Shown: one piece after another, positions 1 through 64,000 of the stretch
How positions within the stretch are numbered: position 1 is the first letter of the stretch
How the letters are laid out: each line of letters starts with the position of its first letter
Assembly (NCBI RefSeq): GCF_032818155.1
Contig: NZ_CP102589.1
Coordinates: 668,001-732,000 of the forward strand
DNA from: Niallia taxi
Lineage (GTDB): Bacteria; Bacillota; Bacilli; Bacillales; Cytobacillaceae
Reading direction: 5' to 3'
Length of the DNA stretch: 64,000 nucleotides
Position numbers and translations under genes: made by a program
Notes under the pieces: model-generated
What the model was told of the DNA's origin: nothing
What the model saw: the letters and a program-made list of their open reading frames with translations, nothing else
The model's database searches: none

Positions 1-213
1 TTCAATAACCAATATCGCCAAGAGATGGAAGACGCTGGTTTCGTCTTCTCAGGAACAAGTCCTGATGGCCGTCTAGTTGAAATTGTTGAGCTTAAGGATC
101 ACCCTTGGTTTGTAGCATCACAATTCCATCCAGAATTTATCTCAAGACCAACAAGACCACAACCACTATTCCGTGAGTTCGTAGGATCTTCCTTGCGTTT
201 TTCTGAGAAATAA
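1..213 (+). CDS. pyrG: CTP synthase, C-terminal end (partial)
   Basis: The reading frame is open from the first base of the window, so this is the 3' end of a longer gene. The visible 70 residues match the end of the glutamine amidotransferase domain of CTP synthase, which makes CTP from UTP, ATP and glutamine in the cytoplasm. FHPEF followed by [14 protein letters not shown] is the characteristic tail and holds the His and Glu of the amidotransferase triad. The neighbours (DUF2529 gene, spo0F, fbaA) reproduce the B. subtilis pyrG locus. A terminator follows at once. The first Met codon in the window, at 25, is internal and is not the start. Confidence 0.95.
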
Positions 214-218
214 GCAAT

Positions 219-250
219 AAAAAAGCTAACCTTTTAAGGTTAGCTTTTTT
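219..250. terminator. Bidirectional terminator between pyrG and ywjG
   Basis: Near-perfect palindrome AAAAAAGCTAACCTT..AAGGTTAGCTTTTTT with a T tract on both strands. It sits between the convergent pyrG and DUF2529 genes and can serve both. Confidence 0.9.
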
Positions 251-252
251 GC

Positions 253-786
253 TTACAATTCATATTCCTTAATAAATTCATCCAACGTAAACTTGATGCC
301 ATAATAGACAAATAAAGCAGCGATAGAAGCAGGATATCCGAAGCGTTTGCCTTCTTCATCAGGCAGCAGACCTTTCGTCAATTTAAGGTCAATATGTACA
401 TCTGCAATGTCTTGTAATCCTTCTGAATCAGCAGACATAATGGTACTTACAGACACAAAAGGAATAAATTCTTCTGCAAGCTTCTTGGCTAAAGAAAGAA
501 CCTCCGAATCATCTGACGCCCGTGAGAACAATAAGAAGCGGTCATTTGGGCTAACATTATCAATAGAATGCTCCTCTGTCCATTCTTCTGCCCCTTGCAG
601 CGGTTCAGCACTGTACAAGCTTTCAGAAACAACTGCCTTCATTTCATTGGTGGCATAAATGAAGATTTTGCCATCTCCGCCAAGTGCTTGGGCAAGTATT
701 CTGGCACTATCCTCCATTGATTCTTCTTCCTTTTCGTGAAGTCTTTTAAATAAACCACTTAATTGAGTGGAGAACATTTTAAGCAA
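253..786 (-). CDS. ywjG: DUF2529 (YwjG-like) protein
   Basis: This 177-residue protein lies between pyrG and spo0F in reverse orientation, exactly where B. subtilis has ywjG (DUF2529). No enzymatic motif is obvious to me. The family is thought to have a SIS-like sugar-isomerase fold, and segments such as KIFIYATNEM and RFLLFSRASDD would suit its strands. The function is unknown. The best start is the TTG at 786, because GGGGGTG lies 6-8 bases upstream; an ATG three codons later (777) lacks a well-spaced ribosome binding site. Confidence 0.85.
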   Translation of the reverse strand: MLKMFSTQLSGLFKRLHEKEEESMEDSARILAQALGGDGKIFIYATNEMKAVVSESLYSAEPLQGAEEWTEEHSIDNVSPNDRFLLFSRASDDSEVLSLAKKLAEEFIPFVSVSTIMSADSEGLQDIADVHIDLKLTKGLLPDEEGKRFGYPASIAALFVYYGIKFTLDEFIKEYEL

Positions 787-901
787 TGTGAGGCACCCCC
801 ATATTTATTTTTACAATCTTATCCATTGATAGGGAAAGTTTGAGTGATTCAATTGTATTATAAGGAAACGGCAAGAAAAGGCAAAATTTATGCCTGTCAG
901 C

Positions 902-927
902 AGGAAAATATCAATAAAAAGTAGAAA
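902..927 (+). promoter_or_regulatory. Candidate sigma-H promoter of spo0F
   Basis: AGGAAAAT (902-909), 13 bases, then AGAAA (923-927) resembles the sigma-H pattern RWAGGAWWT-N12-14-HGAAT. spo0F is sigma-H dependent in B. subtilis. A separate TATAAT at 954-959 could be a sigma-A -10 site, but its -35 region is poor. The assignment is by pattern only. Confidence 0.45.
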
Positions 928-1001
928 GTTATTTATAGAGAAAAACTTTGTTATATAATGGATGTAATTGGGTCTATTGTCTAAAATAGTCTTTTTTGCT
1001 G

Positions 1002-1008
1002 TGTCGAA
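1002..1008 (+). promoter_or_regulatory. Spo0A box (0A box) upstream of spo0F
   Basis: TGTCGAA matches the 0A-box core exactly and lies 85 bases before the spo0F start codon, downstream of the candidate promoters. B. subtilis spo0F is controlled by phosphorylated Spo0A through such boxes. A 7-base match occurs several times by chance in 64 kb, so the support comes from position. Confidence 0.55.
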
Positions 1009-1092
1009 TATCAGCAGCCGGTTATCAGATATAGGGGAACATCTTTTTCATTTGCAACAAATAGAGGAAAATTAGGAAGGGGAGGGTCTAAA

Positions 1093-1455
1093 ATGAAAGG
1101 GAAAATATTAATCGTGGATGACCAGTTCGGTATCAGAATTTTATTAAATGAAGTGTTTCAGAAAGAAGGCTACAAAACATTTCAAGCTGCAAATGGAGTG
1201 CAGGCGCTAGAAATAGTGACGCAAGAGGTTCCTGATTTGGTACTTCTTGATATGAAAATCCCTGGAATGGATGGCATTGAAATATTAAAACGTATGAAAA
1301 AGCTCTACAAGGATATTCGTGTAATTATCATGACGGCATATGGTGAGCTTGATATGATTCAGGAAGCAAAGGATCTTGGTGCATTGACACATTTTGCAAA
1401 GCCTTTCGACATCGATGATTTGCGTGCTGCAGTAAAGGAATATATAGTCAGCTAA
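1093..1455 (+). CDS. spo0F: Sporulation phosphorelay response regulator Spo0F
   Basis: Single-domain response regulator of 120 residues with no output domain. It receives phosphate from sporulation sensor kinases and passes it to Spo0B and on to Spo0A. Receiver motifs are intact: the acidic pair D9-D10, phospho-acceptor D53 in [13 protein letters not shown], the T/A switch region IIMTAYGE around residue 81, and K103 in FAKPFD. GGAAGGGGAGG precedes the ATG. Length and the [16 protein letters not shown] segment match Spo0F closely, and the position between ywjG and fbaA is the conserved one. Confidence 0.97.
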
Positions 1456-1520
1456 AGTATTGAACTAAACGGAGCCTTTTGGGGCACTTATACCTAGTAA
1501 TTTTACGAATACATAATAAC

Positions 1521-1562
1521 AAAAAAATGATAGAGCAAATTAATTGCTCTATCATTTTTTTG
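1521..1562 (+). terminator. Terminator after spo0F
   Basis: ATGATAGAGCAA/TTGCTCTATCAT hairpin with a short loop, flanked by A and T tracts. It lies in the 318-base gap between spo0F and fbaA. The rest of that gap is AT-rich; no clear sigma-A promoter for fbaA could be fixed there. Confidence 0.9.
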
Positions 1563-1773
1563 AATAAAACTAATTTTTTTATGACATTTTATAAAAAATG
1601 GTTGGATAGATAGCATTTCTCTACTTATTTTGGTATGATTACCTATGGAATTTAAAAGCTAATTGATTCGTTTTATTTTACTAGGGGTAATGTATACATA
1701 TTCACAATTCTCTTTGGAGAATTTAATAAAGGTTACCTTGTAAAAACGACGATCATAATAAGGAGGAAGAAAT

Positions 1774-2631
1774 ATGCCTTTAGTTTCAATGAAAGACATG
1801 TTAAACAAAGCAAAAGCAGAAGGCTATGCTGTTGGTCAATTTAACTTAAATAACCTTGAGTTCACTCAAGCAATTCTTCAAGCTGCAGAAGAAGAAAAAT
1901 CTCCAGTTATCCTTGGGGTATCTGAAGGTGCTGCTCGTTACATGGGTGGTTTCACAACTGTAGTTAAAATGGTAGAAGGTTTACTTGTAGACTATAAAAT
2001 CACTGTTCCTGTTGCTATTCACTTGGATCACGGTTCAAGCTTCGAAAAATGTAAAGAAGCTATCGACGCTGGATTCACTTCTGTTATGATCGATGCTTCT
2101 CACCACCCATTTGAAGAGAACGTTGAAACAACTAAAAAAGTTGTTGACTACGCTCATTCAAAAGGTGTTTCAGTTGAAGCTGAGCTTGGAACTGTTGGCG
2201 GACAAGAAGATGATGTTGTAGCTGAAGGCGTAATCTACGCTAATGCACAAGAGTGTGTTGAGCTTGTTAAACGCACTGGCATCGATACTCTAGCTCCAGC
2301 ACTTGGTTCTGTACACGGACCATACAAAGGTGAACCAAACCTTGGTTTCAAAGAAATGGAAGAAATCGGTAACCTTACTGGTCTTCCACTAGTATTGCAC
2401 GGAGGAACTGGAATCCCAACAAAAGATATCCAAAAATCTGTTTCTCTTGGTACAGCTAAAATCAATGTTAACACTGAAAACCAAATCGCATCTGCTAAAG
2501 CAGTTCGCGAAACATTGGCTGCTAAACCAGAAGAGTACGATCCACGTAAATACTTAGGACCAGCTCGTGATGCTATTAAAGCAACTGTTATTGGCAAAAT
2601 CAAAGAATTCGGTTCTTCAAACAAAGCGTAA
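1774..2631 (+). CDS. fbaA: Class II fructose-1,6-bisphosphate aldolase
   Basis: This 285-residue zinc-dependent class II aldolase cleaves fructose-1,6-bisphosphate to glyceraldehyde-3-phosphate and dihydroxyacetone phosphate. The family's metal-site signatures are present: HLDHGSS (residues about 82-88), the [10 protein letters not shown] segment, and the two histidines in GSVHGPY and VLHGGTGIP. The start has AGGAGGAAG just upstream. Codon use is strongly biased (CTT, GGT, AAA), as expected for a highly expressed glycolytic gene. It stands alone between terminators. B. subtilis has tal directly downstream; here it is absent. Confidence 0.97.
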
Positions 2632-2639
2632 TATAACAT

Positions 2640-2680
2640 AAATGATCGAAACCGTCCTTAATGGGCGGTTTCCGTTCATT
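2640..2680 (+). terminator. Terminator-like hairpin after fbaA
   Basis: GAAACCGTCC/GGGCGGTTTC with weaker flanking complementarity (AATGA / TCATT) forms a long hairpin directly after the stop codon. The following T tract is weak. Confidence 0.6.
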
Positions 2681-3271
2681 TACTGTATTTTAGAAAGTCA
2701 GTCGAATAAACAGACATATTGTCGGTTATGATGTATAAAGAATGATAATTCCCCATTTGAAGACTGGCTGAAGCTGCTTAAAGGAACAAGACAAGCAGTC
2801 CCCATCTGGACTAGACTAAAAGCACCTTTATGTTCAACACATCCAGTATTCTAGTTATCAAGCTTCTATTGAAAAAACACCCAGATTTTTATTAATTATT
2901 AATTTCACCGTTCGTAAATTTGACTTGGCGATATTAATTTTGATACTACTTGAGATTTATTAGCCAAATTGGGAATACCCAACTGTCCTTAAATGTTACC
3001 TGGACATGCTTTTGCCCTTCTAAACATTGTGCATGTGCTAGCACTTTTCCTATCTTCCTTAAATTTTGGTATAATAATTGAATTAGTAGGAACTCATAAT
3101 TGATATTACATTCAAGACTTAATTCAATTTTTATATTCCTGTAAACAGGGAAGTTAGCAAAGCAGTACTTGCCCAAATGAAAAGGGGCCGCAAAACGGCT
3201 AAGTAATTTCGGATAATACGAAAATTACATAATTAAGTACACGCATTGCTTGGCTTAGAAGGGAGTTAGAA
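2681..3271. other. Intergenic region between fbaA and murA2
   Basis: About 590 bases without a credible gene. A minus-strand reading frame at 2946-3176 has no recognisable protein and no good start site. The region contains an extended -10 site (TGGTATAAT, 3067-3075), a perfect 10-bp palindrome GTGCTAGCAC (3034-3043) just upstream of it, and an imperfect hairpin (3202-3229) shortly before murA2. B. subtilis has the transaldolase gene tal in this position. Confidence 0.6.
3067..3075 (+). promoter_or_regulatory. Extended -10 promoter candidate for murA2
   Basis: TGGTATAAT has the TGnTATAAT form of an extended -10 element. No good -35 is visible. It lies about 200 bases before the murA2 start. 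Confidence 0.45.
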
Positions 3272-4558
3272 ATGGAAAAACTTATGATTGCAGGTGGATC
3301 ACCATTAAAAGGTACGGTTCGCATTAGCGGAGCAAAAAACAGTGCAGTTGCACTGATACCAGCCACTATTTTAGCAGAATCTCCAGTGACCATTGAGGGA
3401 TTGCCTGACATTTCTGATGTACACATATTGAAAGGGATTATGGAGGAATTAGGAGGAAGTGTTTCATTCTCTGATTCTGATATGACGATTGACCCGACTT
3501 CTATGATTTCCATGCCTATGCCAAATGGTAAGGTCAAAAAGCTGCGTGCTTCCTATTACTTAATGGGAGCAATGCTAGGCAGATTTAAAAAAGCTGTAAT
3601 TGGATTGCCTGGGGGCTGCCATTTAGGTCCAAGGCCGATTGATCAGCATATAAAAGGATTTGAAGCATTAGGAGCTCAAGTGACAAATGAACAGGGAGCC
3701 ATTTACCTAAGAGCTGATGAGCTGAGGGGAGCCAGAATCTATCTCGATGTGGTGAGTGTAGGGGCAACTATTAATATCATGCTTGCGGCTGTAAGAGCAA
3801 AAGGCAGGACGATTATTGAGAATGCCGCTAAAGAACCAGAAATCATTGACGTTGCTACATTGCTGACTAATATGGGCGCTAAGATTAAAGGGGCAGGAAC
3901 GGATGTCATTCGAATAGATGGTGTCGATCGGTTAGACGGCTGCCGTCATACAATTATTCCTGACCGAATTGAGGCCGGAACTTATATAATTATTGGTGCA
4001 GCAGTTGGTGATGGAATACTGATTGATAATGTAATACCACAGCATTTAGAATCTCTTATCGCAAAATTAAGGGAAATGGGTGTGCATATTGAATCAAGTG
4101 GTGATCAAGTATTTGTAAGCTCCAACCCTGATTTGAAGCCTGTGGATATTAAAACCCTTGTTTACCCAGGATTCCCGACAGATTTACAGCAGCCGTTCAC
4201 ATCGCTTTTGACAAAAACAAACGGTACAAGCATGGTAACGGATACAATATACAGTGCCCGCTTCAAGCATATTGATGAACTGAGAAGGATGAATGCCACG
4301 ATTAAAGTGGAAGGAAGATCGGCAATTATCAATGGACCTGTTCATCTGCAAGGAGCACGTGTTAAGGCAAGTGATTTAAGAGCTGGAGCAGCATTGGTAA
4401 TTGCAGGATTGATGGCAGATGGCATCACTGAAGTTACTGGTATTGAGCATATTGACAGAGGATATGGACAGCTTGTAGAGAAGCTGAAGGGCTTAGGAGC
4501 GTCTATCTGGCGTGAAGGTATGACCCAGGAAGAGTATGAACAAATAAAAAATGGTTGA
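3272..4558 (+). CDS. murA2: UDP-N-acetylglucosamine 1-carboxyvinyltransferase 2
   Basis: This 428-residue enzyme transfers enolpyruvate from PEP to UDP-GlcNAc, the first committed step of peptidoglycan synthesis. The fosfomycin-target cysteine lies in [19 protein letters not shown]-terminal [13 protein letters not shown] and C-terminal EHIDRGY are family signatures. It corresponds to B. subtilis murAB/murZ by position before rho. A second paralog (murA1) lies at 30.4 kb, the usual arrangement in Firmicutes. GAAGGGAG precedes the ATG. glpX, which follows in B. subtilis, is missing. Confidence 0.96.
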
Positions 4559-4940
4559 TAGTGATAACAGGGTGGAATAATGGGTGCTGCTAATCTTAAT
4601 GGACCCCTTCTGTAAGTGGAGGAGCTATAAAGCGAGGTCAGCCTCATTCTGCCCGTTTTATCTTATGTTGATGTTCCAAGAAAACGGATTCTTTTCCTAT
4701 TAAATTGTAGTTGCATATCAACGACTAGATTAGGTAAAATAGAGGTTGCTTTTATGCAAAAAACTTCTTAACTTGCGGGAGTGCGGGAATTAATACTATA
4801 CTTCATTAACTATATACATTTTATAGTTTTTTTCTTCTTCAAACACGTAACGCCTCAAAAAAAATGAATACATTCCTTTCCAAATACAAATTTCGCTAAA
4901 TGGTAGGAATAACTGAAAATGAAAAAAGAGTGGTGGCAAA
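4559..4940 (+). other. Long rho leader / intergenic region
   Basis: 382 bases without a gene. Known biology: B. subtilis rho has a long leader and is autoregulated by Rho-dependent attenuation, so an extended untranslated leader is expected. I see no strong intrinsic terminator. A short GC-richer patch at 4590-4660 includes a small GAGG/CCTC hairpin. The region replaces the glpX gene of B. subtilis. Confidence 0.45.
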
Positions 4941-6218
4941 ATGGGATTGAACATATCTAGTTTGGAAAATATGAAATTAAAAGAGCTATACGAATTGGCT
5001 CGTGAATATAAAGTAGCTTACTACAGCAAGCTGACGAAAAAAGAGCTTATATTCTCTATCTTAAAAGCGAGAGCCGAACAGGAAGGGTATTTCTTCATGG
5101 AAGGTGTTCTAGAGATTATCCAATCAGAAGGCTTTGGCTTCTTAAGACCGATTAACTATTCGCCTAGTTCACAGGATATCTACATATCAGCTTCCCAAAT
5201 CAGAAAGTTTGATTTGAGAAATGGGGATAAGGTTTCAGGTAAGGTGCGTCCGCCTAAAGAGAATGAGCGATACTTCGGCTTGCTGCAAGTGGAAGCAGTA
5301 AATGGCGATGATCCGGCAACAGCAAAGGAAAGGGTTCATTTTCCAGCGCTAACTCCATTATATCCAGACAGACAGATGAAGCTGGAGACAACACAAAAGT
5401 ATGCTTCTACACGTATTATGGATGTACTTGCACCTGTCGGCTTTGGGCAGCGTGGATTAATTGTTGCGCCTCCAAAGGCTGGTAAAACAATGCTTATCAA
5501 GGAGATTGCCAACAGCATAACGACGAATCATCCAGATGCGGAGCTTATTGTCCTTTTAATTGATGAGCGACCAGAGGAAGTAACTGATATCGAAAGATCT
5601 GTAAGCGGAGATGTTGTAAGCTCCACTTTTGATGAGGTTCCAGAAAACCATATTAAAGTTGCTGAGCTTGTTTTGGAAAGAGCAATGCGTCTTGTGGAGC
5701 ATAAGCGTGATGTTGTTATCCTGATGGACAGTATAACAAGACTTGCGAGGGCATACAATCTTGTCATTCCTCCAAGTGGAAGAACATTATCAGGAGGGAT
5801 AGACCCTGCTGCTTTCCATCGTCCAAAACGCTTCTTCGGTGCAGCGCGTAATATTGAAGAAGGCGGTTCTTTAACAATCCTTGCAACTGCATTGGTGGAT
5901 ACAGGTTCTCGTATGGATGATGTTATTTATGAGGAATTTAAGGGTACAGGTAATATGGAGCTTCATTTAGACCGCTCTCTTGCAGAAAGAAGAATTTTCC
6001 CTGCGATTGATATTCGCCGTTCTGGTACGCGTAAAGAGGAACTTCTTATACCGAAGGAACACTTGGATAAGCTATGGGCCATTCGCAAGTCCATGTCTGA
6101 TGCTCCTGACTTTGCAGAACGTTTCTTACGTAAGCTAAGACAAACAAAGTCTAACGAAGAATTTTTCGCTGTATTGTCTGATCAAATGAAGGCAGGAACT
6201 GCTGCGAAGCGTTCTTAA
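4941..6218 (+). CDS. rho: Transcription termination factor Rho
   Basis: This 425-residue ring helicase terminates transcription by translocating along RNA with ATP hydrolysis. The N-terminal helical domain ([16 protein letters not shown], residues 5-20) is followed by the cold-shock-like RNA-binding domain with EGFGFLRP near residue 64. The ATPase core has Walker [11 protein letters not shown], Walker [14 protein letters not shown] and the Q-loop region [11 protein letters not shown]. The start has only a weak binding site, GTGGCAAA, and the N-terminus aligns with Bacillus Rho. It sits in the conserved murA2-rho-rpmE order. Confidence 0.97.
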
Positions 6219-6279
6219 TTGCTGTTAAGTGAATTCAAAACTTGGGAAAAATTTCATGATTCAAGATGAGGAAATGAAG

Positions 6280-6308
6280 TTGCAAAAAGCCCATGTACTT
6301 GTTATAAT
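6280..6308 (+). promoter_or_regulatory. Sigma-A promoter of rpmE
   Basis: TTGCAA (6280-6285), a 17-base spacer and TATAAT (6303-6308) make a good vegetative promoter about 100 bases upstream of rpmE. Confidence 0.75.
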
Positions 6309-6330
6309 GATGACAGTGTGTTTTTGAAAT

Positions 6331-6367
6331 AATAATGCATGGGAAAAAGCATTGTCCAAGCATTATT
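6331..6367 (+). ncRNA. Structured rpmE leader hairpin
   Basis: AATAATGC-a-TGG pairs with CCA-a-GCATTATT around a 13-base loop that itself contains another GCATT. The structure lies in the leader between the promoter and the L31 start codon. Ribosomal-protein leaders for L31 are known in Firmicutes; I infer that this may be one, but did not match it to a covariance model. Confidence 0.4.
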
Positions 6368-6414
6368 CTATAACTCTGTTTCGAAAGTTGCAGGGCGGAA
6401 GGAGATGAAAAGGA

Positions 6415-6627
6415 ATGAAAGCAGGAATTCATCCAACTTATAATGAAATTACGGTAAAATGCGCATGTGGCAACGAGTTCACAACTGGTTCTGTTGCAAA
6501 AGAGATGAAAGTTGAAACTTGCTCTGAGTGCCATCCGTTCTATACTGGACGTCAAAAATTCGCTGAAGCTGGCGGACGTGTTGACCGTTTCAACAAAAAA
6601 TACGGCATCAAAACGCAACAACAATAA
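6415..6627 (+). CDS. rpmE: 50S ribosomal protein L31, zinc-binding type
   Basis: This 70-residue protein is the C+ (cysteine-containing) form of L31, a component of the large ribosomal subunit. Four zinc-ligand cysteines are present: C16 and C18 in CACGNEF, and C36 and C39 in [27 protein letters not shown] is the typical tail. GGAAGGAG precedes the ATG. In B. subtilis the zinc form is replaced by a zinc-free paralog (ytiA/rpmEB) under zinc starvation; no such copy is in this window. Confidence 0.97.
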
Positions 6628-6634
6628 TCAATCC

Positions 6635-6674
6635 AAAGAACAGGCAAGAATGTTTCATACCTTGCCTGTTCTTT
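6635..6674 (+). terminator. Terminator after rpmE
   Basis: AAAGAACAGGCAAG pairs with CTTGCCTGTTCTTT across a 12-base loop. Confidence 0.85.
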
Positions 6675-6706
6675 CTTTATGATAATCCTACGGACTAAGA
6701 GGGTTT

Positions 6707-6750
6707 TTAAGAATACAAGAAAATGAAATACGGATTTTTTGTATTCTTAA
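6707..6750. repeat. 12-bp inverted repeat upstream of tdk
   Basis: TTAAGAATACAA (6707-6718) and its exact complement TTGTATTCTTAA (6739-6750) are separated by 20 AT-rich bases. The structure lies about 85 bases before the tdk start codon and is not followed by a T tract. It could be an operator or an RNA hairpin; nothing in the sequence decides this. Confidence 0.5.
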
Positions 6751-6835
6751 GCGTCTTCTATGAGTACATGAACGCTACAGTCGCTTTGCTAATTTAGTAA
6801 AGGACATGTTTTTGGAGGAAGGAAGGAGAGGTTTC

Positions 6836-7450
6836 ATGTATGTGATGAAACATCATGGATGGGTAGAGGTTATTTGCGGAAGTATGTTTTCCGGTAAATC
6901 AGAAGAGCTTATCCGACGAGTTAGAAGAGCCCAATTTGCTAAACAGAACATTGTTGTGTTTAAGCCTAAAATAGATAATCGTTACAGTGAGGAAGCTGTA
7001 GTCTCACATAATGGTTCTACAACAGTTGCTGTCCCAATTAGCAACTCCTCAGAAATCTTTGAATATGTGAAACCAGATGTTGAAGTGGTTGCCATTGACG
7101 AAGTCCAGTTTTTTGATCCGGAGATTGTGGCAGTTGTCCAGCATTTAGCCAATAGCGGCTATAGAGTTATCTGTGCAGGATTGGATCAGGACTTCCGTGG
7201 TGAGCCATTTGGAAGAATGCCTGAACTTATGGCAATTGCTGAGTTGGTGACAAAGCTGCAGGCAGTTTGTGCTGTATGTGGTTCACCGGCAAGCCGTACG
7301 CAGCGACTAATTGACGGATTGCCAGCATCGTATGATGACCCAATCATACTTGTCGGTGCTTCTGAATCGTATGAGCCTAGATGCCGTCATCATCATGAAG
7401 TACCTAAATCACCTTCACTGAAAGAAATCAACAGTACTTCAATAAAGTGA
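6836..7450 (+). CDS. tdk: Thymidine kinase
   Basis: Type II (TK1-like) thymidine kinase of 204 residues, phosphorylating thymidine with ATP for salvage. The P-loop [14 protein letters not shown] is near residue 16, the DEVQFFD motif supplies the catalytic acid, and a zinc-binding pair lies in CAVCGSPAS with a later Cys/His cluster (CRHHHEVP). The start chosen is ATG 6836, since GGAAGGAGAGG lies just upstream and [15 protein letters not shown] aligns with B. subtilis Tdk; an in-frame ATG at 6806 would add ten residues covering that binding site. Position after rpmE is conserved. Confidence 0.95.
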
Positions 7451-7462
7451 CTGTATGCAAAA

Positions 7463-7494
7463 AAAGTCCCCATTAGAGCTCTAATGGGGACTTT
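7463..7494. terminator. Perfect-palindrome bidirectional terminator
   Basis: AAAGTCCCCATTAGAG joined to its exact complement: a 32-bp perfect palindrome between the convergent tdk and rsbR-like genes. Its right edge nearly touches the stop codon of the latter. Confidence 0.85.
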
Positions 7495-7495
7495 A

Positions 7496-8344
7496 TTAGG
7501 AAGATACAGATAAGCCAAGCTTTGAAAGTGCCTGCTTGAGTGTGCTGTATGTAGGGACATTCTCAAGGCTAATCCCTAAATTATTGATGACTTGTGCTAT
7601 ATCGGGTCTTAGCCCTGATATACTCGATTCCATGCCTGTGTACTTCAAAATCTTTACTAAGCTTAGAAGCTTTTGCAGCACCATCGTATCAATGGAAGAT
7701 ACGCCAGAAAGATCAATAAGCAGATGTCTAATTTCCTTATCCTTGCAGCTAGCAGGGACATTTTCTAAGATTAGATTCCCTCTTGTTGTGTCAATGGCTC
7801 CAATAATCGGCAGAACCCCAATATGATTAATAATGGGGATAATCGGGTTGCTTAATTCATTGATTGTGTCTTGCTGCGCTTGAATTTTTTTAAGATTGTA
7901 TTCGTGGTACATTTCAGTGAATTCATTGTTCAATTTGTCAAAAGTAAGATGGAAGACCGAACTCCAATGCAATATGGTTGCCTGTGGAATATCTCCTATT
8001 TCTTCAATGAATATAGTAATCATTTCCCAGATGGTTTGTCTAGTCAGACTTAAAGCATGCAGTACTTGATGAACAGGCACGCCGAGCCTTACTCTGCTTT
8101 TGGCAATTTCGTTTGCCCATTTTGATAAATTTGCGGAGAAGATAGTCTCATCATCTAGAAAAGAACTGATGACAGTTTCAATTGTAAAAGCATGTTGGGA
8201 CCTGAGTAGATTATTAACAGCATCAGTAGAATCTTTACTATAAATGGATCCCTCTTCGCCGTCTTTTAAGACGAACCATTTTTCTGTAATTACTGGAGCC
8301 TTTTCCATTATATAGTGATAGACAGAGTCGTTGGATAGAGACAT
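7496..8344 (-). CDS. RsbR-family stressosome protein (STAS domain)
   Basis: This 282-residue protein has an N-terminal all-helical RsbR-type sensory domain (about residues 1-160) and a C-terminal STAS domain (about 165-280). RsbR paralogs build the stressosome with RsbS and are phosphorylated by RsbT to trigger the general stress response. The first conserved phospho-threonine is present in SSIDTMVLQK. At the second site, where RsbRA has EIAQT, this protein has DIAQV, so that threonine is missing. Start chosen at 8344 because GAGAGGACAAAT precedes MSLSND; an upstream in-frame Met (8386) lacks a site. No rsbS/rsbT neighbours, so it is a scattered paralog. Confidence 0.85.
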   Translation of the reverse strand: MSLSNDSVYHYIMEKAPVITEKWFVLKDGEEGSIYSKDSTDAVNNLLRSQHAFTIETVISSFLDDETIFSANLSKWANEIAKSRVRLGVPVHQVLHALSLTRQTIWEMITIFIEEIGDIPQATILHWSSVFHLTFDKLNNEFTEMYHEYNLKKIQAQQDTINELSNPIIPIINHIGVLPIIGAIDTTRGNLILENVPASCKDKEIRHLLIDLSGVSSIDTMVLQKLLSLVKILKYTGMESSISGLRPDIAQVINNLGISLENVPTYSTLKQALSKLGLSVSS

Positions 8345-8445
8345 TATTTGTCCTCTCTTTCTATGAATATCTTTATTATAAAGCAAAACGTTACAAGATA
8401 AGCATTATATCCTCGTAAATGCTGTTTTTACATGTTAATTTGGTT

Positions 8446-8474
8446 TTGACGGGGATAATAGCCTATAATATAAT
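8446..8474 (+). promoter_or_regulatory. Sigma-A promoter of prfA
   Basis: TTGACG (8446-8451), 17-base spacer, TATAAT (8469-8474), about 36 bases before the prfA start. A near-consensus vegetative promoter. Confidence 0.85.
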
Positions 8475-8509
8475 TAAAATGTTATGGAAAAAAATTGAGG
8501 TGAATATTC

Positions 8510-9583
8510 GTGTTTGATCGTCTGCAAGCTGTAGAGGATCGTTATGACAGGCTTAATGAGCTATTGAGCGATCCTGAAATTGTCAATGATACAAAAAAAT
8601 TGCGTGATTATTCTAAAGAGCAATCAGATATACAAGAAACGGTTGAAGTTTACCGGGAATATAAAGAAGTAAAAGCACAAAACCAAGACGCGAGATCAAT
8701 GCTAGAGGAAAAGCTTGATTCAGAAATGCGTGCAATGGTTAAAGAAGAGCTGGATGAAACAGCAGCGAAAATTGAGGAATTAGAAGGACGTCTAAGAATA
8801 TTGCTGATACCAAAAGATCCTAATGACGATAAGAACGTTATCATGGAAGTTCGGGGAGCAGCAGGTGGAGACGAAGCAGCATTATTTGCTGGAGACTTGT
8901 TCCGCATGTACAGCCGCTATGCAGAATCTCAAGGCTGGAAAATGGAAGTAATTGATGCAAGTTCAACAGGTGTAGGTGGATATAAGGAAATCATTTTCAT
9001 GATAAACGGAAAAGGTGCCTACTCAAAGCTTAAGTTTGAAAATGGAGCACACAGGGTCCAACGTGTGCCTGAAACAGAATCTGGCGGAAGAATTCATACT
9101 TCAACAGCAACAGTTGCGTGTCTTCCTGAGGCTGAAGAGGTTGAAATTGAAATCCACGATAAGGATATCCGTGTTGATACATTTACTTCAAGCGGACCTG
9201 GTGGACAAAGTGTTAACACTACAATGTCTGCGGTAAGATTGACTCATTTACCGACAGGAACAGTTGTATCTTGTCAGGACGAAAAATCGCAAATCAAAAA
9301 CAAAGAAAAAGCAATGAAAGTATTACGTGCTCGTGTGTATGACAAGTTCCAACAAGAAGCACAAGCGGAGTATGACCAGCAGCGTAAGTCTGCAGTCGGT
9401 ACAGGAGATCGTTCAGAACGTATCAGAACATATAACTTCCCGCAAAACCGTGTAACAGATCACCGAATTGGACTTACTATTCAGAAGCTTGATCAAATCC
9501 TGCAAGGAAAAATGGAAGACATTATTGATGCTTTGATTATGGAAGAGCAATCAAGCCGTTTGGAAAGTGCTTCTGATGTCTGA
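8510..9583 (+). CDS. prfA: Peptide chain release factor 1
   Basis: RF1 (357 residues) recognises UAA and UAG stop codons and triggers peptide release. The codon-recognition tripeptide is PET in [10 protein letters not shown], the PxT form that separates RF1 from RF2 (SPF). The catalytic GGQ is in [12 protein letters not shown]. No programmed frameshift is seen. The start is GTG 8510 with TTGAGGTG upstream; the N-terminus [20 protein letters not shown] aligns with Bacillus RF1. The 3' end overlaps prmC, whose product methylates the GGQ glutamine. Confidence 0.97.
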
Positions 9584-10451
9584 TTCAGGACAAATGAAAG
9601 TGTTCGATGCCCTTAAATGGGCTTCTTCTTATTTGACTGTGCATGGTCGTGAGGAATACGCTGGAGAACTGCTAATGCGTCATGTATTAGGAGCGACTCG
9701 TTCTGAGATGCTGATGAAATTTAGAGAAGAGATGAGTGAAGATGCCTTTTGCCAGTTCCAAAAGTATGTCCATCTTCATGGTGAAGGAAAACCGATTCAA
9801 TATTTAATAGGTTATGAGGACTTTTACGGACGGACATTTACAGTCAATGAGGAGGTTCTTATCCCCAGACCGGAAACAGAAGAGCTTGTTTATAATATGT
9901 TAGAGCGAATTAAGGTGTTATATGGAAGTGACACTGTTGATTTGGTTGATATCGGAACAGGGAGCGGGGCTATCGCGATTACGATGAAACTGGAATACCC
10001 ACAGCTTCACGTGACTGCAACAGACCTATTCGAAGAATCCTTGAAGGTTGCAAGGCAAAATGCAATGGCGCTTGAAGCAGAACTGGAATTTGTCCAAGGA
10101 GATTTGTTTGAGCCATTTTTAAAAGCTAAAAGAAAATTTGATGTAATATTATCAAATCCTCCTTACATACCAGATCAAGATGCTGTTGAAATGTCTGTTG
10201 TCGTTACAGAGCATGAGCCTCATCGAGCATTATTTGCAGGAGCAGAAGGCTTGGATATTTACAGAAGAATATGCGAGCAGCTTCCTTTTGTGTTAAAGAC
10301 TAAAGGCATTGTCGGCTTTGAAGTAGGCATGGGTCAAAGTGAAGCAGTTTCAAAATTGATTGTGAATGCTTTTCCGTCAGCAAAGGTAAATGTTGTGTAT
10401 GACATCAACAAGAAGGATCGAATGGTATTTGCTGAAATAGGGTTTGAGTGA
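9576..10451 (+). CDS. prmC: Release factor glutamine methyltransferase PrmC
   Basis: SAM-dependent methyltransferase that modifies the GGQ glutamine of RF1 and RF2. The SAM-binding loop [12 protein letters not shown] and the catalytic NPPY in [12 protein letters not shown] are intact, and the RPETEEL region is typical. It overlaps prfA by a few bases, indicating translational coupling. The start is uncertain: GTG 9567, ATG 9576 and ATG 9594 are in frame. ATG 9594 (AGGA just upstream) gives [14 protein letters not shown], the N-terminus closest to the B. subtilis protein. Confidence 0.93.
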
Positions 10452-10469
10452 CATTTTTATATTAGTTTT

Positions 10470-10496
10470 AACCGCGGATAATCCGCGGTTTTTTCT
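10470..10496 (+). terminator. Terminator after prmC
   Basis: AACCGCGGA-taa-TCCGCGGTT followed by TTTTTC. Confidence 0.92.
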
Positions 10497-10519
10497 TTTG
10501 AAAAAAATCAAACTTGCTA

Positions 10520-10549
10520 GTTTAAGAATCTATTAATCTGTCCACACTG
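10520..10549 (+). promoter_or_regulatory. Candidate sigma-F promoter of spoIIR
   Basis: GTTTA (10520-10524), exactly 15 bases, then GTCCACACTG (10540-10549). This fits the forespore sigma-F pattern GYWTA-N15-GGNNANANT except for T at the second -10 base. spoIIR is sigma-F dependent in B. subtilis. The implied leader is very short, which places the ribosome binding site almost at the transcript start. Confidence 0.55.
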
Positions 10550-10572
10550 TTTTTATGAGGGGGCGAATTAAT

Positions 10573-11319
10573 ATGAAAAGAAAATCAATGGCAACAATAT
10601 ATATATTTGTACTTATCCTATCAACTATTATGAGTTTATATATACCAAAAAATGAAGTGACAGCAAATGACGAAGTGGTAATTCCAAATGATGCTATCAG
10701 ACTAAGAATATTGGCAAATAGCGATAGCGAAGAGGACCAAGCTTTAAAGAGAAAAGTAAGGGACGCAGTCAATGCAGAAATAACAAATTGGGTAGCAGAT
10801 TTAACTTCTAAAGAAGCAGCAAAACAGCTTTTAAAGGATAAACAGCCGGAAATTCAAAAGATAGCAGAAAAGGTAGTTATGGAAGAAAGCTCAGATCAGA
10901 CAGTAAAAGTGAAATTCGGTAAAGTAGATTTTCCTACAAAGCTATACGGAGAGTTTTTATATCCTGCTGGTGAATATGAAGCAATTTTAATTACATTAGG
11001 AGCTGGAGAAGGAGCAAATTGGTGGTGTGTGCTGTTTCCACCATTATGTTTCCTTGATTTTTCTAACAGTGTCGCTGTAAGTGATGGCTTTGAAGAGGAT
11101 AAGAAGGAAGAAGATAGCAAAAAGAAGGAAGAAGTAGTAGCAGAAAAGAAAGACAAAGCAGATGAAGAATCAAAGAAAGCTAAGGAAGACAAAAAAGCAG
11201 AAGTGAAAGAAGTAGTAAAAGACAGTAAAGAGGATCCTGTTTATGTGGATGAAGAAAAAGAGAGTGACGTAGAAGTAAAGTTCTTCCTTGTAGAGCTATG
11301 GGATAAAATCTTTGGATGA
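10573..11319 (+). CDS. spoIIR: Stage II sporulation protein R
   Basis: SpoIIR is the forespore-made secreted signal that activates SpoIIGA, which processes pro-sigma-E in the mother cell. Of 248 residues, 3-25 form a signal/membrane segment. The conserved core starts at IPNDAIRLRILANSDSEEDQ and includes GAGEGANWWCVLFPPLCFLD, and the tail is VKFFLVELWDKIFG. Between core and tail lies a Lys/Glu-rich stretch of about 60 residues, longer than I recall in B. subtilis SpoIIR (224 residues). ATG 10573 is chosen because GAGGGGGCG precedes it; the ATG at 10555 would overlap that site. Position after prmC is conserved. Confidence 0.95.
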   Translation: MKRKSMATIYIFVLILSTIMSLYIPKNEVTANDEVVIPNDAIRLRILANSDSEEDQALKRKVRDAVNAEITNWVADLTSKEAAKQLLKDKQPEIQKIAEKVVMEESSDQTVKVKFGKVDFPTKLYGEFLYPAGEYEAILITLGAGEGANWWCVLFPPLCFLDFSNSVAVSDGFEEDKKEEDSKKKEEVVAEKKDKADEESKKAKEDKKAEVKEVVKDSKEDPVYVDEEKESDVEVKFFLVELWDKIFG

Positions 11320-11324
11320 GATAA

Positions 11325-11373
11325 TAAGTCATCTGCGCAAGTAAACACTGCTTGTGACAGATGGCTTTATTTT
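11325..11373 (+). terminator. Terminator after spoIIR
   Basis: AAGTCATCTG pairs with CAGATGGCTT, with an inner GCAAG/CTTGT helix, followed by TATTTTT. Confidence 0.75.
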
Positions 11374-11528
11374 TAAAAATAAGGATACAGGGCATATACT
11401 GTAAAGTTATGCTTGGATTAATCTTATTGGTAGAGAAGATTAATAAAAATTCTATCATTTTTTTCAACTCCTTTTCATAGTAATAGAATTAACAGCTAAT
11501 TCAATTTATGATAAAGGGGACTTAAAAT

Positions 11529-11987
11529 ATGGAGCATATTATTAGAACAGCAACTAATGGAGATATAGAGGGCCTTAAAAGCTTTTTAGGGAGAACGGAA
11601 GTCGAATTGCAGGATTTGGAGAATTGGATGGACTTCTGCCTTGTTGCGGAGGATACACATTCAGGAGAATTAATGGGGACAATCGGCATTCAGCCTTTTG
11701 CTGACGCTGGGCTGCTAAGGGCGCTAGTGCTTAAAAATGGATCTGCTGAAGACATTTTGTTTTTGCTTCAACAGGCCATAAGGTTGGCTAAAGAACAAAA
11801 ATTAGGTATGCTATATTGCGTAGTGAATAATAAGAATGCGAGGAATCTCTTCTATTTACTTGGATTTAAGGAGATAAATGTCGAAGATTTGCCTGTGGAT
11901 GTCAGACAATCATCAACAGTAAAGACAGCAGAAGCTGTTAATAACTCGAAAATTATGTATTATTCGATAAACAATGTGGATAATTAG
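11529..11987 (+). CDS. ywlB: GNAT-family acetyltransferase (YwlB-like)
   Basis: This 152-residue protein has the GNAT architecture. An N-terminal strand-helix IIRTATNGDIEGLKSFL leads to the central strands LMGTIGIQPFADAGLLRALVL, and a C-terminal VNNKNARNLFYLLGFKEI is the usual acetyl-CoA-side segment. The usual R/Q-x-x-G-x-G/A pyrophosphate loop is not clearly recognisable. The substrate is unknown. It occupies the ywlB position between spoIIR and ywlC. Its last codons (AAT GTG GAT AAT TAG) contain a perfect DnaA box, the first of the cluster that continues downstream. Confidence 0.85.
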   Translation: MEHIIRTATNGDIEGLKSFLGRTEVELQDLENWMDFCLVAEDTHSGELMGTIGIQPFADAGLLRALVLKNGSAEDILFLLQQAIRLAKEQKLGMLYCVVNNKNARNLFYLLGFKEINVEDLPVDVRQSSTVKTAEAVNNSKIMYYSINNVDN

Positions 11988-12003
11988 GAAGAGTTATCCA
12001 CTG

Positions 12004-12054
12004 TTTTCGTCTTTTTATTCACAATTTGTGGACAAGTCAGATAAAAGACGAAAA
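12004..12054. repeat. 12-bp inverted repeat inside the DnaA-box cluster
   Basis: TTTTCGTCTTTT (12004-12015) and AAAAGACGAAAA (12043-12054) are exact complements. The 27-base interval holds two DnaA boxes. A second inverted repeat, AAATCGCCTG (12054-12063) / CAGGCGATTT (12103-12112), follows immediately and encloses a TGTCGAA motif. Confidence 0.7.
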
Positions 12055-12082
12055 AATCGCCTGGATTTGGTCAAATGAGAAT

Positions 12083-12089
12083 TGTCGAA
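12083..12089 (+). promoter_or_regulatory. Spo0A-box-like site within the DnaA-box cluster
   Basis: TGTCGAA, in the context TTGTCGAAAA, matches the 0A-box core. Spo0A is known to bind near DnaA boxes at B. subtilis oriC. The short motif could occur by chance. Confidence 0.35.
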
Positions 12090-12151
12090 AATTGAAGAAA
12101 CACAGGCGATTTCAATGTATTTACATAAGTTTTAAATAAAGGTGGATAAGT

Positions 12152-13192
12152 ATGAAGACAAATTTATGGTCAGTGGATAAGTATGTGGATATAGATAGTA
12201 GTTATCCACAAATTAAACAGGCTGCAGACCTTTTAAACAAAAATGAAGTAATTGCCTTTCCAACAGAAACAGTTTATGGACTTGGAGGGAATGCGAAAAA
12301 TGATGAAGCCATTGCTAAGATCTTTGCTGCGAAAGGAAGACCATCTGATAACCCGCTCATCATTCATATAGCAAAAAAAGAGCAATTGGCAGAGCTCGTG
12401 AAGGAAGTGCCGGAGAAGGCAGAGCAATTAATGGAAGCCTTTTGGCCAGGAGCACTTACGATTATATTTCAGCTTAAAGAAGGTGCATTATCGAAGCTGG
12501 CAACTGCCGGGCTTAATACTGTCGGCATAAGAATGCCTGACCATCCGGTTGCATTAAAATTATTAGAATTGGCCAATTTACCGATTGCTGCCCCAAGTGC
12601 TAATACATCTGGAAAGCCGAGCCCTACTACTGCGCTTCATGTAAAGGAAGATTTAGATTCAGTTATTGCCGGGATTGTGGATGGCGGTCCGACAGGTGTT
12701 GGTGTTGAATCAACGGTTATTGATTGTACTGATTCTGTTCCTGTGATACTTCGGCCAGGTGGTGTGTCCCATGAGGACATCGAAAAAGTAATCGGGGAAG
12801 TGATGCTAGATAAAGCCCTTGTTAATAAAGATTCCGCACCAAAATCACCTGGCATGAAGTATACACATTATGCACCGAATGCTCCGTTGTATTTAGTGCA
12901 AGCACCGAAGGAAAGAATTCAAGAATTGGTTGCAGAAGAGCGCCGCAATGGCAAAAAGGCAGGAGTGCTTACAACAGAAGAAAACAAAGAGTATTATCAA
13001 GCAGATTATATTTTTGTGTGCGGAAAAAGAGCGGACTTATCCACTGTTGCTGCAAATCTATATGATGGCTTAAGAAGTTTTAATCATAGTGATGTTGATA
13101 TTATTTTCGCAGAGGTATTTCCATATGAAGGGGTAGGACATGCCATCATGAACCGTTTAATGAAAGCAGCCTCTCACCAAGTTATTGATTGA
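12152..13192 (+). CDS. ywlC: L-threonylcarbamoyladenylate synthase (Sua5/YwlC)
   Basis: This 346-residue Sua5-type protein makes threonylcarbamoyl-AMP from threonine, bicarbonate and ATP for the universal t6A37 tRNA modification. The N-terminal YrdC domain (about 20-205) includes FPTETVYGLGGNA, the KGRPSDNPLIIH binding motif and APSANTSGKPSPT. A linker with SPGMKYTHYAP leads to the C-terminal Sua5 domain (about 240-340). Two perfect or near-perfect DnaA boxes fall in its first 20 codons (VDKYVDI and the SYPQIK region), so the N-terminal sequence is partly constrained by the DnaA-box cluster. Confidence 0.95.
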   Translation: MKTNLWSVDKYVDIDSSYPQIKQAADLLNKNEVIAFPTETVYGLGGNAKNDEAIAKIFAAKGRPSDNPLIIHIAKKEQLAELVKEVPEKAEQLMEAFWPGALTIIFQLKEGALSKLATAGLNTVGIRMPDHPVALKLLELANLPIAAPSANTSGKPSPTTALHVKEDLDSVIAGIVDGGPTGVGVESTVIDCTDSVPVILRPGGVSHEDIEKVIGEVMLDKALVNKDSAPKSPGMKYTHYAPNAPLYLVQAPKERIQELVAEERRNGKKAGVLTTEENKEYYQADYIFVCGKRADLSTVAANLYDGLRSFNHSDVDIIFAEVFPYEGVGHAIMNRLMKAASHQVID

Positions 13193-13248
13193 CATACTGA
13201 TTATGTAAATTATTATTTTAACCTTCATTTCTAATGCTTCTAAAAGAA

Positions 13249-13284
13249 CTTGGACGTGCATATTCTCTAATTAGCAAGTCCAAG
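13249..13284 (+). promoter_or_regulatory. Hairpin overlapping the mntP ribosome binding site
   Basis: CTTGGAC (13249-13255) pairs with GTCCAAG (13278-13284), whose last G is the first base of the GGAGG ribosome binding site of mntP. Folding could restrict access to it. This is inference from pairing alone. Confidence 0.4.
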
Positions 13285-13294
13285 GAGGAAGGTA

Positions 13295-13849
13295 ATGTCT
13301 ACACTAATCGGAGAAATATTTACACTTGTTCTAATGGCATTTGCTTTAGGGATGGACGCATTTTCTGTAGGGCTAGGCATGGGAATGTACAGGCTCCGGC
13401 TAAGGCAAATTATGAAAATTGGAATCATTATTGGAATATTTCATGTCATCATGCCACTGTTGGGAATTCTTGCAGGGAGATTTCTGTCTGATAATTTTGG
13501 GGAGATTGCTGGAATTATTGGTGGAGTGCTTCTGCTTATTTTAGGTGTGCAAATGATATGGGCAGGCTTTAAGGAAGAGGACGCCTACAAAATTACACCA
13601 GTTGGCTTCGGGCTTATTGTGTTTGCGGTCAGTGTGAGTTTGGATAGCTTTTCCGTAGGGCTAAGCTTAGGTATTTATAAGGCTAAAACATGGCTTGTTC
13701 TGCTTGCCTTTGGGTTAAGCGCAACATTGTTAACATGGCTTGGTTTAATTATTGGCAGAAAAGCTCAGGGTCTTCTAGGGAATTATGGGGAGGTTTTGGG
13801 TGGAGGAATATTGCTTGCCTTTGGCATTAAGCTGCTTTTACACCTATAA
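13295..13849 (+). CDS. mntP: Manganese efflux pump MntP
   Basis: This 184-residue protein has six hydrophobic segments (about residues 5-27, 38-58, 66-86, 103-123, 132-152 and 160-182) in two similar halves, typical of the MntP/DUF204 family. Each half has the conserved acidic motif: [14 protein letters not shown] near residue 19 and [14 protein letters not shown] near residue 114. The family exports Mn2+ from the cytoplasm. It corresponds to B. subtilis ywlD. AAGGAGGAAGG precedes the ATG. Confidence 0.93.
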
Positions 13850-13880
13850 AATCTTAAAATTCAACATTGAGTAATCATTG

Positions 13881-13907
13881 GCAGCTTAAAAGTAAGCTGC
13901 TTTTTTA
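13881..13907 (+). terminator. Terminator after mntP
   Basis: GCAGCTTA..TAAGCTGC followed by TTTTTTATT. Confidence 0.88.
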
Positions 13908-14042
13908 TTTGGAAAAAACAGCTAAAACTCTATATGGAAAGTGTAAAATCTAAAAATCATGTCGATAGATATAGTAGTGAATCCAAATGGTGAAATAGAA
14001 CGGCAATAAATCTATAATAACGTTAAAAGGGAGGTGGGAAAA

Positions 14043-14483
14043 ATGGTGCGAGTATTGTTTGTTTGTACGGGAAACACTTGTCGAAGTCCAATGGCAGAAG
14101 CCATTCTTATAAACAGAGGGAATATGCAAGTGAAGTCTGCTGGAGTATATGCAATAGATGGTTCAGAAGCTTCCTATCAAGTGAAAGAAGTGTTGACAGA
14201 AAAGGGAATAAAGCATAATCATCTTTCAACCATGCTGAATGCTGACTTAATTGATTGGGCAACACATGTGTTTACAATGACAGTTGGGCATAAGAATGCC
14301 ATTGTCAGCCAATTTCCCCATGCAATCGAAAAAACATTTACATTAAAGGAATTTGTAAATGATGATAAGTATGGTGATATTGTTGATCCATTTGGAGGTT
14401 CGGTCGAGCTTTACAGAAAAACATATCAGGAATTGGATGGCTTGATCCAGTCACTTATCAAAAAATTACAAGAGGAATACTAG
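14043..14483 (+). CDS. ywlE: Protein-arginine phosphatase YwlE
   Basis: Low-molecular-weight phosphatase of 146 residues. The P-loop [14 protein letters not shown] carries the catalytic Cys and Arg, and the Thr in GNTCR is the residue that makes YwlE specific for phosphoarginine rather than phosphotyrosine. The general acid Asp is in [11 protein letters not shown]. YwlE reverses McsB protein-arginine kinase marks that target proteins to ClpCP and regulate CtsR. ATG 14043 is chosen because GGGAGGTGG lies just upstream; a GTG at 14034 overlaps it. The next gene starts 11 bases downstream. Confidence 0.93.
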
Positions 14484-14494
14484 GGGAGAAAAAC

Positions 14495-15787
14495 ATGGAA
14501 AAGACTGCTTCATATAAGTTCAGCTTGAGAAAAAAACTTGCATTATTTATTACCATTCTAGCGCTTATTACATATTCAACAAGTGCATTTTTCATCTACG
14601 TCCTATATCCTTTGCTTCCAGGAATCGGAATCAGCGCATTTGTATTCAATCTTATTACATTGACATTGGGTGTGCTGTGGTCTGGATTTTTGGCGTTTTT
14701 AGCAGCCGGCTTTATTATTAAACCACTGCAAAGATTAGAGAAAAGTGCCATTAAAGCAGCACATGGCAATCTTAGTGAGGATGTGAAATTGTCAAGCTCA
14801 GATGATGAGATTCGATCACTTGGAACGGCTTATAACGATATGCTCTCTAATTTAAGAGAAATGGTCAAAAGTATTGAGAAAAACTTCAATAGTACGAATG
14901 CAACGGTTAAGACAATTACAGGAAAATCGCAGGAAGCTCAAGAACAGACTGATTCTATTACAAGGGCAGTAGAAGAAATTGCAGGCGGATCAGAGGTAGC
15001 AGCTAATTCTGTGCAAGCGACAGCTGAAGCGGTGGAGCAATCAATGAATATCGCCCAAACAGTTCAAGAAACGGCAGATCATACTCAAGCGATCTCTAAT
15101 GAAATGCTTTCAAACCTTGATGAGACAAATAAAGTAGTTCATTCACTTGTGGCAGGCCTTAAGCAATTGGCAGAGGAGAATAGCCGCTCCTTATCTTCCG
15201 TGAAAAGCTTGGAGGAAAATGCAGCGAAAATCGGTGATATTCTTAAGCTTGTTGGAACAATTGCAACGCAAACGAATCTTCTTGCTTTAAATGCATCTAT
15301 AGAAGCTGCAAGAGCAGGGGAGCATGGTAAAGGCTTTGCAGTTGTTGCAGAAGAGGTCCGAGTTCTTGCGGATGAAAGTGCGAAAGCAGTTGATGGAGTA
15401 GCAGAGCTTATCGACAGCATGCAATCAGAGGTAAGAAATGTTGCCGTGCAAATTAAGAAGCAGGTGCAAAGCGCTAATGCAGAGGCAGAGCAAGGGGTAA
15501 GAACAAATGCTACACTTCAGGAAATGACAGCCATAGTGAAACAAATGGCAGATTCCACAAAACATATAACACAGCAGGTTCATCAGCAGATGGAGCAAAT
15601 TGAACATACCTCCCGCCAGTCGCAGGAAGTGGCGGCAATAGCGGAGGAGACATCTGCGGGAACGCAACAGGTTATGATTATTGCAGAAAATCAAGCGAAG
15701 ATTATTAATGAGGTTGATATGCTGACACTCGAGCTGCAAGAGCAGGCTGAACAGCTGAAAGAAACCATTACTAGATTTAAGGTTTAG
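14495..15787 (+). CDS. Methyl-accepting chemotaxis protein
   Basis: This 430-residue receptor has two closely spaced membrane segments (about 15-37 and 47-74), leaving almost no external sensor domain. A HAMP domain (about 72-125) and a long signalling coiled coil follow. The kinase-contact hairpin tip is [20 protein letters not shown], followed by [15 protein letters not shown]. Without a periplasmic domain it probably senses an internal or membrane cue; the signal is unknown. It lies between ywlE and rpiB, where B. subtilis has no chemoreceptor, 11 bases after ywlE and probably cotranscribed with it. Confidence 0.93.
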
Positions 15788-15840
15788 TCTTTTCTTTACG
15801 AGTTTTGCTTAGGTTATTATTCATTTTAGTTAATCTTTAA

Positions 15841-15886
15841 GGAGAGGCTGGCATTTCTAAAAAGAATGTAAACAGCCTTTCTATTT
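15841..15886 (+). terminator. Probable terminator after the chemoreceptor
   Basis: AGAGGCTG pairs with CAGCCTTT, with an inner ATTTCT/AGAAT helix, followed by a moderately T-rich run. Confidence 0.6.
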
Positions 15887-15934
15887 GCTCCTTTTTATGT
15901 GAAAATAATAGAGGAATATGAGGAGGTTAACAGG

Positions 15935-16384
15935 ATGAAAGTTGCCATTGCTTCAGATCATGGTGGTTTAACCATTAGAGAAGAATTAAAAAATTTACTG
16001 GAAGAATTAAAAATAGAATATGTTGATTTTGGCTGTGACTGTAATGCTTCAGTCGATTACCCGGACTATGCACTGCCAGTTGCGGAAAAGGTCGCTAGTG
16101 GAGAATTTGACCGCGGAATACTTATTTGCGGCACTGGCATCGGTATGAGCATTGCTGCTAATAAAGTTAAAGGTGTTAGATGTGCTCTTGTACATGATGT
16201 GTATAGTGCAAGATTGACAAGAGAGCATAATGACAGCAATGTAATTGCGATGGGTGAAAGAGTTATCGGGCCAGGACTTGCCCGGGAAATAACGAAGGTT
16301 TGGCTGCTTTCAGAATTTAGTGGCAGCAGACATCAAACAAGACTAGATAAAATAGCACAATACGAATTAGAAACATCCTCCTAA
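15935..16384 (+). CDS. rpiB: Ribose-5-phosphate isomerase B
   Basis: This 149-residue RpiB/LacAB-family isomerase interconverts ribose-5-phosphate and ribulose-5-phosphate in the pentose phosphate pathway. Signatures are MKVAIASDHGG at the N-terminus, the DYPDYA segment, the catalytic cysteine in GILICGTGIGMSIAANK and the REHNDSN motif. The start is ATG 15935: GAGGAGGTTAACAGG precedes it and the sequence aligns from there with B. subtilis YwlF; an earlier in-frame GTG at 15899 would add 12 unmatched residues. Confidence 0.95.
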   Translation: MKVAIASDHGGLTIREELKNLLEELKIEYVDFGCDCNASVDYPDYALPVAEKVASGEFDRGILICGTGIGMSIAANKVKGVRCALVHDVYSARLTREHNDSNVIAMGERVIGPGLAREITKVWLLSEFSGSRHQTRLDKIAQYELETSS

Positions 16385-16416
16385 GCATATGCTAAATTGG
16401 AAAGGCTGTGTTGTTT

Positions 16417-16989
16417 ATGAGTATAAATATATCAGCTCTGGAAGATCAGCTTCAGAGCATTGTTTCTGAATATCAAGAACAGGCAAAATTGACGGATCGC
16501 CATTTATTTGTCATTGGCTGTAGCACAAGTGAAGTAATTGGCCAGAAAATTGGTACAGCAGGTGCAGTGGACGTTGCAGGTATTATCTTCCAACAGCTTT
16601 TAAAGTACAAGGAAACAGCAGGTGTAGAACTAGCTTTTCAGTGCTGCGAACATCTTAACAGAGCTGTAGTTGTTGAAAGAAAGCTGCAAGAGGAAAAGAA
16701 TTTATCTGAGGTATCTGTTATTCCTGTGCGTCAAGCTGGAGGTGCAATGGCAGCATATGCCTATCAGCATATGAAGGATCCAGTAGTTGTTGAACATATC
16801 AAAGCAGATGGTGGCATAGATATCGGGGATACTCTAATTGGCATGCATATTAAGCATGTTGCCGTGCCAATAAGGGTTTCGCACAAGCAGCTTGGCGAAG
16901 CTCATGTCACGCTTGCTAAAACAAGACCGAAATTGATTGGCGGCCAAAGGGCTGTTTATGAAAAAACGAAAGATAATGAATCCTGCTAA
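16417..16989 (+). CDS. ywlG: YwlG family protein (TIGR01440/DUF436)
   Basis: This 190-residue protein belongs to the YwlG family by position (rpiB-ywlG-glyA) and sequence, including LFVIGCSTSEVIGQKIGTAG, FQCCEHLNRAVVVE and the DGGIDIGDTLIGMH stretch. The function is not established. Conserved Cys and Gly residues suggest ligand binding, but I do not assign an activity. ATG 16417 is the likely start; a GTG three codons earlier (16408) has its purine-rich site too close. Confidence 0.88.
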   Translation: MSINISALEDQLQSIVSEYQEQAKLTDRHLFVIGCSTSEVIGQKIGTAGAVDVAGIIFQQLLKYKETAGVELAFQCCEHLNRAVVVERKLQEEKNLSEVSVIPVRQAGGAMAAYAYQHMKDPVVVEHIKADGGIDIGDTLIGMHIKHVAVPIRVSHKQLGEAHVTLAKTRPKLIGGQRAVYEKTKDNESC

Positions 16990-16992
16990 CAG

Positions 16993-17029
16993 AAAAAGAT
17001 ATCCCGAAAGTAGTCGGGATATCTTTTTT
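16993..17029 (+). terminator. Terminator after ywlG
   Basis: AAAGATATCCCGA / TCGGGATATCTTT hairpin with loop AAGTAG and a TTTTTT tail. Confidence 0.92.
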
Positions 17030-17152
17030 GTTTACATATATGGAAGAAAAAACTGATTTGTATGTACGGGAATAATAGTGAAATTAGGGGTAGATTGGCT
17101 TTTTTATTATTTTAAGAAAGTAATAACACAAATTTATGCTATTTTCCCATTA

Positions 17153-17197
17153 AAACACGAACATTTAATTTTAAATATAAAATAATAATTCGTATTT
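17153..17197. promoter_or_regulatory. Possible paired PurBoxes upstream of glyA
   Basis: Two inverted CGAA/TTCG cores (17158-17161 with CGAACATT, and 17189-17192) lie about 20 bases upstream of the promoter. PurR of Bacillus binds two inverted boxes (AWWWCCGAACWWT) and controls glyA. The outer bases are degenerate and the spacing (about 19) is slightly larger than the usual 16-17. Confidence 0.35.
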
Positions 17198-17209
17198 TTT
17201 AGCTTCTTT

Positions 17210-17237
17210 TTGAAATTGTTCCATGTTAGAATATAAG
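17210..17237 (+). promoter_or_regulatory. Sigma-A promoter candidate of glyA
   Basis: TTGAAA (17210-17215), 16-base spacer, TATAAG (17232-17237), 55 bases before the start codon. Confidence 0.55.
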
Positions 17238-17292
17238 AAGATTTTACGTAGATTAAAAGATTTTAATATTATCCGTTATGGGGAGGATTCAA

Positions 17293-18534
17293 ATGAAGCA
17301 TTTAGCACAAAACGACCAGCAAGTATATCAAGCTATCCAGCAGGAACTAGGCCGCCAAAGAGCAAAAATTGAGTTAATCGCATCAGAGAATTTCGTGAGT
17401 GAAGCTGTTATGGAGGCACAGGGTTCTGTACTGACAAATAAATATGCAGAAGGCTATCCAGCAAAACGCTATTATGGCGGCTGCGAATACGTTGATATTG
17501 TTGAAGATATCGCTCGCGATCGTGCGAAAGAGATTTTTGGAGCAGAGCATGTCAATGTTCAACCACACTCTGGCGCACAAGCAAACATGGCTGTATATTT
17601 CACTATACTTGAGCAAGGAGATACTGTGCTCGGGATGAATCTTTCCCATGGTGGACATTTAACACATGGAAGTCCTGTTAACTTCAGCGGAGTCCAATAT
17701 AATTTTATAGAGTATGGCGTAGATAAAGAAACAGAGCAAATCGACTATGAGGACGTGCTGGCAAAAGCACGCGCAAATAAGCCGAAATTGATTGTAGCTG
17801 GTGCGAGTGCATATCCTCGTGCGATTGACTTCAAAAAATTCCGTGAGATTGCTGACGAAGTTGGGGCATATTTAATGGTTGATATGGCTCATATTGCCGG
17901 TCTCGTGGCTGCAGGGTTACATCAAAATCCAGTTCCTTATGCAGATTTTGTTACAACAACAACACATAAAACATTAAGAGGTCCTCGCGGCGGAATGATT
18001 CTATGTAAAGAGGAATTCGGCAAAAAAATTGATAAGTCCATTTTCCCTGGGATTCAAGGCGGACCGCTTATGCATGTTATTTCTGCAAAAGCTGTTGCTT
18101 TTGGAGAAACACTGCAAGATGACTTTAAAGTATATGCTGAAAATATCATCGCAAATGCAAAGCGCTTAGCTGAAGGTCTGCAAAAAGAAGGATTAAGACT
18201 TGTTTCAAACGGAACGGATAACCACTTATTGCTAGTAGATTTGCAAACTCTTGGTTTGACAGGGAAAGTTGCAGAACACGTACTAGATGAAGTTGGAATT
18301 ACTGTAAACAAAAATACTATTCCATTCGATCCAGCAAGTCCATTCGTAACAAGTGGAATTCGTATTGGTACAGCAGCTGTTACTTCTCGTGGATTCGGTT
18401 TAGAAGATATGGACGAAATCGCTTCTATCATTGGCTTCACATTAAAAAATCATGAAGATCAAGAAAAGTTAGCAGAAGCAGCTAAAAGAGTTGAAGCATT
18501 AACTAGTAAATTTGTATTGTATAAAGAATTATAA
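17293..18534 (+). CDS. glyA: Serine hydroxymethyltransferase
   Basis: This 413-residue PLP enzyme converts serine and tetrahydrofolate to glycine and 5,10-methylene-THF, the main one-carbon source. The PLP-binding lysine lies in [15 protein letters not shown]; the N-terminal [12 protein letters not shown] and the [15 protein letters not shown] segment are typical. ATG 17293 is chosen because GGGGAGG lies upstream and [15 protein letters not shown] aligns with B. subtilis GlyA; the ATG at 17278 overlaps the binding site. The position ywlG-glyA-upp is conserved. Confidence 0.97.
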
Positions 18535-18544
18535 GAAACACAAA

Positions 18545-18580
18545 GCCAGCCTATCATAAGCATAGGCTGGCACTTTTTTG
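18545..18580 (+). terminator. Terminator after glyA
   Basis: GCCAGCCTAT / ATAGGCTGGC with loop CATAAGC and a TTTTTT run. Confidence 0.9.
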
Positions 18581-18615
18581 GGTAAAAATAATGTGTGTAA
18601 AAGAAAAAATTTCAG

Positions 18616-18644
18616 TTGATTTGAAAGCCTTTTTTCTGTAGAAT
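18616..18644 (+). promoter_or_regulatory. Sigma-A promoter of upp
   Basis: TTGATT (18616-18621), 17-base spacer, TAGAAT (18639-18644), 45 bases before the start codon. Confidence 0.65.
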
Positions 18645-18689
18645 TACAAGAAGTGTGTTTACGATAAAGAAGGAAACGGAGTGAAAGAT

Positions 18690-19319
18690 GTGGCAAAAGT
18701 ATACGTATTTGATCACCCACTTATTCAACATAAACTTACATACATTCGTGAGAAGCAAACAGGAACTAAAGAATTCAGAGAGTTAGTAGACGAAGTGGCA
18801 ACATTGATGGCTTTTGAAATCACTCGTGATATGCCTTTAGAAGAAATTGAAATTGATACACCAGTTAGCAGAACGAAATCAAATGTGCTTTCTGGTAAGA
18901 AAATAGGGATTATTCCTATCCTGCGCGCAGGTATCGGAATGGTTGACGGCATCTTGAAGCTTATCCCAGCTGCAAAAGTTGGACATATCGGTCTATACCG
19001 TGATCCTAAAACGCTAAAGCCTGTAGAATATTATGTGAAGCTTCCATCTGATGTGGAAGAAAGAGACTTCATCGTTGTTGATCCAATGCTTGCAACAGGC
19101 GGTTCTGCAATTGAAGCGATTAACTCCTTGAAGACTAGAGGAGGAAAAAACATCAAGTTCATGTGTTTAATTGCTGCACCTGAAGGCGTAGAGCTTTTAA
19201 AAGAAGCTCATCCAGATGTAGATATTTATATCGCTGCACTTGATGAAAAGCTAAATGAAAAAGGTTATATTGTTCCAGGTCTTGGAGACGCTGGTGACCG
19301 TTTGTTCGGAACTAAATAA
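18690..19319 (+). CDS. upp: Uracil phosphoribosyltransferase
   Basis: This 209-residue enzyme salvages uracil with PRPP to give UMP. PRPP-binding motif is [16 protein letters not shown]; the uracil site is in the C-terminal [18 protein letters not shown]. The start is GTG 18690 ([15 protein letters not shown]) with GGAG upstream, matching the family's N-terminus; another GTG at 18681 would add three residues. Position after glyA is conserved, but the gene that follows here is a protease, not atpI. Confidence 0.96.
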
Positions 19320-19331
19320 TGCTAAAAAGTT

Positions 19332-19359
19332 GGCTGGCCTATTAGGTCAGTCTTTTTTA
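19332..19359 (+). terminator. Terminator after upp
   Basis: GGCTGGCCT-att-AGGTCAGTC (two wobble pairs) followed by TTTTTT. Confidence 0.75.
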
Positions 19360-19453
19360 TGTTTAAATCATCCAGAAATGCCCAGACATAATTTATGCAC
19401 AACTGCAAACTATAATGGCAACTACACCCCTCTATGCCTAAAGGAGAATACAT

Positions 19454-21745
19454 ATGAAGAAAATAATCCTTCTGCTCTTAGCTTTAATCCTCCCTTGCGA
19501 TCATTATACTTTTGCTGCTGTGCACGAGCTTCCGGAACTTCCGGCTGAAAGCAAACAAGAAAAAAGGGTTGCCATCGTAAAGTTAAAAGGCAGCTGTTCG
19601 GATGATAAAGTAAATGAAATAATGGCTAAATTGAAAAGTGGTCAAAAGAGAACGGTTTTTTGTGAAATTTTTTCAGGCTTTTCTGTACGTGCAAATATGG
19701 AGGAGTTGGACAAGCTGACAAGCTATCAAGAAGTGGAGCTTGTATCTCCAGTCAAAACATATACAGCAGAAAGCGAAGGACCTGCAAAGATTATTGGTGC
19801 AGACTGGATTCAAGGAGCATCAAGAAGCCAATCGTCTGCTTTGACAGGGAAAGGTGTAAAGGTTGGCGTCATTGATACTGGAATTGATTATAATCACCCT
19901 GACTTAAGGAGAAGTTATAAAAAGGGCTGGGACTTCGTTGATCGGGATAAAGACCCAATGGAAACTGTCGGACATGGGCTAAGGGATACGCTTCATGGCA
20001 CACATGTAGCAGGTATTATCGCTGCAAGGGGAAAGCTTAAGGGAATTGCCCCGAATGCAGAAGTATATGCTTATAGAGCTTTAGGTCCAGGAGGATCTGG
20101 AACAACAGAACAAATATTGAGCGCAATTGAAAGAGCGATAAAGGATAAAGTGGATGTGCTTAACCTCTCACTTGGCAGTGAGGTAAATGGTCCAGATTTG
20201 CCGATAAGCCTCGCGTTAAACAAGGCAGTCGATAAGGGCATTGTTGCTGTTGCAGCTGCTGGAAATGCAGGTCCGGCTGATTGGACTGTTGGTTCTCCCG
20301 GTACTGCGGCAAAGGCAATTTCAGTCGGTGCAACTACACCAAAGTTAAAGGTGCCTTTTTTAGAGGTGGACGGAGAAAAGATTATTTTAAATAAGATGGA
20401 TAAAAGTAAGCAGTGGAGTTCTGAAAATGCATTGGAAATTGTGGAAGGAAAGCTTGGTTATCAAAAGGATTTGCAAAATGTGAAAGGCAAAATAGTTATT
20501 ATTAGGCGAGGAGAGCTCACCTTTGGGGAGAAGGCTGAAAATGCTTATAAGGCAGGTGCGAAGGCTGTTCTCATCGCAAATGATATGGACGGACCACTGC
20601 TCGGCATGCTTGAAAGAGAAACTCCAATTCCGGTCGCAGGTGTTTCTAAAAAAGAAGGCAGTCAACTGCAAAGAAAGCTTGGCAAAAAGAAAACCATCTA
20701 CGCAAAAATTAACAGCTACTGGGAACAGGATATACTTGCAGATTTCAGTTCAAGAGGACCTGTAACAAGCACTTGGGATATCAAGCCTGATGTCGTCGCA
20801 CCAGGGGTAGTGATAAATAGCACAGTGCCAGGTGGTTATCTTGCCCTGCAGGGGACGAGTATGGCAGCGCCTCATGTAGCCGGCGCAGCTGCTCTTTTGC
20901 TCGAGGCTCATCCTGATTGGAGCCCGGAGGAAGTGAAGGCAGCATTGATGAATACGGCTCTTCCTCTTAACGACAGGGATGGCAAGCAATACAAGGTGTA
21001 TGAACAGGGTGCTGGCAGAATTCAAGTTGATAAAGCAGTGAAAGCAAGTGTGTTGATTATGCCAGGAAGCATGCGCTTCGGAAAGTTTAAGCTAGCAGAT
21101 CATCTGCATGAACATACTTCTTATATTACGATTAGTAACAAAGGAAAGTCGCCCGAATGGATTACGTTTAATCAGCCAAGTATACAGAGCGGTGTTACAT
21201 GGCAATTGCCGCTGTCCTTAACGCTTGCGGCAGGTGAAACGAAAAAACTGCCCGTTAAGATGATGATAGACAGCGAGCTCTTTAAAAATAAGCTCCAAAA
21301 TGGTGCGATCGTGGTGAACGCAGGCAAGCAGAAGGTGACAGTGCCATACTTGTATGTGCTTGAAGAGCCGGAATATCCGCGCTTAATGGGGTTCAATATG
21401 GTGCAGGAGGAGAACGGAGGCTTCAGTTATGAAGCATATTTGCCTACTGGAGCAGAAGAATTTGGTATTGCGGTCTTTGATAAGGAAACATTAAGATTCG
21501 TGAAGTTTTTGGATTGGAAAAAAGAAGTGAAAAGAGGTCAATTAAAGGGCAATATTAAAAAAGAGATTTTGCCGCAGCAAGGCATCTATGAAATTGTTGC
21601 ATTTGCTAAAAAAGCAGGAAAAGAAGATGCAGTTAGTGGTCAATTAAGTGTGATAGGAAGTCAGGCTTTGTATAATAGTGAAGAAAATGAAAGTGATAAA
21701 GAGGATTTGTTAAAATATCCCTTAAATAAAACTAATAGGAAATAA
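19454..21745 (+). CDS. Secreted subtilisin-like serine protease with PA domain
   Basis: This 763-residue S8 peptidase has a signal peptide (about 1-22), an inhibitor-I9-like propeptide (about 37-105) and a catalytic domain starting near 130. The triad is D141 in VIDTGID, H181 in HGTHVAG and S469 in GTSMAAPH, with oxyanion N271 in AAGNAG. A protease-associated domain (about 300-420) interrupts the catalytic domain, as in Vpr. The C-terminal 230 residues look like a beta-rich accessory region. No cell-wall anchor. Vpr (806 residues) is the closest B. subtilis relative I can name. It is inserted between upp and the atp operon. Confidence 0.92.
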   Translation: MKKIILLLLALILPCDHYTFAAVHELPELPAESKQEKRVAIVKLKGSCSDDKVNEIMAKLKSGQKRTVFCEIFSGFSVRANMEELDKLTSYQEVELVSPVKTYTAESEGPAKIIGADWIQGASRSQSSALTGKGVKVGVIDTGIDYNHPDLRRSYKKGWDFVDRDKDPMETVGHGLRDTLHGTHVAGIIAARGKLKGIAPNAEVYAYRALGPGGSGTTEQILSAIERAIKDKVDVLNLSLGSEVNGPDLPISLALNKAVDKGIVAVAAAGNAGPADWTVGSPGTAAKAISVGATTPKLKVPFLEVDGEKIILNKMDKSKQWSSENALEIVEGKLGYQKDLQNVKGKIVIIRRGELTFGEKAENAYKAGAKAVLIANDMDGPLLGMLERETPIPVAGVSKKEGSQLQRKLGKKKTIYAKINSYWEQDILADFSSRGPVTSTWDIKPDVVAPGVVINSTVPGGYLALQGTSMAAPHVAGAAALLLEAHPDWSPEEVKAALMNTALPLNDRDGKQYKVYEQGAGRIQVDKAVKASVLIMPGSMRFGKFKLADHLHEHTSYITISNKGKSPEWITFNQPSIQSGVTWQLPLSLTLAAGETKKLPVKMMIDSELFKNKLQNGAIVVNAGKQKVTVPYLYVLEEPEYPRLMGFNMVQEENGGFSYEAYLPTGAEEFGIAVFDKETLRFVKFLDWKKEVKRGQLKGNIKKEILPQQGIYEIVAFAKKAGKEDAVSGQLSVIGSQALYNSEENESDKEDLLKYPLNKTNRK

Positions 21746-22089
21746 TTTGAAAGATATGTGAATTTACTCCTTTTCCGATATAAATTTTTTTGATTCATGA
21801 TAGAATAAAAAAGAAAAATTTTATCGGGAAAGGAGAGCTAGTAGAAGACTGTATCAACGCGGTTTGCAACTGGATACAATATTTTTGGAGATACATGATT
21901 TTAACGTTTTTATGTTGTTAATTACAATTGACATTTGACATAACCTTATTGTATGCTTACAAAGTAGATGATAGGGTTTTCAGGGCCTTTTCAAAAAAAT
22001 ATTTCTTTTTTGTTCTGCAAAAAAGACTATTTTTGTTCCCTGATAAGCTGTCTGAAAGAAAGTCTGTTGTCAGGAGATTTGGCTAAATT
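21746..22089 (+). other. Intergenic region and leader of the atp operon
   Basis: 344 bases without a gene. It contains the probable atp promoter: TTGACA (21928-21933), 18 bases, TATGCT (21952-21957), with a second overlapping TTGACA at 21935. About 130 bases of leader follow, with a U-rich stretch near 21990-22040. Confidence 0.5.
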
Positions 22090-23209
<1,120 letters not shown>

Positions 23210-23277
23210 TCAATTCCCTTATCTTTAAAAGGTGAAACTATAAAATACACATATTTATATATTTAGGAGGAAAATAA

Positions 23278-23493
<216 letters not shown>

Positions 23494-23508
23494 TAATAGC
23501 TAAAAAAT

Positions 23509-23535
23509 GGCGAAGACTTTTTCAAAAACTTCGCC
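23509..23535 (+). other. Intercistronic hairpin atpE-atpF
   Basis: GGCGAAG pairs with CTTCGCC, with an inner ACTTTTT/AAAAA pairing. It directly follows atpE and has only a short T-rich tail. It may stabilise the 3' end of atpE mRNA or partly terminate. Confidence 0.55.
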
Positions 23536-23589
23536 TTTGCTTTATGCAAAAAAAAAGAAAGTTTAAGGTATACAGTTGGAAGGGAGTGA

Positions 23590-26195
<2,606 letters not shown>

Positions 26196-26224
26196 TTAAA
26201 GGAAAATCTGATGAATGGTGGTGA

Positions 26225-27091
<867 letters not shown>

Positions 27092-27096
27092 TTTAA

Positions 27097-28569
<1,473 letters not shown>

Positions 28570-28575
28570 TCCTAA

Positions 28576-28998
<423 letters not shown>

Positions 28999-29003
28999 TA
29001 ACC

Positions 29004-29046
29004 AAAAATGCCTCCTTTTGTTAAAATACAAATTGGAGGCATTTTT
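29004..29046 (+). terminator. Terminator of the atp operon
   Basis: AAAAATGCCTCC / GGAGGCATTTTT hairpin with a 19-base loop. Confidence 0.92.
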
Positions 29047-29201
29047 ACGTCCTAAAAGAGTATGAATAAGAAATGTAGGCAAAAAACAGAAATGAAAATG
29101 AAAAGAAAATGAAAAGAAAATGAAAAATAGTGAAACCTTTTATGATGATCAATCGTCAAATAGTAGTTAGCAAGGAAGCTAAAAGAAGTGGAGGTAACGC
29201 A

Positions 29202-29438
29202 TTGATTGAAGATTTTGGCCAACAGGCATTGTTGAGCATCGTAACAAATGTGGTATTTATTGCCCTCGCTTGGTGGGCATTGCAATCGTTGAACATTGAA
29301 AAGTTCATCCGTGCAAACAAAGTAGTTCAAGCAAGAGTATTATATGTATTATTATCCATAATAATTGGGTCACTTGTCAGTGAATTCTTCCTTAATTATC
29401 TGCTTTGGTCACAACAATTGCCATTAATTATGCAATAA
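29202..29438 (+). CDS. ywzB: DUF1146 membrane protein (YwzB-like)
   Basis: Small membrane protein of 78 residues with two hydrophobic helices (about 9-29 and 46-66) and a conserved WWALQSLNIEKFIR / VQARVLYVLLSIIIGSLV pattern typical of DUF1146. Position between atpC and ywmB-murA1 matches ywzB. Start is TTG 29202 with GGAGG seven bases upstream; a longer frame from 29130 adds 24 unmatched residues. Function unknown. Confidence 0.88.
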   Translation: MIEDFGQQALLSIVTNVVFIALAWWALQSLNIEKFIRANKVVQARVLYVLLSIIIGSLVSEFFLNYLLWSQQLPLIMQ

Positions 29439-29646
29439 GATACATTAGAAGAAACAATTACCAACGAAATAGGTCTTCATACATGTTTTCTTTTGCTCAC
29501 TTTTTGAGTACAATTCAATTTGCGTGTTGCTAAAAAATAGTTTGTACGCAACTCAGAAAAATATTCATGTCAAAAAGTGACGACTATTTGCGAGTATTTC
29601 ATTCCCCTACTAAGGAAACAATGCTAGTAAGGGAGAGGAATAGAGC

Positions 29647-30402
29647 ATGAATAAAAAAAGAACAGCATTTTATCTTGTTTTAATGATCTTAGTTGGTTTG
29701 GCAGCAGTCACAATTGGGAATAAACCCATTATCGCGAAAAAACAGCTAGACCTATTTATTATAAATGGAATAATAAAAAAGGATCAGAACATTAACGTTA
29801 CTGAATGGTCTCTGCATGCAAGAGAAAAAATGGAAAATGTGAAAAGCTTATCAGATGCTAAAGCCGTTAAAGCCGATTTGCAGGAAAAATTTCCGGATGC
29901 GAAATGGACGGAAGCGGAAACTGACAGCGCTTGGCAAGCTAAGGCTGTTCTGGCAGCTGATGGCTACAAAGAAGAGAGTTTAACTGTCACTGCTTCATTA
30001 ACAACTCAAACATCCCAATCATATGTTATATATGAAGTGAAAGGGAAGGAGTTGAGTGACCAGTTCAGCAAAAAGCTGGAAAAGGATATAGAAGAAAAAG
30101 TTTCAGCTATATTTCGAGGAAAACCAACAATTTTCTCTTGTATAAAAGGCGAATTCAATGATAAGATGAGTAAGAGTCTGCCTTATTATGTAAACCATTT
30201 ATTGGATGCTTTTCAAGCGAAACAAATAGAGGCGTTAGAGGAAGCTGATTTTGTATCATCTTCAGCCATGACGTCTATCTTTGATGAGAAAATTCAGAAA
30301 AATGACAAGGTATTGAACTTGCAATTGGGAATTAGGACACAAGGAATGGGCGGTAAAACTACCTTTGTAGTTGGCACACCCATCATAACGATTGAATATT
30401 AA
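29647..30402 (+). CDS. ywmB: YwmB family protein (TATA-box-binding-like fold)
   Basis: This 251-residue protein has an N-terminal hydrophobic segment (about 7-24) and an exported C-terminal part. Length and position upstream of murA1 match B. subtilis YwmB (247 residues), whose family has a TATA-binding-protein-like fold but no established role. GGGAGAGG precedes the ATG. The 34-base gap to murA1 without a terminator suggests cotranscription. Confidence 0.87.
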   Translation: MNKKRTAFYLVLMILVGLAAVTIGNKPIIAKKQLDLFIINGIIKKDQNINVTEWSLHAREKMENVKSLSDAKAVKADLQEKFPDAKWTEAETDSAWQAKAVLAADGYKEESLTVTASLTTQTSQSYVIYEVKGKELSDQFSKKLEKDIEEKVSAIFRGKPTIFSCIKGEFNDKMSKSLPYYVNHLLDAFQAKQIEALEEADFVSSSAMTSIFDEKIQKNDKVLNLQLGIRTQGMGGKTTFVVGTPIITIEY

Positions 30403-30435
30403 TATAGAGACATTGGACGCGGAGGGGAATACACT

Positions 30436-31743
30436 TTGGATAAAATCATCGTCCGCGGCGGAAAAAGGTTAAATGGAACGGTTAAAGTAGAAGGCGCAAA
30501 GAATGCCGTTTTGCCTGTAATCGCCGCTACATTATTAGCAAGTGACGGAAAAAGCATAATTAAATCAGTTCCAACTCTTTCGGATGTATATACAATAAAT
30601 GAGGTATTACGTTTTCTTAATGCTGACGTATCATTTGCCAACAACGAAGTTACAGTAGATGCATCAAAAGAGTTGAGTGTGGAGGCGCCATTTGAATATG
30701 TGCGCAAAATGAGAGCTTCAGTTTTAGTAATGGGTTCATTATTGGCTAGAAATGGCCATGCAAGAGTAGCATTGCCAGGTGGCTGTGCAATTGGTTCAAG
30801 ACCTATTGATCAACATTTAAAAGGCTTTGAAGCAATGGGAGCTAAAGTTCAGGTTGGAAATGGCTTTATTGAAGCATCAGTTGAAGATCGTCTGCAAGGA
30901 GCAAAGATCTATCTTGATTTCCCAAGTGTTGGAGCTACAGAAAACATCATGATGGCTGCGACTTTGGCAAAAGGCACAACAATCATTGAAAATGTAGCAA
31001 AAGAACCTGAAATTGTTGATTTAGCTAACTTCCTTAATGCGATGGGAGCGAAAGTCAAAGGTGCAGGAACTGGCACACTTCAAATTGAAGGTGTAGATAA
31101 GCTATACGGTGCAGAACATACGATTATTCCTGACAGAATTGAAGCAGGTACGTTTTTAGTTGCTGCTGCTATTACAGGCGGAAACGTTCTAGTACAAGGC
31201 GCAGTGCCAGAACATCTGTCATCTTTAATTGCAAAGATGGAAGAGATGGGTGTAGTTTTCAAAGAAGAAGAAGACGGACTTCGTGTAATTAGTGCTGAAA
31301 ACTTAAAAGCAGTAGATATTAAGACAATGCCTCATCCAGGATTCCCAACGGATATGCAGTCACAAATGATGGCATTGCTGCTTCGTGCTCAAGGAACAAG
31401 CATGATAACGGAAACTGTATTTGAAAACCGTTTTATGCATGTTGAAGAGTTCAGACGCATGAATGGCGATGTTAAGATTGAAGGACGTTCTGTTATTATG
31501 AATGGACCAACAAACCTACAAGGTGCTGAAGTAGCAGCTACAGATCTTCGTGCAGCAGCAGCATTAATATTGTCAGGACTTGTTGCTGAAGGCATTACAA
31601 GAGTTACTGAGCTGAAGCACTTGGATCGCGGATACGTGAATTTCCATCAGAAGCTGGCAGCTATTGGTGCTGACATTGAAAGAGTAACAGAAGAAGAACA
31701 AGTAACATTGAGTGCAACGTATGTTGCAGATTTAAATGCATAA
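30436..31743 (+). CDS. murA1: UDP-N-acetylglucosamine 1-carboxyvinyltransferase 1
   Basis: This 435-residue MurA is the murAA-type paralog by position (ywmB-murA-spoIID). Catalytic cysteine in [19 protein letters not shown]-terminal [18 protein letters not shown]-terminal [12 protein letters not shown]. It catalyses the same enolpyruvyl transfer as MurA2 at 3.3 kb. In B. subtilis murAA is the essential copy, whose product is degraded by ClpCP. Start is TTG 30436 with GGAGGGG upstream. Confidence 0.96.
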
Positions 31744-31752
31744 CAAATAAAT

Positions 31753-31801
31753 AAACAGCTTTATTCATTTCCCTTATGAGATGGATATGGCTGTTTTTTT
31801 T
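31753..31801 (+). terminator. Terminator after murA1
   Basis: AAACAGC / GCTGTTT outer stem with imperfect inner pairing, followed by a run of T. Confidence 0.75.
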
Positions 31802-31875
31802 GCCGTTTTTTAGTTTGAATGAAGAGCATAAGATTATGTAAGAGTTACAAGGGGAAGGGAAGTGAAGGGTAACAG

Positions 31876-31902
31876 ATATTATTCACATACTATGCATAGA
31901 AT
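31876..31902 (+). promoter_or_regulatory. Candidate sigma-E promoter of spoIID
   Basis: ATATT (31876-31880), 14 bases, CATAGAAT (31895-31902) resembles the mother-cell sigma-E pattern (ATATT-N14-CATACANT). spoIID is sigma-E dependent in B. subtilis. A CATACTAT at 31886-31893 is an overlapping alternative -10. Confidence 0.45.
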
Positions 31903-32043
31903 AAAATTATAGAACAGAACTAAGGTGATTTTTCTTGTCTTTTTCCCCTTAAATACAGTCATAAATGCTTGTCCAAATCCATAAGAATGTTTTGTAAGAC
32001 ATTTTTACAATGCAAATCTACATCGTTCTTATGGAGGCTACAG

Positions 32044-33060
32044 ATGATTAAATTCAAACCCTTTATCGTACTAGGAGCTATTCTGTTCAGCATCACCTTA
32101 TTGCTTCCAGCAATTTTAGTACTCCCTTTTATTTCAGAACGGGGAAACGACACAACCGCCCCTCCCGCAGAGGAAACACCAGCAGAAAATACAGGACCAG
32201 CTGTGGAGGTTTCCATCTATAGGGAAGAACAAAAAAAGATCGAGAAAGTTGATTTAGAAGATTATGTTGCCGGTGTTGTGGCAAATGAAATGAATGCAAG
32301 CTTTGAACCAGAAGCACTAAAGGCACAGGCATTGGCAGCAAGAACTTATATCGTCCGGAGAATGATATCTGAGACAGAATCAGGACTGCCAGATGGAGCA
32401 GTGGTTGGTGACTCCATTACCTACCAAGTATATAAAAATAAAGAAGAACTAAAAACGACTTGGCAAAGCAAAGATTATGATTGGAAAATGAAGAAGATTG
32501 AGGATGCCGTCCAAGCTACAGCAGGACAGATTCTGACATATGATGGACAGCCGATTGATGCTTTGTTTTTTTCAACTAGCAATGGCTATACAGAGAATTC
32601 TAATGACGTTTGGGCTAATTCAGTTGCTTATTTAAAAAGCGTCGAAAGCCCTTGGGATAAAAACTCACCGAAGTTCAATGGCGAAGAAGAGATTAGCATT
32701 CAAGATTTTGAAAGCAAGCTTGGCGTCTCCTTAGGAAGCAGTGCCAGCATCATGACAAATGTCGAGTATACTTCGGGCAAACGTGTTGCGAAAGCAAATA
32801 TAAGCGGTAAAGAGCTCACAGGGACTGATATACGCGATAAGCTTGGATTGAAGTCTACAGACTTTACAATGACTAGAAGTGGTCAGAGTATTATTGTGAC
32901 TACAAAGGGCTATGGACATGGTGTAGGGATGAGTCAGTATGGTGCTAATGGAATGGCAGCAGAAGGCAAGAATTACAAGGATATCGTCAAGTACTATTAT
33001 AAAGATGTGGCTGTGACGAACTCAGAGAGCCTTCTGACGGCATATATGGCGAAAAAGTAA
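32044..33060 (+). CDS. spoIID: Stage II sporulation protein D
   Basis: SpoIID is a membrane-anchored lytic transglycosylase of the DMP engulfment machine. Of 338 residues, 7-28 form the membrane anchor and the rest faces the septum. Conserved features are LEDYVAGVVANEMNASFEPEALKAQALAART (here read as DYVAGVVANEMNASFEPEAL), with the catalytic glutamate in NEM/FEPEA, the STSNGYTENS segment and the C-terminal GYGHGVGMSQYGANGMA. ATG 32044 follows GGAGGCTACAG; the longer frame from 31969 lacks family similarity in its first 25 residues. Confidence 0.95.
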   Translation: MIKFKPFIVLGAILFSITLLLPAILVLPFISERGNDTTAPPAEETPAENTGPAVEVSIYREEQKKIEKVDLEDYVAGVVANEMNASFEPEALKAQALAARTYIVRRMISETESGLPDGAVVGDSITYQVYKNKEELKTTWQSKDYDWKMKKIEDAVQATAGQILTYDGQPIDALFFSTSNGYTENSNDVWANSVAYLKSVESPWDKNSPKFNGEEEISIQDFESKLGVSLGSSASIMTNVEYTSGKRVAKANISGKELTGTDIRDKLGLKSTDFTMTRSGQSIIVTTKGYGHGVGMSQYGANGMAAEGKNYKDIVKYYYKDVAVTNSESLLTAYMAKK

Positions 33061-33074
33061 TAGTGGAATAGGAA

Positions 33075-33101
33075 AAGCTCCCTTGGAAACCAAGGGAGCT
33101 T
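33075..33101 (+). terminator. Hairpin after spoIID
   Basis: AAGCTCCCTTGG-aaa-CCAAGGGAGCTT, a perfect 12-bp stem; the T tract is broken, so termination strength is uncertain. Confidence 0.7.
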
Positions 33102-33224
33102 ACTATTGCTTTACGGAGGAGTCATAATTCAAATATAAACAATTTAGAAAAAAAGTTTTTATTTTCATGCATAAAAGAATTCAGTTTGTCGAAAAATAAG
33201 TTTTTAAAAATTTTTTTTGAGAAT

Positions 33225-33254
33225 GTATATATTTATCATTATCTGTTCAGAATG
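33225..33254 (+). promoter_or_regulatory. Candidate sigma-F promoter of spoIIQ
   Basis: GTATA (33225-33229), exactly 15 bases, GTTCAGAATG (33245-33254). It fits sigma-F GYWTA-N15-GGNNANANT with T at the second -10 position, the same deviation as in front of spoIIR. spoIIQ is sigma-F dependent in B. subtilis. Confidence 0.6.
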
Positions 33255-33274
33255 ATTGCTGAGGTGATGATAAA

Positions 33275-34186
33275 ATGAGAGAGGAAGAAAACAAACGTAC
33301 TTCTCCAAAATCAAAAGTAAAGAATTTCTTTAAAAAGCGTTGGGCATTTCCAGCTGTTTATATCGCGAGTGCAGCTATTATTCTAACAGGTGTCCTTTGG
33401 TATCAAAACAGTGCAAATGAGACAGACAAGTTTAAGTATGATGCATCAAATCCATCAACACAGCTTGATGACGAACCAGCAGTACCAGTTACAAATGATG
33501 TAGAAAACTTCGCATGGCCAGTTAATGATCCAGATAATGTAATAACGCAAAAAGGCTTTTATGACAATAGCCAAAGTAAAGAAGAGCAAGTAAACTCTCT
33601 AGTGTTCTATGATAATGTGTATCAGCCAAATACTGGTGTAGATTTAAAAATGGAAGATAACAGTGAATTTGAAGTTCTAGCTTCATTGAGTGGAACAGTT
33701 ACAAAAGTATCTGAAGATTCTGTACTCGGTAACACTATTGAAATTGAACATGCAGATGGAATTAAAACATTCTATCAATCTGTGAAGGATATCCAGGTTA
33801 AAGAGGGAGACGAAGTGAAAAAGGGTCAATCTCTAGCTACATCTGGACAAAGCCTATATAACAAAGATGGCGGTGTCCACGTCCACTTTGAAATTCGCAA
33901 AGCAGATGTTGCTGTAAATCCTATCGACTATTTCAATAAATCTTTAGCTTCATTAGAAAAAGCCGATACATCTGAAGCAAGCCAAGCTACAGAGGAAAAT
34001 GAAGTGACAGAGGAAAATGCAACAGAAGAAGATGCTGTATCAGAGGATGCAACACAAGATGAGTCCAAAAAAGAAGTAAGTGATGAGTCAAAAGATGCAA
34101 CAAATACAGATGCTTCTGATGAATCAACAGATTCTTCAAGTGATGACGCTGCAGATGAAAGTACTTCAGCAGATCCAAATGCATAA
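33275..34186 (+). CDS. spoIIQ: Stage II sporulation protein Q (SpoIIQ, LytM-like)
   Basis: Forespore membrane protein of 303 residues that pairs with SpoIIIAH across the engulfment space. It has a short basic cytoplasmic tail, a membrane segment (about 25-44) and an M23/LytM-like domain (about 105-220). The distal zinc motif HVHFEIR is present. In the proximal motif, where active enzymes have HxGxD, the sequence is PNTGVDL, so the first His is replaced by Asn. As in B. subtilis SpoIIQ, the domain is probably not an active peptidase. The last 75 residues are low-complexity Ser/Thr/Asp/Glu, longer than in B. subtilis (283 residues in total). Confidence 0.95.
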   Translation: MREEENKRTSPKSKVKNFFKKRWAFPAVYIASAAIILTGVLWYQNSANETDKFKYDASNPSTQLDDEPAVPVTNDVENFAWPVNDPDNVITQKGFYDNSQSKEEQVNSLVFYDNVYQPNTGVDLKMEDNSEFEVLASLSGTVTKVSEDSVLGNTIEIEHADGIKTFYQSVKDIQVKEGDEVKKGQSLATSGQSLYNKDGGVHVHFEIRKADVAVNPIDYFNKSLASLEKADTSEASQATEENEVTEENATEEDAVSEDATQDESKKEVSDESKDATNTDASDESTDSSSDDAADESTSADPNA

Positions 34187-34198
34187 TGCTTGTGATGA

Positions 34199-34236
34199 GA
34201 AGTCCAATTCTTTCGACAGAATTGGACTTCTTTTTT
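34199..34236 (+). terminator. Terminator after spoIIQ
   Basis: GAAGTCCAATTCT / AGAATTGGACTTC perfect 13-bp stem followed by TTTTTT. Confidence 0.93.
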
Positions 34237-34301
34237 GTTATTTTAAAGACAAATTTCTCGGGAAATAACAGCAAGAAAAAGCATGATGTCTGGAATGAAC
34301 A

Positions 34302-34886
34302 TCATGCCTTATTTGCAATAACCTGCTTCTTTTTTAATTGAGTTGCTTGAACGATACGGAGAATTGTCAGGATGAGGACAGATGATCCTGTGAAGATATA
34401 GATGATAAGCATCCATATTGTCTGACTGTCTGTACCCATAAGAAATCCGTGACAGAGAGCTGCGTAAAATGTTGGGAAAGCAAGAAAATGAATGGCTTTC
34501 CACACCCTTTTTCCAAGCTTTTTCAGAAAGTCTGTTGATAGCACTAATAGCAGGAATCCGTAAAAGGCGAAAATGCCCAATGAAAGGGAGATGGCATTAT
34601 GTTCAACAGTAAATGGTATAAGAATATTAAAGATGGTATAAGAGGTGTAATCTGTATCAAATACTAAAACGAGACCATGAACCATTCCAAACAGCAGGCC
34701 GAACCAGCCTGTTGCCTCGTGAGTATTTAAGAGTATTTTTTGAGATTTTTTAGGAAATATCGGTAGTTTAAAGGTTAAACCTGTCAGCATAGAGATAAAC
34801 AGTAGTAAATAGGAAGTTATCGCTGCTGCCCTTGTTACGTTCCATATGCTGAATAAGTCACTAACATTGGAAATAATATCATTCAT
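34302..34886 (-). CDS. Ferric-reductase-like transmembrane protein
   Basis: Integral membrane protein of 194 residues with about five or six hydrophobic helices. Histidines in HEATGWFGLLFGMVHGLVLV and near FYAALCHGFLMG are placed like the heme ligands of ferric-reductase-like domains (as in MsrQ and NADPH oxidases). No flavin or NAD(P)H domain is attached. Its start overlaps the end of the upstream ApbE gene by 8 bases, so the two are coupled. The likely job is to pass electrons through the membrane to an extracytoplasmic flavoprotein; acceptor unknown. Confidence 0.82.
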   Translation of the reverse strand: MNDIISNVSDLFSIWNVTRAAAITSYLLLFISMLTGLTFKLPIFPKKSQKILLNTHEATGWFGLLFGMVHGLVLVFDTDYTSYTIFNILIPFTVEHNAISLSLGIFAFYGFLLLVLSTDFLKKLGKRVWKAIHFLAFPTFYAALCHGFLMGTDSQTIWMLIIYIFTGSSVLILTILRIVQATQLKKKQVIANKA

Positions 34887-35802
34887 ACTGTTTCACTCCT
34901 TCGTTTGTATATAAGTGTAAATTACCTCCTGACAGACATCGATTTTCCTCAGTCAGGACGATAAAAGCAATATTTTTATTTTCATTAAATCTTTTTAATC
35001 CTTCCTCCCAGCCAAGAATAAGCATGCATTTTGCAATTGCCTCTGCTTCTGTCAGCGTAGGGGCTATGACTGTTGCTTGAATTAAATTAGAGGCGCTTGG
35101 CATACCTGTCCTCGGATCAACGATATGATGATGCCTGCGCCCTCCTGCAGTTACCCAATTCCTTTTAACGATAGAGCTTGTCGCAATCCCTGCATCTCTG
35201 TGTAATTCAATAGAGGCAATGGTTTCTTCAGTGCGCCTTGGATGGTCAATCTTTACGACACGCTTTTTATATTCTAATCCCCATGCGCAAATATCTCCTC
35301 CTGCAGATATCGCACCTGTCCTTATCCCATCCTCCTGCAGCAGCTCTGCAATGCATTGTGCTGTCCAGCCTTTAGCAATGCCGCCTAAATCGATTTGGAT
35401 GTCCTGCTTTAAAGTTATACTCTTCATACCAGCATCGATTAATAGAGGGCGAATATTTGCGTTTAATGATGGTAATGCTTTTTCATCTGGATTTGCTTCT
35501 AGCAGTTCAAAGCTTCGGTCATAGCCGAGAGCGATAAGTTGTTTTCCTAAATAAGGATTATAGATGCCCTTTGTGACGGCATAGTAGAAGTCAGCTATCC
35601 TAATAGCCTCAAATAGAATAGAGGTACATAGGAAAGGGACATTTGTTGTATTGTTTAATTGAGACAGTTCACTTGTATGATTGAAACGTGATAATGTTCG
35701 TTCTGATTTCTTAAACAGGTGAGTGATTTTTCTTACAGATTCGTCTGGCAAATCGAATGTACGAATAGTTGTATTCATGCATGTGAAGGCTGTTTGCTGC
35801 AT
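34879..35802 (-). CDS. apbE: FAD:protein FMN transferase (ApbE family)
   Basis: This 307-residue protein matches ApbE enzymes, which attach FMN from FAD to Thr/Ser of exported target proteins. Signatures are IDLGGIAKGWTA, AISAGGDICAWG and HHHIVDPRTGMPS, with Mg2+-binding Asp residues. I see no clear signal peptide or lipobox at the N-terminus (MQQTAFTCMNTT), so its location is uncertain; the early cysteine is not in a hydrophobic context. It is flanked by a membrane reductase (overlapping) and a small exported protein 12 bases upstream, making a three-gene minus-strand unit. Confidence 0.9.
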   Translation of the reverse strand: MQQTAFTCMNTTIRTFDLPDESVRKITHLFKKSERTLSRFNHTSELSQLNNTTNVPFLCTSILFEAIRIADFYYAVTKGIYNPYLGKQLIALGYDRSFELLEANPDEKALPSLNANIRPLLIDAGMKSITLKQDIQIDLGGIAKGWTAQCIAELLQEDGIRTGAISAGGDICAWGLEYKKRVVKIDHPRRTEETIASIELHRDAGIATSSIVKRNWVTAGGRRHHHIVDPRTGMPSASNLIQATVIAPTLTEAEAIAKCMLILGWEEGLKRFNENKNIAFIVLTEENRCLSGGNLHLYTNEGVKQYE

Positions 35803-35814
35803 ATAATTATCCCC

Positions 35815-36267
35815 TTAAGATGAATGACTGCGCAGGTCTCCGCTTTCTGCGGTGCTACCGTTAGATGGAGGTGCTTGAAAACCTGAACCGCCGCTGAAAT
35901 TATTTGTTCCACTGTCAGGTGTTGTTGTATCCTCTGAGCCGCCACCTAGCGTTGAATCAGAGGAACTGTCACTGTCTCCTTGATAATCTCCTGCCCAAGA
36001 GTCGCTGCTGCCAGATCCGCCATCAGGTGTTGTGTAGCTGCCGCTGCTCCCATCTGAAGGTAGCTGACTGCTGCTGCCATCCTCCTGTGCAAAAGGGTTT
36101 TGACTGCTTGGTGTCTCACTTTGTTGCCCATTTGTATTTGGTTGATTATTATAGGCTGTTTGCTGGCTTGCTCCAGTTGAAGTTGTTCCGTTTAAAAAAC
36201 CAATAAATCCTGTAAAAGCTGCAACGCTGGATAGACCTATGATCCACTTTGTTTTTTTAGGTGCCAT
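35815..36267 (-). CDS. Ser/Gly-rich exported small protein next to ApbE
   Basis: I do not recognise this 150-residue protein. A basic start is followed by a membrane helix (about 9-26) and then a low-complexity Ser/Gly/Asp/Gln/Thr tail with no folded domain. Just after the helix it has STGASQQTAY, which resembles the TGAS/SGAT core at which ApbE attaches FMN, although the Asp usually found three residues earlier is absent. It is the first gene of the ApbE-reductase unit and may be its substrate or partner. The start is ATG 36267 with GAGGGAAATT upstream; TTG 36273 is an alternative. Confidence 0.7.
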   Translation of the reverse strand: MAPKKTKWIIGLSSVAAFTGFIGFLNGTTSTGASQQTAYNNQPNTNGQQSETPSSQNPFAQEDGSSSQLPSDGSSGSYTTPDGGSGSSDSWAGDYQGDSDSSSDSTLGGGSEDTTTPDSGTNNFSGGSGFQAPPSNGSTAESGDLRSHSS

Positions 36268-36273
36268 ATGCAA

Positions 36274-36671
36274 TTTCCCTCGTTTCTTTTGTCATTATTT
36301 GCTTAAAAAGGATTGTACGAAAGTTTCCTTAATTAATTCTTAAGCAGTAGATAGATTTTTATATAAGTAAGAGAAAAAAGAAGTAAACCTTGTTCCTATT
36401 CAAAATTTTCTGCATAAACTTTGACCCAAGCTAATAAACTGTTACAAACCTTACAAAGTTGAAGTTTGGAGTGAGGAATCGTTATAGATAAATGGATATG
36501 TAGTCGAGGACATGTTTAATCACGATAAGATCAGAAAGCGTTGAGCTGTCTGCCGCATGAGAGTTAGAGAGTTATCCATGAAAGGAAACGTGCGGGATGA
36601 AGAATTTCGATGAAGCGAAGAGCGAGTCTCATTTCACACTTCTCACATCCAATTTAGGGAGGGCGAGTGGT
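36274..36671. other. Intergenic region between the ApbE unit and spoIIID
   Basis: About 400 bases between divergent transcription units. I see no gene and no confident promoter. GGACATG (36508-36514) is one base from the SpoIIID site GGACAAG, and spoIIID is autoregulated in B. subtilis. TTATCCATG near 36572 is a lone imperfect DnaA-box-like sequence. Confidence 0.4.
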
Positions 36672-36944
36672 GTGCACGATTACATCAAAGAGAGAACTAT
36701 CAAGATTGGAAAGTATATCGTGGAGACGAGGAAAACAGTTCGCGTTATTGCGAAGGAGTTTGGCGTATCCAAAAGTACAGTCCATAAGGATTTAACAGAA
36801 AGGCTTCCTGAAATAAACCCGGATTTGGCAAACGAAGTGAAGGAAATTCTTGATTATCATAAATCAATCAGACATCTTCGCGGTGGGGAAGCAACAAAAA
36901 TGAAGTACAAGAAGGAAGAGTTGGAAGGGGAAACAGTACAATAA
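36672..36944 (+). CDS. spoIIID: Sporulation transcription factor SpoIIID
   Basis: This 90-residue helix-turn-helix protein switches mother-cell transcription from sigma-E to sigma-K genes. The recognition motif is VRVIAKEFGVSKSTVHKDLTER (split as VIAKEFGVSKSTVHKD), and the basic C-terminal region is YHKSIRHLRGGEATKMKYKKE. The start is GTG 36672 (MHDYIKERTIKIGKYIVE), preceded by GGGAGG and identical to the known N-terminus; the frame extends upstream to 36597 but those 25 residues are not part of the family. Confidence 0.96.
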   Translation: MHDYIKERTIKIGKYIVETRKTVRVIAKEFGVSKSTVHKDLTERLPEINPDLANEVKEILDYHKSIRHLRGGEATKMKYKKEELEGETVQ

Positions 36945-36986
36945 GACAGAAAATAAATCAGACATCAAAAGGTAAGCACACTTTTA

Positions 36987-37024
36987 TCTATCGATGGAGG
37001 AAATAACCAACCTCCATCGGTAGA
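36987..37024. repeat. 14-bp stem hairpin downstream of spoIIID
   Basis: TCTATCGATGGAGG pairs with CCTCCATCGGTAGA (one wobble) across the loop AAATAACCAA. No T tract follows on the plus strand; a T-rich stretch precedes it. It is followed 24 bases later by a regular terminator. Confidence 0.65.
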
Positions 37025-37047
37025 AGAAATAAATAATGTAATTTCCG

Positions 37048-37071
37048 GACTTAGCAGGCTAAGTCTTTTTT
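37048..37071 (+). terminator. Terminator downstream of spoIIID
   Basis: GACTTAG-cagg-CTAAGTC followed by TTTTTT. Confidence 0.85.
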
Positions 37072-37584
37072 ATATATACATAATTTTAGGTATCTAACAC
37101 AGACTTGTTTCCTAAGCAGTTATATAACAGATAGCTAATTAGAAATAAGCTAATCGTTTAAACGAACAAATATGAAAAATTTACATATAAAAATAAGAAA
37201 AAATACGCATATTTTTGACAAATAGTTACTTCTTTCGTCAACGGTATGATAGAATAGAAAATTAGAGTAGGGCTAATGCAAATCTTGCTGTAATAAGGTT
37301 AGAGGGCTTGTGAAGTGTTAGACATACGCTTATCATAAATGAAATTTAGGAAATTTGTAGCAGTTGTATTTTATATCGAACAACTGTTCTTCTTTCTGTC
37401 ATAGTATTGCTCCTGAATGGTTAAAATAATCCGCTTATTGAATGCTTACATAATTTTAATGAAACTCGGTCCGCTTTTTTGCGTTTAAATAATGGGAGAA
37501 AATTAACTTTTCATGTAAAGGTCTGTTTATAAAAACAACAAATTGAAAAAACTGAATAATAGCTATAAGGAGGAAGTGTAAAAA
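37072..37584 (+). other. Long intergenic region before mbl
   Basis: 513 bases with no credible gene. TTGACA at 37215-37220 is followed by TATGAT (37245) and TAGAAT (37250), but the spacers (24 and 29) are too long for a normal sigma-A promoter. Several AT-rich stretches; no strong hairpin. The mbl promoter and leader must lie here. Confidence 0.5.
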
Positions 37585-38586
37585 ATGTTCGCTAGAGATA
37601 TTGGTATTGACTTAGGAACAGCAAATGTATTGATTCATGTTAAAGGGAAGGGTATCGTTTTAAACGAGCCATCGGTTGTAGCATTAGACAAAAACTCAGG
37701 CAGAGTGCTTGCAGTCGGAGAAGAAGCACGCCGCATGGTTGGACGTACGCCAGGCAATATCGTAGCAATCCGCCCGTTAAAGGATGGGGTTATTGCAGAT
37801 TTCGACGTAACAGAGTCCATGCTAAAGCATTTTATTAATAAGCTGAATGTTAAAGGATTTTTGTCAAAGCCTCGCATTCTTATTTGCTGCCCAACTAACA
37901 TTACAAGTGTTGAGCAAAAAGCAATTAAAGAAGCAGCGGAAAAAAGCGGCGGTAAAAAGATATACTTAGAGGAAGAACCAAAAGTTGCTGCAATCGGAGC
38001 AGGAATGGATATCTTCCAGCCAAGCGGTAATATGGTAGTAGATATCGGTGGAGGAACAACAGATGTAGCAGTTCTATCTATGGGTGATATCGTAACTTCC
38101 TCCAGCATTAAAATGGCAGGAGATAAGTTCGACAGTGAAATTCTGCAATACGTTAAAAGAGAGTACAAGCTGTTAATTGGCGAAAGAACAGCAGAAAACA
38201 TCAAGATTAATATTGGAACTGTTTTCCCTGGTGCGCGTAAAGAAGAAATGGAAATTCGCGGACGTGATATGGTTTCTGGTCTTCCAAGAACGATTACGGT
38301 TCATTCAGAGGAAATTGAGCAAGCGTTAAGAGAGTCTGTGACAGTTATCGTACAAGCTGCTAAGAGTGTTCTTGAAAGAACTCCTCCTGAGCTTTCAGCT
38401 GATATTATTGACAGAGGCGTTATTTTGACAGGAGGCGGCGCTCTTCTTCACGGAATAGACATGCTGCTTGCTGATGAATTGAAGGTTCCTGTTTTAATTG
38501 CAGAAAATCCTATGGATTGTGTTGCGATTGGAACAGGCATCATGCTTGATAATATTGACCGTTTGCCAAAAAGAAAGCTAGGATAA
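37585..38586 (+). CDS. mbl: MreB-like cell-shape protein Mbl
   Basis: Actin-like protein of 333 residues that directs sidewall peptidoglycan synthesis. The nucleotide-binding motifs are DIGIDLGTANVLIHVKGKGI (phosphate 1), VVDIGGGTTDVAVLSMG (phosphate 2) and GVILTGGGALLHGID (adenosine). An N-terminal amphipathic FARDIGID is typical. Position after spoIIID and residues such as FLSKPRILICCPTNITSVEQ identify Mbl rather than MreB or MreBH. AAGGAGGAAG precedes the ATG. Confidence 0.95.
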   Translation: MFARDIGIDLGTANVLIHVKGKGIVLNEPSVVALDKNSGRVLAVGEEARRMVGRTPGNIVAIRPLKDGVIADFDVTESMLKHFINKLNVKGFLSKPRILICCPTNITSVEQKAIKEAAEKSGGKKIYLEEEPKVAAIGAGMDIFQPSGNMVVDIGGGTTDVAVLSMGDIVTSSSIKMAGDKFDSEILQYVKREYKLLIGERTAENIKINIGTVFPGARKEEMEIRGRDMVSGLPRTITVHSEEIEQALRESVTVIVQAAKSVLERTPPELSADIIDRGVILTGGGALLHGIDMLLADELKVPVLIAENPMDCVAIGTGIMLDNIDRLPKRKLG

Positions 38587-38608
38587 GCTGCTTTCTACTG
38601 ATATTTTT

Positions 38609-38656
38609 AATAAAAAAGTCGGCTGCCCACATTGGAAGCCGACTTTTTTTATTAAA
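38609..38656 (+). terminator. Terminator after mbl
   Basis: AATAAAAAAGTCGGCT / AGCCGACTTTTTTTATT, usable in both directions. Confidence 0.92.
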
Positions 38657-38681
38657 TTTTTCATTTTGCATTAAATTCCAT

Positions 38682-38708
38682 TAGATATTTGCAAATAACT
38701 TCCGATAT
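38682..38708 (+). promoter_or_regulatory. Candidate sigma-D promoter of flhO-flhP
   Basis: TAGA (38682-38685), 15 bases, TCCGATAT (38701-38708). This differs from the sigma-D consensus TAAA-N15-GCCGATAT at one base in each element. flhO-flhP is a sigma-D (motility) operon in B. subtilis. The leader would be about 130 bases. Confidence 0.6.
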
Positions 38709-38846
38709 AATAAAGGATGAAGTTTACATGCAAGATATGACGTTATTCAACAAATTACTACAAAGATAACAGGAACTTATTTTATAATATATATATAGAC
38801 TGACTAAAAAAAGAGCACAAAGATATTAAAGAAATGGGGACAGTAT

Positions 38847-39662
38847 ATGTTTAAAGGATTTTATACTGCGGCATCGGGAATGTTGGCACAGCAAAGAAGA
38901 ACAGAAATGCTGACAAATAACATGGCAAACAGTAATACACCAGGATATAAGGCAGATCAATCTGCAGTCCGCACCTTCCCAGATTTGCTGCAGCAAACCG
39001 TTGACACATATTCACAAAACGGGAAAACTACTAAGTCAACGATTGGCTCATTAGGGACTGGAGTGTATATGCAAGAAGCTATCCCAACATTTACTCAGGG
39101 TGATATTACACAAACAGACTTGAAAACAGACATCGCCTTGGTGAATATAAATGTTCCTGGAGATGACAATAATACTGCAGGCTCAATTTTCTTTAATATC
39201 CAAGATGCGAATGGTGAAACAAAATATACTCGCAACGGAAATTTCACTCTTGATGGCCAAGGGTATTTAACAACGGGAAGCGGTTTGTATGTTTTAGATG
39301 AAAATAATGAACGCATTCAGCTACCAGATGATAATTTTACTGTGTCAAATGAGGGTATTTTAACATCAAGTGCTGGGAATTATCGTCTTGGTGTAAGCTA
39401 TACAGCTGATCCTAAATCACTTGTGAAAGAAGGAGACGGCCTATTCCGGGCTGAAAATGGCCAGGCGCTTGAAAATGCGTATACAGCAGGTGGCGTTTCA
39501 TTTCAATTGAAGCAAAACTTCTTGGAAAGCTCTAATGTCGATGCGAGCAGGACGATGACAGACATGATGTCTGCATACCGTTCATTTGAAGCAAATCAGA
39601 AAATTCTTCAAGCATATGACAAAAGCATGGATAAAGCCGCAAACGAAATAGGAAAAGTATAA
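38847..39662 (+). CDS. flhO: Flagellar hook-basal body protein FlhO
   Basis: This 271-residue FlgF/FlgG-family rod protein has the N-terminal signature GFYTAASGMLAQQRRTEMLTNNMANSNTPGYK (split as MLTNNMANSNTPGYKAD), central domain and the C-terminal SSNVDASRTMTDMMSAYRSFEANQKILQAYD helix. FlhO forms part of the distal rod in B. subtilis. Next to mbl and followed by flhP after 47 bases, as in B. subtilis. No other flagellar genes are in the window. Confidence 0.93.
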   Translation: MFKGFYTAASGMLAQQRRTEMLTNNMANSNTPGYKADQSAVRTFPDLLQQTVDTYSQNGKTTKSTIGSLGTGVYMQEAIPTFTQGDITQTDLKTDIALVNINVPGDDNNTAGSIFFNIQDANGETKYTRNGNFTLDGQGYLTTGSGLYVLDENNERIQLPDDNFTVSNEGILTSSAGNYRLGVSYTADPKSLVKEGDGLFRAENGQALENAYTAGGVSFQLKQNFLESSNVDASRTMTDMMSAYRSFEANQKILQAYDKSMDKAANEIGKV

Positions 39663-39709
39663 TAGCAGCCCATTTAGGAGAAGCAGCCCAATAAGGGGGA
39701 GAGAATGAT

Positions 39710-40552
39710 ATGAACAGAACTATGCTTATTGCTACAAATACATTGACACAATTGCAAAAACAAATGGATACAATCAGCAATAATATTGCCAATGTCGATA
39801 CGAATGGCTATAAGAAAAAAAATGCTACATTCACTGATTTGCTTGTACAACAGGTTAATAACCAAAAGGATACGACACAGGAGGTTAACCGCCAGACACC
39901 AAACGGTATAAGACAAGGTAACGGAGCAAAGATAGCGCAAACCCAAACGGTTATGACACAAGGCGCATTAAAAACAACAAACCGCCAATTGGATACTGCA
40001 TTTACGTCAGAAGGGCAGCTTTATCGTGTACTTGTGCAAAATGGCCAGAATTCAGAGGTACAGTATACAAGAGATGGCGCCTTCTACTTAACGCCAGTAT
40101 CGAATACAGAAAACATGCTTGTCACAAAACAGGGATATGCAGTGCTTGATGAAAATAATAATCCGATTATGCTCAATAAAGATGTGAATGAGTACTCCTT
40201 ATCTAAAACAGGAACACTTCTTGCTAAGCTTAACAATGGCCAGACACAAAACGTTAATCTTGGTGTATCTGCTGTCAACTATCCTCAATTCCTCGAAAAG
40301 AAAGGTGATAACCTGTTTGGGTTGCCTACTAACTTAGATGAGCTTAACATGACAAGAGATCAAGTGCTGACTGATTTGGATGGAGCACTTCGAGGTGGGG
40401 TTGCTGTCTCACAGAATGTTCTTGAACAGTCAAATGTTGATTTGAGCAAGGAAATGGTTAACTTGATGTCGACACAGCGCTCCTATCAGTTTCAATCAAA
40501 AGCTATCACAATGGCTGACCAGATGATGGGGCTAGTGAATGAGATACGCTAA
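39710..40552 (+). CDS. flhP: Flagellar hook-basal body protein FlhP
   Basis: This 280-residue paralog of FlhO has N-terminal LQKQMDTISNNIANVDTNGYK and C-terminal EQSNVDLSKEMVNLMSTQRSYQFQSKAI motifs of axial flagellar proteins. FlhP is required for hook completion in B. subtilis. GGGGGAGAG precedes the ATG. The following EpuA-like gene starts 15 bases later, suggesting readthrough. Confidence 0.93.
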   Translation: MNRTMLIATNTLTQLQKQMDTISNNIANVDTNGYKKKNATFTDLLVQQVNNQKDTTQEVNRQTPNGIRQGNGAKIAQTQTVMTQGALKTTNRQLDTAFTSEGQLYRVLVQNGQNSEVQYTRDGAFYLTPVSNTENMLVTKQGYAVLDENNNPIMLNKDVNEYSLSKTGTLLAKLNNGQTQNVNLGVSAVNYPQFLEKKGDNLFGLPTNLDELNMTRDQVLTDLDGALRGGVAVSQNVLEQSNVDLSKEMVNLMSTQRSYQFQSKAITMADQMMGLVNEIR

Positions 40553-40567
40553 GAGGGAGATTAAATA

Positions 40568-40849
40568 ATGTCAGCTAATACAAGCAGTCAAGAATTGATA
40601 AAAACACGAGAGCAGTTAAGGGAAGAGCGCGAAGAAAACAACCAACAAGAGAAGCCTTCTTCCAAAAGGCTTGGCAGAGTCCGGATGATTCCGATTTGGC
40701 TACGTTTAATCATAGTTATTGCCTTGATTTGTGTCAGCCTGACTGCAGGAGCTGTAATCGGTTATAGTGTAATTGGAAACGGAAAAGCAGGCGACACGTT
40801 CAAAAAAAATACATGGACACATATAATCGATCTTGTTGATAAAGAATAG
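40568..40849 (+). CDS. EpuA-type membrane protein, annotated as RNA polymerase subunit beta-like
   Basis: This 93-residue protein has a charged N-terminus rich in Glu/Lys/Gln, one membrane helix (about 47-67) and the tail GKAGDTFKKNTWTHIIDLVDKE. This pattern matches the PF11772/EpuA family, usually listed as DNA-directed RNA polymerase subunit beta by name only. It is a small membrane protein of unknown role. It follows flhP and precedes fabZ. Confidence 0.8.
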   Translation: MSANTSSQELIKTREQLREEREENNQQEKPSSKRLGRVRMIPIWLRLIIVIALICVSLTAGAVIGYSVIGNGKAGDTFKKNTWTHIIDLVDKE

Positions 40850-40950
40850 GCATATAAATATTTTTAAAAAGGAAGGGGATTTCCCTTCCTTTTTTATAAG
40901 ATAATTTAGTACAATTATACATAACCACATATTAGTAGGAGGTCATAATT

Positions 40951-41385
40951 ATGTTAGACATAAATCAAATTAAAGAAATCATTCCTCATCGTTACCCATT
41001 TTTGCTGGTCGATCGTATTTTAGAGGTTGAGGAAGGCAAGCGTGCAGTCGGAATTAAAAATGTTTCTGCAAATGAAGAGTATTTCAATGGACATTTTCCA
41101 GAATTCCCTGTAATGCCAGGTGTGCTTATTGTTGAAGCTTTAGCACAAGTAGGTGCGGTGGCAATGCTTATTAAAGAGGAAAACAAAGGAAGACTTGCTT
41201 TCTTCGCAGGTGTGGACAACTGCCGTTTTAAAAAGCAAGTATCGCCTGGTGATCAGCTTCGTCTTGAAGTGGAAATGACACGAGTGCGCGGAAACTTTGG
41301 CAAAGGAAAGTGTGTTGCTACAGTTGACGGCGAAATCGCTTGTGAAGCAGAAATTATGTTCGCGTTAGGCGACAAGAAGGAATAA
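40951..41385 (+). CDS. fabZ: 3-hydroxyacyl-[acyl-carrier-protein] dehydratase
   Basis: This 144-residue hot-dog-fold enzyme dehydrates 3-hydroxyacyl-ACP in fatty acid elongation. Signatures are [14 protein letters not shown] with an active-site His region, and the catalytic His/Glu segment [22 protein letters not shown] (split as [13 protein letters not shown] and EALAQ). AGGAGGTCATAATT precedes the ATG. Position after flhOP corresponds to B. subtilis ywpB. Confidence 0.96.
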
Positions 41386-41386
41386 T

Positions 41387-41437
41387 AAAAAAGGCATTAG
41401 ACACAGCTTAAAGGCTGGTGTTTAATGCCTTTTTTTA
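41387..41437 (+). terminator. Terminator after fabZ
   Basis: AAAAAAGGCATTA / TAATGCCTTTTTTT with an inner ACAC-AGC/GCT-GTGT pairing. Confidence 0.9.
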
Positions 41438-41544
41438 TAAAATTTTGGGAACGTACAATATCATGTAAGTTGTTCTTATTCTTGGACAAAATATCTATTG
41501 ACCGTTAGTGGTCATTAAATTTGTAAGGAAAAGGGGACAATACA

Positions 41545-41943
41545 ATGAGTAAATGGGTGAAGTTGTTAGGTGTTTCTGCAATGTCCGCAATGCTTCTTAC
41601 TGGTTGTGGAGATAATGATGATCAAAGTCCGGCACCGGAAGATGATACAACTGTTGAAGACACAGATTCAACGGATAACAATATCATTCCGGACAATAAC
41701 ATTATTCCAGATGGTGACGGAAACAACCGTCTAAACAATGATGACGGGCTTAACAACAGAAATGGCGATAATGACAACAATATAGATAATGGTGATGACG
41801 GCTTTATTGATGATAACAATAATGACAATAATGACCGTAACACAGACAACGATCTTGACGCGGCAGATGATGACAATGATCCTGGCGAAGACATGATCGA
41901 GGACAAAAAAGATAGAAATGACAAGGATGATAAAGATAGCTAA
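41545..41943 (+). CDS. Asp/Asn-rich lipoprotein
   Basis: I do not recognise this 132-residue protein beyond its export signal. MSKWVKLLGVSAMSAMLLTGC is a lipoprotein signal peptide with lipobox LLTGC. The mature part is almost entirely Asp, Asn, Gly, Glu and Lys, with repeats such as NNIIPD (twice) and NNRNGDNDNN. It should be extended, very acidic and membrane-tethered outside the cell. It might bind cations such as Ca2+, but no defined EF-hand or RTX motif is seen. AAGGGGACAAT precedes the ATG. Confidence 0.75.
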   Translation: MSKWVKLLGVSAMSAMLLTGCGDNDDQSPAPEDDTTVEDTDSTDNNIIPDNNIIPDGDGNNRLNNDDGLNNRNGDNDNNIDNGDDGFIDDNNNDNNDRNTDNDLDAADDDNDPGEDMIEDKKDRNDKDDKDS

Positions 41944-41954
41944 TCCTTTTAAAC

Positions 41955-42283
41955 GAGGCTGGGACATAAGTATGTGAACCGCGTAAAGACCGAACTACTA
42001 AATCAACTATTGATTAAGTAGTTCGGTTTTTTGTTTTTAGTTTAAATACAAAAAATTAGAAATTTTAGTGGAATGGAGCGGAGGCCACTCGACTACTAAG
42101 GGAAATAGAGGAAAGGATGAGACCCCGCAGGCGAAGACGAGGAGGCTCCATACCTCCCCGCGGAAAGCGCGAGGACGAGCGCGCAATGAAACGACTAATT
42201 AGTCACGTGTTTCATTTTTCAAATTCAGATGTAATTTTATTATTCGTGTTTAGAAAGGTTATCTTTTGTTTTGTCCCAGCCTC
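41955..42283. repeat. TIR-bounded non-coding repeat, copy A
   Basis: 329 bp bounded by perfect 12-bp inverted repeats GAGGCTGGGACA (41955-41966) and TGTCCCAGCCTC (42272-42283). Inside are a terminator-like hairpin (CCGAACTACT .. AGTAGTTCGG-TTTTTT, about 41989-42032), a conserved GC-rich core (GGAATGGAGCGGAGG .. CCCCGCAGGCGAAGACGAGGAGGCTC .. CCGCGGAAAGCGCGAGGACG, read in three blocks) and a conserved 83-bp AT-rich right end (42201-42283). No transposase. The GC-rich core is a repeat I recall seeing widely in Bacillaceae intergenic regions. Copy B is at 57163-57518. Confidence 0.88.
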
Positions 42284-42289
42284 ATTTTT

Positions 42290-42727
42290 TTATTGTGATT
42301 TCTTTTCAAGGAAAAGCTGTTGTTTGCTGTGCATCAATTCCTTAAACCTTTCAGACAGTGCTTTACCCTCATATCCGCTCTCAAGGAGATGATCGAGCAG
42401 CATCTCTGCATAATCCTTTCGGTTTCTTTTCAGGCTTCCTTGGAGAAGCACGCTGATTGTGTCAGTAAATTTACTAATAGAATGAACAATAACTTCAAAC
42501 GGTGCGGGGTCATTTTCCTTTTTAGATATTACAGCATGTACTAGCAGTTTCTGTCCATTGTTTAGAGCATTTTCAAAAAAAGAATAATCAGGGTGATCCA
42601 TATATAATTCAATTAGCCAATTGTGATGGTCATCCTCTTTATTGATAATTAATCCGTCCAATATTGGTATTGCTGTTGCATTTTCACCTTGTAGCAATTG
42701 TATGGAGATAAGTTTGAATGTCTTCAC
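42290..42727 (-). CDS. ywpF: YwpF-like protein
   Basis: This 145-residue soluble protein resembles the YwpF family (B. subtilis YwpF, also near ywpB/fabZ) in length, composition and position. No catalytic motif is recognised, and the function is unknown. The start is GTG 42727 with GGGAGG upstream. Repeat copy A ends only 6 bases beyond the stop codon, so the element probably also acts as this gene's downstream border. Confidence 0.75.
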   Translation of the reverse strand: MKTFKLISIQLLQGENATAIPILDGLIINKEDDHHNWLIELYMDHPDYSFFENALNNGQKLLVHAVISKKENDPAPFEVIVHSISKFTDTISVLLQGSLKRNRKDYAEMLLDHLLESGYEGKALSERFKELMHSKQQLFLEKKSQ

Positions 42728-43131
42728 TAGAAATGCCTCCCCCTCAAGTCAAAATCCTACTATTATTATAACTCAGATTAGCGCTCACTCCAAAGGACCC
42801 CTATTTTAGATTTTTGCCATAAAATGATTAGCAATTATTTTATGGCTTACAGTCAGGCTAAATATTTGTGTCATTACTATATTGATAAATTATTTAACAT
42901 TTATACCAATATAATTGCAGGAGCAAATGGTAAAAAACTGTCATCCACTCATGCCTTGCGTAGATATATGTCGAATGGCAGGGAATGGTGCGGTAAATTA
43001 CAACTTTTATATCAGTATAATTATGGCGACAAAAGGACTTTAGCCCCTTAATTGAGTGGAACAACTATGGTAATTTTATATGGTGTCAATATATTCAGAA
43101 AATATAGAAATATCGGGAGGGGAACCTTGAT
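42728..43131. other. Intergenic region between ywpF and the large subtilase
   Basis: 404 bases between divergent genes. GCCATAAAAT (42816-42825) and ATTTTATGGC (42837-42846) form a 10-bp inverted repeat that could be an operator. A plus-strand reading frame at 42824-43051 has no good start and no recognisable protein. TGTCGAA occurs at 42969 but may be chance. Confidence 0.45.
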
Positions 43132-46100
43132 ATGCAAAAAGGAAAAATATTAGTTTTTGTCATCATGCTATTTATGTTATTTTCCAATAGCGTCTTAGCT
43201 GCTGGCATACCGAACAAGGTAGGAAATACGAAAGGAAAAGACAATCAGCTTACTGTAAAAAAAATCAACGGCAGTGATGTGAAAGAGACATATAAAGATA
43301 CAGACACTGTCCGGGTTGTCGTTGAGATGACTACAGAGCCAACAGTTGATTATGCCCAAAAGCAGGCCAAGCAGGTGAAGGAGCTGCCAAAAGCGACAAA
43401 GAAAAAGTTGAAAGAGGAGAAGCTAGCTGAGCAAAAGCAAGTAAAGCAAAAGGTGAAAAAGGAAAAAGTGAAGTTCACAGAAAGAGAAAGCTTCACAACT
43501 GTCTTCAACGGGTTTAGTGGTGAAATGAAATATGGTGACATTAAAACAGTGGAAAAGCTGCCAGAAGTAGCAAAAGTACATATCGTCAACAAATATGAAA
43601 GACCAGAAGAAGAGACAGATATGGTATACAGCAAGGAGCTTGTGCAAGCACAAGAGGCTTGGCGTGATTATGGCTTTAAAGGAGAAGGAATGATTGTTGG
43701 TGTTATTGACACTGGCATTGATCCGAAGCATAAAGATATGATTCTGTCAGATGCTACAGAAGGAGAGCTGACAGAATCTGAAGTGACCAAAGCAAAAACA
43801 GATAATGGTTTGCTTGGAGATTACTACACAGAAAAAGTGCCATACGGATACAATTATATGGATGAAAACAATATTATTCAGGATATTGCAGAGGGAGCGA
43901 GCATGCATGGAATGCATGTTTCTGGAACTGTCGGTGCAAATGGCAATGAAGAAAATGGCGGCATAAAAGGGATTGCCCCAGAAGCACAGCTTCTTGCTCT
44001 TAAAGTATTTGGTAATGATCCAAATATGCAGTCTACATGGGGAGATATTTATATTAAGGCAATCGATGACGCAATTATCCTCGGAGCAGATGTTATTAAC
44101 ATGAGCTTAGGCTCAACAGCAGGATTTGTGTCAGAGGACTCACCAGAGCAGCAGGCAATCAGTAAAGCTGTTGATAACGGTATCCTCATGTCAATTTCAG
44201 CAGGTAACTCTGCACATCTAGGCAGCGGCTTCGCTAATCCACTAAGCTCTAATCCAGACATCGGTGTTTCCGGTTCACCTGGCTTAAGCTATGACAGTCT
44301 TCAAGTAGCCTCAGTAGAAAACAGCTTTATGAAATTGGATGGCTTTAATTTCAAGGCTGGAGATGAAAATGGACAGGCTGCTTTTTTATCTGCAGGCAGT
44401 GTCCATCCGAATGATCTAAAACAGAAGGATTTTGAGCTTTTCTATGCAGGGCTTGGAAAGCCTGAAAACTTTAACAGTGATGCGAAAGGAAAGTTCGCCC
44501 TTGTTCAACGGGGAGAAATAGGGTTTGTGGATAAAGCTATAAATGCCCAGAATGCTGGTGCTGCTGGGGTTATCGTTTATAACAACACAGATGGGTTTGT
44601 TAGCATGGCAAGCGAACCGGCAATCAAAATTCCTCAACTGTTCCTTCAGAAAACGGATGGTGATAAATTAGCAGCTGTGTTACAGAAAAATCAAGCTGTT
44701 TCCATTAATTTTGATGGCAGTCAAGTGACAGCAGCTAATCCGGAGTCAGGGAAGATGAGTGCATTTACATCTTGGGGTTTAACGCCAAACCTTGATTTCA
44801 AACCAGAAATTACAGCACCTGGCGGACAGATTTATTCTACGTTAGAGAATAACCAATATGGCATGATGAGCGGAACTTCAATGGCTGCACCTCATGTATC
44901 CGGAGGATCTGCCTTAGTATTAGAAAGAGTAGACAATGAATTTGGGGTCACTGGCTTTGAACGCGTCCGAATTGCAAAGAACCTGCTGATGAATACAGCA
45001 GAGCCTGTAAAGGATATTGGCACAGTAAACAGTGCATTTGAATGGGACAACCCGTATTCACCACGCAGACAGGGCGCAGGACTAATGCAGCTGCATTCTG
45101 CCCTTCAATCACCTGTAATGATAACTGAAAATAAAACAAAAGAGGCAAAGGTGTCACTGAAAGAGGTAGGTAACAAGTTCAGCTTTACATTAAACGTAGA
45201 GAACTTTAGCGATAGTGCTGTCAATTATGATGTGACAGCTAATCTGCAAACAGATTTTGCTGCATATGGTGAGCTTGGATACAATGCAGATGAGCTAGAG
45301 GCACAAAATATTATTGATGGAAGCATTCTGATTGACGGAAAAAAAGAAAAAACAGTGAAAATCGGAGCAAACAAAAGCAAAAAAATCAAGGTGACAGTAG
45401 ATTTGAGTAAAGCAAAAGTTGTAGAGCCATCATTGACAGGAAATTTTGAGACAACTGTTGATATTGATGACGTTTTTGAAAATGGCTATTTTGCTGAAGG
45501 CTTTGTGACATTCACAGACCCGACAGATACAAATGCAGACTTACATGTTCCTTATGTAGGTTTCAAAGGTGATTGGAACAAGGCACCGATTCTTGATGGA
45601 ATGAAATATGATACAGATTCCTTCTATGGTATGGGTGGAGCTGTATCTACAGATGGAGAAGATTTCTCTTACTTAGGATATGACCCTGTTAATGACAAGT
45701 TCACGGAGGATGGAATCGCAATTTCTCCAAATGCAGACGGTACGCAGGACGATGTCATTCCAGTGCTTTCCTTCTTGCGCAATGCGAAAATCGCAGAGTT
45801 CTCGATTGTAGATAAAAACAAAAAAACGGTGCGCACTCTTCTCACAGAAGAAGAAGTGACAAAGGATTATTATGATGGTGGCAATGGAACAGCATACAAG
45901 CTAGACAGCGATTGGGCTTGGGATGGCAAAGTGAACAATAAGCTTACTGATGGTCAATACTACTATCGTATAAGTGCTACTATTGATTATCCTGGTGCTA
46001 AGCCGCAAGTTGTCGATATTCCAGTGAAGGTTGACACGAAGGCTCCTTCTGTCAAAGCGGAGCTGACAGAAAGCAATAAAGTGCTTGAAGTGGCAGCGGC

Positions 46101-46929
46101 CGATGAGAAAAATGGCTCTGGTATCGCTTATATCGACATTCAAAAGGATGGAAAAACGATATTAGAAAAACCGTTAAGCGCTGATGCAGCAAGCTATACA
46201 TTACCAGAGGCATTGAGTCCTGGTGAAAGGGTAACAGTAATTGCATATGATTACGCAGGAAATACAGCAGATACTGAATTAGAAGCAGTTGACACGAAAA
46301 AGGATACAACAATACCTGTTATATCCTTAAATGACCCAGAAGCACTTGGTGTCTTTAATACATTAAAGGTACCTTTCACAGGAACAATTAAGGATGAATC
46401 AGCTATCAAGGAATTCACCATTGCAGGGAAAAAAGTAGCAACAACGTTTAATCAGGAAAAGGGCTTGTACGAATTTAACAGTACAATGTCATTCAAGAGT
46501 GGTGTCCACTCCTTTGAAGTGAAGGCAATTGATGCAGCAGATAATACGGCAGTCTTCAAAAGAACAATTATGGTTGATAATGAAAAGGCATCGCTGCAAT
46601 TAAGTGGATTACCATTAAACCGCATCGTAAAAGCAAACACTAAAAATGTATCAGTTGATGTTACAGTAAGGGATAACTTTGATGAGCTGAAGCTAACATT
46701 AAACGGCAGCCAGTTGTATGCTCAAAAATTCAAAGAGCCGTATGCGATGAGAAGTTTGCAGAAAAAGCTCAAAAAAGTTAAGCTTGAGCTTGAGCCAGGT
46801 TTGAATGAATTCACTTTTGAAGCAACAGATCTTGGCGGGAATAAAACAGCCAAAACCGTTTATTTCTACAAGCTTGAAAAAACAGAAAAGCAATCTAATA
46901 AAACAGTCGTACCAGCAGATAAAGAATAA
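43132..46929 (+). CDS. Large secreted subtilase (cell-envelope proteinase type)
   Basis: This 1265-residue S8 peptidase has a signal peptide (about 1-24) and a Lys-rich propeptide (about 50-165). The catalytic domain has D193 in VIDTGIDPKH, H259 in MHGMHVSG, N359 in SAGNS and S583 in GTSMAAPHVSG, with a PA domain inserted (about 440-530). HGMHV rather than HGTHV is the form I associate with lactocepin/C5a-peptidase-type enzymes. Fn3-like and Ig-like beta domains follow (about 670-1250). There is no LPXTG; the end KTEKQSNKTVVPADKE suggests release or loose binding. AGGGGAACC precedes the ATG. Confidence 0.92.
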   Translation: MQKGKILVFVIMLFMLFSNSVLAAGIPNKVGNTKGKDNQLTVKKINGSDVKETYKDTDTVRVVVEMTTEPTVDYAQKQAKQVKELPKATKKKLKEEKLAEQKQVKQKVKKEKVKFTERESFTTVFNGFSGEMKYGDIKTVEKLPEVAKVHIVNKYERPEEETDMVYSKELVQAQEAWRDYGFKGEGMIVGVIDTGIDPKHKDMILSDATEGELTESEVTKAKTDNGLLGDYYTEKVPYGYNYMDENNIIQDIAEGASMHGMHVSGTVGANGNEENGGIKGIAPEAQLLALKVFGNDPNMQSTWGDIYIKAIDDAIILGADVINMSLGSTAGFVSEDSPEQQAISKAVDNGILMSISAGNSAHLGSGFANPLSSNPDIGVSGSPGLSYDSLQVASVENSFMKLDGFNFKAGDENGQAAFLSAGSVHPNDLKQKDFELFYAGLGKPENFNSDAKGKFALVQRGEIGFVDKAINAQNAGAAGVIVYNNTDGFVSMASEPAIKIPQLFLQKTDGDKLAAVLQKNQAVSINFDGSQVTAANPESGKMSAFTSWGLTPNLDFKPEITAPGGQIYSTLENNQYGMMSGTSMAAPHVSGGSALVLERVDNEFGVTGFERVRIAKNLLMNTAEPVKDIGTVNSAFEWDNPYSPRRQGAGLMQLHSALQSPVMITENKTKEAKVSLKEVGNKFSFTLNVENFSDSAVNYDVTANLQTDFAAYGELGYNADELEAQNIIDGSILIDGKKEKTVKIGANKSKKIKVTVDLSKAKVVEPSLTGNFETTVDIDDVFENGYFAEGFVTFTDPTDTNADLHVPYVGFKGDWNKAPILDGMKYDTDSFYGMGGAVSTDGEDFSYLGYDPVNDKFTEDGIAISPNADGTQDDVIPVLSFLRNAKIAEFSIVDKNKKTVRTLLTEEEVTKDYYDGGNGTAYKLDSDWAWDGKVNNKLTDGQYYYRISATIDYPGAKPQVVDIPVKVDTKAPSVKAELTESNKVLEVAAADEKNGSGIAYIDIQKDGKTILEKPLSADAASYTLPEALSPGERVTVIAYDYAGNTADTELEAVDTKKDTTIPVISLNDPEALGVFNTLKVPFTGTIKDESAIKEFTIAGKKVATTFNQEKGLYEFNSTMSFKSGVHSFEVKAIDAADNTAVFKRTIMVDNEKASLQLSGLPLNRIVKANTKNVSVDVTVRDNFDELKLTLNGSQLYAQKFKEPYAMRSLQKKLKKVKLELEPGLNEFTFEATDLGGNKTAKTVYFYKLEKTEKQSNKTVVPADKE

Positions 46930-46931
46930 TA

Positions 46932-46970
46932 AAACAAACCCCGGAGTCAAGATATCTCCGGGGTTGTTTT
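46932..46970. terminator. Terminator after the large subtilase
   Basis: AAACAAACCCCGGAG / CTCCGGGGTTGTTTT, a strong 15-bp stem between convergent genes, usable from both sides. Confidence 0.9.
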
Positions 46971-47027
46971 GGTTAATAAACAGGGGTGATCGGTCCATTC
47001 CTGCGGACGTATTTTCACCTGGTGTTC

Positions 47028-49853
47028 TTAGTTAAGGGAAACAAGATCCTTTAAATCATCTGTTGAAAGCTCTGTCAGCCAATTCTCATTTTGGATGATT
47101 TGATCATTCAATGTTTGTTTTTTCTCAAGCATAGCATCTATCTTTTCTTCCAATGTTCCTGTACAAATCATCTTATGAACATGAACAAACTTTGTCTGTC
47201 CGATTCTGTAGGCACGGTCTGTTGCCTGGTTTTCTACAGCAGGATTCCACCAGCGGTCATAATGAATAACATGGTTTGCTGCAGTTAGGTTCAGCCCTGT
47301 TCCACCCGCCTTTAAGGAAAGGAGGAAGATTGGAAACTCATTGTTTTGGAATTGCTGTATGAGTGTATCCCTCGTATTTTTCGGCACACTTCCGTTTAAG
47401 AAGGGCACATCTACATTATATTTCTTCTTAATCATAGCCTGAATCATATGCCCCATCTCAATATATTGAGTAAAGATCAGACAGCTCTCCTTTTGCTCAA
47501 GAATGGCATCAACCAGTTCTGACAGCTTCTCCATTTTTGTGGAGCGGTCAACCAATTGAGCAGGGTTCTCTTCCTTCAAGTAAAGGGCTGGATGGTTGCA
47601 AAGCTGCTTCAGCCTGCTCAGCATTTGCAGGACAAGTCCTTTTCGTTCAAAGCCTGTTAGCTGCTCTATTTTCACGAATGTATCGGAAACAAGCTGTTCG
47701 TATAATGCGGCTTGTTCTGGTGTTAAGCCACAATATTCCTTCTGCTCAAGCTTATCAGGCAGGTTAAGTGCAACCTCCTCATCCTTTTTCGTTCTTCTTA
47801 ACAGGAATGGGCGAATGAGAGATTGCAGCCGTTCAATTCTTTCCTTTTTATTATCCTTTTCAATAGGAATAACAAAGCGTTTTTGGAATTGTCCGAGGCT
47901 GCCAAGATAGCCATGATTCGTAAAATCAAAAAGGGACCATAATTCATTTAATCTGTTCTCCATTGGCGTACCGGAGAGAGCAATATAATGTTTTGCCTTT
48001 AATTTACGGACAGCACGTGATTGCTTTGTCTGCGAGTTTTTAATGTTTTGCGCTTCATCAATGGAAATCGAGCTCCACGTTATCTGTTCAAATTGATCAA
48101 AGTCAATATGAGATAAGCCATATGATGTCAAAACAATATCGTAATGTTGCAGTTTCTCTAGGAATTCCTCATCCTTCAAGCGATTCGATCCATAATGCAA
48201 ATAGATTTTTAAGGACGGAGCAAATCGTTCAATTTCCTTTTGCCAATTTCCCAGAACAGAAGTCGGACAGATAATCAATGCAGGGGAATGCTCATCTGTT
48301 TCTGTTTCCTTCACCTTCAGCAAGTAGGAAATGAGCTGAACAGTTTTTCCAAGTCCCATGTCATCTGCAAGAATCGCTCCGAATCCGTATTTACGCAAAA
48401 ATAGGAGCCAGCTCATCCCAAGAATCTGGTATTTTCTTAATTCACCAAGGAACTTGCCTGGCACTTGTTCAAGGGGCAGGTTTTTGACTTCCTTTAATTG
48501 ATGAATCATCGTTCGCCATTGTCTATTTAGCTCAATCTGAATTTTGGCAAATGCTTTCGGATTATCTAGCTCATCAACTGCGCCGTCATCCTGTTGGTTC
48601 AGCTCCTGCTCAATCAAGTCTCTTACATGAAGGCCTTCCTGTTCAGCCTTTTTCATGAGATCCTGAATTTGTCTAATGAAGGAAGGGTCAAGCTTAATCC
48701 AGCGGCCACGCACGAAGACAAGTCTGCGCTTTTCCTCGACCATTTGCTTGAATTCCTCTTCAGACAGGGTGACACCATTCATTGAAAAGCGCCAGTTATA
48801 ATCAAGCATGGCCTGAAGTCCGACAAAGGAAGGACGGTGATTTGTCGTTGCAACCTTTGCTTTCACCTTCATGCTGGCACTTTTCATTGCTTGCCACCAC
48901 GATGGGAGGAGAATATCAACGCCAAGAGCAAGTAATGTTTCACTGGCATCTGTCAGAAAGAGCCATGCTTCCTCCTCAGTGAGCTGATTTGTCATCCCGT
49001 TTTTCCCTGTAAGCCATGGGAAAAGGGAAATCCACCGAGCTTGCTCTTCTTCTATATAGCCTTCATATTCAAGCCATTTTGCTGGGATGCCCTGTTCTTC
49101 TATATCAATAACTTTATCAGGATTGCTTTTGGCTTTTAAAAATATATCGATATTCCACGTTTCATTTAGGTCAGCAGGCTCCACGAGCTTTATTCCTAAT
49201 GTAAATGGATAAGGAGTACTTTTAAGTCCCATCCACTCCTGCCAAGTTTCCTCCGTGAAATAGCCAGACAAACTGGCAGGAGATATATTTGCATTCCGCA
49301 ATGCATTAATTTTTTCGCCAAACGCCTGCTTGCTTTCTTCATTTGCATTTAAGTATTCATCTAATGAGTCATGGAACCATTTTTTAATAAATGTTAGGTT
49401 GCTGACTCCTTCTAATTCCTCCTGCAGTGTTTCTTCCCAGAAGGAATCAGTGAATTCTTCTGTAACACGATTAGGCAGTGCCCATTGAAAGGTGTCATTT
49501 TCCCAAGATTGGAAGTCAGGAATCCACTCTTTATTATAAATCGATTCAAACAGGCTTGGTGCGGCAGATAGGCAAACCTGCGCGGTGTCATTCCAATCCC
49601 ATTCCAAATATCTGTTAAACCGTTCGTTTGCAAATAGTGTGACAAGCTGCCACGAATCGAGGGCGATTCCTTCAACACCATCGATAGTAACTGTTTTTAA
49701 AAATGTGCCATAGAAGCTTTCTTCATGATGTTGGAAAAGAAGGTTTTTCCAGTAGTTTGGATATAGGTATTCGTGATCGGCCTCTCCAGTTAAGAAAAAA
49801 CCGTTGGCTTTATAATAATGAACGTTGATTTTTAAATAATTATTCTTCAACAT
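47028..49853 (-). CDS. ywqA: SNF2-family helicase (YwqA-like)
   Basis: This 941-residue protein has an N-terminal helicase-associated region (about 1-440) and a C-terminal SNF2 ATPase (about 460-930). Motif I is ADDMGLGKTVQLISYLL, motif II is IDEAQNIKN, and motifs V-VI include AGGTGLNLTAANHV and ATDRAYRIGQ. Such proteins translocate on double-stranded DNA; the bacterial YwqA role is unknown. It overlaps the upstream SWIM-domain gene by 14 bases, the conserved ywqB-ywqA pair, suggesting that the two act together. Confidence 0.94.
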   Translation of the reverse strand: MLKNNYLKINVHYYKANGFFLTGEADHEYLYPNYWKNLLFQHHEESFYGTFLKTVTIDGVEGIALDSWQLVTLFANERFNRYLEWDWNDTAQVCLSAAPSLFESIYNKEWIPDFQSWENDTFQWALPNRVTEEFTDSFWEETLQEELEGVSNLTFIKKWFHDSLDEYLNANEESKQAFGEKINALRNANISPASLSGYFTEETWQEWMGLKSTPYPFTLGIKLVEPADLNETWNIDIFLKAKSNPDKVIDIEEQGIPAKWLEYEGYIEEEQARWISLFPWLTGKNGMTNQLTEEEAWLFLTDASETLLALGVDILLPSWWQAMKSASMKVKAKVATTNHRPSFVGLQAMLDYNWRFSMNGVTLSEEEFKQMVEEKRRLVFVRGRWIKLDPSFIRQIQDLMKKAEQEGLHVRDLIEQELNQQDDGAVDELDNPKAFAKIQIELNRQWRTMIHQLKEVKNLPLEQVPGKFLGELRKYQILGMSWLLFLRKYGFGAILADDMGLGKTVQLISYLLKVKETETDEHSPALIICPTSVLGNWQKEIERFAPSLKIYLHYGSNRLKDEEFLEKLQHYDIVLTSYGLSHIDFDQFEQITWSSISIDEAQNIKNSQTKQSRAVRKLKAKHYIALSGTPMENRLNELWSLFDFTNHGYLGSLGQFQKRFVIPIEKDNKKERIERLQSLIRPFLLRRTKKDEEVALNLPDKLEQKEYCGLTPEQAALYEQLVSDTFVKIEQLTGFERKGLVLQMLSRLKQLCNHPALYLKEENPAQLVDRSTKMEKLSELVDAILEQKESCLIFTQYIEMGHMIQAMIKKKYNVDVPFLNGSVPKNTRDTLIQQFQNNEFPIFLLSLKAGGTGLNLTAANHVIHYDRWWNPAVENQATDRAYRIGQTKFVHVHKMICTGTLEEKIDAMLEKKQTLNDQIIQNENWLTELSTDDLKDLVSLN

Positions 49854-51456
49854 GTATCAGTTTACCCTTTCTGCATTCTTCATGAAAGGCTCTTAAACGC
49901 TTCGTCCGATCAAGCGTCATTGTTAAGAACAGCTCAAATTGCTGTTGTTTTTTCAGTTTTTTATAGATAGTACGCAGTTTTTTCATCTGGCGGACAGCAA
50001 TGCGGTAATGATCTCTGCTCTTTTGTTCAATATGTTCTTGTATTGAACGGTGATAAAGGGAGAGCAGCAGCTGTTGATCATGCTCCTGCAATGTCTTTAT
50101 TTGCTCCTTTGATAGCATGTCGATACCAAGCCCCATATATGTGTATAGGTCAATCCATTTATCAAACTGCTTTTGTTCATACAGGAAGTCCTCATACTTT
50201 CTGTAGCTGTAAGGCAATGCTTGCATAAACAGGCGTTCTAAAATGTCCAGCCTATTTTTGGCATGACAAAATGGAGTGGCTGCCCTGATGCTCATACTTG
50301 TGAACTCATGGCAAAACTCAAATTCATTTTCCTGCTGCAAATAGCTTTTTATATGCTGGATAAATGGAGTTAAATAAAGCTCCAGCCTGTTCCATTCCCG
50401 TTTACTGTTTAAGATGTCGAGCCAGTACAGCATATATGGCATGATTTCCACTTGCAGCTCCTGAATACTCTGTCCAGCCTTAGCATCTTCTCTAAGTAAT
50501 ATCTGCAAATGGACAGCAGCAACTTTTTCAGTGAAAATGGGGGACGTGATTCCCTCTAGTTTACGCAGTTCATCTAGTCTCCATTGTTTTTTTGTAAACA
50601 GATTTGTCCATAATACCCGGTAAATTTGAATACTTTCAAAGGAAATTGTTTCGTGAATATATAGGATTTCTGTACTGTCATCTTTTAGTTTTTCCAAAAA
50701 CAGATCGAAGGAAAAGGGAAAGGTGAAATTGGCCAGCCTATTCAAATATTCCTGCACTCCTTGGAGAAGATCCTGGAATATATGACGATAATACCGGTTG
50801 ATGACCCCATCCGCATGATTTTTGTCCTTGCTCATGGAAAGAAAAAGTTTAAATGTAATAACATGCCCGACTAAAAGGTATAAATATTTCCACTCATTTT
50901 GTTGAGGAGCGGCGTTTTTTAGTTTGCGCATATATATATAGTACGTTTCAGAAATGCCTGCAGGCCTATTGCTGTTTTCTTCCATTAAAGTTTGGAAGGT
51001 ATCTGTGAAGAATTCAAACCACTCTTGATAATCTGGTTCTTTGTTGGCTGGGTTCTTTAATAGGTCGCTTGCACGCATGAGCGGAAGGCTGCTTAAATCT
51101 ACTGGCACTTTTTTTTGCGGTTGTCTCCAATCAGACAGCCATGTAGACACTTTTCCTGCCTGACCAAGCACAGAAAAGAATAAAGCAAGCTGATGCCGGC
51201 AGTATCCTTCAGCGAAACATGTGCAGGTGCTCATAGAAATATCGTGAATGTTCAGCATAGCTTTCGCTGGGTTAACATCTTGAATAATTCCTGTTACTGT
51301 CTCATCGTCCAGCTTTACCTGTGACACGTAATTTTGCCGATATAGAAGCAGCCCTTTTTCTACAATTTTTTGTGTTAAGGGATCACTTGAATCAAGAGCT
51401 TCTTGAAAGTTCTTGGCACAATGGCTTAAATGCTCTAAATATTGTTCGTGCAGCAA
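49840..51456 (-). CDS. ywqB: SWIM zinc-finger protein (YwqB-like)
   Basis: This 538-residue protein carries a SWIM zinc finger near residue 78: CTCFAEGYCRH, a CxCx5CxH pattern thought to bind DNA or protein. The rest is helical and rich in Leu, Lys and Gln without other known domains. The start is TTG 51456, with GGAGGG eight bases upstream. Its 3' end overlaps ywqA, so the helicase is probably made by coupled translation. SWIM and SNF2 proteins are recurrent partners in bacteria. Confidence 0.9.
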   Translation of the reverse strand: MLHEQYLEHLSHCAKNFQEALDSSDPLTQKIVEKGLLLYRQNYVSQVKLDDETVTGIIQDVNPAKAMLNIHDISMSTCTCFAEGYCRHQLALFFSVLGQAGKVSTWLSDWRQPQKKVPVDLSSLPLMRASDLLKNPANKEPDYQEWFEFFTDTFQTLMEENSNRPAGISETYYIYMRKLKNAAPQQNEWKYLYLLVGHVITFKLFLSMSKDKNHADGVINRYYRHIFQDLLQGVQEYLNRLANFTFPFSFDLFLEKLKDDSTEILYIHETISFESIQIYRVLWTNLFTKKQWRLDELRKLEGITSPIFTEKVAAVHLQILLREDAKAGQSIQELQVEIMPYMLYWLDILNSKREWNRLELYLTPFIQHIKSYLQQENEFEFCHEFTSMSIRAATPFCHAKNRLDILERLFMQALPYSYRKYEDFLYEQKQFDKWIDLYTYMGLGIDMLSKEQIKTLQEHDQQLLLSLYHRSIQEHIEQKSRDHYRIAVRQMKKLRTIYKKLKKQQQFELFLTMTLDRTKRLRAFHEECRKGKLIHVEE

Positions 51457-51628
51457 AAGTAAATCCCTCCAGAAAATCAGCGAAACGGGTTACATGAAAA
51501 GCTGATTCTTATTTATGATAATCAAGAACTTGGCGTTCGTTTCTAAAAAAAGTCCATTTAATAATTATAGCGTTTTTTTGAAGCAGATGGTAGGGAGGAG
51601 GCCGGAGAAAAATTGGATATAAACAAAC

Positions 51629-51654
51629 AGACCAGCCTATCTGTAGGCTGGTCT
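51629..51654 (-). terminator. Terminator of the LysM endopeptidase gene
   Basis: AGACCAGCCTA-tctg-TAGGCTGGTCT, just beyond the stop codon on the minus strand. Confidence 0.75.
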
Positions 51655-51667
51655 AATGATTTTAAAA

Positions 51668-52735
51668 TTAGTATAGTCGCTTAAAGCTGACAAAGTGCTT
51701 CTTATAATAGGAATTGTCCAAGCTTGTTTTTCTTACACCGTCAGAGTCGGCATGTACAAACTGGTTATTGCCGATATAGACACCGACATGAGAAATTCCT
51801 TCTTTATATGTCCCCTCAAAGAAGACTAAATCCCCAACTGCAGGAACATTCACATAAAAGCTGCGATCATAATATCCTTGTGCAGATAGACGACTGATTG
51901 AATCACCAGTTTGATTAAATAAGTAGTAGATTAGTCCGCTGCAATCAAAACCAGCTGTTGTGGAGCCACCCCAGACATATGGTATGCCTATTAAGCTGTT
52001 GGCTACAGATAGTAGGCTCTTGTTAGAGTTGCTGTTGTCCGAGATAAATTCTGGTTTGCTCGCATTCTCTTTTTCGACAGAGCTGCTTGTTTCAGTTAAG
52101 TTCCCTGTAACCTTTAATTTTTGACCTGGGAAAATAAGATCTGATGACAAATTATTCAACTGCTTTAGTTTTGCAACGGAAAGATTGTAGGATGATGCTA
52201 TTTTGCCCAAAGTATCTCCGCTTTTAATCGTGTATGTACCTGTAGTTACAGTTGTTGTGTTATCTTTAGTAGAAGAACTGCCTGAGTTTGATGAATTATT
52301 GTTGTTACTGTTTGAACCAGTGGATGATGGTTTTGAAACAATAAGGACATCACCAGGATAAATGATAGTAGAATTGATGTTATTCCATTGCTTTAATTCC
52401 CCTAAAGTAATAGAGAACTTGTTTGCAATTTTTATCAATGAATCTCCTGATACAATTTTATACGTTTTTGTGCTTGTACTTGCTGTTTGTTTGCTTGTTG
52501 TTGTGTTCTTGGATGATGTATCTGAACCTGTTACATTAAGTTTTTGGTTAATAAAGATTAAATCGGAGGACAAATTATTATCTGACTTCAATTGCTTTAC
52601 AGTTGTGTTGTACTTGCCAGCAATTTTGCTTAGCGTATCGCCTTTCTTTACTACATAACTACTAGCCGAGGCGTGGACAGAAAAAGCAGTCGATAGAATA
52701 GCAGCAGTAGCAAAGACTGTGACTTTTTTCTTCAT
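51668..52735 (-). CDS. LysM/NlpC-P60 peptidoglycan endopeptidase (LytE-like)
   Basis: This 355-residue secreted wall hydrolase has a signal peptide (about 1-24), three LysM repeats (about 27-70, 92-135 and 168-212) joined by Ser/Thr/Asn-rich linkers, and a C-terminal NlpC/P60 domain (about 240-355). The catalytic Cys is in GFDCSGLIYYL, the His in SHVGVYIG and a third polar residue in FVHAD. This family cuts the D-Glu-meso-DAP bond. Three LysM repeats equal B. subtilis LytE; LytF has more. The promoter looks sigma-D-like, so LytF-type regulation is possible. Confidence 0.93.
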   Translation of the reverse strand: MKKKVTVFATAAILSTAFSVHASASSYVVKKGDTLSKIAGKYNTTVKQLKSDNNLSSDLIFINQKLNVTGSDTSSKNTTTSKQTASTSTKTYKIVSGDSLIKIANKFSITLGELKQWNNINSTIIYPGDVLIVSKPSSTGSNSNNNNSSNSGSSSTKDNTTTVTTGTYTIKSGDTLGKIASSYNLSVAKLKQLNNLSSDLIFPGQKLKVTGNLTETSSSVEKENASKPEFISDNSNSNKSLLSVANSLIGIPYVWGGSTTAGFDCSGLIYYLFNQTGDSISRLSAQGYYDRSFYVNVPAVGDLVFFEGTYKEGISHVGVYIGNNQFVHADSDGVRKTSLDNSYYKKHFVSFKRLY

Positions 52736-52789
52736 TATTTTACACTCACTCCCAAATATTATGTTTATATAAAACTATCTTATCATAAC

Positions 52790-52815
52790 GTATCGGCCTA
52801 TAGTACCCATTTTCA
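52790..52815 (-). promoter_or_regulatory. Candidate sigma-D promoter of the LysM endopeptidase gene
   Basis: On the minus strand, TGAA (52815-52812), 14 bases, GCCGATAC (52797-52790). The -10 matches the sigma-D consensus GCCGATAT at 7 of 8 bases; the -35 and spacing are slightly off. Autolysin genes lytF and lytC use sigma-D in B. subtilis. Confidence 0.5.
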
Positions 52816-52948
52816 TAGAAAAGTAGGCTGTTGCAAGTAAAAATAGGTAATTACTCATGGTATTTTAGAAGGTTGTTATGGGAGATTAAAAGAAGGGTTC
52901 GTAATAGGGTATGATGGTGTTTTATATAAAGAAATATTAGGCTTGTAC

Positions 52949-53256
52949 GCAAGATTTAAGTCTAGGTTAAAACTGAACTATTAAGCAATTATCGATGAAT
53001 AGTGCAGTTTTTTAATTGGTATTTTTATGCTAAATACAATAATAGGAAAACTTAGTAGAATAAAGTGGAGGACACTCGACTGCTAATGGAAATAGATAGA
53101 ACCCCGCAGGCGAAGACGAGGAGGCTAATCTTCCTCCCCGCAGAAAGCGAGTGTGCGAGCAAAATGAAACGAACTAGACTCTATTAAAACTCCTGAGTTC
53201 CTTTGTTTCGATGTCAGGTTAAGTCGTTTTTAGGTATGATATATTGTTTTGTTCTA
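52949..53256. repeat. Decayed copy C of the non-coding repeat
   Basis: Similar layout to copies A and B: terminator-like hairpin (AACTGAACTATT .. AATAGTGCAGTTTTTT, about 52973-53014), then AGTGGAGGACACTCGACTGC (about 53064-53083), CCCCGCAGGCGAAGACGAGG (53103-53122) and CCCCGCAGAAAGCGAG. The ends are degraded: TTGTTTTGTTCTAAC replaces TTGTTTTGTCCCAGCC, and no intact terminal inverted repeat remains. It abuts the stop codon of the PlcR-like gene. Confidence 0.75.
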
Positions 53257-53257
53257 A

Positions 53258-54142
53258 CTAGTCATTAGAATGCTCTTTCCAACTGTCTATCTTCTCTTGA
53301 ATATATTCGGTATATCGGGTATCCTTTACTAATTGAAAAATAAGCAGAGCTTCTTTCATATAATTGCTGGCAAGATTAAATTTCTCCTGCATTTCATAGT
53401 TAAATCCGATATGATAGTGAAAATGGGCCAGAAGATAAAGGTTGTCCTTTTTGATCGCCCAATCAATTCCCTTTTTACAATAAGTTATGGAGGATTCATA
53501 TTTATTTAAGTCTGTCAGTGATTTAGCAATGTTGAAGAAAAGTCTGCTTTTAATGGTAGCATCCTGCAGATGAGGAATTTTTTGCAACTGAGACAATGCC
53601 TTGCAATAGATTTGCAATGCTTCCTCATTAAAACCTTCTTCATAATAAAAGATGCCTCTGCTGACGAAGATTTCTATTTCCTTTTCCGTAAAGACCTTGT
53701 CGAATGTTAAAGCTATTGCTTCATCAATAAGCTCAAGTGCCTTTTGAAAATCATGATCTACTTCATAAACATAGATGGCTTTGTGCCATAGAAGAATTTG
53801 ATAGTGTTTCTTATTGCGGGTAAACAAAGGGTTTTTCTCTTCAGCTTCGACAATCTGCTTAATTGTCTCGTAGTCTGTATTTCGCCTTGCAGCTTTTAAT
53901 TGTTCACTTGTTTCAATAACATAATCTAGTCTTGGAGTTGTGCCGATATCAAAGAAATAGTTCACGTCTATTCCTAATCTTTGCGAGATTAAGTACAATG
54001 TGGAAGAAAGCGGAAGGACCTCGCCTTTCTCTATTTTACTGATTTGCGCTTGTGTGCAGATGTTATGTGAAAGTTCCTTTTGTGAAAGTCCTACCTGTTT
54101 TCGCAATTCCTTTATTTTCTCTCCGACAGCTGAAAAATCCAA
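53258..54142 (-). CDS. PlcR-like HTH-TPR regulator (RRNPP type)
   Basis: This 294-residue protein has an N-terminal XRE helix-turn-helix (about 8-62; GLSQKELSHNICTQAQISKI) and a C-terminal array of TPR-like helices (about 75-290). This is the architecture of PlcR and other RRNPP regulators, which bind secreted, re-imported signalling peptides. The HTH resembles PlcR closely. No PapR-like peptide gene could be found directly downstream, where repeat copy C starts at once. The start is TTG 54142 with AGGGAGTG upstream. Targets unknown. Confidence 0.82.
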   Translation of the reverse strand: MDFSAVGEKIKELRKQVGLSQKELSHNICTQAQISKIEKGEVLPLSSTLYLISQRLGIDVNYFFDIGTTPRLDYVIETSEQLKAARRNTDYETIKQIVEAEEKNPLFTRNKKHYQILLWHKAIYVYEVDHDFQKALELIDEAIALTFDKVFTEKEIEIFVSRGIFYYEEGFNEEALQIYCKALSQLQKIPHLQDATIKSRLFFNIAKSLTDLNKYESSITYCKKGIDWAIKKDNLYLLAHFHYHIGFNYEMQEKFNLASNYMKEALLIFQLVKDTRYTEYIQEKIDSWKEHSND

Positions 54143-54626
54143 TTCATCACTCCCTAAAAAAATATTCCTAAAGTTATATTTTTGTGCATCTGCATGTAAA
54201 AAAGCCTAAAAAAGAGGCTATATCACTTGAAATCAGTCATAATCACGAATACACCTATTTATATAATATGTTTTAATAGATTATATCGCAATATATTAAG
54301 AATATTTTGCTTTTTAGAGAAGTGCCCACCTACGCCTTCTTTAAGCAAGGAGCACTATATGCCTTAATTGAGCACTCTTAATAGAAGCTATTGTTTCTAT
54401 TAAACCCCATTTATCTGTTTTACGAGTAGTCCTTTTATCTCCAATTTTCTGCCGTTTTCTTTCTGAGAGCGGTCTTTTTTTTGTTTGTTAAGGATAAACC
54501 CCCACCCCACATCAATAGCTAACCTAATAATAAATCTCCCGGAAACGGCGTGTATACTAAAGGCAATTTAATCCTAGCTGTTCTATCTGCTATAATAGGG
54601 AAAAAACTGTTGGGAGCATAATAACC
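54143..54626. other. Intergenic region upstream of malK-like gene
   Basis: 484 bases between divergent genes. Contents: an AT-rich stretch (54230-54310), a weak hairpin GCCG..CGGTC followed by eight T (about 54450-54483), and a sigma-A -10 TATAAT (54591-54596) with a poor -35 TTAATC (54568-54573). No open frame of credible length; I looked for a short signal-peptide gene for the adjacent regulator and saw none. Confidence 0.45.
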
Positions 54627-56225
54627 ATGAGAAAAAGATGGAGCCTGTTCGCTACCATTATGACACTTATCAGTGCTGTCGTCATTTTCTCTCTACTGAT
54701 GACAGATATATTGATAAGCAATCTGCTGAATGATCATACCAAAAACAGCCTTGAGGAAAAGGCATTAATGATAGCCAGAGTTATGGCAAAAACAGAGCTT
54801 GTGAGGGATGCTCTTGAAGGAGACGAAGCTGCTCTTAATAAGATCCAAGCTTATACAAGTGACATACAGGAGCAAAATGGAGTAGAATTTATCGTAATTC
54901 TAAATATGGACGGAATACGCTTAACACATCCAGATGTCCGGAAAATAGGTAAGAAGTTTCAAGGCGGTGACGAGACTGAGGCAATGTCAGGAGAAGAGCA
55001 CACAAGCACTTCAGAAGGAACCTTAGGAAAGTCTTTACGGGCGCTTACCCCGATTTTTTCAGATGATGGAACACAGATTGGCGTAGCAGCAGTTGGAATT
55101 TCGCTTGCGAAGGTAAATGAAGTAATGTCTGAAGGCAAATGGATTATTGTATATGGATCATTGCTTGGGTTAATCGCAGGCATTGTTGGTGCTTACATAC
55201 TGGCGAGCTATATTAAAAGAGTGATGTTTAACCTTGAACCAGCCGCTATTGCCAAGCTGCTTCAAGAAAGAAGCGCGGTCATTAATTCTGTCAGAGAGGG
55301 CATTATAGCAGTAGATATGCAAGGGAATATTACGCTTGTCAACCAGTCTGCCATCGATTATTTACAAAAGCTTGGTTTGAATACAAATCCAATCGGTTTA
55401 CCAATAAGCAGTTATATTCCTTCCAAAGGACTTGATCGCGTTTTGGCAAAAGGAGAGGAGCAGCTTGATGAAGAGCTGACGATAAATGGCACAACAATTC
55501 TTGTTAACAGGGTGCCAGTTAAAGTCGATAAAAAAATAGTCGGAGCATTGTCTACTTTTAGGGATAAGACCGAAATAAAGAAATTATCTGATCAGCTTTC
55601 AGGTGTAAAAACATATGCAGAAGCATTACGGGCACAATCCCATGAATTTATGAATCGTATGCAAGTTATCATCGGCATGCTTCATATGAAAAATTACGAC
55701 AGACTCAAGGAATATCTTGATGATATTGTCGACCAGCAAAGCGGAGATATATCTGCGATTACAAGTAATATTAAAGATCCTGTTATAGCAGGACTTCTTC
55801 TCGGGAAGCTAAGCTATGCAAGGGAAAAGGGAGCAGTTTTGAATATTAGTATTATGACAGTTGTTCCTGAATTAACCGCGGCAGTTTCATACGAAATTAT
55901 TACGATACTAGGCAACTTATTGGATAATGCTTTAGATGCAGTTGAAAACAGTTCAACAAAAGAAATTGAATTAAAGTTTGCTAAGACCGGTGGAATGATT
56001 GAAATGATTGTAAAGGATACAGGTAAAGGGATAACAAAAGAGGAAGAGGACTATATCTTTGAAAAGGGCATTTCCTCTAAGGGAGAGAACCGTGGCTACG
56101 GACTTTATTTGGTCAGTGAAAGCTTGCGAAAGCTGAACGGAAAGATAGAGTTGGAAAGTGTTCCAGATGTAGGTACGACATTTAAAGCAAGTATCCCATA
56201 TGTAAAGGAGGAAAACGGAAGGTGA
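54627..56225 (+). CDS. malK: Sensor histidine kinase, CitA/DcuS family (MalK-like)
   Basis: This 532-residue kinase has a membrane segment (about 10-32), an external Cache-like domain (about 38-170), a second membrane segment (about 172-195), a PAS domain (about 212-315), a SpoB-type dimerisation helix with phospho-acceptor H339 in AQSHEFMNRM, and an HATPase domain (about 420-525; NLLDNALDAV, DTGKGI, GYGLYLV). The family senses C4-dicarboxylates or citrate. Length equals B. subtilis YufL/MalK (533), favouring malate, but the ligand is inferred and no transporter gene is adjacent. It overlaps the regulator by 4 bases. Confidence 0.88.
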   Translation: MRKRWSLFATIMTLISAVVIFSLLMTDILISNLLNDHTKNSLEEKALMIARVMAKTELVRDALEGDEAALNKIQAYTSDIQEQNGVEFIVILNMDGIRLTHPDVRKIGKKFQGGDETEAMSGEEHTSTSEGTLGKSLRALTPIFSDDGTQIGVAAVGISLAKVNEVMSEGKWIIVYGSLLGLIAGIVGAYILASYIKRVMFNLEPAAIAKLLQERSAVINSVREGIIAVDMQGNITLVNQSAIDYLQKLGLNTNPIGLPISSYIPSKGLDRVLAKGEEQLDEELTINGTTILVNRVPVKVDKKIVGALSTFRDKTEIKKLSDQLSGVKTYAEALRAQSHEFMNRMQVIIGMLHMKNYDRLKEYLDDIVDQQSGDISAITSNIKDPVIAGLLLGKLSYAREKGAVLNISIMTVVPELTAAVSYEIITILGNLLDNALDAVENSSTKEIELKFAKTGGMIEMIVKDTGKGITKEEEDYIFEKGISSKGENRGYGLYLVSESLRKLNGKIELESVPDVGTTFKASIPYVKEENGR

Positions 56226-56929
56226 TTTCGGTATTGATTGTAGAAGACGATCCAATGGTGGCTGAATTTAACAAACAGTTCCTGCAAGAGCTGAATGGCT
56301 TTAAAATCGGCGGTGTTGCCAACAATGTGGATGATGCGATAGAGATAATAAAGAGGGAAAGCATCGATTTAGTACTACTTGATGTGTTTATGCCTGGAAA
56401 AAGCGGATTGGAGTTTCTTTCCTACATACGGGAACTGAACGAAAACATGGATGTCATCCTCATAACAGCCGCATCTGACATGGACCATATACAAGCAGCG
56501 CTTCGCTTAGGAGCGGTCGATTATATCATTAAACCATTTAAATTCGAGCGTTTTAAGGAATCATTGATGAATTACGTCCAAAAGAAGGAATTTATGAAAG
56601 AGCAAACGAAGGTCAGCCAAAGTATATTGGATGAGCAAATTCTTAACCGTGACCAAAAGGGTGCAAGAGCAGAATTGCCGAAAGGTTTAACAAAAGAAAC
56701 ATTGAAGATTGTCTGGGAAGCAATCGAACTACAGCACGAGCAAGAGTTCACAACAGACATCATCGCAGACGAAACAAAGATATCAAGAGTTTCAGTAAGA
56801 AAATACCTCAACTTTCTTAACGAGCAGGATATCATTAAAGTAAGACTGACATATGGAAGCATCGGCAGACCAGTTAACGTTTATTATACGAACCCAAAAA
56901 GGATTGGCTGGCTTGAGCAGTTTTTGTGA
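56222..56929 (+). CDS. malR: Response regulator, CitB/DcuR family (MalR-like)
   Basis: Regulator of 235 residues with a receiver domain (1-120; acidic D9-D10, phospho-acceptor D54 in LVLLDVFMPGKSG, K in YIIKPFKF) and a C-terminal winged or helix-turn-helix output (about 150-225; DETKISRVSVRKYLNFL). The length equals B. subtilis MalR (YufM, 235). GTG 56222 overlaps the kinase stop codon. Together they would activate dicarboxylate uptake or malic-enzyme genes elsewhere. Confidence 0.9.
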   Translation: MISVLIVEDDPMVAEFNKQFLQELNGFKIGGVANNVDDAIEIIKRESIDLVLLDVFMPGKSGLEFLSYIRELNENMDVILITAASDMDHIQAALRLGAVDYIIKPFKFERFKESLMNYVQKKEFMKEQTKVSQSILDEQILNRDQKGARAELPKGLTKETLKIVWEAIELQHEQEFTTDIIADETKISRVSVRKYLNFLNEQDIIKVRLTYGSIGRPVNVYYTNPKRIGWLEQFL

Positions 56930-57162
56930 TAAGTAGGTGAAAGGCAGTCTTGGTTTTCTGTTTGTAAAGTGAGGGAATAGTGATTTCCGCTTTAGTGCTA
57001 CGTTGCGCCCGAGGAGGCATAGGAAAGCATGCTTTTAGTCTCGGCTGTTTTTCTAATGTAAGCAGACGTTTCTTCTATCCGTTCCAATCCATTCAATGTT
57101 TAAATGGAGTTCATTCTTATTGAATAGATTAGAGGCTGCAATTAGTTTGCAGTAAAAGAGAA
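56930..57162. other. Intergenic region between malR and repeat copy B
   Basis: About 230 bases with no gene. The stretch GTGATTTCCGCTTTAGTGCT .. CGCCCGAGGAGG (about 56981-57018) looks like a decayed fragment of the GC-rich core of the repeat family in opposite orientation. No convincing terminator follows malR. Confidence 0.4.
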
Positions 57163-57518
57163 GAGGCTGGGACATAAGTAAGAGAATCTGTATAAAAACC
57201 GAATTACTTAATCAATCAATCAATGATTAAGTAGTTCGGCTTTTTGGTGTTTTTAAGTTTTAATACACTGATTAGAAAACTTAGTGGAATGGAGCGGAGG
57301 TCACTCGACTCCTGCGGGAAATAGAGGACGCTTTAGACCCCGCAGGCGAAGACGAGGAGGCTCAAGCTTTCCCCGCGGAAAGCGCGAGGACGAGCGCGCA
57401 ATGAAACGAACTAATTTTAAACCCATATTCTATTTAGTCACGTGTTTCATTTTTCAAATTCAGATGTAATTTTATTATTCGTGTTTAGAAAGGTTATCTT
57501 TTGTTTTGTCCCAGCCTC
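57163..57518. repeat. TIR-bounded non-coding repeat, copy B
   Basis: 356 bp with the same perfect 12-bp inverted ends as copy A: GAGGCTGGGACA (57163-57174) and TGTCCCAGCCTC (57507-57518). The terminator-like hairpin is ACCGAATTACTTAATC .. GATTAAGTAGTTCGGCTTTTT (about 57197-57246), the GC-rich core spans about 57285-57405, and the right 83 bp (57436-57518) are identical to copy A. Copy B is longer because of small insertions (for example GACGCTTTAGAC and about 20 bp before the right end). Confidence 0.88.
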
Positions 57519-57571
57519 TTTTCTATTTACTGTTGTCGGTTTAAAGACATTGATTAAAAACCTGTACTATT

Positions 57572-58021
57572 TTACAAAAACCGCTTTCTCGTATCCTTCG
57601 TCGGCAGCATACAATGCTCTTTTTTGCCAAACCATTTATATCTATTTCTAGCGACATAATTATAGAGAGGATCTCTTAGGAATGAAGGGATAATTTTAAA
57701 GACATATAGAAGCTTCCAGGCCCCGCGTAAATGGCGGCAAATTTGCAGAGCAGCAGCTGACTTTTCATAAAGTCTGCCATTTTCAATAAGAATAACACTA
57801 TTCATCGATAATTCCTTATTGAATGGACGGAGAAGCTGCTGACCCTTTTCCTCCTGCAACGGAGCAAAGGAAAAATAAGCGTCAGGATCCCTTTTTATAA
57901 TAAATTGTACGGCACCATTGCAAAGATTGCAGACACCATCAAATAATATGACTGCTTTCACTTTACCACCCGCGTTTCTAGCTTTTTCTATTACTCTAAC
58001 ATGTGCTGTATAAGATTTCAT
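57572..58021 (-). CDS. yuxK: DCC-family thiol-disulfide oxidoreductase-like protein (YuxK-like)
   Basis: This 149-residue protein has the DUF393/DCC signature ILFDGVCNLCNGAVQFIIKRD with a CxxC pair, followed by ENGRLYEKSAAALQICRHL and a tail ending WFGKKEHCMLP. The family resembles thioredoxin-fold proteins, but its substrate is unknown. ATG 58021 has AGGAAAATAT upstream. A GTG at 57961 (MKAVILFDGVCN) with GGTGG upstream would give 130 residues and starts right at the conserved region, so the start is open. Confidence 0.85.
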   Translation of the reverse strand: MKSYTAHVRVIEKARNAGGKVKAVILFDGVCNLCNGAVQFIIKRDPDAYFSFAPLQEEKGQQLLRPFNKELSMNSVILIENGRLYEKSAAALQICRHLRGAWKLLYVFKIIPSFLRDPLYNYVARNRYKWFGKKEHCMLPTKDTRKRFL

Positions 58022-58207
58022 ATATTTTCCTAATAAAAGGGCTTAATATTACAAGAAAATGACAGTTTGCCTTATAATACTATCGAAGCATAGCAAGTGT
58101 CTACGCAAAATATAGCGGTAATCTGTTAATTTTTTGTGGACTGTTGTAATATTCTTTTAATTTAAGTGTAAAAAATGGTACGCTAATATTAGGAGGGGAA
58201 AAGGAGA

Positions 58208-60211
58208 ATGAAGAAACTATTTTGGCTTTTGCCGATGATTCTGATTGCGATATTGGCTGGATGTAATAATGATAAGCCTACCCCAGATGAGAGGCTTTCC
58301 CAATACATAAAGCTTTGGAATGATCAGAAGTTCGATGAGATGTACGACTATCTGTCTTCCGATGCGAAGAAGTCAGTTTCAAAGGAAGATTATGTATCCC
58401 GCTATGAAAAGCTATACAGTGATTTGGAGATTACAGACTTAGATGTTTCCTATAAAAAGCTGTCAGACGATCAAAAGGATGACAATAAGAAAAAAGAGTC
58501 TGCAGAAATTCCTTTCACTGCAAAGATGAATAGCATGGCAGGTGAGATTAGCTTTGACAAAGATGCGAAGCTTGTTAAAGAGGAACGAGACAAGGAAGAC
58601 AACTGGTATATTGATTGGGATACAACGTATATCTTTGCCGATTTAGGCGCAGATGACAAAGTATCTTTAGAGACGGTTCCGGCAGAGCGCGGAGCTATTA
58701 TGGATGTTCATGAAAACCCATTGGCGATGAATGGCATCATTTATCAAGTCGGCCTTGTACCAGAGCAAATGGAGAATGAAACAACAGAAGTAGAGAAATT
58801 AGCGAAATTGCTTGATATTAAAAAAGAAACAATAGAAAAGGCGTTAAGTGCAGATTGGGTACAACCTAACCTGTTTGTGCCAATTAAGAAATTAGCAACA
58901 GGCGATCAAGCTTATCTTGAAAAGCTGTTTGCCCTTCCAGGTGTACAGAAGCAGGATGTTGCCGGAAGAATTTATCCTTATGGTGAAGCTGCGGCCCACT
59001 TAATTGGTTATATTGGCAACATTACTGCTGAAGAGCTGGAAAAGCAAAAAGGCAAAGGATATACTGGCTCTGACGTTATTGGAAAAAGAGGCTTGGAGCA
59101 AGTCTATGAAGAAAAACTAAGAGGCGCAAACGGCGCAACAATATCAATTAAGAAATCAGATGGCACGTCAGTAACCTTGGCAGATAAAGAAGTTAAAAAT
59201 GGAGAAAACATCATACTGACAATTGATGGGGATCTCCAAAAGAAAATATATGATGAAATGGATGGAGAGGCAGGAGCAGCAGCTGCCATAAATCCGACAA
59301 CAGGTGAAACGATGGCTCTTGTCAGCAGCCCTTCCTATGATCCAAACAAGGTTGTCGCAGGTCTAACGACATCAGAGCAAGAGGACTATAACAACAATAA
59401 ACTGGAGCCTTTCACAAATCGCTTTAAAAATACTTATGCTCCAGGCTCTGTGCTGAAGCCGATTGTCGCAGCAGCTGCATTGACAGAAGGTGTTATCACA
59501 CCAGAGCAAGAGCGGAAGATTACAACAAAGCAATGGCAAAAGGATAAATCTTGGGGCAATTATTATGTAACAAGAGTGCATACTAGCAGTGCACCAGTTA
59601 ATCTGGCAGATGCCCTGCTTTACAGTGACAACATATACTTTGCGCAGACAGCATTGGATTTGGGCAAGGATAAATATACGACAGAGCTGAAGAAATTTGG
59701 TTTTGAAGAGGATTTCGACTTTGCTTACCCTATTACAAAGGCAACAATTGGTAAGCTTGACAGTGATATTCTCTTAGCTGATTCAGGCTATGGCCAAGGC
59801 CAAGTCCAAACAAGTGTTATTCAGCTTGCTACAGCATATACACCATTTGTTAACGGCGGCAATCTGATTAAACCTGTGCTTCTCCAGGATGACAAGAAGG
59901 GGACTGTTTGGAAAGAGGGGGTTATGAGCAGCAGCACTGCTAATACCATTTCCGATGATTTACAGCAGGTCATTGACAATCCAAGCGGAACTGCCCGTGC
60001 CGGCAAAATCAGCGGTATGACACTTGCTGGAAAAACAGGTACAGCAGAGCTGAAGGCAAAGCAAGGTGAAAAGGGTACAGAAAACGGCTGGTATGTGACA
60101 TATGATAAGAAGGATAAAGATATTCTTATTGCCATGATGATTGAAGGTGTCCAAGACAAGGGCGGCTCAAGCCATGTCGTGAAAAAAGTGAAAAATATTC
60201 TCGAAGATTAG
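58208..60211 (+). CDS. pbpC: Penicillin-binding protein 3 (class B transpeptidase)
   Basis: This 667-residue lipoprotein-type PBP equals B. subtilis PbpC (668) in length. It has a signal with lipobox LAGC (C19), an NTF2-like MecA-N domain (about 25-145), a dimerisation domain (about 155-320) and the transpeptidase (about 345-660). The active-site motifs are S414-V-L-K417, S472-D-N474 and K608-T-G610. It cross-links peptidoglycan; MecA/PBP2a and PBP3 relatives often have low beta-lactam affinity. AGGAGGGGAAAAGGAGA precedes the ATG. Confidence 0.94.
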   Translation: MKKLFWLLPMILIAILAGCNNDKPTPDERLSQYIKLWNDQKFDEMYDYLSSDAKKSVSKEDYVSRYEKLYSDLEITDLDVSYKKLSDDQKDDNKKKESAEIPFTAKMNSMAGEISFDKDAKLVKEERDKEDNWYIDWDTTYIFADLGADDKVSLETVPAERGAIMDVHENPLAMNGIIYQVGLVPEQMENETTEVEKLAKLLDIKKETIEKALSADWVQPNLFVPIKKLATGDQAYLEKLFALPGVQKQDVAGRIYPYGEAAAHLIGYIGNITAEELEKQKGKGYTGSDVIGKRGLEQVYEEKLRGANGATISIKKSDGTSVTLADKEVKNGENIILTIDGDLQKKIYDEMDGEAGAAAAINPTTGETMALVSSPSYDPNKVVAGLTTSEQEDYNNNKLEPFTNRFKNTYAPGSVLKPIVAAAALTEGVITPEQERKITTKQWQKDKSWGNYYVTRVHTSSAPVNLADALLYSDNIYFAQTALDLGKDKYTTELKKFGFEEDFDFAYPITKATIGKLDSDILLADSGYGQGQVQTSVIQLATAYTPFVNGGNLIKPVLLQDDKKGTVWKEGVMSSSTANTISDDLQQVIDNPSGTARAGKISGMTLAGKTGTAELKAKQGEKGTENGWYVTYDKKDKDILIAMMIEGVQDKGGSSHVVKKVKNILED

Positions 60212-60213
60212 TT

Positions 60214-60252
60214 AAAAGCCTGCAAGGGATTCACTCCTTTGCAGGTTTTTTT
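60214..60252 (+). terminator. Terminator after pbpC
   Basis: GCCTGCAAGG..CCTTTGCAGG with a small internal offset, followed by TTTTTTT. Confidence 0.82.
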
Positions 60253-60329
60253 ACTGAAACAGCAAAAAAATAATGGTATTGTTTTTCCTTATGAATTTTT
60301 TTCCACCTTTTTAAAGCGGTAAAAAAATC

Positions 60330-60356
60330 ATCATTCAGTCATTTCGCTCATACATT
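60330..60356 (+). promoter_or_regulatory. Candidate sigma-E promoter of spoVR
   Basis: CATACATT (60349-60356) fits the sigma-E -10 (CATACANT). A weak -35 ATCATT (60330-60335) lies 13 bases upstream. spoVR is sigma-E dependent in B. subtilis. Confidence 0.45.
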
Positions 60357-60385
60357 AATTTAAGACGGTGAAGGGAGAGAACGGA

Positions 60386-61801
60386 ATGAATGAAGTAGAG
60401 CAGAAAGAACTTCAATATGCCATCGAAGAAATCACAGAAATCGCTACTGGCTTTGGATTGGACTTCTACCCGATGAGGTATGAAATTTGTCCTGCAGATA
60501 TCATTTACACATTCGGCGCCTACGGCATGCCTACACGTTATTCCCATTGGAGCTTTGGCAAGCAATTTCATAAGATGAAGCTTCATTATGATTTAGGCTT
60601 GTCTAAAATATATGAGCTTGTCATCAATTCAAATCCTTGCTATGCCTTTTTGCTCGACAGCAATTCACTTATCAATAATAAGCTGATTGTTGCCCATGTA
60701 TTGGCCCATTGTGATTTTTTCAAGAATAACGTCCGCTTCCAAAATACTAAAAGAGAAATGGTAGAAAGTATGGCTGCTACTGCCGACCGCATACGTCAAT
60801 ATGAGATTTTGTACGGCAAGCATGAAGTGGAAACATTTCTAGATGCAGTTCTTGCCATTGACGAGCATATTGATCCAAGCTTAATGAGACCGAAGCTTGC
60901 TTGGACGATGGACGATGTGGAATATGAGGAAGTGGAAGAAACAATCGGAACACCGTATGATGATTTATGGGGTTTAGATTCCCGCAATAAACCGAAGCAG
61001 GAAAAAAAGAAAGTTATAAAAAAATTCCCGCCACAGCCGGAAAAGGATCTCTTACTGTTTATTGAAAGCTTCAGCAGGGAGCTGACAGAATGGCAGCGGG
61101 ATATTTTAACAATGATGAGAGAAGAAATGCTGTACTTCTGGCCGCAGCTTGAGACAAAAATCATGAACGAGGGCTGGGCGTCCTATTGGCATCAGCGGAT
61201 AGTCAGAGAGCTTGATTTGACGAGTTCTGAGGCAATTGAGTTTGCCAAGCTGAACGCAGGTGTTGTACAGCCATCCAAAACTGGCATCAATCCTTATTAT
61301 CTTGGTCTGAAGATATTTGAAGACATCGAAGACCGTTATAATAATCCGACAGATGAGATGAAAAAACGCGGCATTAAACCAAACTCTGGCAGAGAAAAAA
61401 TGTTTGAGGTCAGAGAAATTGAATCAGATATCTCCTTTTTAAGGAACTATTTGACGAAGGATTTAGTAACAAGAGAAGATATGTACTTATTCCAAAAGCA
61501 AGGCAGAGAATACAAAGTTGTCGATAAAGGCTGGGAGCAGGTAAGGGATCAGCTTGTCAGCATGAGAGTTAATGGAGGATTCCCATATATTACGGTTAAC
61601 GACGGCGACTATTTAAAAAACGGTGAGCTGTACTTAAAGCATGGATTTGAAGGCATTGAACTTGATTTAAAGTATTTAGAGAAGGTTCTTCCATATATCC
61701 ATCAGCTTTGGGGCAGAAATGTTCATATGGAAACAGTAGTCGAGGATAAGAACATCCTGTATACGTATGACGGAAAAGCATTACATCGCAAATATTTGTA
61801 A
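60386..61801 (+). CDS. spoVR: SpoVR family protein
   Basis: This 471-residue protein matches SpoVR, involved in spore cortex formation in B. subtilis; the family's biochemical activity is not established. Signatures include [49 protein letters not shown] and [12 protein letters not shown], with His and Glu residues that could bind metal. ATG 60386 follows GGGAGAG; a GTG at 60368 would start inside that site. It is monocistronic between two terminators. Confidence 0.95.
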
Positions 61802-61815
61802 AATAAGAAAGAGAC

Positions 61816-61845
61816 GAGGTTCGCAAGCGCGAGCTTCTTTTTTTT
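61816..61845 (+). terminator. Terminator after spoVR
   Basis: GAGGTTCGC-aagc-GCGAGCTTC (two wobble pairs) followed by eight T. Confidence 0.8.
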
Positions 61846-61934
61846 ATGCAAAAATCATCTGCAGGCAAAAGGAAGGAAAAATGCTGTTACATCAAGAATA
61901 AAGTAAAAAAATGCTTGTATGAAGTGAGGTAGAT

Positions 61935-62972
61935 TTGCAAATGGGTGAGACTTATACAAAACGCAAAATAATGATTACAGGCTACGGAACTGTAGCAAAA
62001 GAGTTCGTGAAAATGATGATGGAACAGAAGGAGCGGTATCGGGATTCATACGGTTTTTATGCAGAGATAGTAGGGATAATAGGATCAAAAGGTATGATTT
62101 ATGAAGAGGATGGCATTGACTTAGTAACATTGCTTTCCTTCGGCAAAGGATCACAGGCTCTGGGGCAATATGCACAGCAAAAGCAGATCTCTATCCAAGC
62201 ACCAGAGTTAAAAGGAGATGTGCTAATTGAATGCTCTCCAACCAACTTAGAAACCGGTGAACCGGCATTGTCCTATATGAAGGCTGCCATCACAAAGAAT
62301 ATGGATATTATTTCTGTTAGTAAGGGAGCGCTTGTACAGGCATTGCCAGAGCTAAAGAAGCTTGCTGATAGCAATGGCTGCCGTATTAAATACAGCGGAG
62401 CAACGGCAGCAGCACTTCCAACCCTCGATATCGGTGAATACAGTTTGGCAGGCAGCCGTATCACTGGAATTGAAGGCATATTGAATGGAACCTCCAACTT
62501 CATTTTGACAAGTATGTCGGAGGATAATCTCTCCTTTGAAAATGCGCTAAGGCTTGCACAAGAAAGAGGAATTGCAGAAGCCAACCCAGCATTAGATGTA
62601 CAAGGCTACGATAGTGCCTGCAAAATCCTGTTACTGGCAAACGGCTTGTTCCATAAAACATGGACCTTGAACGATATTAGTATTGAAGGCATTGAAAAGG
62701 TCTCGAAGGCAGATATGCAATTTGCAAAAATTAACGGCAATGACATTAAACTTGTGGCGAGTGCAAGATCTATTGACGGCATAATAATACTTCAGGTAAA
62801 GCCTGAAATCATTACGGCAGATAATCCACTAATGAATGTGAAAGGTACAAACAAAGGAATTTTATTTCATACAGAGGAAATGGGGACAATTTGCTGTATA
62901 GGTGGGGCCTCCCACCCAAGAGGAGCTGCAGCTGCGGCGATTAAGGATATGCTGAATTTGTATCGTGGATAG
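61935..62972 (+). CDS. hom: Homoserine dehydrogenase, short form without ACT domain
   Basis: This 345-residue protein has an N-terminal NAD(P)-binding fold (ITGYGTVAKEFVKMM), a central homoserine dehydrogenase domain with the lysine in SVSKGALV, and the family motif ILNGTSNFILTSM followed by EANPALDVQGYDSACKILL. It reduces aspartate semialdehyde to homoserine for Thr/Met synthesis. The usual Bacillus Hom has about 430 residues with a C-terminal ACT domain; that is lacking, so threonine feedback through ACT is not expected. TTG 61935 (GAGGT upstream) or ATG 61941 may start. No thrC/thrB follow. Confidence 0.87.
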   Translation: MQMGETYTKRKIMITGYGTVAKEFVKMMMEQKERYRDSYGFYAEIVGIIGSKGMIYEEDGIDLVTLLSFGKGSQALGQYAQQKQISIQAPELKGDVLIECSPTNLETGEPALSYMKAAITKNMDIISVSKGALVQALPELKKLADSNGCRIKYSGATAAALPTLDIGEYSLAGSRITGIEGILNGTSNFILTSMSEDNLSFENALRLAQERGIAEANPALDVQGYDSACKILLLANGLFHKTWTLNDISIEGIEKVSKADMQFAKINGNDIKLVASARSIDGIIILQVKPEIITADNPLMNVKGTNKGILFHTEEMGTICCIGGASHPRGAAAAAIKDMLNLYRG

Positions 62973-62982
62973 TGCTTACATC

Positions 62983-63013
62983 AAAACCGGCCTCCTATTA
63001 GGAGGCCGGTTTT
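62983..63013 (+). terminator. Terminator after hom
   Basis: AAAACCGGCCTCCT-att-AGGAGGCCGGTTTT, a 14-bp perfect stem. Confidence 0.88.
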
Positions 63014-63144
63014 GGTATTATTATCGAGATAACGTAAAAGCTACAAGGAGGCATATGATTACTTTCCGCTAACATTGCAGGCGAATGCATGCCGGAAAAG
63101 TGTCAATCAGATACGTGATGCTATATATTTTCGGCATTGCAAAC

Positions 63145-63336
63145 TTACAGGGCGGATTTTTGGGCAGCCATTCTCTGATATCTGACAATGTAAGTATCAA
63201 GCTGTTCACTGATCCGAAGTGTACCAGGATCATTAAGACCTCTATCACTTCCTGCTTTAATCAGTTCTAGCTTTAAAGATTCAATATCTTGCAGCAGCTC
63301 GCTCATACTCTCCTTATTATCTTTTTTCGCTATCAT
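63145..63336 (-). CDS. Spo0E-like aspartyl-phosphate phosphatase
   Basis: This 63-residue protein is a predicted helical hairpin. IESLKLELIKAGSDRGLNDPGTLRISEQLDTYIVRY (key part SEQLD at residues 43-47) matches Spo0E-family phosphatases, whose core is SxxLD; B. subtilis examples are Spo0E, YisI and YnzD. They remove phosphate from Spo0A-P and delay sporulation. TAGGAG precedes the ATG by eight bases. It stands alone on the minus strand; which regulator it acts on cannot be read from the sequence. Confidence 0.85.
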   Translation of the reverse strand: MIAKKDNKESMSELLQDIESLKLELIKAGSDRGLNDPGTLRISEQLDTYIVRYQRMAAQKSAL

Positions 63337-63692
63337 AATGATTACTCCTAGGTATCAATCTTTGTACTTATTCTAACAAAATAATTTGGAAAAATTAAGT
63401 GTTTTTATAAGGAAATTTACATAAATTGAAAAACATTTATTAAATATGGGAGAAAAATGGGCTTTGATTTTAGGGAGGCACAATCATTTCCGTTAGGCAA
63501 AGGAAAAACATTATGTGTTCATGTAAGCGCTTTTACATTAAGATAAGGACATAAGGTAATACAGCAACAAACGGAATGCAAAAAGCATATACGACAAGAA
63601 GAACAAAACATAAATGAATTAATATAGTGTATGCGTTAGCATTCTAAAAACTCTTTTTATCATACAATTCAATTTCTAGGAGGAATTATATT
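63337..63692 (+). other. Regulatory region upstream of the PTS EIIB gene
   Basis: 356 bases with no gene. It contains a catabolite-responsive-like palindrome (63521-63538) and AT-rich sequence. Possible -10 TATAGT near 63624; no confident -35. Confidence 0.45.
63521..63538. promoter_or_regulatory. cre-like site (CcpA) upstream of EIIB
   Basis: ATGTAAGCGCTTTTACAT resembles the CcpA site TGWAANCGNTNWCA but has two extra T in the right half. A sugar PTS gene starts 155 bases downstream, a usual setting for CcpA control. Confidence 0.5.
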
Positions 63693-63998
63693 ATGAATAT
63701 CTTATTATGCTGTGCTGCAGGAATGTCTACAAGTCTATTAGTAACAAAAATGGAAGCTGCTGCAAAGGAACAAGGAATTGAATGCAAAATCTGGGCTGAA
63801 AGCGCAGATGCAGTAAAAAGCCATATCGATAACGCAGATGTCCTTTTGCTTGGACCACAAGTTCGCTATTTGCTTCCACAAATGAAAAAACTTGGAGCAG
63901 AAAAAGGAATTCCAGTAGATTCTATCAACATGATGCATTACGGAACTTGCAATGGCGCAGAAGTATTGAAATCAGCTATCAACCTAGTTAACAACTAA
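63693..63998 (+). CDS. PTS lactose/cellobiose-family EIIB component
   Basis: This 101-residue cytoplasmic protein is the EIIB of a lactose/cellobiose/beta-glucoside phosphotransferase system. The phosphocysteine is C7 in [17 protein letters not shown], the family's CxAGMSTS loop. Its length matches LicB (102). AGGAGGAATT precedes the ATG. EIIC and EIIA genes would be expected just beyond the window edge, where the sequence stops two bases after the stop codon. The sugar cannot be determined from EIIB alone. Confidence 0.93.
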
Positions 63999-64000
63999 AA

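Follow-up and report, generated by a model that had tools for sequence, protein, structure and literature searches.

DnaA boxes at the ywlB-ywlC junction of Niallia taxi belong to a cluster that recurs across the class Bacilli

The datA locus of Escherichia coli, which is dependent on IHF, stimulates the hydrolysis of DnaA-ATP. Six clusters of DnaA boxes in Bacillus subtilis, that of ywlC/ywlB among them, were reportedly deleted by Okumura et al. in 2012. The ywlC/ywlB cluster is listed as region 6 in Table 1 of Smith and Grossman 2015 (PMC4447404), the accessible part of which gives nine sites in the ywlC region bound by ATP-DnaA in vitro with a Kd of 0.25 uM. Both this paper and PMC12112137 report ywlC as repressed by DnaA, and in the accessible portion of the latter the activity of PywlC-lacZ drops as DnaA rises. 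As far as their available text goes, reviews disagree on the role of the B. subtilis clusters outside oriC: PMC13220808 describes early initiation upon removal of six clusters, the effect being strong only once every one has been lost, and reads this as pointing to sensitivity to free DnaA, whereas PMC5295017 credits single clusters with little effect and judges the clusters not significant in initiation; PMC11019786 terms them inhibitory (further sources, likewise seen in part, are PMC8203912 and PMC4634966). The clusters matter because B. subtilis, according to the same part of PMC13220808, has no Hda homologues, no IHF and no datA and DARS loci. The preliminary description of the locus studied here was correct in pointing to the known B. 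subtilis ywlC cluster, though it made no mention of the reported repression of ywlC by DnaA, and its statement that this cluster contributes to initiation control is weaker for one cluster than it implied, PMC5295017 standing against PMC13220808 in what could be seen of both.

The window analysed here is a stretch of 64,000 nucleotides from Niallia taxi, in which a motif scan predicts nine DnaA boxes over 11936-12210, three perfect and six with one mismatch (table 1). Eight of them, three perfect and five with one mismatch, had been described before as lying within 236 bp (11975-12210), five pointing left and three right, and all are indeed present in these orientations. The additional one, box 1, is degenerate and lies outside that span, 52 bp ahead of the ywlB stop codon; locus L003 has a perfect box at the same distance. 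Several TTATNCACA boxes thus crowd into a few hundred bp between ywlB and ywlC, far more than background would give, as in clusters of the B. subtilis type, and the cluster resembles that of B. subtilis ywlC/ywlB in occupying the same gene junction outside oriC, with nine sites reported there (PMC4447404, as far as accessible) and nine predicted boxes here. The distance to dnaA is approximately 231 kb, hence the location outside oriC. The name ywlB was assigned from gene order; the family match of the product, to ArsN2 acetyltransferase, is weak, at 37.5 bits where the cut-off is 125. In 52 of the 80 named loci tblastn places a match to it ahead of ywlC. The closest named relative, among the best 80 of 290 loci, is likewise Niallia taxi (98% identical in YwlC). 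Because the TIGR00057 match begins at residue 18, boxes 7 and 8 precede the family region and box 9 straddles its start.

Table 1. Predicted DnaA boxes and flanking genes at the ywlB-ywlC junction (positions in the window).
Feature	Sequence	Position	Strand	Remarks
ywlB orthologue		11529..11987	+	ORF; acetyltransferase-like, 152 aa; boxes 1 and 2 in last codons
box 1	TTATTAACA	11936..11944	-	one mismatch
box 2	TTATCCACA	11975..11983	-	perfect; ywlB codons N-V-D-N, ahead of stop codon
box 3	TTATCCACT	11994..12002	+	one mismatch
box 4	TTATTCACA	12015..12023	+	perfect; convergent pair, left half
box 5	TTGTCCACA	12027..12035	-	one mismatch; convergent pair, right half (3-bp gap)
box 6	TTATCCACC	12141..12149	-	one mismatch; covers likely ywlC ribosome-binding site
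ywlC/tsaC		12152..13192	+	L-threonylcarbamoyladenylate synthase (t6A tRNA modification), 346 aa; TIGR00057, 219.3 bits vs cut-off 123.2
box 7	TTATCCACT	12172..12180	-	one mismatch; +20, ywlC codons 7-10 (S-V-D-K)
box 8	ATATCCACA	12184..12192	-	one mismatch; +32, ywlC codons 11-14 (Y-V-D-I)
box 9	TTATCCACA	12202..12210	+	perfect; +50, ywlC codons 17-20 (S-Y-P-Q)

Two adjacent long inverted repeats, strongly folded, occupy 12004-12112 between the two genes. A structured RNA at the junction was considered on account of the fold (z -4.06), but this reading was dropped because L002 and L003 do not conserve the arms. The motif TTGTCGAA at 12082-12089, which we take to resemble a Spo0A box, lies inside TGTCGAAAA, a sequence common to the loci of the Niallia clade (the window, L001, L002 and L003).

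The perfect box TTATNCACA occurs 270 times in the 5,292,036 bases of the genome (the reversed motif 230 times), i.e. about 3.3 times per 64 kb, so the chance figure of about two given earlier was slightly low. The window itself holds six perfect boxes, and its one-mismatch boxes (91 versus 81 expected) are unusual in their clustering rather than in their number. When the perfect boxes were linked at spacings of at most 300 bp, the 266 that could be mapped by split searches formed seven groups of at least three, with only about 0.02 triples within 250 bp expected genome-wide; the other four boxes are among 104 TTATRCACA places and leave room for a further group nowhere but in contig 3 and close to the end of contig 2. 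The groups comprise five boxes upstream of dnaA (oriC), four at tsaD/gcp, four at C1:3706570, and three each at mnmE/trmE, rlmH/yydA, ywlC and sda/yqeG, with DnaA, TsaD, RlmH, YqeG and YqeH named via curated families and the proteins we take to be MnmE, Sda and Jag named from their ORFs. The many equally dense clusters that would have spoken against a special status of this one were not found in the genome: of the six other groups, five are oriC or orthologues of known clusters. Except for the absence of ywcI/vpr, the sister clusters of B. subtilis are thus present in Niallia taxi too, and its groups are the strong B. subtilis regions of Table 1 in PMC4447404, as far as that source could be seen; the group at C1:3706570 matches none of the clusters named there. 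The rank of the cluster in the genome, together with a sister set matching that of B. subtilis, identifies it as very probably the Niallia orthologue of the DnaA-bound ywlB/ywlC cluster. A strand bias of the perfect boxes, suspected at first, was gone once 266 of the 270 had been mapped. The group at C1:3706570-3706666 (L087:2013-2197) packs four perfect boxes into 97 bp (seven with at most one mismatch) and sits between a gene for a TIGR01777 oxidoreductase and an ORF resembling, by eye, an ATP-grasp protein.

Among the named relatives (the best 80 of 290 YwlC-encoding loci, unevenly related to each other), 77 of 80 have 4-12 boxes with at most one mismatch between -300 and +150 of ywlC, where flanking DNA predicts approximately 0.2-1.6 boxes per 450 bp. 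Zero boxes were found in this span in L075 (Turicibacter) and L079 (Thermoactinomyces), and the incomplete locus L021 has three. Many of the loci share a layout in which an upstream group closes with the convergent pair, TTATNCACA-3-TGTGNATAA, and a second group lies in the coding region, at +20(-), +32(-) and +50(+) of ywlC. The records L008, L012 and L013, titled Pseudomonas, Sporosarcina and Paenibacillus, resemble Cytobacillus loci in their box positions and first ywlC codons, and their names may be wrong or outdated.

A YwlC match is present in each of the 151 genomes sampled from the class, from which 89 loci (30 taken automatically and 59 picked one per genus) were drawn so as to represent all 82 genera, 62 of the 151 genomes being left out. 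With one locus counted per genus, and a genus scored as positive when the stretch from -450 to +100 of ywlC had four or more boxes inside 300 bp, the cluster occurs in 44 of the 82 genera, and 22 of the 40 families have a positive genus. Under the same criterion the reversed motif gave one positive genus and two scrambled motifs none (1/82, 0/82 and 0/82); in flanking DNA four boxes were reached in 2 of 442 tiles of 300 bp and in 1 of 62 regions of 750 bp. Even the exact positions recur among the 44 positive genera: +20(-) in 32, +32(-) in 21 and +50(+) in 27. That 38 of the 82 genera fail the criterion suggests that the cluster is dispensable or has been replaced in many lineages, with L143 and L148, both scored negative, still holding two and three boxes. 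Outside the class, 95 of 97 sampled genomes have a YwlC match, and none of the 28 best-scoring of these has a qualifying cluster; an additional locus from within the class that entered this set, L336, is below the criterion. In our sample the cluster is characteristic of the class, and the earlier view of it as conserved at ywlB-ywlC outside oriC is supported by the comparison of the 82 genera. A cluster that is spread over 22 of 40 families and often occupies set codons in a gene for tRNA modification is evidently under selection. No statement on its conservation across genera was found in the accessible parts of the literature examined, and an earlier report may exist.

The proposal that the boxes have shaped the last codons of ywlB and the first codons of ywlC gains support from codon usage, as a collective effect, since only 20 of 81 loci (the 80 named ones and the window) depart singly at the 5% level from a null model in which synonymous codons are resampled with the protein unchanged. 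In these 81 loci, GTG encodes Val8 in 72 of 75 cases (background 0.32) and Val12 in 64 of 67, and CCA encodes Pro19 in 55 of 56 (background 0.32). The 44 positive genera give the corresponding values of 32/35 (background 0.33), 26/28 and 19/19 (background 0.28). The first 25 ywlC codons hold on average 2.30 boxes (1.36 perfect), while the null model predicts 1.03 (0.20 perfect), and the ywlB tails of 53 loci hold 1.74 boxes against 0.49 expected from the protein, the valine of their V-D being GTG in 55 of 56 cases (background 0.37). The overlap with codons allows an exact test, as synonymous recoding would destroy the boxes with the protein unchanged.

For the relation of the boxes to a promoter, 80 loci (L021 dropped, the window added) were scanned strictly for TTGNNN and TANNNT separated by 16-18 bp within 60 bp of the convergent pair. 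The pair itself was recognised upstream at up to three mismatches in 69 loci (no pair in 11), and a promoter abuts it in 45 of these 69, namely B. atrophaeus and 44 others, with the form TTGAG[AT]-17-TATACT in 30 of them. The -35 element begins exactly 3 bp past the pair in 39 of the 80 loci, which, being unevenly related, do not amount to 39 independent cases. In the class sample, the pair was found in 36 of 82 genera at up to three mismatches and in 31 at up to two, compared with 0 of 297 control stretches at up to two. In the other 24 of the 69 pair-bearing loci, including the window, L001, L002 and L003, the strict scan found no promoter of the phased type, and a promoter search of the window gave weak matches only; boxes phased to a ywlC promoter, as expected of a DnaA operator, are thus not recognisable in Niallia taxi and the 23 other loci. 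Retention of the pair in such loci argues for a role beyond the promoter, unless another promoter, missed by the strict scan, has taken over. For the window, repression of ywlC is hence not arguable from this sequence, and another promoter may serve the gene.

The other B. subtilis-type clusters were compared, by at least four boxes within 300 bp, in 30 genomes of 29 families chosen with knowledge of their ywlC state. The dnaA cluster was found in 27 of the 30 (the three misses being cut by an end), the tsaD cluster in 22 (one miss cut by an end), the ywlC cluster in 20, those of mnmE and rlmH in 15 each and that of yqeG/sda in 8; as the compared genes come from the B. subtilis list, with ywcI/vpr left out, this ranking covers known clusters only. 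The sda/yqeG and trmE clusters resemble that of ywlC in lying near genes reportedly controlled by DnaA in B. subtilis and in having orthologous clusters in Niallia taxi, but they are rarer (8 and 15 versus 20 of 30 genomes). The tsaD cluster is flanked by the 3' ends of two genes, tsaD and one of the ABC-F type. In all nine genomes with dnaA, ywlC and tsaD on a single contig (G000, G001, G013, G033, G034, G050, G058, G140 and G148; circularity was assumed where needed), ywlC and tsaD are on opposite sides of dnaA, with ywlC approximately 0.1-0.65 Mb from it. The same layout in G001 and G148, which do not have the ywlC cluster, means that it may reflect gene order alone.

How might the array work? 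The explanation we favour, with about even chances of being right, is that of a DnaA nucleoprotein site serving two ends, holding DnaA and tuning ywlC. DnaA would bind cooperatively in two blocks, one being the upstream group closing in the convergent pair and the other the -,-,+ triad within the first 20 ywlC codons. The complex would retain DnaA at a site that is replicated early after initiation and, together with the sister clusters, would restrain re-initiation, and it may also repress or tune ywlC, and hence t6A synthesis, according to the DnaA level. Binding and function in Niallia taxi are proposed here from sequence, the evidence for binding coming from B. subtilis (PMC4447404, in the portion available). 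As far as we have seen, its class-wide recurrence, its constant codon positions, its phasing to a promoter and its persistence without that promoter are additions to what is known of this cluster. The locus shares with E. coli datA the nature of a DnaA-box cluster outside oriC with a proposed restraint on initiation, but differs in that datA uses IHF, which is missing from B. subtilis (PMC13220808, as far as accessible).

Either half of this dual role could suffice. That the array is only a DnaA sink near oriC, acting in a datA-like manner with ywlC as an incidental location, is a possibility to which we give limited credence. Such a sink would fit the retention of the pair without a phased promoter in 24 of 69 loci, the window included, the equally wide retention of the tsaD cluster between 3' gene ends (22 of 30 genomes) and the advanced initiation upon loss of the six B. 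subtilis clusters (PMC13220808, seen in part), but the exact 3-bp promoter phasing in 39 of 80 loci and the recurrent use of the same codons of the same gene exceed what a sink needs, and PywlC-lacZ declines with rising DnaA in B. subtilis (PMC12112137, likewise). It is rather unlikely that the array is solely an operator through which DnaA represses ywlC and makes t6A synthesis follow its level, any effects on initiation being incidental: the failure of the strict scan to find a phased-type promoter in the window and 23 further pair-bearing loci speaks against this, as do the nine boxes the window locus still holds, whereas the phasing among relatives, the boxes on the likely ribosome-binding site and early codons, the ywlC repression reported in B. 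subtilis (PMC4447404 and PMC12112137) and the reportedly weak part of single clusters in initiation control (PMC5295017), in the accessible parts of these sources, would all agree with it.

The boxes could, in principle, also have arisen as a side effect of conserving an N-terminal peptide (VDxxVD...YPQ), given that the protein alone predicts 1.03 boxes with at most one mismatch per ywlC start and that W-x-VD is present in a few cluster-less genera (e.g. L113 and L117), which counts against a purely DNA-driven tail and suggests that part of the peptide may predate the boxes. This is made very improbable by the codon bias and by the shortfall of the protein-based prediction, which accounts for fewer than one in two ywlC boxes, roughly one in seven of the perfect ones and fewer than one in three of those in ywlB tails; moreover, the curated family begins only at residue 18, and in five loci a box lies in a different frame or orientation, read L-S-T in L054, L130, L149 and L171 and L-L-T in L144. 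A secondary replication origin, to which the density of boxes might point, is hardly credible. The reverse strand beside box 9 (12188-12210) reads TGTGGATAACTACTATC, which we liken to the DnaA-trio motif, but by eye such a trio-like stretch showed up in the window, L001 and L002 alone, some 231 kb separate the locus from dnaA, and the B. subtilis clusters are called inhibitory in the accessible part of PMC11019786. Chance or an AT-rich composition, finally, has a virtually negligible probability: one-mismatch boxes are indeed common, as the numbers for the window attest, but the genome rank, the control motifs, the flanks and the genomes outside the class refute it.

Of the five clusters outside oriC that were compared, the two most widely kept adjoin genes for t6A synthesis, tsaC (ywlC) and tsaD (gcp), and lie on opposite chromosome arms, while two others adjoin mnmE and rlmH. 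The array overlaps the first tsaC codons and often outlives its promoter. Replication control may thus be tied to translation, a connection for which no counterpart was found in the literature searched. We would speculate, with considerable reserve, that an old circuit of the class Bacilli ties DnaA to t6A modification, the array being a dual-use coding element for initiation timing and translational capacity. The RNA-modification genes tsaD, mnmE, rlmH and tsaC adjoin the clusters at L082:2367-2652, L083:6912-6969, L084:4231-4571 and 11936-12210 of the window, and the sda/yqeG cluster lies ahead of yqeG and of yqeH, the gene for a ribosome-assembly GTPase. Five further boxes (L081:6073-6360) surround the 3' end of a gene for a 23S rRNA uracil methyltransferase of the RlmD/RlmCD family, and region 20 of the B. 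subtilis in vitro set also lies within rlmCD, according to the accessible part of the table in PMC4447404.
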